A stretch of 64,000 nucleotides of DNA from Lentibacillus sp. Marseille-P4043 (lineage in GTDB: Bacteria; Bacillota; Bacilli; Bacillales; Amphibacillaceae). The position numbers were made by a program, and so were the translations under genes. The notes beneath the pieces were generated by a model. The model was not told where the DNA came from. It searched no databases and saw nothing but the letters and a program-made list of their open reading frames with translations. Location: positions 1,089,290 through 1,153,289 of the forward strand of contig NZ_LT984884.1 in the NCBI RefSeq assembly GCF_900258515.1, read 5' to 3'. Shown in pieces: positions 1 to 64,000 of the stretch (position 1 is its first letter; each line of letters starts with the position of its first letter).

Positions 1-186
1 TCCAAATAGTTGTTTGAAGGCGTAATCAACTTTTAAATCCATTAGTTGTTCTAGTGGAATGCGTTTAAGTAATTTTGATCTATTAATTTCCTGTTTTCGC
101 TTGGTGTATTCATTTCGATCTTCCATTACTTGAGTAAATGTAGTGTAATTAGTGGTTTTTTTAATCGGCAGTTCTACCAGTGTCAT
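1..186 (-). CDS. PD-(D/E)XK nuclease family transposase, N-terminal part (runs off left edge)
   Basis: Only the first 62 codons of this minus-strand gene are in the window; it starts at an ATG with AAAGGAAG upstream. Residues ~48-62 read LMDLKVDYAFKQLFG, the characteristic opening of the PD-(D/E)XK nuclease family transposases (Rpn-like, PF12784). The catalytic core lies outside the window, so activity and intactness cannot be judged. Related proteins are recombination-promoting nucleases or relics of transposons. The call rests on the N-terminal motif alone. Confidence 0.7.
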   Translation of the reverse strand, partial: MTLVELPIKKTTNYTTFTQVMEDRNEYTKRKQEINRSKLLKRIPLEQLMDLKVDYAFKQLFG

Positions 187-527
187 ATCAACACTTCCTT
201 TAGGTTATATGAGGACTTATCGAGGAGTATTTCTATCTATATTATATCAAAATCCAATTTCACAAACAAGTGTTCTTTTGCTTAATGATGAATAAATAAG
301 TTCACACTTGTTATGAAGGAGCCCCTAGGTATGTTTTCGGTTAGTCTACAATGATATTAAGTGCATTAGTTGAGGTTAGGCTGTTCTGGGTTGGCCAGTG
401 AATGTACGTATCATGAACAAAGCTCGTATATTAACAGAGTAGGCGGCCGTTAATATCAGCCATCAGACAGTTAAACAACAAAGTATCAAGCAATTAGCAC
501 AGGTTACAAATTGCCACCTGCGCTAAC
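187..527. other. Intergenic stretch without a recognisable gene
   Basis: I see no gene here. The only structure noted is an 8-bp inverted repeat, ATATTAAC (428-435) and GTTAATAT (449-456), separated by 13 bp. It could be a protein site or part of a decayed insertion sequence; no transposase remnant was convincing in any frame. Confidence 0.4.
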
Positions 528-568
528 TAAAAATAGAGTGCTAAAAACATTTCGGTTTAGCACTCTAT
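528..568 (-). terminator. Rho-independent terminator of gntK
   Basis: On the minus strand the 13-bp arms ATAGAGTGCTAAA and TTTAGCACTCTAT (556-568 and 533-545) form a stem followed by a short T run. It lies about 70 bp downstream of the gntK stop codon. Confidence 0.85.
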
Positions 569-637
569 TGGCATTGTTATTTACGACTTTTTCCGCAAAT
601 ACTGAACTACTTAAGATCCAAGACGAAGGTTCGTTGC

Positions 638-2197
638 TTATGCTTCCTTTTCTTCACCTAAATACTTACGTTGAAATCCAGCGATACTCTCATACTCTTC
701 GTTAAGCATTCGCGATAACCGGATAAAGATGGGCAACAACTCTTGGTAAATTGCAGTTGTTTCGTTATCTGGATAATGGGTGTTTGTGTTCCCAACCATT
801 TCTGAGACAAATTGGAAGTCATCTATTTCTTCCATTGCGTACATACCAAGCACAACAGCGCCTAAGCAGGAGCTTTCAAAGCTTTCTGGCACAATTACTG
901 GTTTATCAAAAATGTCAGCCATTAACTGGCGCCACATTTTGGATCGTGCAAAGCCGCCAGTAGCTTGGATACGTTTTGGTTCGCCGGTTAATTCTTCAAG
1001 TGCCAGCAGAACAGTGTATAAGTTATATATCGTTCCTTCTAAAACGGATCTTATCATGTGTTCTTTTTTATGATGAATGCTTAAGCCAAAAAATGATCCG
1101 CGTGCATTTGCATTCCATAATGGTGCACGTTCCCCAGTCATATAAGGGTGGAAGATTAAGCCGTCTGATCCTGGATTTACACCAGATGCTATTTTAGTCA
1201 AAACATCATATGGATCAATGTTTAATCGCTTAGCGGTTTCTACTTCAGCGGCAGCAAATTCATCACGAAGCCAGCGCAAAATAATTCCGCCATTATTGAC
1301 TGGTCCACCAATAACCCAATGATTTTCAGTTAGCGCATAACAGAAGATCCGCCCCTTTGGATCTGTTTTTGGCTCATTGTAGACCGTACGAATGGCACCA
1401 CTAGTCCCGATCGTTACCGCGACAACACCAGGTTCAATTGCATTAACCCCAAGATTGGAAAGGACACCATCACTTGCCCCGATAATAAATGGCACGTCAT
1501 TGTCAATACCCATGTACGATTGGTATTCCTGTTTAACACCAGTTAGTTTGTACGTTGTCGGTACAATTTCTGATAACTGCTGAGAAGATATTCTTGCTAG
1601 TTGTAATGCTTCTGTATCCCAATCAAGTGATTGTAAGTTAAATAAACCTGTTGCTGAAGCGATCGAATAATCGATAATATATTTTCCAAAAAACTTAAAG
1701 AAGACATACTCTTTGATTGAAATAAATTTAGCCGCCTTTGCAAAAATCGCTGGCTTTTCTGCTTTAAGCCAAACAAGTTTCGCCAATGGAGACATCGCAT
1801 GTATTGGTGTCCCTGTACGTAGATATATGTCATGACCGTTATGTTCTTCTTTAATCTTTTTCGCATATTTCGCACTTCTTGTATCTGCCCACGTAATACT
1901 GTTCGTTAACAAGGTACCTTCTTCATCAACTGCAATAAGGCTATGCATGGCAGAGCTAAAGGAAATGAGTCTTAATTGCCCGTGTTCTAGGTTACCTTTT
2001 CGAATCGTTTCTCTTATCGTTCCAAGCACGGCATCAACTATTTCGTCCGGATTTTGCTCAGCGATTAATGGATTTGGAGTGTGCAGTGGATAGTTTATCG
2101 TATGCATTGTTACAACTTCGCCTTGCTTATTATATAAAACTGCTTTCGTACTTGTTGTACCAATGTCCACCCCTAAGTAGAGTGCTTGTTGTTTCAT
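638..2197 (-). CDS. gntK: Gluconokinase
   Basis: FGGY-family sugar kinase of 519 aa that phosphorylates gluconate to 6-phosphogluconate in the cytoplasm. The N-terminal phosphate-binding motif DIGTTSTKAVLY is at residues ~11-22, the second ATPase-fold half contains GASDGVLSNLGVNAIEPG near residue 240-260, and the FGGY C-terminal region has GGFARSKMWRQLMADI. Length agrees with B. subtilis GntK (about 513 aa). The ATG has AGGAGG at ideal spacing. It is the last gene of a gnd-gntP-gntK cluster, but 705 bp with two hairpin elements and a terminator separate it from gntP, so it may need its own promoter. Confidence 0.93.
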   Translation of the reverse strand: MKQQALYLGVDIGTTSTKAVLYNKQGEVVTMHTINYPLHTPNPLIAEQNPDEIVDAVLGTIRETIRKGNLEHGQLRLISFSSAMHSLIAVDEEGTLLTNSITWADTRSAKYAKKIKEEHNGHDIYLRTGTPIHAMSPLAKLVWLKAEKPAIFAKAAKFISIKEYVFFKFFGKYIIDYSIASATGLFNLQSLDWDTEALQLARISSQQLSEIVPTTYKLTGVKQEYQSYMGIDNDVPFIIGASDGVLSNLGVNAIEPGVVAVTIGTSGAIRTVYNEPKTDPKGRIFCYALTENHWVIGGPVNNGGIILRWLRDEFAAAEVETAKRLNIDPYDVLTKIASGVNPGSDGLIFHPYMTGERAPLWNANARGSFFGLSIHHKKEHMIRSVLEGTIYNLYTVLLALEELTGEPKRIQATGGFARSKMWRQLMADIFDKPVIVPESFESSCLGAVVLGMYAMEEIDDFQFVSEMVGNTNTHYPDNETTAIYQELLPIFIRLSRMLNEEYESIAGFQRKYLGEEKEA

Positions 2198-2297
2198 GAG
2201 TATTCCTCCTAATATAGCTGTATTGAATTTTGGTTGTTTTAATAATTTCGTAGTTGATATAAACTGCCACGTAAGTAGGGTTCAAAATTACCGCTAC

Positions 2298-2469
2298 GGA
2301 AATACACTACGCGGACCTTAGGGCAACGCTTCAGCTTCCTCGGAAGAAAAGCACTTCCTTGAAAAAGGAAAATTGCTTTTTCTGCGTGCGATGTAACGCT
2401 GCCGAAGCTTTCCTTGTCCTGCGGGATCTTCAGCTGTTGCTTTTCCCGCAGGAGTCTACGTGTATTTCC
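2298..2469 (-). repeat. GC-rich hairpin element copy 1
   Basis: Outer arms GGAAATACAC (2298-2307) and GTGTATTTCC (2460-2469) are perfectly complementary. The interior on the minus strand has the family words GACTCCTGCGGGA, CCCGCAG and GAGGAAGCTGAAG. A secondary inner hairpin is formed by TTCCTT and AAGGAA near 2352-2371. It is longer than other copies (172 bp) and more diverged internally. Confidence 0.75.
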
Positions 2470-2559
2470 TTCGCTGGTGTTGTGCATTAACATATTATTA
2501 CAACTTTTAATGCTTGATTTTAAGGAAATATTAAAGCATATGCATATATTTCCTCACAA

Positions 2560-2681
2560 GCAGCCCGTATACACGTAGACTCCTGGGGGATGAGAGGCAT
2601 AGGTGAGACCCCGCAGTCGCAGTGCGCCAGCACGAGGAGGCTCTCCAGCCGCCCCCGGAAAGCGGAGTGTATACGGGCTGC
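2560..2681 (+). repeat. GC-rich hairpin element copy 2
   Basis: Outer arms GCAGCCCGTATACAC (2560-2574) and GTGTATACGGGCTGC (2667-2681) are a perfect 15-bp inverted repeat. The core carries GACTCCTGGGGGA, GTGAGACCCCGCAG, GAGGAGGCT and CCCCCGGAAAGCG. The arm sequence differs from copy 1, yet complementarity is kept. Confidence 0.8.
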
Positions 2682-2767
2682 GGGGCAGAGAGCAACAAAC
2701 AATGTGAAACCAATATAGCACTTACTTCGCATTTTATATCTATTGTGTCAATAACAACCTTTTAGAA

Positions 2768-2817
2768 AGCTGCTGCCTTTTAGCAGCTCTGAGCATCCTG
2801 TAGTGTATTCAGGATGC
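2768..2817. other. Two consecutive perfect small hairpins
   Basis: AGCTGCT (2768-2774) pairs with AGCAGCT (2782-2788), and GCATCCTG (2793-2800) pairs with CAGGATGC (2810-2817). They lie just outside the composite element, downstream of gntP. Neither is followed by a clear T run on either strand, so the role is unknown. Confidence 0.5.
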
Positions 2818-2854
2818 GGATTAATCCTTTATGAAAAGGGCATAAATTTTTTAT

Positions 2855-2891
2855 ATAGAAAAAGAAAAAGGAACAGCAAGCATTCCTTTTT
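2855..2891 (-). terminator. Rho-independent terminator of gntP
   Basis: On the minus strand AAAAAGGAA (2883-2891) pairs with TTCCTTTTT (2865-2873) around a 9-nt loop, followed by CTTTTTC. It begins about 12 bp past the gntP stop codon and would separate gntP from gntK transcription. Confidence 0.75.
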
Positions 2892-2902
2892 CTCTCTATC
2901 AT

Positions 2903-4246
2903 TTAACCAATAAATAGACTTAATATAAAGACTACTGCAAAACCGACTAAGGCAATTAATGATTCCATGATGGTCCAAGATTTTAATGTGTCTTTTACAT
3001 CTAGGCCAAAGTACCGGTTGACTAGCCAGAAGCCTGAATCGTTAACGTGTGAAGCGATTGTTGCCCCTGCAGCGATCGAGATTACAATTAAGCCTAGTGT
3101 TGGTCCAGCAAGCCCCATTGTATCAATAAGTGGGGAAACTAAACCAGCCGCAGTTACCATTGCAACGGTTGCTGAACCTTGTGCGACACGAACTACTGCA
3201 GCAATTAAGAATGCAAGGAGAACAGGAGGTAAAGCAGAGTTTACCATCATGTCACCTAAAACGTCACCAACACCTGAATCAATTAGTACTTGTTTGAACA
3301 CGCCACCTGCACCAGTTACGAGAATAATAATTCCTGCTGGCTCTAATGCTTTTGTAGCGATTTCTTGAACATCATCTTTTGAATAACCGCGTTTTACACC
3401 TAAGAAATAGAAGGTTAATAATGTTGCAATTGTTAAGGCTACAAATGGATGTCCTAAGAATGTGAAAATATTTCTGATGGTATTTCCTTCTTCAAGCATG
3501 ACCCCGGATAATGTGTTTGCCAAAATTAATACTAATGGAATGAAAATTAACGATGCAATCATTCCGAAACTTGGTAATTCCTGTTCGTATGTCTTTCCTT
3601 CAAACTGTTGATAGTCGGGAATATCGACATGTATCTTTTTTGCAATGTATTTACCAAAAACAGGTCCAGCAATGATCATCGCTGGAATACCGGCGATAAA
3701 TCCGAATAGAATAACCCAACCTAAGTCTGCATTTACTAAATCAGCTACGGCAATAGGACCTGGGGTTGGCGGTATATAACTGTGTGTTACGGCTAGACCA
3801 GCTAATAGCGGAATTCCATAATAAAGCAAGGACTTTCCAGTTTTCTTTGCTAACCCATAAATAATTGGTACAAGAATGATAAAACCTACATCAAAAAATA
3901 CGGGAATTGCAACGATGAAACCAGTAATACCTAATGCCCATTGTGCCTTGTCTTCTCCAAATTTGTTAATTAGTGTTTGGGCAAGTCGTTCTGCTCCACC
4001 AGAAACTTCGAGCATTTTACCAAACATGGCACCAAGGCCAACAACTACAGCGACGAAGCCAAGTGTTCCCCCCATACCACTTTCAATCGATTCAATAACT
4101 CCACTAAGTGGCATGCCCGCTGCGATACCAACTAGTAAACTAACAAGCAATAGTGCAACGAACGCATGCAATTTTGTACGAATAACTAAAAATAATAGCA
4201 AGAAGATACCTGCAAGTGCGATCAAAATTAATGTTGAACCTGACAT
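2903..4246 (-). CDS. gntP: Gluconate permease (GntP family)
   Basis: Integral membrane protein of 447 aa with about 12-14 hydrophobic segments, of the gluconate:H+ symporter GntP family. Family-like stretches include MGGTLGFVAVVVGLGAMFGK (~58-77), HSYIPPTPGPIAVAD (~155-169) and the C-terminal HVNDSGFWLVNRYF. It would import gluconate for GntK. The ATG has AAAGGGGG upstream. It sits 84 bp downstream of gnd, with a cre-like site and a hairpin in the gap, and ahead of gntK in the same direction. Confidence 0.93.
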   Translation of the reverse strand: MSGSTLILIALAGIFLLLFLVIRTKLHAFVALLLVSLLVGIAAGMPLSGVIESIESGMGGTLGFVAVVVGLGAMFGKMLEVSGGAERLAQTLINKFGEDKAQWALGITGFIVAIPVFFDVGFIILVPIIYGLAKKTGKSLLYYGIPLLAGLAVTHSYIPPTPGPIAVADLVNADLGWVILFGFIAGIPAMIIAGPVFGKYIAKKIHVDIPDYQQFEGKTYEQELPSFGMIASLIFIPLVLILANTLSGVMLEEGNTIRNIFTFLGHPFVALTIATLLTFYFLGVKRGYSKDDVQEIATKALEPAGIIILVTGAGGVFKQVLIDSGVGDVLGDMMVNSALPPVLLAFLIAAVVRVAQGSATVAMVTAAGLVSPLIDTMGLAGPTLGLIVISIAAGATIASHVNDSGFWLVNRYFGLDVKDTLKSWTIMESLIALVGFAVVFILSLFIG

Positions 4247-4265
4247 TTTACTTTTCCCCCTTTAT

Positions 4266-4279
4266 TTTAAACGCTTTCA
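4266..4279 (-). promoter_or_regulatory. Candidate cre (CcpA) site upstream of gntP
   Basis: Minus-strand TGAAAGCGTTTAAA matches the cre consensus TGWAANCGNTNWCA at all defined positions but one. It lies between gnd and gntP, just upstream of the gntP ribosome binding site. Gluconate genes are classic catabolite-repressed targets in Bacillus; the function here is inferred. Confidence 0.45.
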
Positions 4280-4296
4280 TCTAGATTCTAAATAGA

Positions 4297-4326
4297 AGGC
4301 CGGATAGACAAGCGTTTATCCGGCCT
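4297..4326 (-). terminator. Hairpin between gnd and gntP
   Basis: AGGCCGGATA (4297-4306) and TATCCGGCCT (4317-4326) form a 10-bp perfect stem directly after the gnd stop codon. There is no strong T run on the minus strand (TTCTATTTAG), so it may be a weak terminator or an mRNA-stabilising/processing hairpin that sets the gnd:gntP ratio. Confidence 0.55.
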
Positions 4327-4330
4327 ATGT

Positions 4331-5230
4331 TTACTTCTTGACGACATCGTGTCCGCCAAATTCATTTCGCAGTGCTGCTACAACTTTACCTGAGAATGTG
4401 TCATCTTCCTGGGAGCGATAGCGCATCATTAAAGATAAGGCGATAACGGGTGCTGCTACTTGGAAGTCAAGAGCTGTTTCCACTGTCCATTTTCCTTCAC
4501 CGGACGAATTCATCACACCACGGATATCATCGAGTTTTGCATCTTTTGTAAAGGCGTTTTCGATTAATTCCATCAGCCATGATCGAATAACAGAACCATG
4601 ATTCCATACTTTTGCTACTTTTTCATAGTCATAGTCGAATTCACTTTTATTTAAGATGTCAAAGCCTTCTGCGATCGATTGCATCATTCCATACTCAATG
4701 CCATTATGGACCATTTTCAAAAAGTGCCCACTGCCGGTTTTACCAGTATATAGATAACCATTTTCTACAGATGCATCTTTAAATAACGGTTCAATCTCAG
4801 CGAATCTTTCTGCGTTTCCACCAATCATGGTGCATGCCCCTTGTCTTGCACCATCTGTACCACCGCTAGTACCGCAATCAAAGAAATAGATTCCTTTTTC
4901 GGTAAGCATTTCATTTCGGCGTAATGTGTCTTTGTAATTGGAGTTACCACCGTCAATTACCATGTCGCCCGTATCTAATAGTGGCGCTAATTCGTTAATA
5001 ACGGCTTCAGTAATCTCGCCTGCAGGAACCATTAACCAAATTTTTCGTGGTACCGGAAGATGATCAACCAAATCTTTTAGCGTTGCTTGAAATTGAAAAT
5101 TATCATGTTCTTCTATGTTATCTGCTGCAGCTAAATTACTATCGTAACCAACGACTTCATGACCGTGATCAGCTAAGTTCAATGCTAAGTTAAGGCCCAT
5201 TTTTCCCAGACCAACCATACCTAATTTCAT
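4331..5230 (-). CDS. gnd: 6-phosphogluconate dehydrogenase, decarboxylating (short type)
   Basis: Converts 6-phosphogluconate to ribulose-5-phosphate and CO2, consuming the product of GntK. The 299-aa length matches the short bacterial family (YqeC-like) rather than the ~470-aa Gnd. Visible are the Rossmann motif GLGKMGLNLA (residues 7-16), MVIDGGNSNYKDT (~91-103), CGTSGG (~119-124) and the substrate-binding GSGHFLKMVHNGIEYGMMQ (~166-184). The ATG has GAGGAGGAC upstream. First gene of the minus-strand gluconate cluster, with a promoter-like sequence at 5274-5301. Confidence 0.92.
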   Translation of the reverse strand: MKLGMVGLGKMGLNLALNLADHGHEVVGYDSNLAAADNIEEHDNFQFQATLKDLVDHLPVPRKIWLMVPAGEITEAVINELAPLLDTGDMVIDGGNSNYKDTLRRNEMLTEKGIYFFDCGTSGGTDGARQGACTMIGGNAERFAEIEPLFKDASVENGYLYTGKTGSGHFLKMVHNGIEYGMMQSIAEGFDILNKSEFDYDYEKVAKVWNHGSVIRSWLMELIENAFTKDAKLDDIRGVMNSSGEGKWTVETALDFQVAAPVIALSLMMRYRSQEDDTFSGKVVAALRNEFGGHDVVKK

Positions 5231-5273
5231 AATGTCCTCCTCGTGTAGAAGAATTTTTTTTCATTTTAACATA

Positions 5274-5301
5274 ATTATATCAAATATTTTTTCATAAGCA
5301 A
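5274..5301 (-). promoter_or_regulatory. Candidate sigma-A promoter of the gnd-gntP cluster
   Basis: On the minus strand, TTGCTT (5296-5301) and TATAAT (5274-5279) are separated by 16 bp, about 45 bp upstream of the gnd start codon. Confidence 0.5.
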
Positions 5302-5412
5302 TACTGAAAATAAATTTTGTTTCTTATATAATGGACTTAAACGAGAAACTGTTTTCACATTGCTTGTTGTTTTTAACCAGCAATAGATGTTGAAAATTGC
5401 AACGTACTATAC

Positions 5413-5470
5413 CCAACGAAGTGTATTTCTGTAGCGGTAATTAGTATGCACTTTTATATCTATTGAGTAA
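5413..5470 (+). repeat. Truncated right end of a hairpin element
   Basis: GAAGTGTATTTC followed by GTAGCGGTAATTA and TTTTATATCTATTG is the right arm and right flank seen at intact copies (for example 14345-14410), without the rest. It lies in the leader of the downstream regulator gene. Confidence 0.6.
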
Positions 5471-5525
5471 GAAACAAGAGTCTTTTGGAAAACAGCCAAA
5501 ACTAAGATGTAAGGGGAACGGCATA

Positions 5526-6380
5526 ATGGATAATGTACATCAGCATGGTTTAGCAAGCATCCGCAGTAATTACGGGAAATTTAGTGACAAAGAAAAGAAG
5601 ATCGCCGACTACATTTTACATAATCCCCAAAATATCATTCATCATACAATTAACCAGGTATCAGATGAATTAAACGTCGCGGAGTCAACAGTATTTCGTT
5701 TTTGCCAGCGAATTGGTTTTAAGGGGTATCAGGCGTTAAAGATTGCCTTAGCCGCAGAAATTGTTACTCCAATGAAAGATATTCATGAAAAAATTAATGA
5801 TGGCGATAGCATGGCAACTGTTTCCGAGAAAGTGTTTCGTTCCAATATGAAAACGCTTGAAGATACATTGCATATTTTGGATGGTATGGCAATTGAACAG
5901 GCTGTCGAAGCCATTTTAGCTGCGAATAAAGTGGAGTTTTTCGGTAACGGAGGATCTGCGCTTGTGGCATTTGATGCTTACCATAAATTTGTCAGAAGCG
6001 GTCTACAGGTAAGTTCTAACCTTGATTCGCATATGCAACTTATGACCGCATCACAATTGACAGACAAGGATGTTGCCATATTAATCTCACATTCTGGTTC
6101 AACAAAAGATACGCTTGATGTTTTACAGGTTTTAAAGGAAAAAAAGGTGAAAACGATTAGCATTACAAACTTTGCTAAATCGCCTTTAACAAAAGAAGCA
6201 GATATTTCGTTATACACTGTGGCTGAGGAAACGGATTTTCGTTCAGAAGCATTATCATCGAGAATTGCTCAACTTAGTATTATTGATGTGTTATACACGA
6301 ATGTGATGATTACGAGAAAAGAAAAAGGGAAAGAAGCATTGCAAAACATGCGGAAGGCAATTTCATTAAAACGTTTGTAG
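5526..6380 (+). CDS. MurR/RpiR-family transcriptional regulator (HTH plus SIS domain)
   Basis: DNA-binding regulator of about 284 aa. The N-terminal RpiR helix-turn-helix includes VAESTVFRFCQRIGFKGYQA (~50-70); the C-terminal SIS sugar-phosphate-binding domain includes FFGNGGSALVA and ISHSGSTKDT. I place the start at the ATG at 5526, which has AAGGGG at good spacing; an in-frame TTG at 5463 exists but lies inside a repeat remnant without a clear RBS. It is divergent from the gnd-gntP-gntK cluster and probably controls it in response to a sugar phosphate such as 6-phosphogluconate. The ligand is inferred. Confidence 0.88.
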   Translation: MDNVHQHGLASIRSNYGKFSDKEKKIADYILHNPQNIIHHTINQVSDELNVAESTVFRFCQRIGFKGYQALKIALAAEIVTPMKDIHEKINDGDSMATVSEKVFRSNMKTLEDTLHILDGMAIEQAVEAILAANKVEFFGNGGSALVAFDAYHKFVRSGLQVSSNLDSHMQLMTASQLTDKDVAILISHSGSTKDTLDVLQVLKEKKVKTISITNFAKSPLTKEADISLYTVAEETDFRSEALSSRIAQLSIIDVLYTNVMITRKEKGKEALQNMRKAISLKRL

Positions 6381-6543
6381 GGTGGCTGTTAGTTAATGGC
6401 CTTTAGCTCATGCTTAACGGTTCTTCCTTACCTGTCTTGTCGGCACTTTTATAAATGTGTATTAAATTCCTAATATTAGGTATTCCCTTTGTTGTGTTAC
6501 TCATGTATAATGTATTTCGAGTATCGAAGAAAGGACGGCTTAC

Positions 6544-7743
6544 ATGAGTACACAAGTGAATACAAAAACGGCGGCTGCGGCTATTCCAGATAAAATTTGG
6601 ACACGTGATTTTGTCCTCGTTTGTCTGGCTAATTTTTTTATATTTTTGGGGTTCCAAATGACACTTCCAACTATCCCGCTATTTGTTAAGGAGTTAGGAG
6701 GAAGTGATCAGTTAATCGGTATCATTACGGGTATTTTTACATTCTCGGCACTTTTGCTTCGTCCATATGCTGGCCATTCATTGGAATCTAAAGGTAGACA
6801 ATTTGTGTATATGATAGGTCTTGCAATATTTGTCCTATCCGTTGGGTCCTATGCATTTATTGCTAGTATTGTATTCCTATTTATTATGCGAATGGTTCAA
6901 GGGATCGGCTGGGGATTTTCAACAACAGCTACCGGCACCATTGCAACAGATATTATTCCACCAAAGCGTCGTGGTGAAGGGATGGGGTATTTTGGGCTAT
7001 CCGGTAACCTTGCACTTGCATTTGGTCCATCACTTGGATTAACACTTGTTGGTGTGATGTCGTTTAAGGAATTATTTTTAATTTGCGCATCATTGGGGTT
7101 AGTGGCGTTTCTATTATCTTCAAAAATCCGTTACAAAAAAGTGGAACAATCACCGAATAAATCAACCACGGTAAAATTTGATATTTTTGAAAAGACCGCA
7201 TTACAACCGTCTGTATTGTTATTTTTTATTACGGTGACATTTGGTGGTATTGCTTCTTTCCTGCCGTTGTATGCCACACAAAAGGGTATTGAAGGAATTG
7301 AATTATACTTTTTAATGTATGCGATATTCTTAATGATATCGAGAACGTTTGCCGGGAAAATATACGATAAAAAAGGACATGAATTTGTCTTCCTTCCCGG
7401 GACATTATTAATTTTTATTGCAATGATCCTGTTATCATGGCTGCCAAGTATGTTTGTCATGCTTGTTGCGGGTGCTCTATACGGACTTGGCTTTGGCAGT
7501 GTACAACCAGCACTGCAGGCATGGTCAGTTGATAAAGCACCGGACAATCGAAAAGGGATGGCTAATGCGACGTTTTTTTCCTTTTTCGATCTAGGGGTTG
7601 GACTTGGAGCTATGGTATTTGGTCAGCTTGCCTTCGTATTTGGTTATGGGTCAATCTATGCAACAGCTGCTGGATCGGTAATGCTGTCAATGATGCTATA
7701 TGTATTTTTATTGATAAAATCACGAAAGAGAACAGGTGCATAG
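6544..7743 (+). CDS. MFS transporter, YwoG-like
   Basis: Major facilitator superfamily protein of 399 aa with about 12 membrane segments. The loop 2-3 region LLRPYAGHSLESKGR is the family motif A equivalent, and RMVQGIGWGFSTTATGTIA the transmembrane 4 motif. It resembles the YwoG/YfiS-type exporters of Bacillus. Substrate unknown. The ATG has AAAGGACGG upstream. The gene stands alone, ending in a bidirectional terminator. Confidence 0.85.
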   Translation: MSTQVNTKTAAAAIPDKIWTRDFVLVCLANFFIFLGFQMTLPTIPLFVKELGGSDQLIGIITGIFTFSALLLRPYAGHSLESKGRQFVYMIGLAIFVLSVGSYAFIASIVFLFIMRMVQGIGWGFSTTATGTIATDIIPPKRRGEGMGYFGLSGNLALAFGPSLGLTLVGVMSFKELFLICASLGLVAFLLSSKIRYKKVEQSPNKSTTVKFDIFEKTALQPSVLLFFITVTFGGIASFLPLYATQKGIEGIELYFLMYAIFLMISRTFAGKIYDKKGHEFVFLPGTLLIFIAMILLSWLPSMFVMLVAGALYGLGFGSVQPALQAWSVDKAPDNRKGMANATFFSFFDLGVGLGAMVFGQLAFVFGYGSIYATAAGSVMLSMMLYVFLLIKSRKRTGA

Positions 7744-7749
7744 GAAGAT

Positions 7750-7793
7750 AAAAAAGCCGAGAAACAGCAACCTGCTGAATCTCGGCTTTTTAT
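7750..7793. terminator. Bidirectional terminator between MFS gene and ABC permease
   Basis: AAAAAAGCCGAG pairs with CTCGGCTTTTT, with an inner CAGCA/TGCTG stem. Both strands have a run of A or T at the outside, so it serves the convergent genes on both sides. Confidence 0.9.
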
Positions 7794-9658
7794 TATGCCT
7801 CTTTTGGTAATACAATTCGTTTATACAGTTGGACGGTCAACCAATAATATACACCGTAAATGACGATGAAAATGGTGATTGGTAACCAAATTTTTGTATA
7901 TGGTTCAACAAGAATGAATGAAAACATCTGCATGCCGACTAACACGTGTATGAGTCCGACAATAGCCGGGAATAGGAACACAAGAAATAACTCTTTGTAA
8001 ATCGACTTCACTAATAATGACTTTCGAACACCAATTTTGCGCAGCATACTATAGCGGTGCGTATCGGCGGATGCACTAGATAACAATTTGAACATTAACA
8101 CACTCGCCATCATCATAAGGAAGGCAACTCCAAGGAAAAAGCCCATGAAGATGGTTCCACTAGCGATTCCTTTAAAAACCATATAGTCAGCGAATTTACT
8201 TCCTCCTGCCATGTCAACGCCTTGCTCACCTGTATACGATGCTGCTACTTTTTGCTGGCGCTTTTCAATTTGCTCTAACTGTGGCAAATAATCGGCAAAA
8301 TCATCAACACGTGCGATAAGAACTTCCTGCTCTTCGGTATTGAGCTTTTGATAATTAGCTTGGTCAAAGATAAAAATACTCCGATCACCAACCATTTGGA
8401 AACCGGTGCGTAACTCGGAAGATAATGCAGTATCCCATTCGCTTGGAATACGTGCCATTTCATCCACTTCACCCCACGTATATTGTTCTTCCGGCAATGG
8501 GGTAGAAATTCGCTTCGCTTCTGGCAGTTCTAACGATGTTGGGTCAAATGGTTTGAACAATGGAGGATGCTCTAGCAAATCCTCTTTCAGAAAATAAACA
8601 CCTTCATCGTTGATTTTGTAACGGTACTCATTTTCCTCAATAATATTCATGTCCGCCAGTGTGTCACGATCCGCTTTCGTTGGCTGGTGAATGGTTACAT
8701 CATTTGCATGAAACATGGATGCTTGCAATTCTACGTTATTGTAAAATGACAAACCGGCAGTCATTGCCCCTAACCCGAGTGCAACAAGCATTGCGACAGT
8801 TCCGAGTACTTTGGTTAAGTGTCCCATTCTGAAACGTAATTGGGCAAACGTAAATGAATTAATTCCTTTTTCATTGAGTGTACGAATGCTTTTTATCTTT
8901 TTCATTAAATAAGGGAATAGGGAGATAAACGCCAGATACGTACCAAGTGTAATTGTTATTGCTGCAAGGATAACCCCGAATTGGGCCATCTTTGCCATAT
9001 TAAACATGGCGTAATACCCAGCACCAATGAGAACCACCGCTAAAATAACGCCAATTATGGTTTTTCCACCTTTAGCCTTCACTTGATCATGCTTCTCTCC
9101 CGCATGAAGAAGGTCCAAGACAGATTTTCTGGAAATTTTAATTGCATTGACAAAGGATGTTAGCAAAAATAAAGCAACATAAAAAATAACGGTTGTGATA
9201 ACAGATGATTCATATAGTGCATGGAATCCTTCACCTGAAAAATCGAGTTGGTTCATTAATAACTCCGCAATCCCTTGTGCCAAACCAATCCCCACAATTA
9301 ATCCAACAATTAGTGAGACAATGCCGATAAAGAAGGTTTCAAAAAACATCAGTTGGGCTACTTTACGCTTCTTAGCCCCAAGGGTCATGTACATACCAAG
9401 CTCTTTTTGCCTCATGGAAAGCATAAAGGATGTTGCATAAAAAATATAAAACAATGTAATGAACGCTAATATAAATGTCCCAACATGAAAGATAAAGACA
9501 ATCGATCCAATCATGGCATTCGATTCGATAAATGCTTTGTTTTGTGCTAGTGTTTCAAACATATAAAAAATGGCAATTGAGATCGTTAGACCGAACAATA
9601 AAACAAGATAGTCTTTAAACATTTTACGCATGCTGGAAAATGATAATTTCAATAACAT
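7793..9658 (-). CDS. BceB-type ABC transporter permease
   Basis: Permease of 621 aa of the FtsX/MacB superfamily, the architecture of BceB/YxdM/VraE proteins. Hydrophobic segments at ~17-40 and ~52-80 and three more up to ~240, two more before residue ~300, a large extracellular domain (~310-510), then three C-terminal segments. Such pairs remove antimicrobial peptides such as bacitracin from lipid II-cycle targets and act as sensors for two-component systems. It is 11 bp downstream of its ATPase. No BceRS-like kinase/regulator pair is in the window, so induction must come from elsewhere or the system is non-canonical. Confidence 0.88.
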   Translation of the reverse strand: MLLKLSFSSMRKMFKDYLVLLFGLTISIAIFYMFETLAQNKAFIESNAMIGSIVFIFHVGTFILAFITLFYIFYATSFMLSMRQKELGMYMTLGAKKRKVAQLMFFETFFIGIVSLIVGLIVGIGLAQGIAELLMNQLDFSGEGFHALYESSVITTVIFYVALFLLTSFVNAIKISRKSVLDLLHAGEKHDQVKAKGGKTIIGVILAVVLIGAGYYAMFNMAKMAQFGVILAAITITLGTYLAFISLFPYLMKKIKSIRTLNEKGINSFTFAQLRFRMGHLTKVLGTVAMLVALGLGAMTAGLSFYNNVELQASMFHANDVTIHQPTKADRDTLADMNIIEENEYRYKINDEGVYFLKEDLLEHPPLFKPFDPTSLELPEAKRISTPLPEEQYTWGEVDEMARIPSEWDTALSSELRTGFQMVGDRSIFIFDQANYQKLNTEEQEVLIARVDDFADYLPQLEQIEKRQQKVAASYTGEQGVDMAGGSKFADYMVFKGIASGTIFMGFFLGVAFLMMMASVLMFKLLSSASADTHRYSMLRKIGVRKSLLVKSIYKELFLVFLFPAIVGLIHVLVGMQMFSFILVEPYTKIWLPITIFIVIYGVYYWLTVQLYKRIVLPKEA

Positions 9659-9669
9659 GTCATAACCTC

Positions 9670-10422
9670 CTATTCCGCAAACTCTGCAAGTACATCAAGA
9701 ATTTGATGATGGAATTCATTCCGACTACCATCACGATGAATTTCTTTGTACAATGCACCATCTTGAATAAATAAAATTCGTTCACAATAGCTAGCGCTTA
9801 GTGGATCGTGTGTGACAAGCATGATGGATACACCGTGATTTTCATTTAAATGATCCATCGCTTCTAACATACTTTTTGCACTTTTGGAATCAAGTGCTCC
9901 TGTAGGTTCATCCGCTAATATAATGGCAGGTTCATGAACCAATGCTCGTGCTGCTGCTGCCCGCTGTTTCTGTCCGCCTGAAACCGTAATAGGATACTTG
10001 TCCAAGATCGCTTCAATGCCAAGCTTTTTAGCGACCTCCACAACACTTGGTTTAATTTTTCTTGATGGAACCCCCTGTAAAGATAATGGCAGGGCAATAT
10101 TTTCATAGATTGTCAAGTTTTCCAGCAAGTTAAAGTCTTGGAAAATAAATCCGAGCTGCTCTGACCGAAAATCCGCCAATTGCCCTTGTTTCATTGATGT
10201 AATATTGGTACCAGCAATTTCAATCGTGCCATCAGTTGGCTTATCTAAAGTGGAGACAACATTTAATAGTGTCGTTTTCCCTGCGCCAGAGGGTCCCATA
10301 ATACCGACAAATTCCCCTTGCTGAATATCAAACGTAACTCCTCTTAATGCATGGAATTGGCTTTCGTTTTTCTTACCAAAAATTTTATGAATGTTTTTCA
10401 CGTTAACGACGGGTTGATTCAT
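9670..10422 (-). CDS. BceA-type ABC transporter ATP-binding protein
   Basis: ATPase of about 250 aa that powers the adjacent permease. Walker A GPSGAGKTT, Q-loop FIFQDFNLL, signature VSGGQKQRAAAARAL and Walker B IILADEPTGALDS are all intact. I choose the ATG at 10422 (MNQPVVNVKNIHK) because GGAGG lies 8 nt upstream; an in-frame start 16 codons earlier has no RBS. Group: antimicrobial-peptide ABC transporters. Confidence 0.9.
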   Translation of the reverse strand: MNQPVVNVKNIHKIFGKKNESQFHALRGVTFDIQQGEFVGIMGPSGAGKTTLLNVVSTLDKPTDGTIEIAGTNITSMKQGQLADFRSEQLGFIFQDFNLLENLTIYENIALPLSLQGVPSRKIKPSVVEVAKKLGIEAILDKYPITVSGGQKQRAAAARALVHEPAIILADEPTGALDSKSAKSMLEAMDHLNENHGVSIMLVTHDPLSASYCERILFIQDGALYKEIHRDGSRNEFHHQILDVLAEFAE

Positions 10423-10589
10423 TGTTATAACCTCCAAATAATGATCTATTGCTAGTTTATCCACATTCACATTAAAGTACTATGTCTTTTTCTTTCAGTA
10501 GTCTTACAGTTTTGTAAGATGGCGTCTGATTTCTAACAAGGTAAGAAAGTATAAGTTTTTGGCTCTGATCTGTTCTTGGGCAGGACGAG

Positions 10590-10742
10590 CCACGTCCAGC
10601 TCCAGCGCCCAGCAACTAGCAAACTTCACACTCCTCCACTACGATAAGTCAACATCGGCTCGTTCCTCACCGTGTTTCCTTTATCTCATTGCGGAGTGCT
10701 CCAGTTTGTACGTTGCTAAACGGGCGCTTGCGCTTTTGTCCT
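10590..10742. repeat. Structured GC-rich dispersed repeat of Bacillaceae type
   Basis: This non-coding stretch begins with GTCCAGCTCCAGCGCC and ends with GCGCTTGCGCTTTTGTCC, words I recognise from a repeat scattered through many Bacillaceae genomes (from memory, unverified). Its ends pair: AGCGCCC and AGCAAC (10604-10616) with GTTGCT and GGGCGCT (10712-10728), giving a closing stem. The family is distinct from the hairpin elements elsewhere in the window. Confidence 0.55.
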
Positions 10743-10859
10743 CATGTATAGAATGAATCAGTTTTCCCCATCCTAATAAAAAGTTCTCATAGTTTAAAAA
10801 CGAGCCATTCTCGTTTACAATAAAAGAAATAGAGATGGTAGAAGGTAGGTTAATAGGCT

Positions 10860-13800
10860 TTGGCGAGTATTCAAAATTTAAACTTACAAAAAATATTTCC
10901 AGCCCCCGTATACAGACGTGGATTGGAATACTATAAACAAGACCGAGTTAGCGACCTATTGTATGATATCAATTATCAAGTTTGGACTGCCTCTGTACGA
11001 GGATCGGAAATGTATTTTGTTGAGATAAATATGGCCGATTTAGAAAAGGGTTCCATTCAGACGTACTGCGATTGTCCAGCGTTTTCTACGTATAATACAT
11101 GTAAACATATCGTTGCAACGCTAATTGCAATTTCTAAAAAACCATCATCAAATATACCTGCTCAAGCATCGTATGATTATCAGACAACAAATCAGTTAAT
11201 CCATTCGATTACATCCTTGCAACAGCCTATGGAAACTTCGGAGATTATTACGAGCAAAGTGCCGCTAAAAGTGGAATACTACATCAAATGGACGTATGAT
11301 CGGCACCTATTTCTTGAGCTAAAGGCAGGGGAAAAGCGTCCGTTTGTTGTTAAGAATGCCCAAGAATTTTTAGGAAATGTACTAAGCGGGAATGAACATT
11401 ATTTTACGAAGACATTTACGTACAACCCGGATACCCATTATTTTCTCAGGCAAGATATAGACATTTTTGAAATGCTATATTCTATATTGCGAAATGAGCA
11501 AATTTACGTTGATCGGGCATTTTATCATTATCAGGATACATCGGAGCGTTCAATCGTTATTCCGCCACTTCTGATTGAGCCGCTGTTGGATAAACTTATT
11601 GAGCGTCAGTTAACAGTTGAAACGAGGGAAAAGCGTTTCGAGCATGTTGATGTTGTCAAGGGAGAGCTGCCGTTTCGCTTTGCAATCTCGAAGAACAAAC
11701 AGGGAGAAATGGTATTGGCCATGGATGAAATGGATTCCATGATCTACTTTTCGATGTATCAATTACTGTTTTCACAAGGGATATTTTATTTTCCTGCAAA
11801 AGAACAACTACCGATCGTTGAACAATTAGATACGATCGGGATAGAGAATCACCGCTTGCCAATTACGAAAAAGCAGGCAGATGTTTTTGTATCAGAGGTG
11901 CTGCCAACGCTTAAAAAGGTCGGGGAGGTACAAATTTCGGATAACGTTGCATCTGAAATTATTCAAGTGCCACTGCGAGCCAAACTTTATCTTGATGTCC
12001 AAGCGGAATGGATTGTTGGCAGGTTGGAATATCATTATGGTGAGCATCAAATTGATCCGTTCAATGGGCGTGAACAGGACGAGGTCATTATTATTCGCGA
12101 TGTCACAAAAGAACAGCAGATTATGCGCCTAATTGAACAGGCGAATTTTCATTACAATGGGAAAGAGCTGTATATCGAAGCAGATGAAGAGTCGGTTTAT
12201 GAATTTTTATATCATGCCTTACCACTCTTTGAACAATATGTGGAACTGTTCTTGACATCTGAGGTTCGTCATCTGATCGTGGAAAATGAACCGAATCCGA
12301 GTACGAGTGTGCGAATTGAGTCGTCCTCCAATTTATTGGAAGTTGGCTTTACCATCGAGGGCATTAATGATAATGAAATTAACCAAATTTTGAACGCGGT
12401 AATGGAGAAAAAGCGGTATTATCGTTTGCAAAGTGGAGCATTGCTTTCTTTGGAAGGGGAAGAGTTTTCTTCCATTAAGCAACTTTTTACCGATTTGGAT
12501 ATTAAAAAGTCGGACGTTCAGGATGGAAATGTCCAATTACCTGCTTATCGTGGTGTACAAATTGATGAACTAATTGATACCAAGAAAGACTATGATCCGT
12601 CATTTCGCCGGTTATTGAACCAGCTGAAATCACCAGAGGAACAAGTGTATCCATTGCCAGATCAATTACAAGCCACATTAAGAGATTATCAGAAGACTGG
12701 CTATCAATGGTTTAAATCGTTGAGCAATTATCAATTAGGCGGTATTTTAGCAGATGATATGGGTCTCGGAAAAACATTGCAAAGTATCGCATATATGGTA
12801 TCGGAACAAGGTGATAAACCGCATTTAATCGTTGCACCATCGTCCGTATTATATAACTGGAAAAACGAATGTCAAAAGTTCGCACCAGATTTACAAGTTG
12901 CGATTATGACTGGCACACCAACAGAACGACAAGTAAAGATTCAAGAACAAATGCATATGGATGTCTGGATCACTTCCTATGCAACATTAAGGCAAGATAT
13001 TGAATTTTACCGTGATTTATCTTTTCAAACATTGATTTTGGATGAGGCGCAGTATATTAAAAACTATGCAACGAAAACATCCCAAGCAATTCGGGAAATT
13101 AAGGCCAGTAAGCGTTTTGCATTAAGTGGTACCCCAATTGAAAATTCGATTGATGAATTGTGGGCAATTTTTCAAGTCATATTACCAGGGCTCATGCCAA
13201 ATCAGCGTGCATTTAGACAATTGTCACATGAAAAAATCGCTATGTTGACGAAACCGTTTATTTTAAGGCGCCTGAAGCAAGATGTGTTGAAAGAACTGCC
13301 TGATAAAATTGAAACCGTCTCTGTCTCAGAATTAACGAAACCGCAAAAAGAATTATATCTCGGTTACTTGCGCCAGTTACAACAAGAGGCAGCGCAATCA
13401 ATGAAAGATCATGACTTTCATAAAAACCGGATGAAAATATTAGCTGGTTTAACTAGGCTGCGACAGATTTGCTGTCATCCATCATTGTTTATCGAGAATT
13501 ATGAAGGGAAGTCCGGGAAGCTGGAACAATTGATGGAAACGGTTCGCAATGCTGTAGAAAATGGCAAACGAATGCTGATTTTCTCCCAATTTACAAGTAT
13601 GCATGAGATTATTATTCGTAAATTGGCGGAGGAAGGAATCGATTACTTTTATTTGCATGGGTCAACACCATCGCAGGAACGCGTGCAAATAAGTGAGCGG
13701 TTTAACAATGGGGAAAAGAGTGTGTTTCTAATATCGCTGAAGGCTGGCGGAACAGGATTGAATTTAACAGGTGCAGATACTGTTATTCTCTATGATTTGT

Positions 13801-14024
13801 GGTGGAATCCTGCTGTTGAGGATCAAGCAACAGGCAGAGCACACCGCTTTGGGCAGAAAAACGTGGTACAGGTTATTCGTCTAGTCACAGAGGGAACCAT
13901 TGAAGAGAAGATTTATGATCTGCAGCAAAAGAAACGCGAGTTAATTGACCAAGTAATCAAACCAGGTGAAAGTATGCTATCCAGCCTGTCTGAAGATGAT
14001 ATAAAAGAACTGCTTAGCCTTTAG
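10860..14024 (+). CDS. SNF2-family helicase with N-terminal SWIM zinc finger
   Basis: Swi2/Snf2-type DNA-dependent ATPase of 1054 aa. The SWIM zinc finger YCDCPAFSTYNTCKHIVA is at residues ~65-82. A long linker domain (~120-580) precedes the helicase core: motif I ADDMGLGKT (~629-637), motif II DEAQ (~730), SGTPIENS, then the C-terminal half with FSQFTSMHEI, LKAGGTGLNL and QATGRAHRFGQ. Length and order match bacterial HepA/YqhH-like SNF2 proteins carrying SWIM. Role in DNA or RNA polymerase remodelling is inferred. The start is a TTG with AGGTAGG upstream. No methylase or nuclease partner is adjacent, so it is not obviously part of a defence island. Confidence 0.88.
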   Translation: MASIQNLNLQKIFPAPVYRRGLEYYKQDRVSDLLYDINYQVWTASVRGSEMYFVEINMADLEKGSIQTYCDCPAFSTYNTCKHIVATLIAISKKPSSNIPAQASYDYQTTNQLIHSITSLQQPMETSEIITSKVPLKVEYYIKWTYDRHLFLELKAGEKRPFVVKNAQEFLGNVLSGNEHYFTKTFTYNPDTHYFLRQDIDIFEMLYSILRNEQIYVDRAFYHYQDTSERSIVIPPLLIEPLLDKLIERQLTVETREKRFEHVDVVKGELPFRFAISKNKQGEMVLAMDEMDSMIYFSMYQLLFSQGIFYFPAKEQLPIVEQLDTIGIENHRLPITKKQADVFVSEVLPTLKKVGEVQISDNVASEIIQVPLRAKLYLDVQAEWIVGRLEYHYGEHQIDPFNGREQDEVIIIRDVTKEQQIMRLIEQANFHYNGKELYIEADEESVYEFLYHALPLFEQYVELFLTSEVRHLIVENEPNPSTSVRIESSSNLLEVGFTIEGINDNEINQILNAVMEKKRYYRLQSGALLSLEGEEFSSIKQLFTDLDIKKSDVQDGNVQLPAYRGVQIDELIDTKKDYDPSFRRLLNQLKSPEEQVYPLPDQLQATLRDYQKTGYQWFKSLSNYQLGGILADDMGLGKTLQSIAYMVSEQGDKPHLIVAPSSVLYNWKNECQKFAPDLQVAIMTGTPTERQVKIQEQMHMDVWITSYATLRQDIEFYRDLSFQTLILDEAQYIKNYATKTSQAIREIKASKRFALSGTPIENSIDELWAIFQVILPGLMPNQRAFRQLSHEKIAMLTKPFILRRLKQDVLKELPDKIETVSVSELTKPQKELYLGYLRQLQQEAAQSMKDHDFHKNRMKILAGLTRLRQICCHPSLFIENYEGKSGKLEQLMETVRNAVENGKRMLIFSQFTSMHEIIIRKLAEEGIDYFYLHGSTPSQERVQISERFNNGEKSVFLISLKAGGTGLNLTGADTVILYDLWWNPAVEDQATGRAHRFGQKNVVQVIRLVTEGTIEEKIYDLQQKKRELIDQVIKPGESMLSSLSEDDIKELLSL

Positions 14025-14046
14025 CGCTGAGCAGTTTTATCTTTTT
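14008..14046 (+). terminator. Terminator overlapping the SNF2 stop codon
   Basis: AACTGCTTAGC (14008-14018) pairs with GCTGAGCAGTT (14026-14036), followed by TTATCTTTTTT. The left arm is inside the end of the coding sequence. Confidence 0.8.
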
Positions 14047-14080
14047 TAGAAGCTCTTTTCGTAGTCTTTGTCGCTATTCG

Positions 14081-14436
14081 TGGTTGATGGAAGAAAATGC
14101 GACGTAGTGAAAATTCCCTTTCGTAACAATGATGATGCAATGCCTAAATTCCGCTCCGGCAGAATACTTCGCTTTCCGCGGGCACGGCTTCAGTCTCCTT
14201 GCCCCGGTGAGACCCCGCAGAGCGACGAGCGAAACTTCCACCGAGTAAGCTTCGAGTTGCGAGGAGCGATACTTCACCGAAATTACTTGCAACTCGGGCG
14301 AGCACCCAGCTCGAGGAGGCTCAGCAGCCGCCCGCGGAAAGCGAAGTGTATTTCCGGAACGGCGGGGGAGTAGATTCTTAGTTATATCGCATTTTATATC
14401 TATTGTGTCAAAGCAACAATCTTTAAAAAACAGCCT
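14081..14436. repeat. TIR-bounded element with a single large hairpin (copy 3)
   Basis: The left flank GGTTGATGGAAGAAAATGCG is the approximate inverse of the right flank CGCATTTTATATCTATTG at 14388-14410. Between them, 14151-14372 forms a long imperfect hairpin: GCTTTCCGCGGGC at the left pairs with GCCCGCGGAAAGC at the right, extended by ACTTC/GAAGT. The core has GTGAGACCCCGCAGAGCG and CGAGGAGGCTCAGCAG. An internal segment (14229-14265) with GTAAGCTTCGAGTTGCGA matches, inverted, the DNA just left of array 2 at 42956-42990. Confidence 0.7.
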
Positions 14437-14532
14437 TAAAAAAATGAAAGTAAAACATGTTTGCTGCGTCTTTGTAATGGGAATCATAAAGGTGTATAAT
14501 ATATAGTATATTCTGAAAAGGGGTTGGTTAAA

Positions 14533-14682
14533 TTGGGAAAAGTACTAAAGGGGTTTAGTAAATTTATCGTCGCCAATTTTGCGGTCATACTTGCGATTTT
14601 GTTATTACCAGTCTTCTTAATTACAGATGACGTTGCAATTTTTGATCAAGTGATGGATTATTTGTTTAATAATAAAAACTAG
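14533..14682 (+). CDS. Small hypothetical membrane protein (49 aa)
   Basis: Short reading frame starting at TTG (MGKVLKGFSKFIVANFAVIL...) with AAAAGGGG 9 nt upstream and a TATAAT-like TATAAT/TATAGT region before it (around 14495-14506). One hydrophobic helix spans residues ~13-33; the tail is acidic and polar. A hairpin resembling a terminator follows at 14691-14713. I do not recognise the family. Clean RBS, membrane-like composition and a following terminator argue that it is real. Confidence 0.55.
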   Translation: MGKVLKGFSKFIVANFAVILAILLLPVFLITDDVAIFDQVMDYLFNNKN

Positions 14683-14690
14683 CAATGGAA

Positions 14691-14713
14691 GTATCCCTTT
14701 AATGGGGGTATTT
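14691..14713 (+). terminator. Probable terminator after the small membrane protein gene
   Basis: ATCCCTTTAATGGGGGTATTTTTAT: a short ATCCC/GGGGT stem followed by five T residues. Confidence 0.5.
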
Positions 14714-14730
14714 TTATGTTTTTCACTTCA

Positions 14731-14768
14731 CATAAGGAAGAGCCAGATTGACTCCCAATCTGACTCGG
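14731..14768 (-). terminator. Hairpin downstream of the minus-strand regulator
   Basis: On the minus strand GAGTCAGATTG pairs with CAATCTGGCTC with one bulge. It directly follows the regulator's stop codon, but only TTCC follows, so termination may be weak. Confidence 0.5.
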
Positions 14769-14772
14769 CTTA

Positions 14773-16065
14773 TTATGATACCGTTATTTGAAATAGCTTC
14801 CTCGGACGCCCTTTTTGATAAGGTTTTTCTTCTCCAACTACTTTAATAACCTCACCCGATAACAATTTGTAAACCGTACGTTCAGCACTGCGCTTCGTTA
14901 CCCGATAATAATTAGCAATATCATTGGCAGAAAAAGGTTCATTATTTCGAAGTTTGATAAAGTCAATAAAATTATATGACAGTTCATTATTTAATTTTGC
15001 CTTATGAATTAATGCTCGGTAAAGCTGTGAGGTGTTAAATTGTTTCTCAATCCCAAGCGGGCCAATTGTTTCTTGGCGATCATTTACAATATAACAATTG
15101 CTTACTTCGTTACGATTACATGCTTCTAATGCTAATTGAGCGTTCGTTTCTGCTTGATTTGCTGTTAAGCCTAGTCCGAATCCAATATCAACATGAATGT
15201 TCAGCGTTTGTTCGATTTCCTGCAAAAGCGGAAAATCGCGATAATGGTTGGTAATATAATTCAAAAGTCCTTGGGTACCGAACAAAACGAATTGGTTATC
15301 CCCATTTGCTAACACAGAGGAGTATGTTTGTTGACCAAATTTTTGTAGGATTTGTTGTAATTCTCGTAAAATATCTTGGCTGAAATATCCATCATGATCT
15401 GAAACAACGAACGAATTATCTTGTTTTACACGAACAAAACCGGCAATAATTTGTGCGCTTTTCGATTGGTTAAGTATTGCGGATTCCTTTGCACGCTCAA
15501 TGGCGCGCTCCAAGTTAATTTTAGGTATTTGCATGCAACTTGTTGGGACGTTTTGTTTTGTTAGCTTCTGTTTGACATCTACAATTGAGGTTAAAACGTG
15601 ATCAATTTTTCCTTGATTCCATAGATTTTTGTGATAGGCGACAATATGGTCAATATCAAGTTCGCCACCGTAGCTGTATGTATAAATCGAGTGATCATGA
15701 ATTGCCAATTCGGTTACTACCTCATCAACATGGACACGATCAGGTACATCAATTGAAATGCGATTTAACGCTTGGTGGTGGTAATGTTTAAGTCGGCATA
15801 AGGAGGTAAGAATCATATATTCGTCACAAGCAATTTGTACTGCTGGTAGACGTCTTTTATCAATCTTCTCTTTTGCGTATAAATATGGTAGGGTGCCAGC
15901 AAACAAATAAATGTCACACATAACAGCTTTCTCGATTAATTCCGTCGTTTCGTGGGCTTTCGTATAAGTAAATGGGACAATTTCAATGTCATCTTGGTCT
16001 TCTACATAATGGTTAATCTGCTCGATTAATTCCTTTCTACCAAAAACAGCAATCTTTATTTTCAT
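14773..16065 (-). CDS. Putative transcriptional regulator with GGDEF-like middle domain and C-terminal winged HTH
   Basis: Protein of about 430 aa, not assigned to a named family. The N-terminal ~100 residues look like an alpha/beta receptor domain (KIAVFGRKELIEQINHYV). The middle region IDIGFGLGLTANQAETNAQ-like stretch (HVDIGFGLGLTANQAETNAQ, ~290-310) resembles the GGDEF/GTP cyclohydrolase III fold. The last ~70 residues (SANDIANYYRVTKRSAERTV, then GRPRKLF) are a DNA-binding winged helix. The start is the ATG at 16065, which has AAAGGAG 8 nt upstream; an earlier ATG at 16086 has no RBS. It is divergent from the FabK-like gene and probably regulates it; a palindrome lies in between. Confidence 0.65.
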   Translation of the reverse strand: MKIKIAVFGRKELIEQINHYVEDQDDIEIVPFTYTKAHETTELIEKAVMCDIYLFAGTLPYLYAKEKIDKRRLPAVQIACDEYMILTSLCRLKHYHHQALNRISIDVPDRVHVDEVVTELAIHDHSIYTYSYGGELDIDHIVAYHKNLWNQGKIDHVLTSIVDVKQKLTKQNVPTSCMQIPKINLERAIERAKESAILNQSKSAQIIAGFVRVKQDNSFVVSDHDGYFSQDILRELQQILQKFGQQTYSSVLANGDNQFVLFGTQGLLNYITNHYRDFPLLQEIEQTLNIHVDIGFGLGLTANQAETNAQLALEACNRNEVSNCYIVNDRQETIGPLGIEKQFNTSQLYRALIHKAKLNNELSYNFIDFIKLRNNEPFSANDIANYYRVTKRSAERTVYKLLSGEVIKVVGEEKPYQKGRPRKLFQITVS

Positions 16066-16214
16066 GACAAGAACTCCTTTATTCATGCTTGTTCAAAAGG
16101 TCCCCTGATTAGAGTAAATAATTAGATAATTCAAGGCCGAATTGTGGGCTTCGTTTAAATCTCGTGTCGAATCATTGTGTTAATTTTTAGTTAATTGTTG
16201 ATATAATGAAATAG

Positions 16215-16234
16215 TTAACGACACAATTCGTTAA
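16215..16234. promoter_or_regulatory. Palindromic operator candidate
   Basis: TTAACGA (16215-16221) and TCGTTAA (16228-16234) form a 7-bp perfect inverted repeat with a 6-bp spacer, in the 310-bp AT-rich gap between the divergent regulator and the FabK-like gene. The rest of the gap has several TTAATT words and no gene. Confidence 0.5.
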
Positions 16235-16375
16235 TTAATATTATGCTACGGAATTTTCTTAATATTGTCAAGAAGGAAAATGAAGAAAGATAAAGAAATC
16301 GTTCACAGTTATAATTAAATATGGCTTTGTGGTATGCTTCACTTAAAGAGACAATTAGAATTGGAGTGGTAAATA

Positions 16376-17413
16376 ATGGATCGTCTAGTAGAAATATTGC
16401 AGATCAAAATTCCCGTTATTCAAGCTGGAATGGCTGGTGGGATTACAACTCCAAGCCTAGTTGCAGCTGTAGCCGAATCAGGAGCACTCGGTACAATTGG
16501 TGCAGGTTATATGAATGCAGAGGTATTGAAAAGTGAAATTAAACAGGTGAAGCAACAAACAGATAAACCGTTTGCTGTTAATTTATTTGCTACTAATTTA
16601 CAGGCATCTTCCAAGGACATAGCTGAAATGCAACATGTGTTAAACCCATTCAGACATGAGCTTGAGATTAAAGCTGGTAAAGAATCAATTGAGGTAACTG
16701 ATTATTTACAGGAAAAGATTGAGGTAATCTTACAGGAAGATATTCCAGTCGTTAGTACTGCATTTGGTGTGTTATCACAGGATTCAATTGGGAAATTAAA
16801 AGCGAACCACGTCACATTGATTGGAATGGCAACGAATCTTGAAGAGGCAAAACAGCTTGTAGATGCTGGATATGACATTATTGTTGCACAAGGCTGTGAA
16901 GCAGGCGGACACCGAGGTACATTCGATGTGAACACGTATAAAGATGGTTGTAACCTTGGACTTATTGTTTTGGTTCAAGAACTATCAGCGAATCTTTCTG
17001 TCCCGATTATTGCTGCAGGTGGAATTCATACGAAGAAACAGATTGAGGGATTACGAGCGATAGGAGCAGACGGCGTGCAATTAGGTACACGGTTTTTAGT
17101 AGCAAAAGAAGCGGGAACAAATCGTGCCTATCGACAAGCTTTGATAGACGCATCAACAGCAGACACGGTCATTACCAAAGCATTTTCTGGTCGACCTGCC
17201 AGGGCAATATCCAATCGATTTATCAAAGAAGTTGAGAATAGCTCTGTCGCTACCTTACCATTTCCGATTCAAAACGAAATGACAAAAGATGTACGTGCGG
17301 CTAGTAAAAAGTTGGGTATTACTGACTTTCAATCATTATGGGCCGGACAAGGTGTTGGCGCGATAGATAAAGAGGAAACGGCAGCAGAGATTATCAAATC
17401 ATTAGGTATGTAA
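16376..17413 (+). CDS. Nitronate monooxygenase / enoyl-ACP reductase II-like flavoprotein
   Basis: FMN-binding TIM-barrel protein of 345 aa of the 2-nitropropane dioxygenase (NMO/FabK) family. Visible are IPVIQAGMAGGITTPSLVAA (residues ~12-31), AQGCEAGGHRG (~176-186), IIAAGGIHTKKQIEGLRAIG and DGVQLGTRFLVAKEAG (~240-256), which bind FMN phosphate. B. subtilis YrpB is of similar length. It could oxidise nitronates or reduce enoyl-ACP; the sequence does not decide, and no fab genes are adjacent. GGAGTGG precedes the ATG. The MATE gene follows within 25 bp, perhaps co-transcribed. Confidence 0.82.
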   Translation: MDRLVEILQIKIPVIQAGMAGGITTPSLVAAVAESGALGTIGAGYMNAEVLKSEIKQVKQQTDKPFAVNLFATNLQASSKDIAEMQHVLNPFRHELEIKAGKESIEVTDYLQEKIEVILQEDIPVVSTAFGVLSQDSIGKLKANHVTLIGMATNLEEAKQLVDAGYDIIVAQGCEAGGHRGTFDVNTYKDGCNLGLIVLVQELSANLSVPIIAAGGIHTKKQIEGLRAIGADGVQLGTRFLVAKEAGTNRAYRQALIDASTADTVITKAFSGRPARAISNRFIKEVENSSVATLPFPIQNEMTKDVRAASKKLGITDFQSLWAGQGVGAIDKEETAAEIIKSLGM

Positions 17414-17435
17414 ATGGTTGAAGGGATGGTTCTTG

Positions 17436-18788
17436 ATGGGCAAACAGCAACATGATTTTACACAAGGAAATATTTTAAAACAGTTAATTGTCTTTTCTGG
17501 ACCAATTATGCTGACAAATCTATTGCAGACATCGTACCAATTCGCTGATAGTCTGTGGGTCGGAAATCTGCTTGGTGCGAATGCGCTTGGTTCTGTTGCT
17601 GTTTCGAGCACGATTATCTTTACAGTGTTATCTTTTGTGATCGGGTTAAATAACGCAGCGTTAACCATTTTGTCACAGCAAAAAGGACGGAATAATGCTA
17701 AAGGATTAAGTAATTACCTGAATGCTTTCGTTGTGATCTTAACACTTCTGGCTGTGACGTTAGGTGTGACTGGATTTCTACTTGCAGAGCCATTGTTGAA
17801 CCTTCTTGGTACACCAGAAAACATGATGACAGCGGCAAAAACATATTTACAAATTAATTTTATCGGGATGTTATTTTTGTTTGGCTATAATTTTATTAGC
17901 ACAGTGCTTCGGGCTTTAGGAGATAGTAAAACACCATTGAGATTTGTTTTGATCGCTGTTGTTCTTAATATTGTATTTGACCCATTATTTATAGCGGGAT
18001 TCGATTGGGGTGTGCAAGGCGCCGCATTTGCTACGGTTACTGCACAAGGGGCTGCCTTTTTATACGGACTTGTATATGTGCTACGTCGAAAATTAGCACC
18101 ATTTCACATTCCGAAGTTACCGAAAAAACAGGAAGTTGGCTTAATCTTAAATCTCGGCATTCCATCTGGGCTACAAATGGCAGTCATCTCGGCAGGTGTT
18201 GCGGCAATTATGAGTGTTGTTACAGGATTTGGTGAAGATGTTGTTGCTGGGTTTAGTGCCGCACAACGCTTAGATAGCTTGCTTATGCTGCCGGCACATG
18301 CGTTGGGGACATCGGTTAGCAGCATGGCAGGGCAAAATATCGGTGTTAGAAATTGGTCTCGTGTGAGAAGCATCGCTAAATATGGGGTCCTATACAATTT
18401 CTCTGTTATGCTTCTCGTGGGAATACTTGTTGTGTTTTTAGCAAAATATGGTGTCCAGCTGTTTATCGATGATCCACAAGCAGTTCAATTTGGTACAAAA
18501 TATTTACAAATTGTTGCGTTATGCTATCCATTTCTGGGGATAAATTTTATTTTAAATGGAATTGTCCGCGCTTCGGGTGCAATGTATCAAGTACTTGCGT
18601 TAAATGTTATCTCGCTTTGGGTCCTGCGTTATCCACTAGCGGAGATTTGCTCCAACTTGTTTGGTGATACAGGAATAGCAATCGGTATGGGGGCAAGCTT
18701 TTTGACAAGTAGTTTGTTCGCCTTCCTGTACTATCGTTATGGAAAATGGCGGCAAAAGAAACTGTTCACAAAGCATGAAAACGGTTAA
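17436..18788 (+). CDS. MATE family efflux transporter
   Basis: Multidrug and toxin extrusion protein of about 450 aa with 12 hydrophobic segments. The opening FTQGNILKQLIVFSGPIMLT and the following ADSLWVGNLLGANALGSVAV are typical of the NorM/DinF-like MATE proteins of Firmicutes. It would export cationic compounds by Na+ or H+ antiport. Start chosen at the ATG at 17436, preceded by GAAGGGATGG; an in-frame TTG at 17418 is less likely. 22 bp separate it from the FabK-like gene. Confidence 0.85.
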   Translation: MGKQQHDFTQGNILKQLIVFSGPIMLTNLLQTSYQFADSLWVGNLLGANALGSVAVSSTIIFTVLSFVIGLNNAALTILSQQKGRNNAKGLSNYLNAFVVILTLLAVTLGVTGFLLAEPLLNLLGTPENMMTAAKTYLQINFIGMLFLFGYNFISTVLRALGDSKTPLRFVLIAVVLNIVFDPLFIAGFDWGVQGAAFATVTAQGAAFLYGLVYVLRRKLAPFHIPKLPKKQEVGLILNLGIPSGLQMAVISAGVAAIMSVVTGFGEDVVAGFSAAQRLDSLLMLPAHALGTSVSSMAGQNIGVRNWSRVRSIAKYGVLYNFSVMLLVGILVVFLAKYGVQLFIDDPQAVQFGTKYLQIVALCYPFLGINFILNGIVRASGAMYQVLALNVISLWVLRYPLAEICSNLFGDTGIAIGMGASFLTSSLFAFLYYRYGKWRQKKLFTKHENG

Positions 18789-18803
18789 GCTTTATGCACA
18801 AGC

Positions 18804-18886
18804 TGTGGATAAAGTTGAGGATAAGTCCTATATTTTGTAGAAACAGACAATATTCGACACAATATATGCAATTCACCTGTGGATAA
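18804..18886 (-). promoter_or_regulatory. Cluster of DnaA-box matches
   Basis: TGTGGATAA, the exact complement of the consensus DnaA box TTATCCACA, occurs at 18804-18812 and 18878-18886 in the same orientation; a one-mismatch copy TGAGGATAA is at 18816-18824. All are in the 192-bp gap between the MATE and lysozyme-like genes. B. subtilis has dispersed DnaA-box clusters that titrate or regulate DnaA; such a role here is inference. Confidence 0.5.
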
Positions 18887-18980
18887 TTCTATGAAACTAG
18901 TTTTATAAGTGCTTTTGCTTAATGATTCGATAAATATGTTATGCTAGTCTAATGAAAGACATAGATACGAAAGGCGAACG

Positions 18981-19610
18981 ATGCAAGTGAAACGAAGAAG
19001 CAAAAAAGCAATCAAGCAGGCATTAATCATTGCAGTAGTGCTATGTGGTATTTTCCTGATGATGTCTGTCGTAACGATTAATAAAGAAAACAACACGGAT
19101 TTTCAACTTGATCGCTCGTTAATAAGTGATCAGGTAATTGCATATGAACCATTGATAAAAAAATATGCAAAAAAATACGAGGTGACAGCATATACGGATG
19201 TCATGCTCGCCATGATGATGCAAGAGTCAGGTGGTCGAGGAAATGATCCGATGCAATCATCAGAGAGTTATTGTGGAAAAGTCGGTTGTATTGATGACCC
19301 AGAGCTGTCGATCAAACAAGGAGTCTATTACTTTTCCAAAACGATCGATGAAGCAAATGGTGATGTCGAACTGGCCGTACAATCGTATAATTTTGGTAGG
19401 GGATTTATTGATTATGTGAAAGATCAGACAGGAAATTATACACAGCAAGCAGCGATTGATTTTTCACAGAAAATGTATCAAAATGCACCAGACAAATCGA
19501 TTTATACGTGCTTGCGTAAAGAGGCGAAACAGTATCATGCATGTTATGGGGATATTTATTATGTGCGAGATGTTATGGAGTATAAAGAAGCACTAGAGAA
19601 TCAGTCATAA
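18981..19610 (+). CDS. Lysozyme-like cell wall hydrolase (YocA-like)
   Basis: Exported or membrane-anchored 209-aa protein. Residues ~10-33 are one hydrophobic helix. The catalytic-type domain contains MLAMMMQESGGRG (~75-87), where the Glu would be the general acid, and SSESYCG and VQSYNFGRGFIDY, matching the Lysozyme_like family (PF13702; CwlT N-terminal domain, YocA). It would cleave the glycan strand outside the cell. AAAGGCGAACG precedes the ATG. Upstream gap carries DnaA-box matches. Confidence 0.8.
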   Translation: MQVKRRSKKAIKQALIIAVVLCGIFLMMSVVTINKENNTDFQLDRSLISDQVIAYEPLIKKYAKKYEVTAYTDVMLAMMMQESGGRGNDPMQSSESYCGKVGCIDDPELSIKQGVYYFSKTIDEANGDVELAVQSYNFGRGFIDYVKDQTGNYTQQAAIDFSQKMYQNAPDKSIYTCLRKEAKQYHACYGDIYYVRDVMEYKEALENQS

Positions 19611-19662
19611 CCAAATGGAAAATGGTATGATTATATAAGAAGATTATAAGGAGGTTGTAAAC

Positions 19663-20040
19663 ATGGTAAAAGCAATTCACACGGAACATGCGCCAGCGGC
19701 AATTGGACCGTATTCACAAGCAATTCAAGCAGGTGATTTTACTTATGTATCAGGGCAAATTCCAATTAATCCAGCAACTGGAGAAGTGGAACAAGGGATT
19801 GAAAAACAAACTGGACAAGTTTTAGAAAATCTGAAAGCTATTTTAGACGAGGCTGGGACTGACTTTTCCCAAGTTGTCAAATTTACGATCTACTTAAGTT
19901 CAATGGATGACTTTGCCACTGTGAATGAGATATATGGCAGTTATTTAAAAGAGCCATACCCCGCAAGAGCAACGGTTGAGGTGAGTCGCCTGCCGAAAGA
20001 TGTGCTTGTTGAGATGGATGTTGTTGTATATAGGAAATAA
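19663..20040 (+). CDS. ridA: RidA family enamine/imine deaminase
   Basis: Protein of 125 aa that hydrolyses reactive 2-aminoacrylate and other enamines/imines made by PLP enzymes. Family features: PAAIGPYSQAI (residues ~11-21), VSGQIPINPATGE (~29-41), and PARATVEVSRLPKDVLVEMD with the carboxylate-binding Arg at ~104. Full length for YabJ/YjgF. AAGGAGG precedes the ATG by 8-9 nt. Single gene with its own terminator. Confidence 0.95.
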   Translation: MVKAIHTEHAPAAIGPYSQAIQAGDFTYVSGQIPINPATGEVEQGIEKQTGQVLENLKAILDEAGTDFSQVVKFTIYLSSMDDFATVNEIYGSYLKEPYPARATVEVSRLPKDVLVEMDVVVYRK

Positions 20041-20046
20041 ATTGGG

Positions 20047-20084
20047 AGTCAGAAGTCTATTTAAAATGGGCTTCTGACTTTTAA
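20047..20084 (+). terminator. Terminator of ridA
   Basis: AGTCAGAAG pairs with CTTCTGACT around a 15-nt loop, followed by TTTTAATTGTT. Confidence 0.8.
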
Positions 20085-20120
20085 TTGTTAGAAGGGCGAG
20101 GGGGAAAAGCGGGGGCGGCT

Positions 20121-21424
20121 CGCATCGGCGCGAATCGCGAGAACATCGACGCGAAAGCAGAAACATCGGCGCGAGAGCAGAAACATCAGCGCGAAAGCAG
20201 AAACATCAGCGCGACAGCAGAAACATCAGCGCGAAAGCAGAAACATCAGCGCGAGAGCAGGAACATCAGCGCGAGAGCAGAAACATCGGCGCGAAAGCAG
20301 AAACATCGGCGCGAGAGCAGAAACATCGGCGCGAAAGCAGAAACATCAGCGCGAGAGCAGGAACATCGGCGCGAGAGCAGAAACATCGGCGCGAAAGCAG
20401 AAACATCGACGCGAGAGCAGAAACATCAGCGCGAAAGCAGAAACATCAGCGCGAGAGCAGAAACATCGGCGCGAGAGCAGAAACATCGGCGCGAAAGCAG
20501 AAACATCGACGCGAGAGCAGAAACATCGGCGCGAAAGCAGAAACATCGGCGCGAGAGCAGAAACATCAGCGCGAGCGATGAAACATCGGCTCGAGAACGA
20601 AAACATCAGCGCGAGAGCAGGAACATCGGCGCGAGAGCAGAAACATCAGCGCGAAAGCAGAAACATCAGCGCGAGCGATGAAACATCGGCGCAAAAGCAG
20701 GAACATCGGCGCAAAAGCAGAAACATCAGCGCGAGCGAGGAAACATCGGCGCAAAAGCAGAAACATCAGCGCGAAAGCAGAAACATCAGCGCGAGAGAGG
20801 AAACATCGGCGCAAAAGCAGAAACATCGGCGCAAAAGCAGAAACATCAGCGCGAGAACAGAAACATCGGCGCGAAAGCAGAAACATCGGCGCGAGAGCAA
20901 AAACATCAGCGCGAAAGCAGAAACATCAGCGCGAAAGCAGAAACATCAGCGTGAAAGCAGAAACATCAGCGCGAGAGCAGAAACATCGGCGCAAAAGCAG
21001 GAACATCGGCGCGAGAACGAAAACATCAGCGCGAGAGCAGAAACATCGGCGCGAGAACAGAAACATCAGCGCGAAAGCAGAAACATCGGCGCGAAAGCAG
21101 AAACATCAGCGCGAGAGCAGAAACATCAGCGCGAAAGCAGAAACATCGGCGTGAGAGCAGAAACATCGGCGCGAGAGCAGAAACATCGACGCGAAAGCAG
21201 AAACATCGGCTCGAGAACGAAAACATCAGCGTGAAAGCAGAAACATCAGCGCGAGAGCAGAAACATCGGCGCGAAAGCAGAAACATCAGCGCGAGAGCAG
21301 AAACATCAGCGCGAGAGCAGAAACATCGGCGCAAAAGCAGAAACATCAGCCCGAATCCGCGAAACATCGACCGGAACCCGCGGAAACATCAACCGGAGCC
21401 CGCGAAATATCAACTCGAGCGCAC
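20121..21424. repeat. 20-bp tandem repeat array 1 (61 in-register units)
   Basis: Unit AAACATCGGCGCGAGAGCAG. From 20141 to 21360 there are 61 consecutive units in perfect 20-bp register, with no insertion or deletion. Differences are almost all G/A transitions at a few positions (CGG/CAG, GCGAGAG/GCGAAAG/GCAAAAG, GCAG/GCGATG). A degenerate unit precedes at 20121 and three looser units (21-22 bp) follow up to 21424. The unit has no stop in most frames, so long ORFs arise on both strands; I consider them artefacts. The array fills most of the 1.4-kb gap between ridA and an MFS gene. Confidence 0.95.
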
Positions 21425-21425
21425 A

Positions 21426-21470
21426 AACAAACGGACAGCTATTCAACATGAAAAGCTGTCCGTAATAATT
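21426..21470 (-). terminator. Terminator of the minus-strand MFS gene
   Basis: ACGGACAGCT (21431-21440) and AGCTGTCCGT (21454-21463) form a 10-bp stem followed on the minus strand by TTTGTTTGTG. Confidence 0.8.
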
Positions 21471-21476
21471 TTCCCC

Positions 21477-22733
21477 CTACCCTCTATATGAAGAAAGTGC
21501 CCGAGAATGCCCTTTCCTTCCTGCATATTCACTTCGATACCAAGCCACTAGCATAATAACACCACTTATAATCAGCAGCCCACTCGTTACAAAAAACACA
21601 CCGGAGAATCCGTAGAAGCCTGATATTACGCCACCGAGTGCTGGGCCGATAATGTTTCCTGCAAAACGCAATGATGTATTGTAACCAAGAACTTCGCCTT
21701 GAATGGAGAGTGGTGCTTCCTGGCGAATATAAGCAATACGAACTGGTACAAGCCCGCCGATTGAAATACCGAGTAAGAAGCGTATGATAATCAGTTGCCA
21801 AATATTTGTAACAAACGCTGCTGGGAAGTAGACAATTCCGGCCATAAACAACAGGAAGATGACGATTTTAATATAACCAATCCGGTCACCGAGTCTTCCC
21901 CATCTTCTAGCCATCAATAAATTTCCCAACCCGGCAGCGGAAAAGGCCATTCCTGAGAATAGCGCGATATTTGCAGCCCCATGCAAATCACTAACATACA
22001 ATGATAAAATTGGCTGTACGCTAAAATGTGCTACCTGTACAAGCATGGAAATCAGCATAACAACAAGCAGTACAGGCCGCTGCATAATATGTGACAGTAC
22101 CTCTTTACTAGAATAGGATGACTTTTCCTCCTTTTCATCAGCAAATTTCATGATAACTTCTTTTACCCCGAAAAATACGAGGATGCCTGATAAAAGGATG
22201 GAAATAGACGTCCATTTAAATGTTGCGGCATAACCAAACATATCGGCAAAAGCACCGCCCAATAACGGCCCCATTAATGAACCGGTAATGCTGCCGGTTT
22301 GTAATGTTCCTAGCACACGCCCGGCAATGTTTTTAGGTGTTTGCGTGGAAATAAATGCTTGAGAAATGGGAATGAATCCTGTGAATATTCCCATAAATAA
22401 TCGCAATAAAAAAAGTTGCCATACTGAGGTGGCAAAACCCATTAATAAGACAGATAAGCCTAAACCTGCTGCAGAAATCATAAGAATCCTTTTTCTACCA
22501 TATTTGTCGCCGACTCTTCCCCAAATAGGTGAAAAAATGAGTGCTGTGACAAATGTAATACCAAAGATCCAGCCCGACCAGTTTTGTACATAGGAAGCGG
22601 AGAAGTTCCCGTATGTTTCAATGTACAAAGAGATGAATGGAAGTACCATTGTCATACTGCCGGCAACAAAAAAGTTTGCAAACCACATAATTGCCAAATT
22701 GCGCTTTACGATAGGATTTTGTTGATCACTGAT
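21477..22733 (-). CDS. MFS multidrug efflux transporter (possible ATC start)
   Basis: Major facilitator protein of about 418 aa, 12 membrane segments, of the PmrA/YttB multidrug type: GRVGDKYGRKRILMISAAGL is motif A (loop 2-3), GSITGSLMGPLLGGAFAD the motif C-like stretch. No standard start fits: the first in-frame ATG/TTG/GTG is a TTG at 22697 with no RBS and it would drop the basic N-terminus. GAAAGAAGG sits 8 nt before an in-frame ATC at 22733 (ISDQQNPIVKRNLAIMW). I extend the gene to that codon; if wrong, the start is 22697. Likely drug or metabolite exporter. Confidence 0.75.
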   Translation of the reverse strand: MSDQQNPIVKRNLAIMWFANFFVAGSMTMVLPFISLYIETYGNFSASYVQNWSGWIFGITFVTALIFSPIWGRVGDKYGRKRILMISAAGLGLSVLLMGFATSVWQLFLLRLFMGIFTGFIPISQAFISTQTPKNIAGRVLGTLQTGSITGSLMGPLLGGAFADMFGYAATFKWTSISILLSGILVFFGVKEVIMKFADEKEEKSSYSSKEVLSHIMQRPVLLVVMLISMLVQVAHFSVQPILSLYVSDLHGAANIALFSGMAFSAAGLGNLLMARRWGRLGDRIGYIKIVIFLLFMAGIVYFPAAFVTNIWQLIIIRFLLGISIGGLVPVRIAYIRQEAPLSIQGEVLGYNTSLRFAGNIIGPALGGVISGFYGFSGVFFVTSGLLIISGVIMLVAWYRSEYAGRKGHSRALSSYRG

Positions 22734-22976
22734 GGTAAATACCTTCTTTCGTCCATTTATTTCGTCACCCTAAATATTATACAGGGTGACAAAGAAATAA
22801 AAGTATTATGCTCAAATAACCTAGTCCCCCAAATTTTCTCACCATAAAACACAGATCGTTTAGTGTCAACTACAGAAGAATACGATATAATCAAGAATGA
22901 AACAGATTACTGATGAATAGAATTAAATTTTATGAACCAAACCATCATTGTAATGATATACAAGGGGGAATTTTTT

Positions 22977-23906
22977 ATGAAACGATTATGGAAGAATATA
23001 GCTATTTTCATCGTGCTGATTGGACTTGTTACCGGGATAACTTTTCCGGTAAATGCGGCAGAAGGTACAGATGATAATTCGGATAGTATCAATGAAAAAC
23101 TTGGGGTACCGATTGTTGTTTATGGTGACACATTATCAGATGATCAAAAGAGAGAAGTACGGGAGCTGTTAGAAGTATCAGATCCGGATGCTGTTGAGGA
23201 ATACAGTGTGACTGGACAAGATATTGCAAATTATATCAATGGCGACCCGAATTCACGCATGTATTCTTCCGCGAAAATTACGCGTGAAGAAAAAGGGGAA
23301 GGATTAACGATCAATATCGTGACGCCTGCCAATATAACTGAAGTAACAAATGAAATGTATGCAAACGCATTGTTAACTGCAGGTGTTGAGGATGCAACCG
23401 TTGATGTAGCTTCTCCTGTTAAAGTTAGTGGACACTCCGCCCTGACAGGCATATATAAAGCGTACGATGTTCAAGGAGAAGACCTTGATAAAGAACGAAT
23501 GGAACTAGCGAATGAAGAACTGGATGTAGCAACAGATCTTGCTAAAAAAGATGGAATGAGCCAAGAAAAAGTAAGTGAATTGATTACTGATATTAAGCAG
23601 GAAATTGCCGACAAAAATCCAGCTTCAAAGGAAGAAGTTGAGCAGATTGTCCAAGATCAGTTGAACAAATTAGATATTTCTTTAAGTGAAGAAGATCGCC
23701 AATTGCTAACAAATCTTTTTGAAAAAATGCGTGACCTTGATATTGATTTTGGTAAAGTGAAAACGCAACTTGAGGATATAGCATCAACTGTGAAGGATAA
23801 AATAGATGAATTGGGTTTGGATGCAGGCTTTTGGGAAAAGGTAGGTAATTTCTTCAAAGAATTCCTGCAGCTTATTGCAAATTTCTTCAAAGGGTTATTT
23901 GATTAA
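22977..23906 (+). CDS. ypuA: Secreted DUF1002 protein, YpuA-like
   Basis: Protein of about 309 aa with a signal peptide (MKRLWKNIAIFIVLIGLVTG..., cleavage probably after VNAAEG near residue 27). The DUF1002 region (~35-200) has LGVPIVVYGDTLSDDQKREV and VTPANITEVTNEMYANALLT. The C-terminal third is acidic and helical, ending with an amphipathic segment. Function unknown; B. subtilis YpuA is a cell-envelope-associated protein. The ATG at 22977 has AAGGGGGAA 7 nt upstream and is preferred over the in-frame ATG at 22932. Stands alone; terminator follows. Confidence 0.85.
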   Translation: MKRLWKNIAIFIVLIGLVTGITFPVNAAEGTDDNSDSINEKLGVPIVVYGDTLSDDQKREVRELLEVSDPDAVEEYSVTGQDIANYINGDPNSRMYSSAKITREEKGEGLTINIVTPANITEVTNEMYANALLTAGVEDATVDVASPVKVSGHSALTGIYKAYDVQGEDLDKERMELANEELDVATDLAKKDGMSQEKVSELITDIKQEIADKNPASKEEVEQIVQDQLNKLDISLSEEDRQLLTNLFEKMRDLDIDFGKVKTQLEDIASTVKDKIDELGLDAGFWEKVGNFFKEFLQLIANFFKGLFD

Positions 23907-23973
23907 TTTGCATGTGGCAAAAATGGGGTTAGATAACCAGTTGGAATAGTACAGTAAATTCAGAAAAATATCC

Positions 23974-24014
23974 TAAAAAACTTTGACTCTGTTGATAAGT
24001 CAAAGTTTTTTTAA
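23974..24014 (+). terminator. Terminator after ypuA-like gene
   Basis: AAAAAACTTTGACT pairs with AAGTCAAAGTTTTTTT around a short loop; strong T run. The remaining gap up to oppA holds a TATAAT at 24212-24217 that may be the opp promoter -10 box, with no convincing -35. Confidence 0.85.
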
Positions 24015-24293
24015 TATTTTGTCGTTTATTGGAATAAAATGTAAAGATGTTTTCCTGTATTATCAGTGTAAAATTGGGAAACCCCATAAAATACTGATAT
24101 ATCAATGTTTCAAAAAATTAGGTTCCCGAAATTTCTAACACCTAATATAAAAAATGATAGTAATATAGTAAATTTTTTAAAAAAACATGTGCATATTTTG
24201 TCGAAACGTAGTATAATCCTCAATACAGATATATTTAATAAACCTAAATTATCTGAATAAAGACGCAATAGGAAAAATACAGGAGGGAAACAA

Positions 24294-25940
24294 ATGAAGA
24301 AGTGGTCTTTATTTTTAACATTAGTACTCGCGATGAGTATTGTTCTTGCCGCTTGTGGCGGTGATTCTGATAAAGAGTCGAAAGGGAACGCTGATAATGG
24401 CGATGGTGAATCGAGTTTAGCATCTGATCAGACTTTTAACGTTAACATTAAATCGGAGCCGCCATCCTTACATCCGGGGAAAGCAACGGATTCAACATCA
24501 TCCGCAGTTCTTTTACAAACATTTGAAGGGTTAATGCGAATTAACCAAGATGGTGATCCGGAAGAAGCGATGGCGGAAAGTGTAAATGTATCAGATGACA
24601 AAACAACATATACATTCACAATCCGTGACGATGCGAAATGGTCAAACGGTGATCCTGTAACAGCACAGGATTTCGAATACGCTTGGAAATGGGTATTAGA
24701 CCCAGAAAGCCCTGATACAGATTATGCGTATCAATTATATGTAATCAAAGGGGCCAAGGCTGCTAAGGAAGATGGTGGGTCACTAGACGATGTTGGTGTC
24801 ACAGCAAAAGATGATAAAACATTGGTTGTTGAATTGAATCAGCCAACACCATATTTCTTAGATCTAACAGCATTCTATACGTATTTTCCAGTAAACAAAA
24901 ATGTAGCAGAAGGAAATGATGAATGGGCTCAAGATGCAGGTGATAAATATGTAACGAACGGTCCTTTCACAATGGAATCATGGGAACATAAAAACAAAAT
25001 TGTCTTAAAGAAAAACACAGATTACTGGGATGCAGAAAATGTTAGTTTAGAAACAATCAACATGTATATGATTGATGACGAAAACACGGCTTTACAAATG
25101 TACAAAAATGATGAACTTGACTGGGCTGGATCACCAACAGATGCAATTCCGTTAGCTGCGATTCCAGCATTGAAACAAGACGGGTCTTTAAATGTTTCAC
25201 CAAAAGCAGGCGTGTATTATTATTCATTTAATACTGAAGTAGAACCGTTTAACAATGTGAATATTCGTAAGGCATTTTCATTAGCAATGAATCGTGAAGG
25301 CATTGTAAAAAATATTACAAAAGGTGAACAACAACCAGCGATGGCACTAGTTCCGCCGTCCATTTGGGAAGAAAATGAAGAAGGATATTTTAAAGATAAT
25401 GACGTAGAAAAAGCGAAAGAATATTTACAAAAAGGGTTGGATGAATTAGGTTTAGACAAATTGCCAACAGTTAAAATTTCATACAACACAAGTGAAGCTC
25501 ACGCTGCTATCGCTCAAGCTGTTCAAGATATGTGGAGAGAAAACCTTGGCGTTGATGTTGAGCTAAATAACGAAGAGTGGAACGTGTTCTTGGATACGAT
25601 GAGTGAAGGTAATTATCAAGTTGGTCGTATGGGATGGAATGCAGACTTTAATGATGCAATTAACTTCTTAGAAATCTTTGAATCTGTTGGTGGAAATAAC
25701 TATACCAACTGGGAAAATGAAGAGTTTGCTAATCTAATCCAAAAATCCAGAACAGAAACGGATGAAGCAGCACGTGATGATATTTTACGTCAAGCTGAGA
25801 AACTGTTTATGGATGAAATGCCAATTGCACCAATTTATTTCTATACAAACGTGTGGCTAAATAAAGATTATGTAAAAGATGTTCAAGTTTCACCACTTGG
25901 TATTATCCAACTTAAGTGGGGCTATATCGCAGAACACTAA
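24294..25940 (+). CDS. oppA: Oligopeptide-binding lipoprotein OppA, copy 1
   Basis: Extracellular substrate-binding lipoprotein of 548 aa (SBP_bac_5 family) that delivers peptides to OppBC. Lipobox LAAC with the lipidated Cys at 21. Family marks: FNVNIKSEPPSLHPGK (~49-64), TFTIRDDAKWSNGDPVTAQD (~104-123), and VYYYSFNTEVEPFNNVNIRK. First gene of oppABCDF. AGGAGG precedes the ATG. A 312-bp gap with a large hairpin separates it from oppB, presumably so that OppA is made in excess. Its closest relative in the window is the OppA at 30929, which shares most of the sequence. Confidence 0.95.
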   Translation: MKKWSLFLTLVLAMSIVLAACGGDSDKESKGNADNGDGESSLASDQTFNVNIKSEPPSLHPGKATDSTSSAVLLQTFEGLMRINQDGDPEEAMAESVNVSDDKTTYTFTIRDDAKWSNGDPVTAQDFEYAWKWVLDPESPDTDYAYQLYVIKGAKAAKEDGGSLDDVGVTAKDDKTLVVELNQPTPYFLDLTAFYTYFPVNKNVAEGNDEWAQDAGDKYVTNGPFTMESWEHKNKIVLKKNTDYWDAENVSLETINMYMIDDENTALQMYKNDELDWAGSPTDAIPLAAIPALKQDGSLNVSPKAGVYYYSFNTEVEPFNNVNIRKAFSLAMNREGIVKNITKGEQQPAMALVPPSIWEENEEGYFKDNDVEKAKEYLQKGLDELGLDKLPTVKISYNTSEAHAAIAQAVQDMWRENLGVDVELNNEEWNVFLDTMSEGNYQVGRMGWNADFNDAINFLEIFESVGGNNYTNWENEEFANLIQKSRTETDEAARDDILRQAEKLFMDEMPIAPIYFYTNVWLNKDYVKDVQVSPLGIIQLKWGYIAEH

Positions 25941-25954
25941 GAATGATTGAATCA

Positions 25955-26003
25955 AGTACCAATATAAGGTATGTGTATTCTACAAATACCCTATATTGGT
26001 ACT
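25955..26003 (+). terminator. Long hairpin between oppA and oppB, copy 1
   Basis: The 18-nt arms 25955-25972 and 25986-26003 are complementary at 17 of 18 positions and close a 13-nt loop. No T run follows, so it is more likely an mRNA stabiliser or partial terminator that raises oppA transcript over the downstream genes than a full terminator. Confidence 0.7.
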
Positions 26004-26252
26004 GAATAAACAATAAGAATCATAAACTCCTTTGATATATCTTCAGAATCAGCAAAGTTTAAATTAAAAATCCTTTGCTTGAGAAACTTAACTTTTTACT
26101 ATTTCTATTGGACTTTTAAATTAGTTTCATAGATTAATTCGGTAATCAGTGTAGGGGGATGGATTTCGTTCCTCTTTTTCATGAAAGAAGCAAAATAATT
26201 CCAAAAATAATTCGTTATTGGCTTATCAGAGGGAATATGGAGGTGTAGACGC

Positions 26253-27188
26253 TTGGCTAAATACCTATTAAAACGACTAGGTTATATCATTGTTTCACTA
26301 TTTTTTATTGTAACCATTACGTTCTTCCTCATGCAGGCTGCACCAGGTGGGCCATTTGCATCAGAGCGTAAGTTACCACCAGAAATTGAAGAACAAATGA
26401 ATGAAGCATATGGATTAAATGACCCGTTATATCAACAATACTTTGATTACCTTGTAAATACGGTTCAATTCGACTTCGGTCCATCGTTTAAATACGTGGG
26501 ACAAGAAGTTACGGATATTATCAGCAGAAGTTTTCCTTATTCACTCATCTTAGGTGCAGAGGCTATCTTTCTTGCTTTAGCAATTGGGGTTTTACTCGGA
26601 GTTATTGCGGCAATTAAGCATAATAAATTTGGAGACTATGTTGCGATGGTCATTGCGGTATTAGGAATATCAGTACCAAGCTTTATTATGGCCACAATCC
26701 TACAATATATCTTTTCAATTAAATTACAGATGTTACCGGTTGCTAGATTTGAGTCATTCGCACATACGATACTGCCGGCAATTGCTCTGGCTACAACGCC
26801 GCTCGCATTCATTGCTCGACTCATGCGTACAAGTATGCTCGATGTGTTGAATGCCGATTATATTAAAACTGCCAAATCAAAAGGTCTAAGTGAACGGGTA
26901 ACAACGTATAAGCACGCACTTCGCAATGCTATTTTACCAGTTGTTTCTTATTTAGGACCATTAGTTGTATCGATATTAACAGGTAGCTTTGTTATTGAGA
27001 AAATATTTGGTATCCCAGGCCTCGGTAATGAGTTTGTTGTAAGTGTGACAAACCGCGACTATACCGTGATTATGGGAACAACAGTATTCTTCAGTGTCTT
27101 GCTACTTGTCTCAATTTTAATTGTTGACCTTATTTACGGATTAGTTGATCCACGAATGAAAATAACAGGGAAGGGAGGCAGTAAATAA
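26253..27188 (+). CDS. oppB: Oligopeptide ABC transporter permease OppB, copy 1
   Basis: Membrane subunit of 311 aa with six hydrophobic helices; DppB/OppB type. The opening [20 protein letters not shown] is the conserved first helix region; the EAA loop reads [20 protein letters not shown] (~207-226). Starts at TTG with GGAGG 9 nt upstream. Its TAA stop overlaps the oppC ATG by one base (TAATG), implying translational coupling. Confidence 0.95.
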
Positions 27189-28147
27189 TGGCACAAGTAC
27201 AGGAGTCAAAATTAAAGGAATCGGATGTAACGAATTCACCGATAACCGATGCTGATTTCGCCCCCCTTCAGGTTAATGAAGCAGATGCGGAAAAGATCGC
27301 TGGTGAAAGTACATCCTATTGGAAAGATGCATGGCGTCGTTTTCGTCAAAATAAATTAGCTTTATTTGGCATTGTTGTCATTGTTTTATTAGCCATTGCA
27401 TCCTTTGCCGGTGGACCAATTTCAGGAGAAAACTACTATGAAAATGACTTAATGAGATCCAATCAATCTCCATCGGCTGAACATTGGTTTGGTACGGATA
27501 ATTTAGGAAGAGATGTATTTGCTAGAACATGGTATGGTGCTAAGATTTCCTTGTTTATCGGTTTAATGGCTGCCCTGATTGACCTTGTTATCGGAATCAT
27601 CTGGGGAGCAGTTGCTGGATTCTTTGGTGGAAAAGTCGATGAATATATGATGCGGATAGCAGATATTTTATATGGTGTACCATATTTACTAGTTGTTATT
27701 TTATTAATGGTTATTATGCCACAAGGTTTATGGACCTTAATTATTGCGATGACCATTACCGGATGGATTAATATGGCTAGGATTGTCAGGGGACAAGTAA
27801 TGCAGCTCAGATCAGAAGAGTATGTAATGGCATCCCAATCACTTGGAGCAAGTAACAGTAGACTATTGTTTCGCCATTTAGTACCAAATACAATGGGACC
27901 CATTCTTGTTACATTAACATTGACAATACCAAATGCTATTTTCACGGAAGCGTTCTTAAGCTATCTGGGACTTGGAGTGCCGGCACCTCTTGCAAGTTGG
28001 GGTACCATGTCGTCAGACGCCTTACCTGCACTTCAATATTATCCATATCAGCTTTTCTTCCCAGCGTTTTTTATCTGTTTAACAATGCTGGCATTTAATG
28101 TTATTGGTGATGGGATGAGAGATGCGTTAGATCCAAAAGAACGCTAG
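27188..28147 (+). CDS. oppC: Oligopeptide ABC transporter permease OppC, copy 1
   Basis: Membrane subunit of 319 aa, DppC/OppC type, with an N-terminal cytoplasmic tail (~1-50), first helix ~58-76, periplasm-like loop with HWFGTDNLGRDVFARTWYGA (~98-117) and the C-terminal five-helix domain. EAA loop EYVMASQSLGASNSRLLFRH. Pairs with OppB to form the pore. Ends LDPKER, a usual OppC ending. Confidence 0.95.
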   Translation: MAQVQESKLKESDVTNSPITDADFAPLQVNEADAEKIAGESTSYWKDAWRRFRQNKLALFGIVVIVLLAIASFAGGPISGENYYENDLMRSNQSPSAEHWFGTDNLGRDVFARTWYGAKISLFIGLMAALIDLVIGIIWGAVAGFFGGKVDEYMMRIADILYGVPYLLVVILLMVIMPQGLWTLIIAMTITGWINMARIVRGQVMQLRSEEYVMASQSLGASNSRLLFRHLVPNTMGPILVTLTLTIPNAIFTEAFLSYLGLGVPAPLASWGTMSSDALPALQYYPYQLFFPAFFICLTMLAFNVIGDGMRDALDPKER

Positions 28148-28166
28148 TAATGGGAGGATACGAAAA

Positions 28167-29195
28167 ATGAGTAAACTATTAGAAGTTAACGATCTTTCGG
28201 TATCGTTTGACACATATGGTGGTGAAGTAAAGGCCGTTCGCGGTGTTAACTTTCAACTTGATGAAAAAGAGACATTAGCAATTGTGGGTGAGTCAGGATC
28301 AGGAAAAAGTGTAACATCCCAAGCAATTATGCAGCTGATCCCGATGCCACCAGGAAAATTTGCCGGTGGATCAATCATGTTTGAAGGGGAAGACTTGACC
28401 CAAAAATCAGAAAAACAAATGCAGGATATCCGCGGTAAAGATATAAGTATGATTTTCCAGGATCCAATGACATCTTTAAACCCTACGATGACTGTTGGAA
28501 AGCAGATTGCTGAAGGGTTAATTAAACACCAAAATATGTCTAAGAAAGAAGCGCATAATCGTGGTGTTGAATTACTGAAGTTAGTTGGAATTCCTAACCC
28601 GGAAGCACGGATTAATCAATATCCCCATCAGTATTCTGGTGGAATGCGACAGCGTGCAATGATTGCTATTGCGCTAGCCTGTAATCCAAAAATGTTGATC
28701 GCCGATGAGCCGACAACGGCATTGGACGTAACCATTCAGGCACAGATTCTTGATTTGATGCGTGATCTCCAGGAGAAAACAGGTACAGCAATTATCTTGA
28801 TCACACATGATTTAGGTGTTGTAGCAAATGCTGCACATCGGGTTGCTGTTATGTACGGTGGTAAAATAGTTGAAACAGGTACTGTAGATGAGATTTTCTA
28901 TCAACCGAAACATCCATACACATGGGGATTGTTAGGATCCATGCCTAAAATTGATGGTGGCGATGAAGAACTGCAAGCAATTCCTGGATCACCACCAGAT
29001 TTAGCCGATCCGCCAAAAGGGTGTCCTTTCGTAACGCGTTGTCCATATGCAATGAAGGTATGTGAAAATCATATGCCAGACTATACAGAGCTTTCGGATA
29101 CGCAAAAAACGGCTTGCTGGTTATTAGATGAACGCGCACCAAAAGTCGAACCACCAGAGTCTGCCATCGTTGGAGGTGCAAAAGTCCATGAATGA
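28167..29195 (+). CDS. oppD: Oligopeptide ABC transporter ATPase OppD, copy 1
   Basis: ATPase of 342 aa. Walker A GESGSGKS (~38-45), signature [15 protein letters not shown] (~153-167), Walker [13 protein letters not shown]. The C-terminal oligopeptide-transporter tail carries cysteines in the pattern [14 protein letters not shown] and a later TACWL, the four-Cys site that holds an iron-sulfur cluster in DppD/OppD proteins. The last 8 bases overlap oppF (ATGAATGA). Confidence 0.95.
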
Positions 29196-30195
29196 TACGA
29201 AAGAAAAATTACTAGAGATCCATAATCTAAAAAAACATTTTAAAATAGATAAAAGTAGTGTATTAAAAGCGGTAGATGGGATTTCATTTGATATTTTCAA
29301 AGGCGAAACTTTTGGCTTGGTAGGAGAATCTGGCTGTGGAAAGTCTACTGCCGGACGTACGATTTTACGTTTGTATGAAGCTACAGAAGGGGAAGTGGAC
29401 TTTCAGGGCGAAAATGTGCATGCGAAAAAGTCCAAAAAGGATTTAAAGAAATTCAATCGCAGCATGCAAATGATTTTCCAAGACCCCTATGCTTCCTTAA
29501 ACCCAAGAATGACTGTTAAGGATATTATCGCAGAAGGCCTTGATATCCATGGCCTTGTCAAAGATAAGAAAGAACGTTTAAATCGTGTGAATGAATTATT
29601 GGAAACAGTCGGTCTAAACGCTGATCACGGAAATCGCTACCCACACGAATTTAGTGGTGGACAACGTCAAAGAATCGGTATTGCACGTGCATTAGCAGTT
29701 AATCCAGACTTCATTGTTGCGGATGAACCAATCTCGGCACTTGATGTGTCCATTCAGGCACAAGTTGTCAATCTACTAAAAAAACTGCAACATGAACGTG
29801 GGTTAACCTATCTATTTATCGCCCATGATCTATCAATGGTGAAACATATCAGTGATCGTGTTGGGGTTATGTATTTAGGAAATATGGCTGAGATTGCAAC
29901 AAGTGATGATTTATATGAGGAACCACTACACCCTTATACACAGGCGTTATTGAGTGCAATACCAATTTCCGATCCGGAAGTGGAACGTTCCAGAGAAAGA
30001 ATTATCGTGGAAGGTGACGTTCCAAGCCCAATCAATCCGCCAAGTGGCTGCCGTTTCCGTACACGGTGTCCATTTGCAATGGATGTTTGTGCAAAGGTTG
30101 TACCCGAATTTAAAGAGCACAAAAAAGACCATTGGGTAGCTTGTCACTTATATGATGATAAATATAATGAAGAATATAAAGCAAAACAGCACTAA
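29188..30195 (+). CDS. oppF: Oligopeptide ABC transporter ATPase OppF, copy 1
   Basis: Second ATPase, about 335 aa. Walker [18 protein letters not shown], signature [15 protein letters not shown], Walker [15 protein letters not shown]-terminal [14 protein letters not shown] and later CHLYD repeat the cysteine pattern. Start taken at the ATG at 29188 inside the end of oppD rather than an upstream in-frame codon at 29128, because the paralogue at 35809 has the same 8-base overlap. Confidence 0.94.
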
Positions 30196-30230
30196 AAAAT
30201 AGCAGGAGTAGATACTCCTGCTATTTTTAT
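30195..30230 (+). terminator. Terminator of opp operon 1
   Basis: AAAAATAGCAGGAGTA pairs with the ACTCCTGCTATTTTT arm around a 3-nt loop; strong T run. Immediately after oppF. Confidence 0.9.
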
Positions 30231-30239
30231 TTTGGCTGA

Positions 30240-30395
30240 TTGATTGTTGTTTTCTTCGCGGGAACATCGCCCAAGATCGAGGAACTATCAACCCGAAAGC
30301 GTGTATCAAAGCAAAGTTTTCTTCCATAACAGCAATCCAATCCCCATTTCAATCTATGTCGTATTTTATATAACTGCGAAATTGAAAAGTTGGAG
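30240..30395. repeat. Remnant of a 20-bp-unit element with right flank
   Basis: Two degenerate 20-bp units (GAACATCGCCCAAGATCGAG and GAACTATCAACCCGAAAGCG, about 30261-30300) are followed by GTGTATCAAAGCAAAGT and a stretch ending CAATCTATGTCGTATTTTAT. The same flank follows array 2 at 43512-43600. So this is a decayed copy of the array-2 element, located between the two opp operons. Confidence 0.65.
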
Positions 30396-30550
30396 GTTGA
30401 CAGTAATCTATTGCAGTCGATTTAGTTAAATATTTGTTTTTCAAAATGGTTAGGCGCAGTAAGGACAGGTTAGTTCTACTAAAAGAGGACCTTTTAATCT
30501 ATGAATGCCTTTTTACACAATACATAAAAATGCCACGTAACTAGGAATTT

Positions 30551-30600
30551 GCTCTCCTGCCATTCTGGATTCTATCAGAAATGGCGTTGGTTTTTTTAGT
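30551..30600 (+). terminator. Terminator-like hairpin upstream of oppA copy 2
   Basis: CTGCCATTCTGGATTCTATCAG followed by AAATGGCG: GCCATT pairs with AATGGC and TCTG with CAGA, followed by GGTTTTTTTAG. No gene precedes it within 300 bp, so it may end a short untranslated RNA or be a leader attenuator of opp operon 2. No known riboswitch class recognised. Confidence 0.5.
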
Positions 30601-30928
30601 AAAACCACCTAATAATTTCCATAAAACAAGGAGGATCTTCATAAATAAAATTGTGATTACAAAATATTTTCAAAAAATATTTAAAACAAGGTGATAAAAT
30701 AGATCCATAATAATAATGGCCCGCATCCCTTGATATGAATAGGATTTCAAAATTTCAGTATACGAAATATATCATTTCTGAAATAAATTTATTAACAATT
30801 TTAAATAGTTTTTTTAAAAAAGTAATGAAATAATTTTGAAATAATAGTATAATAACTAACACAGATAATTTAAACAACAATATGAATTATCTGTAAAAAA
30901 CAAAGAGATTACTAGGGAGGGTCAATTA

Positions 30929-32629
30929 ATGAATTGGAAGAGATGGTCTTTACTTCTAACGCTTGTTTTTGCCATGGGTATCTTTCTTGCAGCATGTGGC
31001 GGAGATGATACAACAGGCGGCGACAGTGACAGCGGCGATGACGCGGCACAAGAAGAAGGTAATGGTGGAGATGAGGGAGACAGCGGTGACAGCGGTGATG
31101 CAGCACTAGCTGAAGATCAAACATTTAATGTGAACATTAAAACAGAACCACCTTCATTACATCCAGGGAAAGCATCTGATACAACTTCAAGTGCAGTGCT
31201 TGACCAAATTTTTGAAGGGTTAACACGTGTTAATCAAGATGGCGAGCCAGAGAATGCAATGGCTTCAGATATCCAAATTTCAGATGATCAAAAAACATAT
31301 ACATTCACAATTCGCGATGGTGCAAAATGGTCAAATGGTGACCCGGTAACTGCGCAGGATTTTGAATATGCATGGAAATGGGTACTTAACCCAGATAGCC
31401 CTGATACAGATTATGCTTATCAATTATATCCAATTAAAGGTGCACAAGCTGCCAAAGAAGACGGCGGTTCAATGGATGACATTGGCATCAAAGCAGAAGA
31501 TGATCAAACATTGGTTGTTGAACTGAATCAACCAACACCATATTTTTTACAATTAACAGCGTTCCACACATACTATCCAGTAAACAAAAGCGTTGTTGAA
31601 GGAAAAGATGAGTGGGCAGTAAATGTTACGGATGATTATGTAACAAATGGACCATTCACAATCGAGTCATGGGAACATAAGAGTCAAATCGTATTGAAGA
31701 AATATGCTGATTATTGGGATGCAGAAAATGTAAACCTTGAAACGATCAATATGTACATGATTGAGGATGAAGCAACTGAATTAAAAATGTATGAGAATGG
31801 TGAGTTGGATTGGGCAGGTTCACCAACTGGATCAATTCCATTGGCTGCAATTCCTTCACTAAAAGAAGACAATTCACTAAACATTTCACCTAAAGCGGGT
31901 GTTTACTACTATTCATTTAATACAGAAGTGGAACCTTTTAACAATGTTAATATTCGTAAAGCATTTGCATTAGCGGTTAACCGTCAAGGTATTGTAGATA
32001 ACATTACAAAAGGTGAACAAACACCAGCAATGGCATTAGTGCCAACTTCTATCTGGGAAGAAAATGAAGAAGGTTATTTCAAAGATAATGACGTTGAGAA
32101 AGCAAAAGAATATTTGGAAAAGGGTAAGGAAGAACTTGGAATTGATGAATTACCAGTAGTTAAAGTTACGTATAACACAGATGAAGGCCATGCTGCTATT
32201 GCACAGGCAGTTCAAGATATGTGGAGAGAAAACCTTGGTGTTGAAGTAGAATTGAACAATGAAGAATGGAATGTTTTCCTTGACACAATGGGTGAAGGTA
32301 ACTATCAAGTTGGTCGTATGGGATGGATTGCAGACTTTAATGACGCAATCAACTTCCTAGAAATCTTCCAAACTGTAGGTGGAAACAACTACACGAACTG
32401 GGAGAGTGAAGAGTACTCTGACTTGCTAGAAAAATCAAGAACAGAAACAGATCCTGCTGCACGTAAAGAAATTTTACGCGAAGCTGAACAAATCTTTATG
32501 GATGAGTTACCACTTGCACCAATCTATTTCTACACAAACTTGTGGTTAAATAAAGATTATGTAAAAGACATTCAAGTAAACGCGATGGGTAGCTTCAACC
32601 TAAAATGGGGTTACATTGCAGAACACTAA
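30929..32629 (+). CDS. oppA: Oligopeptide-binding lipoprotein OppA, copy 2
   Basis: Substrate-binding lipoprotein of 566 aa, paralogue of the gene at 24294. Lipobox LAAC with Cys at 23. After it comes a longer low-complexity linker (~24-62) rich in Gly, Asp, Ser and Glu, accounting for most of the extra 18 residues; the folded domain then aligns almost without gaps (FNVNIKTEPPSLHPGK...). Linker lengthening may change display at the cell surface. AGGGAGG precedes the ATG. First gene of a second oppABCDF operon. Confidence 0.95.
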   Translation: MNWKRWSLLLTLVFAMGIFLAACGGDDTTGGDSDSGDDAAQEEGNGGDEGDSGDSGDAALAEDQTFNVNIKTEPPSLHPGKASDTTSSAVLDQIFEGLTRVNQDGEPENAMASDIQISDDQKTYTFTIRDGAKWSNGDPVTAQDFEYAWKWVLNPDSPDTDYAYQLYPIKGAQAAKEDGGSMDDIGIKAEDDQTLVVELNQPTPYFLQLTAFHTYYPVNKSVVEGKDEWAVNVTDDYVTNGPFTIESWEHKSQIVLKKYADYWDAENVNLETINMYMIEDEATELKMYENGELDWAGSPTGSIPLAAIPSLKEDNSLNISPKAGVYYYSFNTEVEPFNNVNIRKAFALAVNRQGIVDNITKGEQTPAMALVPTSIWEENEEGYFKDNDVEKAKEYLEKGKEELGIDELPVVKVTYNTDEGHAAIAQAVQDMWRENLGVEVELNNEEWNVFLDTMGEGNYQVGRMGWIADFNDAINFLEIFQTVGGNNYTNWESEEYSDLLEKSRTETDPAARKEILREAEQIFMDELPLAPIYFYTNLWLNKDYVKDIQVNAMGSFNLKWGYIAEH

Positions 32630-32655
32630 AACGAATGAATAAGAATTATCCATAT

Positions 32656-32704
32656 GCAACTAAATATAAGGTATATAGACTGTCTATATACCTTATATTG
32701 TTGC
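32656..32704 (+). terminator. Long hairpin between oppA and oppB, copy 2
   Basis: Arms 32656-32680 and 32682-32704 pair over about 23 bp with a 2-nt bulge and a tiny loop. Located as in copy 1, and both left arms share AATATAAGGTAT, but the rest of the stem differs with matching changes on the opposite arm. No T run. Confidence 0.7.
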
Positions 32705-32913
32705 TCATATTAAATGAGCTAACATGATAAATGAGGGAAACATCAAGAAGTACATATTCACTTACCTATTAAGGAAAGCGGTTTCATTGGACGATGAAGA
32801 TGTCATATTTTCTGTTTAATGGTAGGCCAATAGAAAAATCATGTGAAATTATTGCAAAGGGGTGATTGAATTCACTCCTTTTTTATGGAGAACGAGATAT
32901 GGAGGTGTATTTT

Positions 32914-33846
32914 TTGGCTAGATACCTACTTAAACGATTAGGTTATATAGTTGTTTCGTTATTTTTCATTGTAACAATTACGTTTTTCCTGATGCAGGCT
33001 GCACCGGGTGGACCATTTGCATCGGAAAGAAAACTGCCGCCGGAAATCGAACAGCAAATGAATGAGGCATATGGTTTAAATGATCCATTGTATCAGCAGT
33101 ATTTTGATTATCTTGTCAACACAGTACAATTCGACTTTGGTCCTTCATTTAAATACGTTGGACAAGAAGTTACAGACATTATTAGTAGGAGCTTCCCCTA
33201 TTCACTCATATTAGGTGCTGAAGCAATTTTCCTTGCCGTATCAATTGGGGTACTGCTTGGAGTAATAGCTGCCCTTAGACACAATAAGTTCGGCGACTAT
33301 GCAGCAATGGTTATAGCTGTTCTGGGAATATCGGTACCAAGCTTTATTATGGCTACCATTTTGCAATATATTTTTGCGATTAAGTTACAGGCACTGCCGG
33401 TTGCAAGGTTTGAATCGTTTGCCCATACAATCTTGCCGGCAATTGCCCTAGCTACAACACCACTAGCTTTTATAGCTCGGTTAATGCGGTCGAGTATGCT
33501 TGAAGTATTGAATGCGGACTATATTAAAACCGCAAAATCAAAGGGATTAGGGAAACGGATTGTAACGTATAAACATGCGCTTCGTAATGCGATTTTGCCG
33601 GTTGTTTCGTATCTAGGACCGTTAGTCGCAGCAATCCTTACAGGGAGCTTTGTCATTGAAAAGATTTTTGGTATTCCAGGGTTAGGTAATGAATTCGTTG
33701 TTAGTGTTACGAATCGTGATTATACCGTAATCATGGGGACGACAGTGTTCTTTAGTATTATTTTACTTGTATCCATATTGATTGTCGATCTTATTTATGG
33801 CCTAGTTGACCCTCGGATTAAAGTAGCCGGAAAGGGGGGCAAATAA
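32914..33846 (+). CDS. oppB: Oligopeptide ABC transporter permease OppB, copy 2
   Basis: Permease of 310 aa, nearly the same protein as the copy at 26253 (differences mostly conservative). Start chosen at the TTG at 32914 ([10 protein letters not shown]) with GGAGGTG upstream, matching the first copy; an upstream in-frame codon at 32866 would add 16 unrelated residues. EAA loop [20 protein letters not shown]. Confidence 0.95.
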
Positions 33847-33849
33847 GTC

Positions 33850-34773
33850 ATGGAACAATTGCAAGTTAAAGATAGTGATTTTGAACAAATAGAAAGAAAA
33901 CAGGAAGATGCTGAACGAATTGCCGGTGAAAGTACGTCATTTGGGAAGGATGCTTGGCGACGATTTAAGAAGAATAAATTAGCTTTTGCTGGGATTTTCG
34001 TAATTGTGCTACTTGGAATTTTGTCATTTGCTGGTGGTCCGATTTCTGGAGAAAACTATTATGAAAATGACTTGATGAGAGCCAATCAATCTCCATCAGC
34101 TGAGCATTGGTTCGGTACCGATAATTTAGGAAGAGACGTGTTTGCCAGAACGTGGTATGGAGCAAAAATTTCGTTGTTTATCGGCTTGATGGCAGCTTTT
34201 ATTGATCTCGTTATCGGAGTCATTTGGGGATCTGTATCTGGATTTTTTGGTGGAAAAATTGATGAATATATGATGCGTATTGCTGACATTTTATACGGTG
34301 TACCATATTTACTAGTCGTTATTTTGCTCATGGTTATCATGCCGCAAGGGCTCTGGACGTTGATTATTGCCATGACGATCACTGGTTGGATTAATATGGC
34401 ACGGATTGTCAGGGGACAGGTTATGCAATTGCGTTCCGAAGAATATGTCTTAGCTTCCCAATCGCTTGGGGCAAGCAGTACACGCATATTATTTCGGCAC
34501 CTTGTCCCAAATACGATGGGCCCAATCTTGGTTACGTTAACCCTTACGATTCCAAATGCCATTTTTACCGAGGCATTTTTGAGCTATTTAGGTCTTGGTG
34601 TACCGGCACCGCTCGCAAGTTGGGGAACAATGTCGTCAGATGCATTGCCGGCACTTGAATATTACCCATATCAGTTGTTCTTCCCAGCATTTTTCATCTG
34701 TTTAACCATGCTCGCTTTTAACATTATTGGTGATGCAATGAGAGATGCATTGGATCCAAAAGAACGCAAGTAA
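33850..34773 (+). CDS. oppC: Oligopeptide ABC transporter permease OppC, copy 2
   Basis: Permease of 307 aa; shorter than copy 1 only in the N-terminal tail, which lacks about 12 residues. Shared core HWFGTDNLGRDVFARTWYGA and EAA loop EYVLASQSLGASSTRILFRH. Starts 4 bp after oppB, so the one-base overlap of copy 1 is not kept. Confidence 0.95.
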   Translation: MEQLQVKDSDFEQIERKQEDAERIAGESTSFGKDAWRRFKKNKLAFAGIFVIVLLGILSFAGGPISGENYYENDLMRANQSPSAEHWFGTDNLGRDVFARTWYGAKISLFIGLMAAFIDLVIGVIWGSVSGFFGGKIDEYMMRIADILYGVPYLLVVILLMVIMPQGLWTLIIAMTITGWINMARIVRGQVMQLRSEEYVLASQSLGASSTRILFRHLVPNTMGPILVTLTLTIPNAIFTEAFLSYLGLGVPAPLASWGTMSSDALPALEYYPYQLFFPAFFICLTMLAFNIIGDAMRDALDPKERK

Positions 34774-34790
34774 GGAGGGAGAGAGGATAA

Positions 34791-35816
34791 ATGGACAAAA
34801 TTTTGCAAGTAAATGATTTATCCGTATCATTTGACACGTATGGAAGTGAAGTGAAAGCTGTTCGTGGAGTAACATTTGAACTGGATGAGCAGGAAACATT
34901 GGCGATTGTTGGGGAATCTGGTTCAGGGAAAAGTGTTACCGCACAGTCTATTATGCGATTAGTCCCAATGCCGCCTGGAAAATTTGCAAGTGGAACGATT
35001 GAATTTAATGGGGAAAATCTGATTGATAAATCTGAAAAGCAAATGGAAGGTATTCGCGGCAAGGATATAAGTATGATATTTCAAGACCCAATGACATCCT
35101 TAAATCCAACAATGACAGTGGGAAAGCAGATTGCAGAAGGGTTAATAAAACATCAAAATATGTCGAAAAAAGAGGCATTTCATCGGGGTGTGGAATTATT
35201 AAAACTTGTCGGTATTCCGAATCCAGAAGCACGCATTAAACAGTATCCCCATCAATTTTCTGGTGGGATGCGGCAACGTGCGATGATCGCGATTGCGTTG
35301 GCTTGTAATCCAAAAGTGTTAATTGCTGATGAACCAACAACAGCATTGGATGTGACGATTCAGGCGCAAATTCTCGATCTGATGCGTGATCTTCAGGACA
35401 AAACGGGAACAGCAATCATCCTAATTACCCATGATCTGGGTGTTGTAGCAAATGCGGCACATCGGGTTGCCGTCATGTATGGTGGGAAAATTGTAGAACA
35501 AGGGACTGTTGATGAAATTTTTTACAACCCAAAGCACCCCTATACGTGGGGGCTATTAGGTTCCATGCCAAAATTAGATGGTGGCGAAGAGGAGTTACAC
35601 GCGATTCCAGGCTCACCGCCTGATTTAGCTGATCCACCAAAAGGCTGTCCATTTGCAACGCGTTGTCCATATGCAATGAAAGTGTGTGAGAATCATATGC
35701 CTGCATATACAGAGCTATCTAATACGCAAAAAACAGCCTGCTGGTTATTGGATGAACGTGCACCGGAAGTAGAACGTCCAGATTCAGCTATGATAGGGGG
35801 TTCAACAGTTGAATAA
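34791..35816 (+). CDS. oppD: Oligopeptide ABC transporter ATPase OppD, copy 2
   Basis: ATPase of 341 aa paralogous to 28167-29195. Walker A GESGSGKS, signature [15 protein letters not shown], Walker [14 protein letters not shown]-terminal [14 protein letters not shown] plus TACWL. GGAGGGAGAGG precedes the ATG. Overlaps oppF by 8 bases. Confidence 0.95.
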
Positions 35817-36810
35817 GGAAAAATTACTCGAAATTAAAAATCTAAAAAAGCACTTCAAAATAGATCGAAACAGCTACTTAAAAGCTGTTGATGATATTAG
35901 TTTTAATATATACAAAGGGGAAACATTCGGATTAGTCGGAGAATCAGGTTGCGGGAAATCTACTGCTGGTAGGACAATTTTACGGTTATATGAAGCAACA
36001 GAAGGCTCGGTTGACTTTTATGGAGAAAATGTCCATGGTAAAAAATCTAAAAAGGAATTAAAAAAGTTTAACCGCAGCATGCAGATGATTTTCCAGGATC
36101 CGTATGCTTCGTTAAACCCAAGAATGACAGTAAAGGACATCATTGCCGAGGGGATGGATATTCACGGACTTGTTAGCAACAAGCAAGAGCGTTTGGCAAG
36201 GGTCAATGAATTACTGCAAACAGTAGGACTTAACAGTGATCACGGGAATCGTTATCCACACGAATTCAGTGGTGGGCAACGGCAGCGGATTGGGATTGCT
36301 CGCGCATTGGCGGTTGATCCGGATTTTATTGTGGCCGATGAGCCGATTTCAGCACTCGATGTATCGATCCAGGCCCAAGTTGTGAATCTACTCAAAAATT
36401 TGCAACGAGAACGTGGACTAACCTATCTGTTTATAGCCCATGACTTATCAATGGTTAAGCATATTAGTGATCGTGTCGGCGTTATGTATTTAGGCAGTAT
36501 GGCTGAGGTCGCATCAAGTGATGATTTATATGCGGAGCCATTACACCCGTACACACAGGCATTATTAAGTGCGATTCCAATTTCTGATCCAGAGGTAGAG
36601 CGATCAAGGGAACGGATTGTGATCGAGGGGGATGTTCCAAGCCCTATAAATCCTCCAAGTGGCTGTCGCTTTCGTACAAGATGTCCATTTGCAATGGATG
36701 TATGTGCAAAAGTTGTTCCGGAATTTCAAGAATATAAAAAAGATCACTGGGTTTCCTGCCATTTATACGATGAAAGATATAATGATGAGAATAAGATGAA
36801 GCAAAATTAA
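35809..36810 (+). CDS. oppF: Oligopeptide ABC transporter ATPase OppF, copy 2
   Basis: ATPase of 333 aa paralogous to the gene at 29188. Walker [18 protein letters not shown], signature [16 protein letters not shown]-terminal [14 protein letters not shown]. Starts at TTG within the last 8 bases of oppD with GGGGG upstream; copy 1 uses ATG at the equivalent spot. Confidence 0.95.
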
Positions 36811-36817
36811 TTATATG

Positions 36818-36863
36818 GACTCATTAGTTGACATCTAGTGAGTCTTTCATACGCCTTTTTTTG
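36818..36863 (+). terminator. Terminator of opp operon 2
   Basis: GACTCATTAG (36818-36827) pairs with CTAGTGAGTC (36835-36844), followed by TTTCATACGCCTTTTTTT. Confidence 0.75.
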
Positions 36864-37017
36864 AGTATAAGTACATTAATTTATGCTGAATTCAGGATTA
36901 AAGACGCAAAATTTGAATAAATAGGAAACAAAAATGTGAAAAAAGGCTTGTTAAGAATCTGAAAATAATTTATACTTTAAAAAATGGTAATTATATTACA
37001 GGAATGTTACGTATTGA

Positions 37018-37047
37018 TTGAAAGTATAGTAATAAGAGACATAGAAT
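37018..37047 (+). promoter_or_regulatory. Candidate promoter of the app-type operon
   Basis: TTGAAA (37018-37023) and TAGAAT (37042-37047) with 18-bp spacing, about 48 bp before the appD start. Alternative overlapping elements exist (TTGATT, TATAGT), so assignment is tentative. Confidence 0.3.
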
Positions 37048-37094
37048 AAATTTTTGCAATCTTGGTATTTTTACATAAAGGGGGAGAAGAGCAG

Positions 37095-38129
37095 TTGGTA
37101 CAAAATCAGCAAGAAAATGACCTGCTCGAAATAAAGAACTTACATACAGGATTTATAATTGATGGTGACTTGCATAATGCAATAGTAGATGTGAACTTTG
37201 ATGTGAAACCAAAAGAAGTTGTTTGTGTTGTTGGTGAGTCCGGATGTGGAAAGAGTGTTATGTCGTTATCGATTATGCAACTGCTGCCAAAACTGAACTC
37301 CAAAATATCAGCCGGTGAAATTATGTTTAATGGGGAAGATTTAACGAAAAAGTCAGATAAGGAAATGAATCAAGTGCGCGGTAAGGATATCGCTATGATT
37401 TTCCAAGAACCAATGACGGCTTTGAATCCGGTATTTACGATCGGATCACAATTACAAGAAGTATTGTTTAACCATTTGGATTTAACAAAAAAAGAAGCAC
37501 GAGAAAAAGCGGTCGTTTTAATGGAACAGGTGGGAATATCTCGACCAGAGAAAATTATTGATGAATATCCACATCAACTATCTGGTGGGATGAGACAGCG
37601 CGTTATGATTGCCATGGCTATTGCGCTACACCCGAAACTGTTAATCGCTGATGAACCAACGACAGCATTGGACGTAACTGTACAGGCGCAGATTCTAGAA
37701 CTACTAAAAGACATCCAGGACAAAGAGGATATGGCCATCATGCTAATCACACATGACTTAGGTGTTGTTGCAGAAATGGCAGACCGCGTAATCGTTATGT
37801 ATGCCGGGCAAGTTGTTGAGACATCAAATGTTGTGGAATTATTTACGAAACCGAAACATCCCTATACCGAAGCATTGCTTAACAGTATTCCGAAAATGGA
37901 TCAAGAAGAAGAGACATTGAATACGATTGATGGGGTTGTCCCCTCACTAGAAAATATGCCGCAAGTCGGCTGCAGGTTTGCTGACCGTTGTCCAAAAGCT
38001 TTTGGTGATTGCACGAAGGTCACACCACAGCTTTCCGAAGTCGCTGATGGACAATTTGCACGATGCCTTCTTCACGATGCATGCTATCCAGATAAACCAT
38101 CAAGTGAGAAGGAGGAAGTTAAGCTATGA
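37095..38129 (+). CDS. appD: Peptide ABC transporter ATPase, AppD-like
   Basis: ATPase of about 344 aa and first gene of a D-F-A-B-C operon, the gene order of B. subtilis app. Walker [18 protein letters not shown], signature LSGGMRQRVMIAMAI, Walker [16 protein letters not shown]-terminal CRFADRCPKAFGDC. Start is the TTG at 37095 with GGGGGAG 9 nt upstream. It is clearly different from OppD copies 1 and 2 (for example in the region after the Q-loop), so this operon is not part of the same duplication. Confidence 0.9.
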   Translation: MVQNQQENDLLEIKNLHTGFIIDGDLHNAIVDVNFDVKPKEVVCVVGESGCGKSVMSLSIMQLLPKLNSKISAGEIMFNGEDLTKKSDKEMNQVRGKDIAMIFQEPMTALNPVFTIGSQLQEVLFNHLDLTKKEAREKAVVLMEQVGISRPEKIIDEYPHQLSGGMRQRVMIAMAIALHPKLLIADEPTTALDVTVQAQILELLKDIQDKEDMAIMLITHDLGVVAEMADRVIVMYAGQVVETSNVVELFTKPKHPYTEALLNSIPKMDQEEETLNTIDGVVPSLENMPQVGCRFADRCPKAFGDCTKVTPQLSEVADGQFARCLLHDACYPDKPSSEKEEVKL

Positions 38130-39145
38130 GTCAGCAGGTAACAACAGAGACGAAGAAAAAGGATTTAGCAAATAAGGATGTATTGTTAGATGTCAAAAAT
38201 CTAAAAAAGTATTACCCCGTACATGCAGGTTTTTTTAAACGCAAGGTTGGAGATGTCAAGGCAGTTGATGATATTTCGCTCACACTAAGAAAAGGTGAAA
38301 CGTTCGGTCTTGTAGGGGAGTCGGGTTGTGGCAAGTCGACTGCAGGCAGAACCATTTTACGTTTAACGGAATCGACCGAGGGAGAAATTATTTTTGATGG
38401 CGAGGATATTACAGATTTACGTGGGTCGGCATTACGAAAGGCACGACAAGATTTTCAAATGGTCTTTCAGGATCCTTATGCATCGCTCAACCCAAAAATG
38501 ATGGTTGGTCACTTGGTAGATGAACCAATTCGTAACTATACAAATAAATCACATAAGGAATTGAGAACCGAGGTAAAAGCGTTATTAAAGCGAGTGGGGC
38601 TTCGTGAAGAGGATTATTATAAATATCCACATGAATTTTCTGGTGGACAACGGCAACGGATTGGAATCGCTCGGTCATTAGCTTTAAATCCAAAATTAAT
38701 TGTTGCTGATGAACCAGTAAGTGCACTTGACGTGTCGATCCAATCACAAGTACTGAATTTGTTAAAAGAATTACAAGATGAGTTTGATTTAACTTATTTG
38801 TTTATTGCCCATGACTTAAGTGTTGTCAAACATATGAGTGATCGAATTGGTGTCATGTACCTTGGGCATTTGGTTGAAGTGGGTGATAAAGAGGCGATTT
38901 ATAAAGAACCATTGCATCCATATACAAAAGCGCTTACATCGGCGATTCCAGAACCAAATCCATTAATAAAAAAAGAACGGATTATTTTGGAAGGGGATGT
39001 ACCAAGTCCGCAGAATCCGCCGAGTGGGTGTGTGTTTCATACCAGATGTCCAGTTGCAATGCCGAAATGCAAGGAAATTATACCTCAATTAAAGGAGGTG
39101 AGGCCTAATCAACAGGTCGCATGTCTTTTGTACGAGGATGAGTAA
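38126..39145 (+). CDS. appF: Peptide ABC transporter ATPase, AppF-like
   Basis: ATPase of 339 aa; its ATGA overlaps the stop of appD. Walker [18 protein letters not shown], signature [15 protein letters not shown], Walker B LIVADEPVSALDVS, C-terminal CVFHTRCPVAMPKC. The N-terminus has the longer insertion HAGFFKRKVGDVKAVDD typical of DppF/AppF. Confidence 0.92.
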   Translation: MSQQVTTETKKKDLANKDVLLDVKNLKKYYPVHAGFFKRKVGDVKAVDDISLTLRKGETFGLVGESGCGKSTAGRTILRLTESTEGEIIFDGEDITDLRGSALRKARQDFQMVFQDPYASLNPKMMVGHLVDEPIRNYTNKSHKELRTEVKALLKRVGLREEDYYKYPHEFSGGQRQRIGIARSLALNPKLIVADEPVSALDVSIQSQVLNLLKELQDEFDLTYLFIAHDLSVVKHMSDRIGVMYLGHLVEVGDKEAIYKEPLHPYTKALTSAIPEPNPLIKKERIILEGDVPSPQNPPSGCVFHTRCPVAMPKCKEIIPQLKEVRPNQQVACLLYEDE

Positions 39146-39168
39146 GTAATAATTTAAAGGGGGAATAA

Positions 39169-40923
39169 TTGTTGAAAAAGAAATTTTGGTTTTTACTGAC
39201 GTTAGTATTTGCGCTATCAATGGTACTGGCTGCTTGTGCAGATAGTACATCAAGTGATGGAGACGGAGAAAAAGAAGGGGATTCTGATAGTGGCGAAAAA
39301 ACAGAAGCAGATGCAGGTGAACCTAAAAAAGGCGGAAATGTAACATTTGCTTTCACACAACCTTTCCAAGGGTTACTGGAAAGAGGCCTTTACGAAGGGG
39401 AAGACGATGACCTTATCCTTAATTTTATGACAGATGCTTTTGTAGATACAAATGATGAATTAGAACCAGTACCTGGAATGGCAGACTTTGAAGTGGATGA
39501 AGAAAACAATACGGTAACATTTACGATAAAGGACGGAATCAAGTGGCATGATGGGGAACCATTAGTTGCTGAAGATATGGCATATGCCTATGAAGTTATC
39601 GCACACCCAGATTATGAAGCTTCACGCTATGCGAATGTGTCGATGATTGAAGGCGCTGAGGCGTATCATAATGGGGAAGCGGATAGCATTTCTGGCATTG
39701 AGGTTGTTGATGATAAAACACTCGTTCTTACATTAACAGATATTGCTCCTAACACAATGTCTAATCTATGGAGCTATCCAATGCCGAAACACTATTATGA
39801 AGGTATAGCTGTTAAAGATTTGCCTGAATCTGATGAAGTTCGTAAAAATCCAATTGGAACAGGTCCATTTAAAGTGAAAAACATTGTGCCTGGTGAAATG
39901 GTTGAATTAGAAAAGTTTGCTGATTACTGGCAAGGTGAACCATACTTGGATGGTGTTGTCTACAAAGTAATTGATGCTTCACTTGCATCAGGTGCACTAG
40001 AAAATGGCGAAGTAGATATTATGGCCGCGCCAAGTAGCCAATATGAAGAAGTTAAAGCACTTGACAATGTGAATATATATGAAGAAGCTTCATTAGGTTT
40101 CAGTTATATTGGCTTTAAGTTCGGTCATTGGGATAAAGAAGAGAAAAAGAACATTATGGATAACGAGAAGTTCCAAAATAAAAAATTACGTCAGGCAATG
40201 TCCTACGCAATTGACCGTCAAGGTATTTTAGACTCCTTTTCAAATGGGTTGGGTGAATTAATTGAAGCTCCAATGCCTCCTGTAAGCTGGGCAAAGGCGG
40301 ATGACTCAGAGCTAACAACTTATGATTACGATCCAGAAAAGGCGAAGGAATTGTTAAAAGAAGCAGGTTATGAAGATACAAACGATGATGGATTTGTTGA
40401 AGATCCAGATGGCAATGAATTTACAGTAAACTTTGATTCTATGTCTGGTTCCGATATCTCTGAACCACGTGCACAATATATTATTCAAAATTGGCAGGAT
40501 GTTGGAATTAACGCAAAAATAAATGGTGGACTAAAAGAATTTAATTTATTCTATGATGTCGTTGAAAATGATGATCCATCTGTTGAAACTTTCATGGGTG
40601 CTTGGGGGCTTGCTAGTGATCCAGACCCAACAGGCCTATGGAAAGAAGATGATTTATGGAACTATGCACGTTGGGTAAATGAAGAGTCTGATAAATTAAT
40701 CGAAAAAGGAATTAGTGATAAAGCATTTGATAGAGAGTATCGTAAACAAGTATATGCTGATTGGCAAAAACTTGTAAATGAGGAATTGCCAAATATCTTC
40801 CTATATGCACCAGTAGATGTATATGCAGCAAATAAACGTTTGCAAAATGTTCATACAAACTCGTTTACATCGCAAGTTGATACACACTTATGGTGGGTAA
40901 AAGACGCTGATGATGCTGAGTAA
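39169..40923 (+). CDS. appA: Peptide-binding lipoprotein, AppA-like
   Basis: Substrate-binding lipoprotein of 584 aa (SBP_bac_5). Lipobox LAAC with Cys at ~23, then an acidic Ser/Gly/Glu linker to ~48, then GGNVTFAFTQPFQGLLERGL. Conserved FTIKDGIKWHDGEPLVAEDM (~113-132) and RQAMSYAIDRQGILD. Quite different from the two OppA copies, so probably a different peptide range. Two adjacent TTG codons (39169, 39172) follow AAAGGGGG; either may be the start. Confidence 0.9.
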   Translation: MLKKKFWFLLTLVFALSMVLAACADSTSSDGDGEKEGDSDSGEKTEADAGEPKKGGNVTFAFTQPFQGLLERGLYEGEDDDLILNFMTDAFVDTNDELEPVPGMADFEVDEENNTVTFTIKDGIKWHDGEPLVAEDMAYAYEVIAHPDYEASRYANVSMIEGAEAYHNGEADSISGIEVVDDKTLVLTLTDIAPNTMSNLWSYPMPKHYYEGIAVKDLPESDEVRKNPIGTGPFKVKNIVPGEMVELEKFADYWQGEPYLDGVVYKVIDASLASGALENGEVDIMAAPSSQYEEVKALDNVNIYEEASLGFSYIGFKFGHWDKEEKKNIMDNEKFQNKKLRQAMSYAIDRQGILDSFSNGLGELIEAPMPPVSWAKADDSELTTYDYDPEKAKELLKEAGYEDTNDDGFVEDPDGNEFTVNFDSMSGSDISEPRAQYIIQNWQDVGINAKINGGLKEFNLFYDVVENDDPSVETFMGAWGLASDPDPTGLWKEDDLWNYARWVNEESDKLIEKGISDKAFDREYRKQVYADWQKLVNEELPNIFLYAPVDVYAANKRLQNVHTNSFTSQVDTHLWWVKDADDAE

Positions 40924-40957
40924 GACACACTATACTTCTAAATAAGGGGAAAATAAT

Positions 40958-41923
40958 ATGCTCGTTTACACATTACGCAGAATCGCTATCATGATCCCCA
41001 TTATTTTCCTTGTTTCTGTAGTGGTATTCTTCCTGGCAAATATGATGCCAGGAGATGCCCTATCAGGGAAAATCGATCCATTAAATGCAAATCCAGAGTA
41101 TATTGCAGAAATGCGCGATAAATTAGGGTTAAATGATCCGATTTATGAACAGTATTTACGCTGGATCGGTGGATTTTTACAAGGAGATTTTGGACAATCA
41201 TTCGTGCATAAAATGCCCGTTTCAGAGTTAATCTTATCACGATTACCTAATACAATTCTTTTAGCTGTTATAGCGATGGTCATTACATACATAGTAGCCT
41301 TTTTGATGGGGAAATATGCGGGTCGTCGTCCTAATACAGCTGGTGATTACAGTGTTCAGGTCATTAATTACCTAGCACTTGCAATGCCTAGTTTTGTTGC
41401 AGCTTTATTGTTTATTTACTTTGTATCGTTTCAATTAGGTTGGCTGCCTGCAACGGGAAGTATAGGAGCGGGAGTTGCGCCTGGTTCCTTCGAATATATT
41501 TTAAGTAAAGTTGAACACGCGATTTTACCTTCTTTATGCTTGGGCTTATTACCTATTGCCAGTTATACACAATTTTTGCGGAATGATATGATAGAAAGTT
41601 CTCAAAAAGACTATGTACGTACAGCACGTGCAAAAGGCACACCAGAGAGAAAAATTTATAATAAACATATTTTGCGGAATTCGGTAATACCAATTGTGAC
41701 ACTTCTTGGCTTTGATTTAGCAGGGATTATTGGCGGATCAGTCATTATTGAAACTATTTTCACGTATCCTGGAGTAGGTCAACTTTTTGTCGATTCGATT
41801 AATAATCGTGACTTTACTGTAGTTATGGCTATAACGTTGCTACTCACGATTATGACACTAATCGGAAATTTAATAGCTGATATATTGTATGCTCTAGTAG
41901 ATCCAAGAATAAGGTTAGACTAA
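40958..41923 (+). CDS. appB: Peptide ABC transporter permease, AppB-like
   Basis: Permease of 321 aa with six helices. First helix RIAIMIPIIFLVSVVVFFLA, EAA loop YVRTARAKGTPERKIYNKHI. Ends with the usual YALVDPRIRLD. Pairs with the following AppC-like subunit. AGGGG precedes the ATG. Confidence 0.93.
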   Translation: MLVYTLRRIAIMIPIIFLVSVVVFFLANMMPGDALSGKIDPLNANPEYIAEMRDKLGLNDPIYEQYLRWIGGFLQGDFGQSFVHKMPVSELILSRLPNTILLAVIAMVITYIVAFLMGKYAGRRPNTAGDYSVQVINYLALAMPSFVAALLFIYFVSFQLGWLPATGSIGAGVAPGSFEYILSKVEHAILPSLCLGLLPIASYTQFLRNDMIESSQKDYVRTARAKGTPERKIYNKHILRNSVIPIVTLLGFDLAGIIGGSVIIETIFTYPGVGQLFVDSINNRDFTVVMAITLLLTIMTLIGNLIADILYALVDPRIRLD

Positions 41924-41940
41924 TGGAGGAGGGATAGCAT

Positions 41941-42870
41941 ATGGATCCAGCAACAAATCAACCAACAGAGAACCCGCGCCCTCCAAAATTAGAAGCTGAG
42001 AAAAAGCCCGTTAAAAAAAGTCTATCACAATGGGGGATTGCACGTAAGAAGCTTTTACATAATATCCCGGCTATGATAAGTCTTGTATTTCTTTTTCTCA
42101 TAACAGTATTGTCGCTTTCTGCATCATTTTTAACAGATATCGATCCAAGTCGGATTAATCCAAGGTTAATCGATGCAGAACCATCAGCAGAGCATTTGTT
42201 AGGTGCTGATGGAGCAGGTAGAGATATTGTTACAATGTTACTTTATGGTGGGCGAACATCTTTGATGATCGGTTTTTCTTGTACAGCGATCATTGTTTTG
42301 ATTGCTACGTTAATTGGAACAATATCCGGATTTTATGGCGGTAAAGTGGATGCTATTTTAATGCGTTTTACCGATTTTATGATGAACTTTCCATTTTTAA
42401 TCTTTGTTATCGTACTTCAAGCAATTTTTATGGACAGTGGTGTACTAGCTTTGATTTTGGTAATTAGTTTTCTTAGTTGGACAGGTGCTGCAAGGGTTAT
42501 TCGCAGTAAAGTTATGTCTGAGAAAGAAAATGAATATATTATGAGTGCAATATCAATTGGTACGAGGCCGTCAAAGGTTATCTTGAAGCACTTATTACCA
42601 AATGTTATGTCGACTGTAATTGTGCAAGCTACTTTACTGCTTGCCGCAATGATTGTAGCAGAAACAGGGTTAAGTTACCTAGGATTTGGTGTTCCAGTTG
42701 GTACGCCAAGTTGGGGGAATATGCTGCAAGCTGCACGTGATCCTGGTACACTTAGTGGTATGTGGTGGATTTGGATACCACCAGGTTTAGCCATCACATT
42801 CACCATTCTATCCATTAACTTTATTGGCGAAGGATTAAAGGATGCATTTAATCCAAAGTCAACAAAATAA
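41941..42870 (+). CDS. appC: Peptide ABC transporter permease, AppC-like
   Basis: Permease of 309 aa. N-terminal cytoplasmic tail rich in Pro and Lys (~1-38), GADGAGRDIVTMLLYGGRTS (~89-108), EAA loop EYIMSAISIGTRPSKVILKH. Last gene of the operon; GGAGGAGGG precedes the ATG and a terminator follows 26 bp after the stop. Confidence 0.93.
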   Translation: MDPATNQPTENPRPPKLEAEKKPVKKSLSQWGIARKKLLHNIPAMISLVFLFLITVLSLSASFLTDIDPSRINPRLIDAEPSAEHLLGADGAGRDIVTMLLYGGRTSLMIGFSCTAIIVLIATLIGTISGFYGGKVDAILMRFTDFMMNFPFLIFVIVLQAIFMDSGVLALILVISFLSWTGAARVIRSKVMSEKENEYIMSAISIGTRPSKVILKHLLPNVMSTVIVQATLLLAAMIVAETGLSYLGFGVPVGTPSWGNMLQAARDPGTLSGMWWIWIPPGLAITFTILSINFIGEGLKDAFNPKSTK

Positions 42871-42895
42871 TAATAGAATAAGAGATGAATAGATT

Positions 42896-42934
42896 AAAAA
42901 ATGCTTGTCCATGTAAAGTGGACAAGCATTTTTT
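42896..42934 (+). terminator. Terminator of the app-type operon
   Basis: AAAAATGCTTGTCCA pairs with TGGACAAGCATTTTT around a 7-nt loop; strong T run. Confidence 0.92.
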
Positions 42935-43020
42935 AATTTTTCCTATGGAGTTGGAGTAGCGCTCTTCGCAACTCGAAGCTTACACGGTGGATGTTTTGCT
43001 TATCGTTATCCGGGGTCTTA

Positions 43021-43605
43021 CCTACCGAAAGCGAGAACATCGGCCCGAGCGAGGAAACATCAGCTCGAAAGCAGAAACATCGGCGCGAGCGCGGAAACAT
43101 CGGCGCGAGAGCAGAAACATCGGCGCGAGCGAGGAAACATCGGCGCGAAAGCAGAAACATCGGCGCGAGAGCAGAAACATCGGCGTGAGAGGAGAAACAT
43201 CGGCGTGAGCGAGGAAACATCGGCGCGAGATGAGAAACATCGGCGCGAGCGCGGGAACATCGGCGCGAGAGGAGAAACATCAGCGCGAAAGCAGAAACAT
43301 CAGCCCGAGCGCGGAAACATCAGCGCGAGAGGAGAAACATCAGCCCGAGCGCAGAAACATCGGTGCGAGAGGAGAAACATCGGCGCGAAAGCAGAAACAT
43401 CGGCGCGAGAGGAGAAACATCGGCGCGAGCGCAGAAACATCAGCGCGAGCGCGGAAACATCAGTGCGAGAGCAGAAACATCGGCGCGAGAGCAGAAACAT
43501 CGGCGCGAGTCCGTGTATCAAAGCAAAGTGTTTTACCGTAACGGTAGTCCAATCTTCAATCTACGTCGCATTATCTATCATCCATGAAATCAAAAAGCAA
43601 CAAAT
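43021..43605. repeat. 20-bp tandem repeat array 2 with right flank
   Basis: 23 consecutive 20-bp units without indels from 43041 to 43500, plus partial units at both ends (43021-43040, 43501-43512). Unit CGGCGCGAGCGCGGAAACAT in this register, the array-1 unit with more GCGAGCG and GAGAGGAG variants. It is followed by GTGTATCAAAGCAAAGTG and the flank CGCATTATCTATCATCC (43567-43583) with AAAAAGCAACAA. To the left, 42950-42990 has a stretch (CTTCGCAACTCGAAGCTTAC) found inverted inside hairpin copy 3 at 14 kb. No coding potential is credited. Confidence 0.93.
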
Positions 43606-43679
43606 ATTATGAAAAGAACATTAAATATAGCCTTTGTATAGGTAATTTTAACTAGTATTGTAAAAAACCAAGGCCTTTT

Positions 43680-43696
43680 GTCACAAATCTATTACA
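43680..43696 (-). promoter_or_regulatory. WalR-box-like sequence
   Basis: On the minus strand TGTAAT-AGATT-TGTGAC matches the WalR consensus TGTWAH-N5-TGTWAH at all but one defined position. It lies about 125 bp upstream of a YocH-like gene; B. subtilis yocH is a known WalRK target. Orientation is opposite to the gene, so this is tentative. Confidence 0.35.
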
Positions 43697-43819
43697 TTTG
43701 TAATACTTTCTAGTAGTTTTGGTAATGCTTGTAATAGACTCTTAAATGTCTTGTAACTGCACGGCCTATTTTGCTGTGGTACGATAGGCACTGTCAGAAT
43801 TTGAAGGAGGGACTTCCCT

Positions 43820-44578
43820 ATGAAGAAATTAGTAGCAGCACTTGCTACAAGTGTCGTGATTGCTGGCGCAGCTGCAACAAATGTTTCAGCAGAAGAATAC
43901 AACGTCCAAAAAGGAGACAGCCTTTGGGACATTGCAAATGAATATAACACTACCGTTGATGATTTAGTTGAAATAAATGAATTGAAATCTACTGTTATAC
44001 ATCCGAAGCAAAAGCTATTTATCAATGAAACATATAATGTTGAAAAAGGCGATACACTTGTCGGAATCAGTAAAGACTTTGATGTTACAGTAGACGATAT
44101 AAAAGAATGGAACGATTTAGAGTCTGATCTGATCGTAATCGGTCAGGAACTAGAGATCAAAGGTGTTAATGTCGTTCAAGAAAAGCAATCAAATGATACA
44201 GAACCAAGAAAAGCAAACAAGCAATCAAATGAGAGTACAAAAGAAAACACAAAACAAGCAGCATCTAAGAAAGATGATTCACCAGAAGGAAAAACAGTTT
44301 CCGTATCAGCAACAGCCTACACAGCCAGCTGTGATGGATGTTCTGGTGTAACGTCAACAGGAATTGATTTAAAAGCAAATCCAAATGCAAAAGTGATTGC
44401 AGTTGATCCAAGTGTTATTCCGTTAGGCTCAGAAGTTTATGTTGAAGGCTATGGTTATGCAACTGCAGCAGATGTTGGTAGTGCAATCCAAGGTCATAAG
44501 ATTGATGTTTATGTACCAAGTAAAAACGAAGCCAATCAATGGGGCGTTCGATCAGTTGACGTAACAATAATTAAATAG
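43820..44578 (+). CDS. yocH: LysM and 3D-domain cell wall hydrolase, YocH-like
   Basis: Secreted protein of 252 aa. Signal peptide ~1-24 (MKKLVAALATSVVIAGAAAT..., cleavage after VSA). Two LysM modules: YNVQKGDSLWDIANEYNTTV (~27-46) and YNVEKGDTLVGISKDFDVTV (~73-92), binding peptidoglycan. A Lys/Asn/Gln/Ser linker (~115-155), then the C-terminal 3D domain with TAYTASCDGCSGVTSTG, VIAVDPSVIPLGSEVYV and the Asp-rich DVGSAIQGHKIDVYVPS (three conserved Asp). The 3D domain is shared with MltA-type lytic transglycosylases. GAAGGAGG precedes the ATG. Remodels the wall during growth. Confidence 0.9.
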   Translation: MKKLVAALATSVVIAGAAATNVSAEEYNVQKGDSLWDIANEYNTTVDDLVEINELKSTVIHPKQKLFINETYNVEKGDTLVGISKDFDVTVDDIKEWNDLESDLIVIGQELEIKGVNVVQEKQSNDTEPRKANKQSNESTKENTKQAASKKDDSPEGKTVSVSATAYTASCDGCSGVTSTGIDLKANPNAKVIAVDPSVIPLGSEVYVEGYGYATAADVGSAIQGHKIDVYVPSKNEANQWGVRSVDVTIIK

Positions 44579-44608
44579 ATAAAACAATTTCATACACGAA
44601 TCTTAAGC

Positions 44609-44657
44609 AAATAAACGGGAAAGCGTCTATATATAGATGCTTTCCCGTTTATTTTTC
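44609..44657. terminator. Bidirectional terminator between yocH-like gene and small peptide gene
   Basis: AATAAACGGGAAAGC pairs with GCTTTCCCGTTTATT with a further ATCTATA/TATAGAT-type inner part; T run on the plus strand and A run on the other side. Confidence 0.88.
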
Positions 44658-44674
44658 AAAGTAAAACCTAGAAT

Positions 44675-44806
44675 TCAAGATTGTATTGTCGTGTTTGTCT
44701 GGTTAGGCTCAATTGTATCATCAGATTTTGAAATTGTTTGAGTGTATCCAACTATACTAAACCCAAGAATCAAAACAAAAAATAGAGCAATTAATAGTTT
44801 TTTCAT
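44675..44806 (-). CDS. Small exported peptide (43 aa)
   Basis: Minus-strand ATG preceded by GTGAGG at 10 nt encodes MKKLLIALFFVLILGFSIVG followed by a polar, Thr/Asn/Ser/Gln-rich tail ending TTIQS. Lysines then one hydrophobic helix look like a signal or anchor. Convergent with the yocH-like gene, sharing a terminator. I do not recognise it. Its size and layout recall Phr-type signalling peptide precursors, but no rap gene is adjacent, so this is only a thought. Confidence 0.55.
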   Translation of the reverse strand: MKKLLIALFFVLILGFSIVGYTQTISKSDDTIEPNQTNTTIQS

Positions 44807-45010
44807 CGAATGTTTACCTCACTTTTTAATCTACATTTAGTATAATGAAAAATCCGCAATTTAACCATTGATTTCTGTGACATTTTTTGAGGTAAATCTT
44901 ACAAAAATGAAAGCTGTTTTGTAAAAGATTGGTCCTCCGATTACCCGCCCCATCGAAAACATTTGTTGTTTTTGCATAATAGATATAGAATGCGCAATAA
45001 TTACCGCTAC

Positions 45011-45115
45011 GGAAATACACTTCGCTTTCCGGGGGCGGCTGTTGAGCTTCTCGTGCTAACGCACTGCGGGGTCTCACCTAGGCCTTTCCTCCCCCAGGAG
45101 TCTCCGTGTATTTCC
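45011..45115 (-). repeat. GC-rich hairpin element copy 4
   Basis: Arms GGAAATACAC (45011-45020) and GTGTATTTCC (45106-45115). Interior CTTTCCGGGGGCGGCTG, GCGGGGTCTCACC and CCCCCAGGAGTCTCC, the family core read on the plus strand in reverse. Confidence 0.8.
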
Positions 45116-45194
45116 TCCGCTGGTGCTAGTGCGTTGCAATCCAATATCTATTGATGGATTAAATAACAAAAATTATAATCCATTTTTAATATAG

Positions 45195-45321
45195 TTGATT
45201 TCCGTTCCGGGCAGTCGACTCCTGCGGGAACAGCACGTGTCTGAAGACCCCGCAGCGGCGATTTTCCGCGAGGAGGCTGAAGCCGTGCCCGCGGAAAGCG
45301 ACTGCCCGGAACGGAAATCAA
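45195..45321 (+). repeat. GC-rich hairpin element copy 5 (23-bp perfect arms)
   Basis: Arms 45195-45217 and 45299-45321 are a perfect 23-bp inverted repeat (TTGATTTCCGTTCCGGGC... and its complement). Core: GACTCCTGCGGGAACAGC, GAAGACCCCGCAGCGG, GAGGAGGCTGAAGCCG and CCCGCGGAAAGCG. The arms are unrelated to those of copies 1, 2 or 4. Confidence 0.85.
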
Positions 45322-45650
45322 CGGAGCACTTACTTCGCATTCAAATTCCTCAATGCAGGATTAGCACAGCACTTATCTTATAAAAGATGAATGGAAGTCA
45401 CGCTAAAGTTGTGTCACATTTTATATCAACTACGAATTAAAAAGCAACAAACATTACGGAGCTGATATGAAAGATACATATCATCGGTTTAAAGCTTTGT
45501 AACATTTTCGTATGACGAACCAATAGAACCGCATAATACAAATGTGGATACGTTTATTTTATGTTATTAAACAAAATCAATCATCTATGGTAAACTTATA
45601 TAAGTGTGATATAGTTTTTAAACCGCTTACATATGAAGGAGGAACTACAG

Positions 45651-46841
45651 GTGACTAGTAAAGCATTAAATGCCTTTTTAAATGAAAATATTGCTGACTT
45701 AAAAGAACGTGGTCTATATAATGAAATTGATCCTGTCGAAGGGGCAAATGGACCAGTTATAACCATTAATGGAAAGGAATTAATTAACCTTTCATCTAAC
45801 AATTATTTAGGGCTTGCAACGGATGACCGCTTAAAAAAAGTTGCTAAAGATGCAGTCGATTCACATGGTGTTGGGGCGGGTGCTGTCCGAACGATTAATG
45901 GAACGCTCGATCTTCACCTTGAATTAGAAAAAAAATTAGCTGAATTTAAAGGAACTGAAGCAGCTATTTCTTTCCAATCAGGGTTTAATTGTAACATGGC
46001 GGCAATTTCTGCGGTTATGGATAAAAATGATGCGATCCTTTCCGATGAGTTAAATCACGCATCGATTATTGATGGTTGCCGTTTATCGAAGGCTAAAATC
46101 ATCCGGGTTAATCACTCTGATATGGATGACCTTCGTAAAAAAGCGAAAGAGGCCGTTGAATCTGGACAATACAATAAAATTATGGTTATTACGGATGGTG
46201 TATTCTCTATGGATGGGGATATTGCTAACCTTCCGGGAATTGTTGAAGTTGCGGAAGAGTTTGATCTAATCACCTATGTCGATGATGCACATGGATCAGG
46301 TGTATTAGGAAAAGGTGCCGGTACAGTGAAGCATTTCGGCTTGCAGGATAAAATTGACTTCCAAATGGGGACACTTTCCAAAGCAATCGGTGTTATCGGT
46401 GGATATGTTGCAGGTAAAGCTAATTTAATTGACTGGTTAAAAGTTCGCTCACGTCCATTTTTATTTTCTACAGCCGTTACACCAGCTGATGCAGCTGCAG
46501 CGACGAAAGCGATCGAATTGTTAATGGAAAGTACCGAATTAAATGAAAAGCTTTGGGAAAACAGTAACTACTTAAAAGAAGGCTTGAAAAAATTAGGGTT
46601 TGACATCGGACATAGTGAAACACCGATTACGCCATGTATAATTGGCGATGAAAAGGACACCCAGAAATTTAGTAAAAAACTTAATGAAGCTGGTGTTTAC
46701 GCAAAGTCAATCGTCTTCCCAACTGTCCCAAAAGGAACTGGACGAGTGCGCAATATGCCAACAGCAGCACATACAAAGGAAATGCTTGATGACGCACTAG
46801 CTATTTATGAAAAAGTTGGTAAGGAAATGGGTCTTATCTAA
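45651..46841 (+). CDS. kbl: Glycine C-acetyltransferase (2-amino-3-ketobutyrate CoA ligase)
   Basis: PLP enzyme of about 396 aa, alpha-oxoamine synthase family, that with CoA splits 2-amino-3-ketobutyrate (from threonine) into glycine and acetyl-CoA. Marks: [20 protein letters not shown] (~45-64), [17 protein letters not shown] (~131-147), [12 protein letters not shown] (~206-217) and the PLP lysine in [13 protein letters not shown] (~240). The start is a GTG at 45651 with AAGGAGG 8 nt upstream; an in-frame start at 45633 would swallow that RBS. Followed by the threonine dehydrogenase 115 bp later. Confidence 0.94.
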
Positions 46842-46955
46842 ATTAATTGTCCCAAAAATCCCAAGGCGATATAGTTCAACGATTAACATTTGGTGATTTT
46901 TGACAACCTTTTAAAGCTAAATCGATCCAATCAGATAGATGAGGAGTAAAATGGA

Positions 46956-47891
46956 ATGAAGAAGATTTTAGTCACTGGTGCTCTTGGACAAATCGGTTCA
47001 GAGCTTGTAGCAAAACTTCGCGAAACATATGGTACAGCAAATGTAATTGGAACAGATATAAAGGAAATGGCCGGAAATACAGGCCCGTTTGAAATTGTCG
47101 ATGTAACGGATGCCGACCGCTTATTTTCAGTTGCTAAGGAGCATAATGTCGATACGATTATGCATTTGGCAGCATTATTATCAGCCAAAGCAGAAGAGAT
47201 CCCCAAAAAAGCGTGGGATTTAAATATGGGTGGGCTTGTAAATGCATTAGAAGTAGCACGTGAGCTTGACCTCAAGTTTTTTACACCTAGTTCAATTGGT
47301 GCATTTGGTCCAACAACACCAAAAGATAATACACCACAGGAGACGATTCAACGCCCAACAACGATGTATGGTGTTAACAAAGTAGCGGGTGAGCTGCTTT
47401 GTGACTATTACTATTATCGCTATGGTGTGGATACAAGAGGGGTCCGTTATCCTGGTTTGATCTCGCATGTCACTCCACCTGGTGGCGGAACAACTGATTA
47501 TGCTGTGGAAATTTATTATGAAGCAATCAAACATAAAACATATACATCCTATATTGCGGAAAACACGTATATGGATATGATGTATATGCCGGATGCATTG
47601 AACGCGATCATTCAGTTAATGGAAGCTGATCCAAGCAAATTAAAGCATCGCAATGCGTTTAATATTTCTGCCATTTCTGCAGCACCGGAAGATTTTGCAA
47701 AGGCGATTAAGAAGCATATTCCGGAGTTTTCGCTTCAATATGATGTGGATCCGGGACGCCAGAAAATAGCGGAGAGTTGGCCAAACAGTATTGACTCATC
47801 AGCAGCAACAGAAGAATGGGGTTTTAAAGCAGCATATGACATTGATACGATGACCAAGGATATGCTGGAGAAGCTATCGGTAGCAAAATAA
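46956..47891 (+). CDS. L-threonine 3-dehydrogenase, SDR (epimerase-like) type
   Basis: NAD-dependent short-chain-type enzyme of 311 aa. Rossmann motif [10 protein letters not shown] (residues 8-17), catalytic YGVNK (Tyr/Lys at ~138-142) with the Ser at [10 protein letters not shown], and [14 protein letters not shown]. The set [19 protein letters not shown] is characteristic of the UDP-galactose-epimerase-like threonine dehydrogenases. It oxidises threonine to 2-amino-3-ketobutyrate, the substrate of the kbl product next door, giving a complete two-step pathway. GATGAGGAG precedes the ATG. Confidence 0.92.
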
Positions 47892-47988
47892 TAGTGGGAC
47901 CTTCTTAAATTAGTAAGTAGTTCTGAAATTGTAAATAACAGTATCAATCGACTGTGGAAATAGTCACTTGTATAACAGTATGAATTGA

Positions 47989-48026
47989 ACAAGAAAACGC
48001 TTGGAAAATTCCAAGCGTTTTCTAAT
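47989..48026 (+). terminator. Terminator of the kbl-threonine dehydrogenase unit
   Basis: GAAAACGCTTGGAA pairs with TTCCAAGCGTTTTC around a tiny AA loop region, followed by TAATT; strong GC-rich stem about 100 bp after the stop. Confidence 0.75.
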
Positions 48027-48123
48027 TAGGAAACGTTTCTTCTTCAACTAAAGCAACCTGTTAATAAAAGTGTGAAAGTTAAATGATTATTAAAAAGGGG
48101 ACTGTACTGTGATGTGATTAGAG

Positions 48124-48460
48124 TTATTTTATCAGATCTTTTATATTTAACCGAACATCATCCAAAACTTTAGAGTTAACTTTTCCAAATTTTTTCCTGA
48201 TGATATCTTTGGAAAGTGTGTAAACTTTATCTGCCCTAATTTCAGATGTAACTTTAAGTTCACCTTCATTTAGATCTTTTGATTCAATTTTCACAGAATA
48301 ATCCAGATTTTTCAATTGTGACGTAATAGCTACTACAACTATATCCTCCGTTGTTTTATTGTAATGATTACTTGAAATAACTAATACAGGGCGCTGCTTT
48401 TTATTTGTTAAGTTGCTGAATGGAACTGGTATTAAAAACGATATCACCCTGTTTATACAT
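48124..48460 (-). pseudogene. MazF/PemK-family endoribonuclease toxin with a single-base frameshift
   Basis: The minus-strand ATG at 48460 overlaps the antitoxin stop (ATGTATAA) and has GATGAGG at ideal distance. It begins MYKQGDIV, the usual MazF opening, but then meets five T (48434-48438) and goes out of frame. Read with four T, the sequence continues LIPVPFSNLTNKKQRPVLVI, with the conserved Arg of QRP and the Thr of VVAITS, to the stop at 48124. The 337-bp span is one base more than a multiple of three. So the toxin is disrupted by a +1 base, or is expressed by slippage at the T tract, or there is an assembly error. An ORF starting at TTG 48468 covers the body but gives a wrong N-terminus. 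Confidence 0.75.
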
Positions 48461-48650
48461 TGTTCCAAACCTCATCGTCGATATCATTGTTCCAAAAATC
48501 TAGACTGCTTTCACTAGTTTTTTTTAAATCCTTAGATAAACTATTTTCCCTCTTGACTTTTAAATATTCAGCGAAGTCTAAAACTTTATCTACTTCTTGT
48601 TCAGGTATTTCTTCAATAATTTTAAGCAATCGCTGTTTGGCCGTATTCAT
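48453..48650 (-). CDS. Antitoxin partner of the MazF-type toxin (DUF2281-like)
   Basis: Protein of 65 aa starting MNTAKQRLLKIIEEIPEQEV, with DKVLDFAEYLKVKRE (~25-40) and an acidic C-terminus SLDFWNNDIDDEVWNNV likely to wrap around the toxin. The DFAEYLK motif is typical of DUF2281 and related antitoxins. Start at the ATG at 48650 with AGAGGTGA upstream rather than the ATG at 48671. Overlaps the toxin start by 8 bases, as usual for such modules. Confidence 0.72.
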   Translation of the reverse strand: MNTAKQRLLKIIEEIPEQEVDKVLDFAEYLKVKRENSLSKDLKKTSESSLDFWNNDIDDEVWNNV

Positions 48651-48796
48651 GTTGTCATTCACCTCTTCCATGAATAGTTTAACTTTATTATATCACCGAT
48701 GGTTACTAAAAACTATATACAGAACCGCTCAGACACGGTTTTGATAACCTTTTTTTAATGTTTAAAACAAATTATTCAATGTGATACCTCCATAAG

Positions 48797-48893
48797 TTAC
48801 CAGGTCAGTCCCTTTTTCTTAGCATCTGCATCTAAACCTGCTCCAATTGCTACACCAAGGTCCATTCCAAGTGGTAAGCCTAGTTCAATTCAA
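48797..48893 (-). pseudogene. Degraded fragment of a glycine-zipper-like small protein
   Basis: Minus-strand reading IELGLPLGMDLGVAIGAGLD then ADAKKKGLTW and stop, with an in-frame stop just upstream and no start. The GMDLGVAIGAGLDADAKK pattern resembles small glycine-zipper proteins of Bacillus that carry a VAIGAALD-type helix. Too short to be functional. Confidence 0.35.
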
Positions 48894-48937
48894 AGGTTGA
48901 GTTCTTTTATCTTACAATCAATGTTATATAGCCAAAA

Positions 48938-48975
48938 TAGAAGACCAAATCATTACGTGATTTGGTCTTCTAATT
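48938..48975. terminator. Hairpin, possible bidirectional terminator
   Basis: AGAAGACCAAATCA and TGATTTGGTCTTCT form a 14-bp perfect stem. No gene end is within 80 bp except the fragment above; it may be the relic terminator of a lost gene. Confidence 0.6.
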
Positions 48976-49031
48976 GGTATATCATTTTGAGGGTCTTATT
49001 TTTTGATGGGATAGTTAAATTGCCTGCACGT

Positions 49032-49065
49032 TAAAAAATACCTCCCCACCACAGGGAGGTATTTA
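49032..49065 (-). terminator. Terminator of the ABC-F gene
   Basis: On the minus strand GTAAATACCTCCC pairs with GGGAGGTATTT, followed by TTTTTT. Confidence 0.88.
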
Positions 49066-49067
49066 CA

Positions 49068-51059
<1,992 letters not shown>

Positions 51060-51689
51060 ATGGGAGAGAGAACGATCTATTTTCTCTTTACGGATACAGG
51101 TACTTATCTAGCCCGTGCGATTAATTATTGCACGAAGCAATCATTGAATCACGTATCCATTTCGTTTGATCATGATTTGAGAGAAGTATATAGCTTCGGG
51201 AGAAAACGACCTAAAAATCCATTTATCGGTGGATTTGTCAAAGAAGATATTCGCAGTGATTTTCTTAAAGAATCAAGTTGTGCAGTATATGCATATCAGC
51301 TGTCTGCGGACGATTGCGAAAAGATACAGGAGAAAATAAAGGAAATTGAGGCGCAAAAGAACAATTACAAGTATAATTTCCTTGGTCTAATTGGGGTTTT
51401 GCTAAGAATTGAAATTGAACGGGAAAATGCCTTGTTTTGCTCACAGTTTGTTGCAACGGTTCTACGAGAAACTGAAGCTTTTCAAGTAACAAAGCCACCT
51501 TGTTTCGTTACACCAGCAGATATCCGAAATCATGTTGGTCTAAAATTAATATACCAAGGGAAACTAGGGGATTATCAGCAGTGTATGCAAGTAACCGAAC
51601 GCAGATTAATTAAAGGAGAACAATCGTTAACAAAGCAATCATTTATCTATTTACTTTCTGAAAAAGTTAAACGTTTTGTCATCCGGTAG
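51060..51689 (+). CDS. Permuted papain-like hydrolase (YiiX/NlpC-P60-like), uncharacterised
   Basis: Protein of 209 aa without a signal peptide. The N-terminal YFLFTDTGTYLARAINYCTK leads to SLNHVSISFDHDLREVYSF with the candidate catalytic His (~39), and NALFCSQFVATVLRE holds the candidate Cys (~122). His before Cys is the circularly permuted order of YiiX/YaeF/LRAT-type NlpC/P60 enzymes. Substrate unknown; could be a peptide, amide or lipid. GGAGGAG precedes the ATG. Single gene with its own terminator. Confidence 0.65.
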   Translation: MGERTIYFLFTDTGTYLARAINYCTKQSLNHVSISFDHDLREVYSFGRKRPKNPFIGGFVKEDIRSDFLKESSCAVYAYQLSADDCEKIQEKIKEIEAQKNNYKYNFLGLIGVLLRIEIERENALFCSQFVATVLRETEAFQVTKPPCFVTPADIRNHVGLKLIYQGKLGDYQQCMQVTERRLIKGEQSLTKQSFIYLLSEKVKRFVIR

Positions 51690-51725
51690 AAGAACCATTC
51701 ACATTGTTGTGAGTGGTTCTTTTCT
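51689..51725 (+). terminator. Terminator of the papain-like hydrolase gene
   Basis: AGAACCATTCACA pairs with TGTGAGTGGTTCT, followed by TTTCTT. Confidence 0.85.
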
Positions 51726-51750
51726 TATGGAGGTTTTATAAAGGAATGTG

Positions 51751-51880
51751 TTTTTGCTTCCCTCGGGCGGATGTTCTCGCTTTTGGGTCGATGTTTTCGT
51801 TCTCGGGTTGATGTTTCCGCACACAGGTCGATGTTCTCGCTCTCGGGTCGATGTTTCCTCGTTCACACGCTGATGCTTCT
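51751..51880. repeat. 20-bp tandem repeat array 3 (short, degenerate)
   Basis: Five to six 20-bp units on the minus strand, for example GCGAGAACATCGACCCGAGA, with register kept from 51761 to 51860. The AACATC core is intact; the rest differs more between units than in arrays 1 and 2. Located between two convergent genes. Confidence 0.85.
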
Positions 51881-51980
51881 CCCTGTCCCCGAGTAACTTT
51901 TGGATACGGAAGATGCTGTTTAGCAGTTTTAAGTCTATGAAAGCGTAAAAATAGTGAGCGTGACCAAAGCACACTCACTA

Positions 51981-52619
51981 TTAATAAAACTTACCCAATT
52001 CAATGCCTAATGTCTCATAAGGGACTTTAATTTTAAAAGCTAAATCATTAGCACCTAAATCAAAGCGTTCGATACTTACATGAAAGTTACTTTTGATATC
52101 CATTTCATTAACCGCTACATATATTTCTTCGTCTTTTGGATTGACTGTTACCCATTCAGGCATTGGCAAATATTTTTTCATGTATTTCATTATTGTTTGA
52201 TTTGGTAACTCCAATAAGCCGATTGAAATCGAATTTTGTTTTAGGATGACATTTCCATTATCTTGGACGATTGGTTCCAAATGAACGGAGAGTGGAACCG
52301 TGGTTGAAAAAGCTGGCAGTTCCCCAATTAAATGTACATCATCTTCAAGCGAGATCTTGTAGTTATGCGCTGAGTCGTTTAGCAGTTTATCAATATAGGC
52401 ATTAACCAATTCATTTAGATTCTCTTTCGTTGTACGTACAACAAATTCAGAGCTCTCCTGTGTGGCCTGCGTCTTTGAGTCAGGCACCGCTGTTTCGGAG
52501 ACGGGCCAAAAGATGAACAAGGCTAGTAAACCGATAATGACCACATTAATTGTGAGCAAGCTATAAAATAATCGTTTCCATTTATTTTTTTGTGGTTTAT
52601 TTGTCTTATGTTCCGTCAT
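51981..52619 (-). CDS. ypmS: Membrane-anchored DUF2140 protein, YpmS-like
   Basis: Protein of 212 aa: basic N-terminus (~1-15), one transmembrane helix ~18-38, extracellular beta-rich domain with NLNELVNAYIDKLLNDSAHN, GELPAFSTTVPLSVHLEP and NPKDEEIYVAVNEMDIKS. Matches YpmS/DUF2140. Function unknown. Directly follows ypmR (10 bp gap), as in B. subtilis, and is likely co-transcribed with it. Confidence 0.85.
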   Translation of the reverse strand: MTEHKTNKPQKNKWKRLFYSLLTINVVIIGLLALFIFWPVSETAVPDSKTQATQESSEFVVRTTKENLNELVNAYIDKLLNDSAHNYKISLEDDVHLIGELPAFSTTVPLSVHLEPIVQDNGNVILKQNSISIGLLELPNQTIMKYMKKYLPMPEWVTVNPKDEEIYVAVNEMDIKSNFHVSIERFDLGANDLAFKIKVPYETLGIELGKFY

Positions 52620-52629
52620 AATAAATAGC

Positions 52630-53523
52630 TCACCTTTCTATAAGGTATTCCAGCACTCGCTTTGCCATTAGTTGATAGCCATGTGTATTTGGATGAAAAT
52701 TATCTTCGGCAAACAAATCAACATCGCTATTCGCGAACAGATCTATTGTCGGTATAAACGTAACATTTTCATACTCCTTTGTAACATTTTTACCGGTTGT
52801 ATTCCATTCTTTAACAATGGTGCCAAGTTCTTTGATTTCCGGAAAATACTTTGCAAATGGGTTATAAAAGCCTAATAAATAAATATTGGCATCAGGATTT
52901 AATTCTGTTACTTTGTCAAAAATCTTAGTTAGCCGTTGCTTATAATTATCGCGCTCCTGGGCAAAATCTTTATATGACAAATTGGTGAAGTTCTCTTTCA
53001 ATACTTTCATAATATCATTTGCCCCAATTGTAATGGCAATTATATCTGCTTCATTGATGGACGAGGAAATTTCCGGCTTGTCGAGGCGTTTTAGCAATTG
53101 ATCAGAACGATTTCCGCGCTTGCCGTAATTCTCAAACTCTACCAATTGGTTCTTTTTATTAAGGCTTTTATTTAAAATTCCTACATAACCACCATCACCT
53201 GTTGTATCACCAACACCTTGTGTCAGGGAATCACCAATCGCCACAAAATGCGTTTCTTTGTTTTTGAAATAATCGATTGTGTTTTTAACTGTATTCTCAA
53301 CAAACGTTTTTAGTTGCCCGGAAACATTTTTACTTTCAGGATCTTCCTTCTCATCTTGCTCCACAGTAGCCTCATCGTTTTTTTCTGGAGGGGCTTCTTG
53401 GTTTGAAGATGTTGGTTTGTTGGTTGTATCGTTTGAAGGTGATTCAGGGTCGGTAAATATAAAAAAGGCGGCAATGCCAAGTAATAATAAAATAATGAAG
53501 CCAATCGTAATCTTTCGCTGCAT
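52630..53523 (-). CDS. ypmR: Secreted SGNH-family hydrolase, YpmR-like
   Basis: GDSL/SGNH esterase of about 297 aa. Hydrophobic anchor ~6-26, disordered acidic/Ser/Thr linker ~27-70, then block I GDSLTQGVGD with the nucleophile Ser (~97), Gly block NYGKRGNRSDQLL, block III TIGANDIMK and block V DNFHPNTHGY with Asp and His. Cleaves an ester, possibly of cell-wall or lipid material. Start taken at the ATG at 53523 (MQRKITIGF) with AGGTGTG upstream; the earlier GTG would overlap that site. Confidence 0.87.
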   Translation of the reverse strand: MQRKITIGFIILLLLGIAAFFIFTDPESPSNDTTNKPTSSNQEAPPEKNDEATVEQDEKEDPESKNVSGQLKTFVENTVKNTIDYFKNKETHFVAIGDSLTQGVGDTTGDGGYVGILNKSLNKKNQLVEFENYGKRGNRSDQLLKRLDKPEISSSINEADIIAITIGANDIMKVLKENFTNLSYKDFAQERDNYKQRLTKIFDKVTELNPDANIYLLGFYNPFAKYFPEIKELGTIVKEWNTTGKNVTKEYENVTFIPTIDLFANSDVDLFAEDNFHPNTHGYQLMAKRVLEYLIER

Positions 53524-53797
53524 GTCGATCACACCTATGCTGAGTTATCGTTATTATATATGAGGTTTTTTTATTATCTATGAAATCATTTTTATGGTAA
53601 CTCAACTTTCGCACCAATAAAATAAGATCAAACATTTAGCTGAGTCAAACTTGGAACGTTTCTAATAATTGCCTTGTCAACCTTGGTAAATATAAAGACT
53701 GTTAAAATTGGGACTGCGATTACTCGCCCCATTGAAAACATTTGTTGATTTATATACAAAATGCGATGTAAATAAGAAATTGCTCCCTCGCCGTTCC

Positions 53798-53903
53798 GGA
53801 AATACACTTCGCTTTCCGGGGGCGGCTGCTGAGCCTCCTCGAGCTACCGCTCTGCGGGGTCTCACCGATGCCTTTCCTCCCCCAGGAGTCTCCGCGTATT
53901 TCC
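53798..53903 (-). repeat. GC-rich hairpin element copy 6
   Basis: Arms GGAAATACAC (53798-53807) and GCGTATTTCC (53894-53903) pair with one G-T/C-A change. Interior CTTTCCGGGGGCGGCTGCTG, GCGGGGTCTCACC, CCCCCAGGAGTCTCC; very close to copy 4. Confidence 0.8.
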
Positions 53904-53990
53904 TCCACTGGTATCGCATTTACTACCATTAATCGTGGTAGTATGTGTTCTATCAAATCACATCCTACCGCGTCACTAGTCTGGGTGAGT

Positions 53991-54090
53991 GGAGGGTGGT
54001 GACTCCAGCGGGAATAGCACGTGTCCGAAGACCCCGCAGAGTGGTTTTCTCGAGGAGGCTGAGGCCGTGCCCGCGGAAAGCATCCACCCG
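53991..54090 (+). repeat. GC-rich hairpin element copy 7
   Basis: Outer arms GGGTGG and CCACCC; core GACTCCAGCGGGAATAGCAC, GAAGACCCCGCAGAG, GAGGAGGCTGAGGCCG, CCCGCGGAAAGC. Core close to copy 5, arms different. Confidence 0.75.
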
Positions 54091-54368
54091 GAGCGATCCC
54101 GGACGTCGGGAAATGCGCGTACTTATAGAAAAAGTCAACTTGAGCAGTGAATCTCCATCCTTCCTCATTTTATCAAGGCTTATTTGTCCATTTCACGCTG
54201 CGAAAGTTGAGATGGTAATAAATGATTTACTTTTTATTCTTTCAATATTATATGCTTACCCTTTTTCATAGGCAAGTATATCATGTGATTTCATTTCAAT
54301 TGTTTTACATTCTTATTAATAATGTATGCGAATTATACTAGCGGTGGTGCGCGACCGGGGAAGGGGAA

Positions 54369-54406
54369 ACGAAAAGTGGCTAAACAACATTTCTGCTGTT
54401 TAGCCA
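54369..54406 (-). terminator. Terminator of the methionine/threonine precursor operon
   Basis: On the minus strand TGGCTAAACAGCAG pairs with the TTGTTTAGCCA arm, followed by CTTTTCGTTT. Just downstream of hom. Confidence 0.8.
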
Positions 54407-54421
54407 GATTGGTTCATTGTG

Positions 54422-55426
54422 TTATGGGAAGGCTAGCACTGTTTCATTGGTTTTCATGCTGCTTTTCTGCTGTTTCCAAATCTGACAGAAGTCTTCCAAC
54501 ATCGCACTTGCAGTAGGAAATGAACCAGCGCCTGGTCCTGCTAGGGTTAATGGTCCAACAATATCTGTTTCTATGTGAATGGCGTTGTTAACACCTTCGA
54601 TTGCATATAGTGGATGGCTCTCCGGTATTGCGATAGGTTCGATTTTAGCATGTATGCTGTTATTTACCAGCTTAATTTCTGCAACGTGTTTTATGCGTTG
54701 CTTGGTTCGTGCCTGACTTCTATGCATTTCTGGTTTAATATCTGTAATACCCGTTCGTTTGACCGTTTTCCATGCTGGCTGTTTGTTGAAAATAAGCTCA
54801 CATAGGATCATGAGTTTATAAAAAGCATCATACCCTTCAATGTCATTTGTTGGATCGGCTTCCGCGTAACCTGCATTTTGTGCTTGCCTTAACGCATTTG
54901 GAAAAGAAGTACCCAATTCCCTCATTTCCGTCAAAATGTAATTTGATGTCCCATTTAGGATCGCCTGTACGCTATGGATACGATTGATGTTAAGCAATTT
55001 CTGGATTGTTTGGATGATCGGGATTCCACCAGCTGTTGTAGCATCAAACCCAATATTTACGTGATGGGCTGCTGCAAGGTCCTTTAATTCCATTCCGTGT
55101 GTTGCGAACATTTCCTTATTAGCAGTAATCACGTGTTTGCCAGCTTTTATACATTGTGCTAAATAGGTATGTGCTGGTTCTTTACCAACAATTGCTTCAA
55201 AAACAACATCAATATTTGGATCTGTGATAACAGCGTTAATATCTGTTGTAACATGGATGTTCTGTGCGATTTTAACATGCTTTTTCGGGTGTTCTATTAC
55301 AATAGTAGTTACTTGAACAGGATTACCAACAATTTGTTGCAAACGATGCTGCTGTTTTTGAATCGTTTCATAAACACCACTTCCGACTGTACCAAAACCA
55401 AGGATGGCAACAGACAATGTCTTCAT
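54422..55426 (-). CDS. hom: Homoserine dehydrogenase, short form without ACT domain
   Basis: NAD(P)-dependent enzyme of 334 aa making homoserine from aspartate semialdehyde. Rossmann motif GFGTVGSGVYE (residues ~10-20), HVITANKEMFATHG (~108-121), FDATTAGGIPIIQTIQKLL, NGTSNYILTEM (~180-190) and YAEADPTNDIEGYDAFYKLM. Typical Bacillus Hom is about 430 aa with a C-terminal ACT domain; this one ends after the catalytic domain and so should escape threonine feedback. Downstream of the O-acetylhomoserine sulfhydrylase in an S-box operon, supplying homoserine for methionine. Probably a second, pathway-specific isozyme. Confidence 0.9.
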   Translation of the reverse strand: MKTLSVAILGFGTVGSGVYETIQKQQHRLQQIVGNPVQVTTIVIEHPKKHVKIAQNIHVTTDINAVITDPNIDVVFEAIVGKEPAHTYLAQCIKAGKHVITANKEMFATHGMELKDLAAAHHVNIGFDATTAGGIPIIQTIQKLLNINRIHSVQAILNGTSNYILTEMRELGTSFPNALRQAQNAGYAEADPTNDIEGYDAFYKLMILCELIFNKQPAWKTVKRTGITDIKPEMHRSQARTKQRIKHVAEIKLVNNSIHAKIEPIAIPESHPLYAIEGVNNAIHIETDIVGPLTLAGPGAGSFPTASAMLEDFCQIWKQQKSSMKTNETVLAFP

Positions 55427-55465
55427 GAATGTGTACCTCCCGTTCTTGTGATTTAATTGTCCTTT

Positions 55466-57217
55466 TTACACCTCAACAGTTTCTTGCACTGTCGCGTTTG
55501 CTCGTAAGCGGACAAATTCATCATAAGGATTTAATTTCGTGATGACCTTGATGCCTGCAGCTTTGGCATTTTCTACTGTTTGATCAGATACGGCCGGATT
55601 TTCAACCCAGAGTATTTTCCCTTGTTTGTTGATGAATTGTTCGATTGTACCTGATGGTAATGTACCTTCAGCCAACCAGACGGCATCAATGTCAAATGGA
55701 ACATCGCTAAGCTTTGTGTACTTTTCCTGACTGTTTGTTTGTTCTTGGTTGGAAATCGGGACAATTTGATAGCCCAATTGTTTTAGCTTAGTAGCATTTT
55801 CATATGGATTGTTAGTTTCATTGCCGATTACCGCAATGACTTTCTTTCTGATATTCCCTGCATCACGGGCGAAAGGGGAAGAAAGCAGCCATTTTACAGC
55901 GTCTTCGTTTGTTTCACTGAATAAGGCTTTGTGATCTGTTGCCTTGGCAATTGCCTGATCCAGGTCAACTAAAATATCATGAACCCGTTCAATACCAATG
56001 GATAGACGTACAAGCTCCTCTGTAACACCGCTCTTTTGTAAATCTGCCGGGCTTAATTGTTGGTGTGTCGTTGAAGCTGGATGAATAATTAATGACTTCG
56101 CATCGCCAACATTTGCTACGTGTGACCAGATTGAAATGCTGTCAATTAATTTTCTTCCCGCCTCACGTCCTCCTTTAATACCAAATGTAATAATGGAGCC
56201 AAAGCCATTCTGTAAATATTTTTTGGCTAATTGATGTGATGGGTGACTGGCTAAACCAGGATAATTAATCCACTCAACGGCTGGATTGTTCTGTAAATAT
56301 GTCGCAACTTCTTCAGCATTTTTATTGTGGCGTTCCACGCGTAAATGCAATGTTTCCAGCCCTTGTAATAGTAAAAATGCATCCTGTGGGCTTAGGCATG
56401 CACCAATATCACGCAAGAGCTGGACGCGTAATTTTGTTGCAAAGGCTGCCGGGCCAATGTCAGCATAGCGAATACCGTGATAACTTTCATCTGGCTCGGT
56501 AAACCCTGGGAATTTCTCATTATCCCAATTAAACCGCCCGCCATCAACAACGATTCCGCCGATGGTTGTTCCGTGCCCGCCAATCCATTTCGTTGCAGAA
56601 TGTACAACAATATCAGCACCCCAGGTTATTGGCCGGGTAATATACGGTGTTGCGAATGTGTTATCAACGATTAAGGGAATATCGTTTTCGTGTGCAATCG
56701 CTGCTACTGCCTCAACATCAAGTACGTTAAGGCTTGGATTTGTGATTATTTCACCAAAAACCGCTTTTGTTTTCGTTGTAATTGCATTGCGGATTTCTTC
56801 AAGATTAGTCCCATCAACGAATTTCACTGTGATTCCGTAGCGGGGCAATGTCGTTGCAAACAAGTTATAAGTTCCGCCATATAAATTGCTGTCAGCAACA
56901 ATCTCGTCACCTGAACCAGCTAGATTTAAAATGGCCAATGTAATTGCAGACATTCCAGAAGATACACCAACAGCAGCTACACCATCTTCAAGCTGTGCCA
57001 AACGTTGTTCAAAGACATCAACAGTAGGATTACCGATTCGTGTATAAATGTTACCTGGTTCCGATAACGCAAATAAATTCTGGGCATGCTCCGTGTCGCG
57101 GAAGACGTATGATGTTGTTTGGTAAATTGGTACTGCACGTGATCCAGTTGTTGGATCTGGTTCCTGCCCCCCATGAAGTAATACGGTTTCTTGATCGTGA
57201 AAATGAAAGTTTGCCAT
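55466..57217 (-). CDS. O-acetylhomoserine sulfhydrylase fused to a CoA-binding-like Rossmann domain
   Basis: Protein of about 583 aa. Residues ~1-430 are a Cys/Met-metabolism PLP enzyme of the O-acetylhomoserine (thiol)-lyase type: [29 protein letters not shown], and the PLP lysine in [13 protein letters not shown]. It would join sulfide to O-acetylhomoserine to give homocysteine. The remaining ~150 residues ([62 protein letters not shown]) match the CoA_binding/YccU-type fold. Family members are usually ~430 aa, so this is a fusion. Start ATG at 57217 with AAGGAGG. Preceded by a SAM riboswitch. Confidence 0.88.
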
Positions 57218-57284
57218 AAATAATTCCTCCTTATGAATGTGGTGAAAACAAACGGTCAAATTGGATGGGAGAGGAGGGGTATAT

Positions 57285-57449
57285 AAAAAAGCCCTCTTCC
57301 TAAGAAGAGGGCGTATCGTTTACCGTTCCTCCCCTTATCTTCCAGATCATCATTGACCTGTAGGATGTAGCACCTTTCACAGCTAGCGTACTAGCCTGAT
57401 GGTTGCCGGGCTTCACAGGGCCTATTCCCTCCACCGCTCTTGATAAGAG
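57285..57449 (-). ncRNA. SAM-I (S-box) riboswitch with terminator
   Basis: Read on the minus strand: P1 start CTCTTATCAAGAG, GGTGGAGGGAATAGGCCC, GAAGCCCGGCAACC, GGTGCTACATCCTACAGG and closing GATAAG (aptamer 57334-57449), all hallmarks of the S-box. It is followed by a terminator with GCCCTCTTCTTAGGAAGAGG arms (57291-57312) and a T run (57285-57290). High SAM would stop transcription of the sulfhydrylase and hom. Confidence 0.96.
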
Positions 57450-57547
57450 ATTAAAATATTTGAAAATTTAATTTAACAAGAATTATATACTGATTTCGAT
57501 TGTTCGTCAACACCTTTTTTGGAAAGAATGTTTAAGTTGTTGCCCCT

Positions 57548-57640
57548 TTAATCCTGCAGTTGAATAAAAGTGCGACATTATCTGAGGCGATGATTGGCTC
57601 TTCCACCGCTACGGAAATATACTTCGCTTATCCCGTGATA
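57548..57640 (-). repeat. Truncated hairpin-element copy (left flank and left arm only)
   Basis: TTTAATCCTGCAGTTGAATA and AAAGTGCGAC match the left flank seen at 61.1 kb, followed by CCGCTACGGAAATATACTTCGCTT, the left arm of copies 4 and 6; the remainder is missing and the ParE gene stop lies 14 bp on. Confidence 0.55.
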
Positions 57641-57653
57641 TGCTACAGAACCA

Positions 57654-57965
57654 TTAAAGTAAATTGCGATAATCTCTTCTTCCATCAACTATTGCATAAA
57701 TAATAATTGTCTGATCTGTCTCATTAATCTTATAAAAGACAAGATGCCTCTCAGCAATAACTACTCTAAATCCCTGCTTTTTTAAAACCGAATGTCTTGG
57801 CACACTTCCTGACTCTGGAAATTCCTGCAGACGATGGATTGCAGTTTCGATTGTATTCAGATACGAGAGTGCAATATCAACATCTCCGGAATCATCAGCA
57901 ATATAAAATATAATATCACGGAGTTGTTCTTCTGCCTTATCCGTTCGTAATATTTTATACCTCAT
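57654..57965 (-). CDS. RelE/ParE-family toxin
   Basis: Small basic protein of 103 aa beginning MRYKILRTDKAEEQLRDIIF, with YIADDSGDVDIALSYLNTIE, LQEFPESGSVP and the C-terminal VIAERHLVFYKINETDQTII, YAIVDGRRDYRNLL. The pattern fits ParE-type toxins (gyrase poisons) more than RelE mRNases, but sequence alone does not decide. Start at the ATG at 57965, which overlaps the antitoxin stop; GAAAGGAAAG is upstream. Frame is intact. Confidence 0.85.
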   Translation of the reverse strand: MRYKILRTDKAEEQLRDIIFYIADDSGDVDIALSYLNTIETAIHRLQEFPESGSVPRHSVLKKQGFRVVIAERHLVFYKINETDQTIIIYAIVDGRRDYRNLL

Positions 57966-58239
57966 CTTCTTTCCTTTCCAGTAAAGATGCACGAAGATCA
58001 TCAAATGAATTCTGTATGGGTGCTACTCGTTCATTTCTTACATCGTCCTCAGCATCTGCAAGTGTTCGTAGTAGTTCCAACTCCGATTTCATCTGATAAT
58101 AATCTTGCAAACCAAGAACCGCTGTATCACCTCGTCCTTTTACGGTAATAATAACTGCATTCCTTGAATCTTTGCACTGCTTAGATATTTCATTGTAATG
58201 ATTTCTTAAATCCGCTGATGGTCTAATTGCTTCCCCCAT
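57955..58239 (-). CDS. Phd/YefM-type antitoxin
   Basis: Protein of 94 aa starting MGEAIRPSADLRNHYNEISK, with NAVIITVKGRGDTAVLGLQD, the DNA-binding Phd/YefM N-terminal fold, and an acidic toxin-binding tail LRASLLERKEDEV. Start at the ATG at 58239 with AGAGGTGA; a longer in-frame start at 58275 has no RBS. Forms a complete module with the following ParE gene (11-bp overlap) and probably represses it. Confidence 0.85.
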   Translation of the reverse strand: MGEAIRPSADLRNHYNEISKQCKDSRNAVIITVKGRGDTAVLGLQDYYQMKSELELLRTLADAEDDVRNERVAPIQNSFDDLRASLLERKEDEV

Positions 58240-58383
58240 AGTGTCACCTCTTTCTAATTTTACCTTCATAGTCATATTGTATCATAAGGTGACTATTTAT
58301 TAAATGCTTTCTTCCTTCAACTTTGATGTATCTCCATTTAACTTCCCCCCATATTCCAGACAATGGCCCTTATATACGACTAT

Positions 58384-58417
58384 GGCGCTATTCCTTATTA
58401 GGGATAAGCGCCGTTTT
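58384..58417 (+). terminator. Terminator-like hairpin
   Basis: GGCGCTATTCC pairs with GGGATAAGCGCC, followed by GTTTTGTG. No plus-strand gene precedes it; may be a relic. Confidence 0.45.
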
Positions 58418-58464
58418 GTGAAAGATGATGTTCAATAACAACTCCATCTGAATTTATTTCTATA

Positions 58465-58563
58465 TTAATGCTCATCATTATAGAATACGTCTACTTCATA
58501 ATGTTCTAAGTCATCTCCGGACAAATTGTTTTTCAAATAATTTTCAACTTCTGGTACATACGC
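58465..58563 (-). pseudogene. C-terminal fragment of an unknown gene cut by a hairpin element
   Basis: Minus-strand open frame reading AYVPEVENYLKNNLSGDDLE and HYEVDVFYNDEH before a stop at 58465. It has no start and runs straight into the left arm of hairpin copy 8, as if the element had inserted into or replaced the rest of the gene. Family not recognised. Confidence 0.35.
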
Positions 58564-58664
58564 TCCGGAATTACACTGCGCTTTCCGCGGGGCGGGAAAT
58601 GCAAGTACTTATAAAAAGATCCCAACTTACTTCGCATTTTACATCTATTGTGTAACAAACAACT
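58563..58664 (-). repeat. Half copy of the hairpin element (copy 8) with right flank
   Basis: CGCTCCGGAATTACACTGCG and CTTTCCGCGGGGCGG are the left arm and start of the core; then GGGAAATGCAAGTACTTATA as at 54.1 kb; then ACTTCGCATTTTACATCTATTG and TAACAAACAA, the right flank. The central core and right arm are deleted. Confidence 0.6.
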
Positions 58665-58680
58665 CTTGTTGATGCTTTGC

Positions 58681-59595
58681 TTAACTAGAGGCGCGCTTTT
58701 GTGATTTTTTTACAGGTCGGCGCTGTGCGGATCCCATGTAAATAATGAGGGCAACCCAAATTAATGAGAATGATAGCAAATGTGCCATTGAGAATTTTTC
58801 ATGGTAGAGAAAGACACCAAGGATCAACATAATGGTTGGTGCGATATACTGCAGAAAGCCGACCATGGATAAAGGAATTTGTTTTGCCCCGCTTGCAAAT
58901 AGTAAAAGTGGGACTGCTGTTGCAACACCCGCACCGATTAATAAAAGTGATGTACTAGTGAAGATGTTATTAAAAGCAAATGCACCATTCGGTATTGCTA
59001 GTAAATAAATAAGTGCAATTGGTGTTACAATTAATGTTTCAATTGCTAAGCCAAACATGGCGCTAATATCAACCGTTTTCTTCAGCAATCCGTACAAGCC
59101 AAAACTTACTGCCAATAGTAATGATACCCAAGGGAAAACGCCATAGCTTACAGTCAGGTTAATGACACCGATCCCAGCGATGACAAACGATAGTAACTGT
59201 TTTCGTGTTAACCTCTCCTTTAAAACAATAATTCCCAACAAAATACTGACAAGTGGGTTAATGTAATACCCTAAGCTCGCCTGGATAACATGATCATTAT
59301 TTACCGCCCAAATATAAGTTAACCAGTTTATACTGATGACAATGGAGGCAAACGTAATTCCTATTAATTTCTTTTTGTCTTTTAAAATAACTTTACACTC
59401 TGCGAAAAATCCAGAACTTTTCCGTAAGAGTAAAATGACAACAACCATAAAAAGGAATGACCAGACAATTCGATGTGCAAGGATTTCACCAGCAGGCACA
59501 TTGTTTACTAGTTTCCAGTAAATAGGTAAGAAGCCCCAAAGTAAATAAGCGAAGGCAGTGTAGATAATCCCCATTTTCTCTTCTGAACGATTCAT
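58681..59595 (-). CDS. rarD: EamA/DMT transporter RarD
   Basis: Drug/metabolite transporter superfamily protein of 304 aa with ten helices. RarD marks: AYLLWGFLPIYWKLVNNVPA (~17-36), EILAHRIVWSFLFM and NWLTYIWAVNNDHVIQASLG YINPLVS-type region (~108-133). Substrate unsettled; RarD proteins are predicted permeases. Basic C-terminus. GGGGGAATAC precedes the ATG. Divergent from the methionine gamma-lyase gene. Confidence 0.92.
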   Translation of the reverse strand: MNRSEEKMGIIYTAFAYLLWGFLPIYWKLVNNVPAGEILAHRIVWSFLFMVVVILLLRKSSGFFAECKVILKDKKKLIGITFASIVISINWLTYIWAVNNDHVIQASLGYYINPLVSILLGIIVLKERLTRKQLLSFVIAGIGVINLTVSYGVFPWVSLLLAVSFGLYGLLKKTVDISAMFGLAIETLIVTPIALIYLLAIPNGAFAFNNIFTSTSLLLIGAGVATAVPLLLFASGAKQIPLSMVGFLQYIAPTIMLILGVFLYHEKFSMAHLLSFSLIWVALIIYMGSAQRRPVKKSQKRASS

Positions 59596-59691
59596 ATGTA
59601 TTCCCCCGATCCTCTGATAAACGATTCAAATAAAGTAAGACAATTCTAGAAGTTTACTTAAAAAAATGCAATTAAGACGCCTGCACAATTT

Positions 59692-59705
59692 GGAAAACGC
59701 TTTCA
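59692..59705 (+). promoter_or_regulatory. Candidate cre (CcpA) site before the lyase gene
   Basis: GGAAAACGCTTTCA matches TGNAARCGNWWWCA at all but the first base. It lies 60 bp before the lyase start, next to a TATGAT -10-like box at 59723-59728, so it would overlap the promoter and repress it when glucose is present. Confidence 0.5.
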
Positions 59706-59765
59706 ATAGTAGCGAATTTCCGCTATGATAGAGATAGATAAACAGATTTAAAGGGGAGAATTGGG

Positions 59766-60950
59766 ATGTCAAAAAAATACAGTAAGTTTGAAACATCGGT
59801 CATACATGAAGGGTACAATGCTAAAGACATGTTAGGCAGTTTAACAACACCATTATTCCAAACATCGACGTATACGTTTGATACAGCAGAACAAGGGGAA
59901 CGCCGGTTTGCTGGGGATGAGGATGGTTATATTTATTCACGTTTAGGCAATCCAACGGTAAAAGTGTTAGAAGAGCGAATTGCTGCACTGGAAAATGGAG
60001 AACGTGGGCTGGCATTTGGTTCTGGAATGGCGGCTGTATCTGCTGTGTTAGTTGCGTTAACAAAAGCGAATGACCATATTGTCTGTTCATCAGGTCTTTA
60101 CGGTTGTACGTTTGGATTATTAACTATGATGCAGGAAAAGTATCAAGTTACGCATGACTTTTCTCAGATGGAGACGAGTGAGGAGCTACGATCGTTAATT
60201 AAACCAGAAACAGCCTGTATATACGTGGAAACACCAATCAATCCAACGATGAAACTGATTGATTTGGAGATGGTTTCACAAGTTGCTAAGGAATTTGATA
60301 TACCTGTTGTCGTTGATAATACATTTTCGTCTCCGTATTTACAACGCCCGATAGAGCTAGGGTGTGATGTGGTAATTCATAGTGCCACAAAATATATCGG
60401 TGGCCATGGAGATGTTGTTGCAGGACTAGTTGTTGGGAAGAAGGAATTTTTAGATTCCGTGCAAATGACGACACAAAAGGATATCGGTGGGATTATCTCA
60501 CCATTTGATGCTTGGTTATTATTGCGCGGATTAAAAACGCTGCCAATCCGCCTTGATCGACACTGTGATAACGCCGAAAAGGTTTTTGAAAAGCTGCGTG
60601 TTCATCCCAAAGTAGCGAATGTTTACTACCCAAATGATACGTCACATCCGGATTATCCAATTAGGGAAAAACAGATGAAGCGTGGTGGGGGAGTCATTTC
60701 CTTTGAAATTAAGGGGACGAAGCAAGATGCCCAGAAAATGTTAAATGCATTATCCTTTCTAAAAATTGCGGTCAGTCTTGGTGATGCAGAGACATTAATC
60801 GAGCATCCAGCAACAATGACCCATGCGGTTATTCCAGAAGAATTCCGGCGCGATATGCGAATCACTGATCAATTAATTCGCTTATCTGTAGGATTGGAAG
60901 CATGGGAAGATATTTGGCATGATCTAGAACAAGCGTTAGATTCCATTTGA
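59766..60950 (+). CDS. Methionine gamma-lyase
   Basis: PLP enzyme of 394 aa, Cys/Met-metabolism family, that cleaves methionine to methanethiol, ammonia and 2-oxobutyrate. The loop SSGLYGCTFGLL has the Tyr-Gly-Cys triad whose Cys marks methionine gamma-lyases (Cys116 in Pseudomonas). Other marks: DNTFSSPYLQRPIE, PLP lysine in HSATKYIGGHGD, and GDAETLIEHPATMTHAVI. A cystathionine gamma-lyase activity cannot be excluded. AAAGGGGAG precedes the ATG. Single gene with terminator; it sits opposite to rarD. Biosynthesis and breakdown of methionine are thus encoded within 5 kb. Confidence 0.87.
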   Translation: MSKKYSKFETSVIHEGYNAKDMLGSLTTPLFQTSTYTFDTAEQGERRFAGDEDGYIYSRLGNPTVKVLEERIAALENGERGLAFGSGMAAVSAVLVALTKANDHIVCSSGLYGCTFGLLTMMQEKYQVTHDFSQMETSEELRSLIKPETACIYVETPINPTMKLIDLEMVSQVAKEFDIPVVVDNTFSSPYLQRPIELGCDVVIHSATKYIGGHGDVVAGLVVGKKEFLDSVQMTTQKDIGGIISPFDAWLLLRGLKTLPIRLDRHCDNAEKVFEKLRVHPKVANVYYPNDTSHPDYPIREKQMKRGGGVISFEIKGTKQDAQKMLNALSFLKIAVSLGDAETLIEHPATMTHAVIPEEFRRDMRITDQLIRLSVGLEAWEDIWHDLEQALDSI

Positions 60951-61042
60951 TATCTTATTTTGCTACGAGGCCGTAAATGAAATCAACCTTTTATACGTAT
61001 CTAAAAACAGTATTTTAATAAACCAGCCAGTTTAAAAATTAG

Positions 61043-61077
61043 AAGCCGCTCCACACACCGTATGGGGCGGCTTTTTA
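61043..61077 (+). terminator. Terminator of the methionine gamma-lyase gene
   Basis: AGCCGCTCCA pairs with TGGGGCGGCT with one wobble, followed by TTTTTATAA. Confidence 0.88.
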
Positions 61078-61127
61078 TAATGGTTGAGTAGTTCTGTGCT
61101 GTTAAAAATAGGCTCATTTCGTATATT

Positions 61128-61485
61128 TTGATGCTTTTTAACCTCGTAATTGAATAAAATGCAACGGCTCTCCCGTCGTTTCGGGGCCATGTTTTTACTT
61201 TCGGGAAGATGTTTTCGCTCTGGCGCCGATGTTTTTGCTTTCGGGAAGATGTTTTCGCTCTGGCAACGATGTTCTCACTTTCGGAAAGATGTTTTCGCTC
61301 TGGCGCCGATGTTCTTACTTTCGGGAAGATGTTTTCGCTCTGGCGCCGATGTTCTTACTTTCGGGAAGATGTTTTCGCTCTAGCGCTGATGTTTCTGCAC
61401 TCGGGTTGATGTTCCAGAGAAAACGCCACGAAAGAGAACTTTCACTGTATCGCATTTTACATCCTTTGTGTCAAAAACAACAATC
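61128..61485. repeat. 20-bp array 4 within the same terminal flanks as the hairpin elements
   Basis: Left flank GCTTTTTAACCTCGTAATTG and AATAAAATGCAACG (61133-61166) and right flank CGCATTTTACATCCTTTGTG, TCAAAAACAACAATC (61451-61485) are the flanks of the hairpin elements at 2.2, 14.1 and 57.6 kb. Between them (61181-61420) are about 11-12 units of 20 bp that alternate between two types, TCGGGAAGATGTTTTCGCTC and TGGCGCCGATGTTCTTACTT, giving a 40-bp higher-order period. AACATC core is on the minus strand. Confidence 0.85.
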
Positions 61486-61743
61486 TTTATAAAACAGTCT
61501 AAAAATAATTATGATCGTTTTTCCTAATTGCTTTGCATATGTGATGGTTTCCAAGGAATGCTAACATCAATAATGTCCACGTTTGTCCGCATTTAGGATA
61601 GGTTCGTTTCGGAAATTATGTTCTTGTTTTTTACAACTACTGGTATACAATAGGAAGTTAGAGGAACTTTAGTTGGAATTATATGCTATATTAGATTTTG
61701 GAATGCAAAAATGGTATGTTCTGGGAGGAAGGAGAGGGTCTCT

Positions 61744-63186
61744 GTGGTTTTCGTCCCCTATTTTGTAAGTTTTGTACTTATTTTTAATATTGCATTGGCC
61801 CTAACAATTATTTTCCTTGAACGAAAGGATGCGCAATCGACATGGGCATGGCTAATGGTATTGCTGTTTATCCCAATAGCTGGCTTCTTTTTGTATTTAA
61901 TATTTGGCAAAAATTTAAGTAGACAGCGGATATTTACATGGGATACGAAAAGCAGGCTAGGTGTTAAAAAGTCTGTACAGTCACAACTACGTGCACTTGA
62001 GGAAAATCGCTTCATATTTAAACATCCAGATATAGCCGCTTATAAAGACTTGTATTTTTTACATTTACGAAATAATGATGCGATATTTACACAAGATAAC
62101 AAGGTAGATATATACACGGATGGGAAGGAAAAATTTGCTGCCTTGCTCCGGGATTTGGAGGCTGCAACTGACCACATCCATTTGTTGTACTATATTATCC
62201 GTTATGATCAACTTGGCCAGCGCATTGCGGATGTGTTAGTTAAAAAGGCGAATGAAGGTGTTGAGGTTCGTGTTCTTTATGATGATATGGGATCAAGGAC
62301 ATTAAGGAGAAAATTTATCAAGCGGATTCGCCATGCTGGGGGTCAAGTGGAAGCCTTTTTCCCACCGAAGATTCCTAAGATAAATTTTAAAATTAATTAT
62401 CGTAATCACCGAAAACTGGCAATTATTGATGGGCAGATTGGATACATTGGCGGGTTTAATATTGGAGATGAATACCTCGGCAAGGCAAAAAAGTTTGGTT
62501 ATTGGCGTGACACTCATTTACGTGTAACTGGAGATGCGGTTAAAAACATGCAAACCCGCTTTATATTAGATTGGAATCAAGCATCACGCAATGATATTTT
62601 ATATGAAGATCGCTATTATGCAGCGGTTCCAGCGGGGGATGTTGGGATTCAAATTGTCTCCAGTGGTCCAGACTCAGAATGGGAACAAATAAAAAATGGG
62701 TATATTAAAATGATTTTGTCAGCCAAGCAATATGTGTATATTCAAACTCCATACTTTATCCCTGATGAGAGCCTTCGTGATGCACTGCGAATAGCAGCCC
62801 TTTCTGGGGTGAATATTAAAATTATGATCCCCAATAAACCTGATCATCCATTCGTTTATTGGGCAACGTTATCCTACATTGGTGATTTGCTTAATGCGGG
62901 TGCAGAAGTATATATTTATCAGAATGGCTTTTTGCACGCGAAAACAATTATTGTCGATGGCAAAATAGCATCAGTTGGAACAGCGAATATTGATGTGCGT
63001 AGCTTCCGCCTCAATTTTGAAGTGAATGCATTTTTATATGACTCCATCATAGCGGAAAAATTAGTTGAGGCATTTAATCACGACATCACGCTGTCAACGC
63101 AAATGACAAAGAAATTATATGAGAAACGATCATTGGGAATTCGCTTTAAGGAATCTTTATCACGCTTGTTATCACCGATACTATAA
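61744..63186 (+). CDS. cls: Cardiolipin synthase
   Basis: Membrane phospholipase-D-superfamily enzyme of about 480 aa joining two phosphatidylglycerols into cardiolipin. Two N-terminal helices (~5-25, ~35-55), then two HKD motifs: NYRNHRKLAIIDGQIGYIGG (~219-238) and NGFLHAKTIIVDGKIASVGT (~397-416), the latter followed by ANIDVRSFRLNFEVNAF. Start is a GTG at 61744 with AAGGAG 9 nt upstream; the ATG at 61711 would place that RBS inside the gene. Full-length. Confidence 0.94.
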   Translation: MVFVPYFVSFVLIFNIALALTIIFLERKDAQSTWAWLMVLLFIPIAGFFLYLIFGKNLSRQRIFTWDTKSRLGVKKSVQSQLRALEENRFIFKHPDIAAYKDLYFLHLRNNDAIFTQDNKVDIYTDGKEKFAALLRDLEAATDHIHLLYYIIRYDQLGQRIADVLVKKANEGVEVRVLYDDMGSRTLRRKFIKRIRHAGGQVEAFFPPKIPKINFKINYRNHRKLAIIDGQIGYIGGFNIGDEYLGKAKKFGYWRDTHLRVTGDAVKNMQTRFILDWNQASRNDILYEDRYYAAVPAGDVGIQIVSSGPDSEWEQIKNGYIKMILSAKQYVYIQTPYFIPDESLRDALRIAALSGVNIKIMIPNKPDHPFVYWATLSYIGDLLNAGAEVYIYQNGFLHAKTIIVDGKIASVGTANIDVRSFRLNFEVNAFLYDSIIAEKLVEAFNHDITLSTQMTKKLYEKRSLGIRFKESLSRLLSPIL

Positions 63187-63213
63187 GAGAAATATTATTT
63201 AGGAGGAAGAAAA

Positions 63214-63738
63214 ATGGAAAGAAAACCATGTTCCAATTCACTAGCAGTTAAAACATCACATGTATTACCACCAGATACAAACAATCATGGAACATTATTT
63301 GGAGGTAAATTAATGGCGCACATTGATGATGTTGCAGCATTGGCCGCTGTACGCCATGCAAGGCTGCCGGTTGTAACAGCATCAATGGACTCTGTTGACT
63401 TTTTATCACCGGTAAAAGAGGGAGATTCTATATGTGTGGAAGCTTTTGTCACATGGACACATAATACATCAATGGAGGTATTTGTAAAAGCTGTGACGGA
63501 AAGCTTATTATCTGGGGAAAGAGAAGTATGTACCACTGCCTTTTTAACGTTTGTTGCGGTCGATGAAAATGGGCGCCCAGTTCCTGTGCCTGATGTATAT
63601 CCAGAAACAGAGCAAGAGAAACAATTGCATAACAATGCATCAGAGCGGGCTTCCCAGCGAAAAAAGGGAAGACAGCATTCAAAAGAATTGGCTAAAAGTT
63701 TTGGTACCGCATATCCATGGAATTCCCGAAAAGCGTGA
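63214..63738 (+). CDS. ykhA: Acyl-CoA thioesterase, YkhA-like
   Basis: Hotdog-fold enzyme of 174 aa that hydrolyses acyl-CoA. Motifs: PPDTNNHGTLFGGKLMAHID (~19-38) with the active-site Asn/Gly region, ASMDSVDFLSPVKEGD (~57-72), and FVAVDENGRPVPVPDVYPE. C-terminal tail Lys/Arg/Gln-rich, as in YkhA (about 179 aa). AGGAGG precedes the ATG; 27 bp after cls, so the two lipid genes may be co-transcribed. Confidence 0.92.
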   Translation: MERKPCSNSLAVKTSHVLPPDTNNHGTLFGGKLMAHIDDVAALAAVRHARLPVVTASMDSVDFLSPVKEGDSICVEAFVTWTHNTSMEVFVKAVTESLLSGEREVCTTAFLTFVAVDENGRPVPVPDVYPETEQEKQLHNNASERASQRKKGRQHSKELAKSFGTAYPWNSRKA

Positions 63739-63906
63739 ATAAACAAAAATTTGTACAGAAAATATGAATAAGATACAATTATAAAATGCTACAAGAGACA
63801 AGAGCCTGTTTCTTATGATCCAGTTTTTCTTCTTTGAAATTAGGGAAGTGTGTAAAAGGACCAAGACTGTAAAGGGTTTCATAAGATTCGAAGGGAGAAT
63901 TTCACC

Positions 63907-64000
63907 ATGGGTTTCATTGAAAATTTAGTCGGCGATATTAATGAGGTATTGTGGTCTTATGTTCTAATTATCGTGTTAATAGGCGTAGGATTGTGGTTCA
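63907..64000 (+). CDS. Sodium:alanine symporter family protein, N-terminal part
   Basis: First 31 codons of a gene running off the right edge. MGFIENLVGDINEVLWSYVL followed by IIVLIGVGLWF is the usual beginning of AGCS-family Na+/alanine (or glycine) symporters such as AlsT/GlnT. GAAGGGAG precedes the ATG. Consistent with amino-acid uptake by this organism. Only the N-terminus is visible. Confidence 0.75.
   Translation, partial: MGFIENLVGDINEVLWSYVLIIVLIGVGLWF

Follow-up and report, generated by a model that had tools for sequence, protein, structure and literature searches.

A probable IS1595-type MITE family with exchangeable and inverted non-coding interiors in Lentibacillus sp. Marseille-P4043

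The 20-bp tandem array at 61.1 kb of the analyzed window (64,000 nucleotides, bases 1089290-1153289 of contig 1 in a genome of 3.93 Mb) was found to make up the interior of an element of 389 bp (61111-61499), which harbors no transposase. Its terminal inverted repeats, named E2 and E1, are imperfect and measure about 56 bp each; a perfect 8-bp target-site duplication, TAAAAATA, frames the element at both edges. We regard it as one copy of a real, modular, old and high-copy family of IS1595-type MITEs, an explanation to which, taken as a whole, a probability of roughly 0.8 may be assigned. The features defining IS1595-derived MITEs are present, namely terminal repeats, an 8-bp duplication, the lack of a transposase and a large number of copies. 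Most likely, an IS1595-family transposase that is now missing from the genome would have moved the element in trans. AT-rich intergenic DNA would have been the target, with duplication of 8 bp, and since such a transposase should need the tips only, the interior would have been free to change. A modular non-autonomous mobile element had originally been predicted, which agrees well with the paired ends, the 8-bp duplications, the IS1595-family ends and the absence of the element at 19 of 19 orthologous junctions. The parts of the element and its neighbors are given below in window coordinates, with the strand where one was assigned.

59766-60950: Cys/Met-metabolism PLP enzyme gene, left neighbor of the element
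61103-61110: left copy of the target-site duplication TAAAAATA
about 61111-61165, plus strand: E2 terminus (left terminal inverted repeat) with the tip GGCTCATTTCG; E2 profile match of 32.5 bits at 61113-61165
61166-61188: shortened subterminal segment on the E2 side, labeled module 4 by similarity and aligned with element 761291
61189-61413, plus strand: 20-bp tandem array of repeat family D2, the cargo (61189-61394 according to TRF)
61414-61442: subterminal segment on the E1 side, module 1 (arm cluster 1), a module that also adjoins hairpin cargo
about 61443-61499, plus strand: E1 terminus (right terminal inverted repeat), which ends AAAACAGTC; E1 profile match of 41.4 bits, also detected by BLAST
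61500-61507: right copy of the target-site duplication TAAAAATA
61711-63186: phospholipase-D-type gene, right neighbor of the element, by its domain order presumably a cardiolipin synthase gene

The array unit has the consensus GATGTTTTCGCTCTCGGGAA and shows an alternating period of 40 bp. An open reading frame of 87 aa inside the element (61229-61492) did not give a Pfam match. The array is bracketed by flanks as had been claimed, and the repeats extend further out than noted at that time. The flanks had also been described as approximate inverts of each other. This holds true insofar as they form imperfect terminal inverted repeats, but they are two different ends. Read outward, E1 is TACGTCGCATTTTATATCTATTGTGTAAAAAACAACAATCTTTTAGAAAACAGCC; read inward, E2 is GGCTCTTTTCGTAATGTTTGTTGCTTTTTAATTTCGTAGTTGATATAAAATGCGAC. 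Common to both are the tip GGCT-TTTTC and, further inside, ATATAAAATGCGAC. Their frequency is clearly above chance. The E1 core CGCATTTTATATCTATTGTGTC was detected at 63 places of the genome with up to three mismatches (27 forward, 36 reverse), while the reversed core, which served as control, had no match on either strand of the whole genome at the same number of mismatches. The 63 matches were used to build the E1 profile, whereas the E2 profile was iterated from one consensus and yielded 100 matches (E<1e-3) in 704,780 bases comprising the window and chosen stretches, some of these matches being E1 ends. For 87 of 112 E1 end calls, 31 of which scored below 27 bits and were mostly internal matches to a 33-bp module, an E2 partner was located no more than 2.5 kb away. 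As seven E1 matches above 60 bits occurred in a further 400 kb outside the chosen stretches, the copy number in the genome, extrapolated from this 400-kb sample, may amount to about 120. By the boundaries placed here, the elements are 140 to 958 bp long. The module of about 33 bp (GGGACTGCGATTACTCGCCCCATCGAAAACATTTG) is contained in a long E1 variant and recurs in the form GGGGCTGCGCTAACTCGCCCCACCGAAAACCATTG at a single position of hairpin stems, and thus represents a nested insert in two contexts. It has 56 matches in the window and the chosen stretches, with the sites 44911-44999 and 53704-53769 in the window. Matches to the 38-bp profile of about 24.6 bits inside hairpins were rejected as E1 ends because they correspond to this module.

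Besides the element at 61.1 kb, the following copies, ends and arrays were located in the window.

2232-2774, plus strand: element with E2 left and E1 right, hairpin cargo
5347-5497, plus strand: short decayed copy of 151 bp with an E2 match of just 12.2 bits
14051-14435, plus strand: element with E2 left and E1 right, hairpin cargo
20142-21414, minus strand: long 20-bp array of the standalone type, without E1 or E2 ends within 250 bp
43036-43509, minus strand: 20-bp array 2; an E2 end is present only to its right
43565-43616, minus strand: E2 terminus right of array 2 (40.7 bits)
44912-45463, minus strand: element in opposite orientation with hairpin cargo, the long E1 variant on the left and E2 on the right
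53704-53769, minus strand: E1 terminus (long variant) adjoining hairpins at 53.8-54.1 kb (52.3 bits)
58628-58672, plus strand: E1 terminus right of a ParE/Phd gene pair (38.7 bits)

A weak end match is also present at 30.36 kb. From the flank positions, hairpin copies had been proposed at 2.23/2.73, 14.08/14.39 and 44.97/45.42 kb. Each of these pairs indeed belongs to one element, but the third one lies in the other orientation. The right flank reported to follow array 2 at 43.57 kb does exist as an end; it is, however, of the E2 type, and a left partner for the array was not found with the E1 and E2 profiles. Similarly, no E2 partner was found for the E1 end at 53704-53769. As to a further hairpin copy assumed at 57.55/58.63 kb, the E1 end at 58.63 kb is in place, but instead of an ordinary hairpin copy there are genes for a ParE-type toxin and a Phd/YefM-type antitoxin (57654-58275) with hairpin-arm remnants on either side. 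The flank at 57.55 kb is visible by eye alone and did not match the E2 profile at E<=1. Since the gene pair thus has a weakly E2-like flank on one side and an E1 end on the other (57.5-58.7 kb), the locus is possibly a gene-bearing cassette belonging to the family. Within the array and hairpin copies, no passenger genes were recognized.

Target-site duplications had been named in the original prediction as a means of checking it, and part of the elements exhibit them. After removal of E1 ends below 27 bits, 68 of the 87 pairs were kept, with E2 partners down to 12.2 bits; both boundaries were placed in 67 of them, and 66 had enough flank. A perfect duplication (8/8) was present in 12 of these 66 E1/E2 pairs compared to 0.6% of permuted pairs, i.e. 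all other combinations of a left with a right flank. Duplications of at least 7/8 were detected in 27 pairs, compared to 6.9% of the permuted ones. The 39 pairs that fell below 7/8 count against our explanation. Orthologous sites of the 61.1-kb element were identified through the gene on its left, by which 37 named loci were located (best protein identities of 82-88% to Virgibacillus, Lentibacillus and Ornithinibacillus, in a set from which records of close relatives may be omitted). The next gene was kept in 19 of the 37 loci, and none of these 19 junctions, which are 177 to 686 bp long and in some cases contain other DNA, yielded an E1/E2 match reaching 15 bits or any tandem array. In two genomes of the same genus the element is missing at the site, the intergenic DNA being too diverged for a base-by-base alignment. 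Elements located elsewhere in the fetched stretch were encountered at two of the 37 loci (L236 and L255).

The relationship to IS1595 emerged from the tips. The outer 27-30 bp of E1 and E2 match the exact ends of IS1595-family elements at the loci L123 and L124, which belong to relatives. The transposases of L124 (336 aa) and L123 (335 aa) reached 208.7 and 213.4 bits, respectively, with the NCBIfam model NF033547 of the IS1595 family (cut-off 75), and by eye both elements possess the ends GGCTGTTTTC...GATTGTTG as well as perfect 8-bp duplications (TTAATGAA and ATAATTAA). Altogether, tips matching at both ends were detected at four of 13 IS1595 loci, the weaker end showing E values of 0.09 to 0.9, while two loci matched partly (one is cut by a contig end) and seven were unconvincing. 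The tip matches are short and some are weak, which again counts against our explanation. Beside the transposase, L123 (725-1350) and L124 (2108-2344) contain extra small open reading frames, by eye one helix-turn-helix-like and the others membrane-like, which are possibly passenger genes. When relatives were searched for the flanks, as had also been suggested, the E1 consensus was found in 31 of 61 genomes including the own one (E<=1e-3); the counts per genome are to be read as "at least", since about 15 best candidates were scored in each. In four relatives (G002, G021, G024, G035), the E1 match and a PF12762 domain are separated by less than 1 kb. By contrast, PF12762 had no match in the own genome (G000) at E<=1e-3 and was not found in G003, G008, G022, G025, G028, G030 and G031, which are the E1-richest genomes among the matches listed. 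G054, E1-rich among the matches listed as well, showed a single PF12762 match below the cut-off, and five genomes (G006, G032, G036, G041, G052) have PF12762 but no E1 match. Thus, the number of elements and the enzyme are decoupled today, and as PF12762 does not exceed the cut-off in the own genome or in the E1-richest relatives, the copies have to be addressed as orphan miniature elements. Orphan MITEs are known, and we do not regard a cognate transposase in the same genome as a requirement. The element may outlive its enzyme, or some related enzyme might be able to serve it. A scan of genome contigs with a degenerate E1 pattern gave no match, in a collection that may lack close relatives of the own genome.

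ISL3 ends begin with GGCTCTTT and are accompanied by 8-bp duplications, for which reason the GGCT start and the 8 bp gave rise to our first guess, ends of the ISL3 kind and an ISL3-family transposase as the mover. The corresponding domain PF01610 is indeed encoded in 29 of 61 genomes, among them the E1-rich G022, G028 and G031. However, it has no match in the own genome at E<=1e-3, and matching tips (GGCTGTTTTCTAAAAGATTGTTG) at both ends were found at none of 30 ISL3 loci of relatives, where the single good match (L143) is one E1 end of the full MITE type. Four E1-rich genomes (G003, G008, G025, G030) lack PF01610 as well as PF12762 and therefore do not discriminate between the two families. 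With the IS1595 ends fitting, the ISL3 origin was rejected and appears extremely improbable. It is also very unlikely that the flanks and the center form a non-mobile structure with a function of its own, for example a bidirectional terminator or a structured RNA, and were spread by duplication. Such a structure would be compatible with the terminator-like hairpin that by eye precedes the element in several copies, and with the good folding of the one hairpin interior tested (14.1-14.4 kb), which surpassed 200 of 200 shuffles (z -3.7). It is contradicted by the 8-bp duplications and the IS1595 ends, and none of the 19 orthologous junctions holds a copy. Moreover, the array interior did not differ from shuffled sequences (z -0.9, 35 of 200 shuffles equally good), the whole 61.1-kb element folded no better than shuffles, and at the gathering threshold of Rfam nothing was detected in the window except a SAM riboswitch (RF00162, 57332-57449, minus strand, 80.5 bits). 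The structural reading of the array, proposed originally as an RNA/DNA structure with an interchangeable center, was dropped on account of these folding results, even though the one hairpin interior folds well.

That two types of cargo share one set of termini was confirmed for the IS1595-type elements. Applying fixed thresholds, 67 elements were classified into 51 with GC-rich hairpins, eight with arrays and eight others, which are mostly very short; element 380444, with the arrangement E2-2..1-E1, was scored as "other" although about four array units can be recognized by eye. Roughly 60 bp adjoining the ends on their inner side were compared for 143 arms (70 from E1, 73 from E2) and fell into seven clusters of at least two members (47, 38, 19, 13, 8, 5 and 2) and 11 singletons. 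Each of the resulting modules 0-6 was found beside E1 as well as beside E2. Hairpins as well as arrays are accompanied by module 1, but only arrays by module 4. Hence, the sharing of termini extends to the subterminal modules.

The order of the modules revealed that interiors occur in both directions. The eight array elements exhibit mirror arrangements, E2-1..4-E1 in five cases and E2-4..1-E1 in three, and other mirror pairs are 0..2 and 2..0 (six and eight elements), 1..3 and 3..1 (four each) and 0..1 and 1..0 (six each). Interiors of elements above 300 bp were aligned with a minimum coverage of 85% of the longer partner, which gave 17 pairs with the same and 14 with the opposite orientation relative to the tips; element 1150737, which is the 61.1-kb element, stayed below 85% coverage and was placed by its module labels. 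Orientation signs were consistent in all six interior families without any conflicting edge. Three families contain both orientations, the other three (four, two and two members) a single one. In the clearest inverted pair, 490598/2135283, the interiors align in reverse (87% coverage, 94% identity), but E2 and E1 are retained in the outer 40 bp, and in the four reverse pairs that were aligned the switch falls at the inner repeat ATATAAAATGCGACGTAA common to both ends. At the sequence level, the alignments show that whole interiors run in either direction between the asymmetric tips and that the breakpoint lies in this repeat. Intramolecular recombination or template switching has probably caused the inversion. 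That the E1 and E2 tips, some 40 bp, were exchanged by gene conversion around an interior which was never flipped is doubtful: conversion tracts could stop at the common inner repeat, and modules are widely shared among the elements, but tip exchange requires that both tips of an element be replaced, while a single inversion at the inner repeat explains 490598/2135283 in one step. In the own genome, the array-bearing copies resemble a single cassette in which the array is placed between module 1 and module 4, the arrangement seen in both directions. This cassette was probably formed once, by recombination of an element with an independent array family, and spread thereafter. Many independent captures of arrays by different elements are rather improbable. 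They would be in line with L113, a locus in another genus where about 17 copies of a related but distinct 20-bp unit lie between E2 and E1, and with the units of the own genome, which have close consensus sequences whether they are embedded or standalone. Against this, the eight classified array elements of the own genome show just two mirror-image arrangements of one cassette, and seven of them fall in one interior family.

Most arrays are situated outside E1/E2 elements. In the window and the chosen stretches, at least 45 arrays were counted from the best 40 of 151 candidates, and 36 have no end (at least 20 bits) within 250 bp. The AACATC strand (AACATCGGCGCGAGAGCAGA) of these standalone arrays corresponds to the leading strand, as deduced from GC skew, in 31 of 36 cases and to the opposite strand in five (binomial p 1.3e-5), though five of the 36 are clustered at 1.34-1.36 Mb, where the local skew is weak (0.02), and are thus not fully independent. 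The sign of the GC skew changes at 0.79-0.85 Mb and 2.85-2.88 Mb. Between convergent genes, 12 of 15 standalone arrays are oriented with the leading strand (binomial p 0.035), and the same polarity applies to seven of nine arrays near an end. Ten 20-kb samples outside the terminus half contained two more arrays, both agreeing in polarity, and ten samples of this size in the terminus half contained none; the three terminus-half arrays of the chosen stretches all lie near an E1 end. Arrays are present in five of 60 relatives; one of these arrays is weak (42-bp period), and the five include a genome of the same genus with two E1 matches only. The arrays form a family of their own, show a clear polarity with respect to replication and deserve a separate study. 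It is conceivable, though we consider it rather unlikely, that the elements act as non-autonomous carriers adapted to a flipping center, or tolerating one, having asymmetric IS1595-type tips outside, the inner inverted repeat as crossover and non-coding cargo inverted more than once, and that they take up members of the 20-bp array family and carry them to places and orientations in which standalone arrays are lacking.

The original statement that no named family has this design was too strong, since MITEs and mobile insertion cassettes also combine common ends with differing cores. The basic principle is therefore ordinary; unusual are the non-coding arrays and hairpins as interchangeable cores together with the inversion, and the asymmetric ends also set the family apart from an ordinary trans-mobilized MITE. 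In MIC231, one pair of IS ends surrounds cargo other than a transposase. Compared to such mobile insertion cassettes (MIC231 is cited in PMC6542083), the cargo is non-coding here, with the ParE/Phd pair at 57.6-58.3 kb as a possible exception. The elements share the tips GGCTGTTTTC and the duplication length with the IS1595 family (PF12762, PF12760, NF033547); according to PMC8101967, this family duplicates 8 bp of target and, except for the IS1016 group, has a zinc finger. The same source ascribes 5'-GG ends to Merlin elements, which are related to IS1595. Unlike IS1595 insertion sequences, the elements described here have no transposase, but long subterminal modules and non-coding cargo. Bacterial MITEs are characterized in PMC4133298 by the lack of a transposase, IS-like terminal inverted repeats and many dispersed copies, all of which is true for the elements of this family; two asymmetric ends, several interchangeable interiors and both interior orientations distinguish them from the usual MITEs. 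TIMEs, which are derived from Tn3, are non-autonomous with common ends, some mosaic cores and AT-rich targets according to PMC4133298, and resemble our elements in these respects. They differ by their Tn3-type ends, duplications of 5 or 6 bp and the genes or plasmid segments present in the cores of larger TIMEs (PMC4133298). The Bacillus cereus repeats bcr1-bcr18 (100-400 bp, bcr1 in tens of copies; PMC6542083) are interspersed repeats of Bacillaceae, too. They are set apart by description, not by sequence, as a TTTAT motif and a recombination-like mechanism are reported for them in PMC6542083. In the titles and opening parts of abstracts that were surveyed, the family presented here is not described. 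According to our results, many intergenic GC-rich hairpins and a minority of the 20-bp arrays are linked to a single kind of mobile element, for which the likely transposase family can be named. The results also suggest that recombination, replacement and inversion affect the interior of such an element and leave only its tips constant, so that describing these repeats as families of whole elements would be difficult. Apart from the elements, the window contains duplicated blocks about 6.6 kb apart at 24.4-38.8 kb, which by eye show motifs like those of peptide-type ABC transporter ATP-binding proteins.
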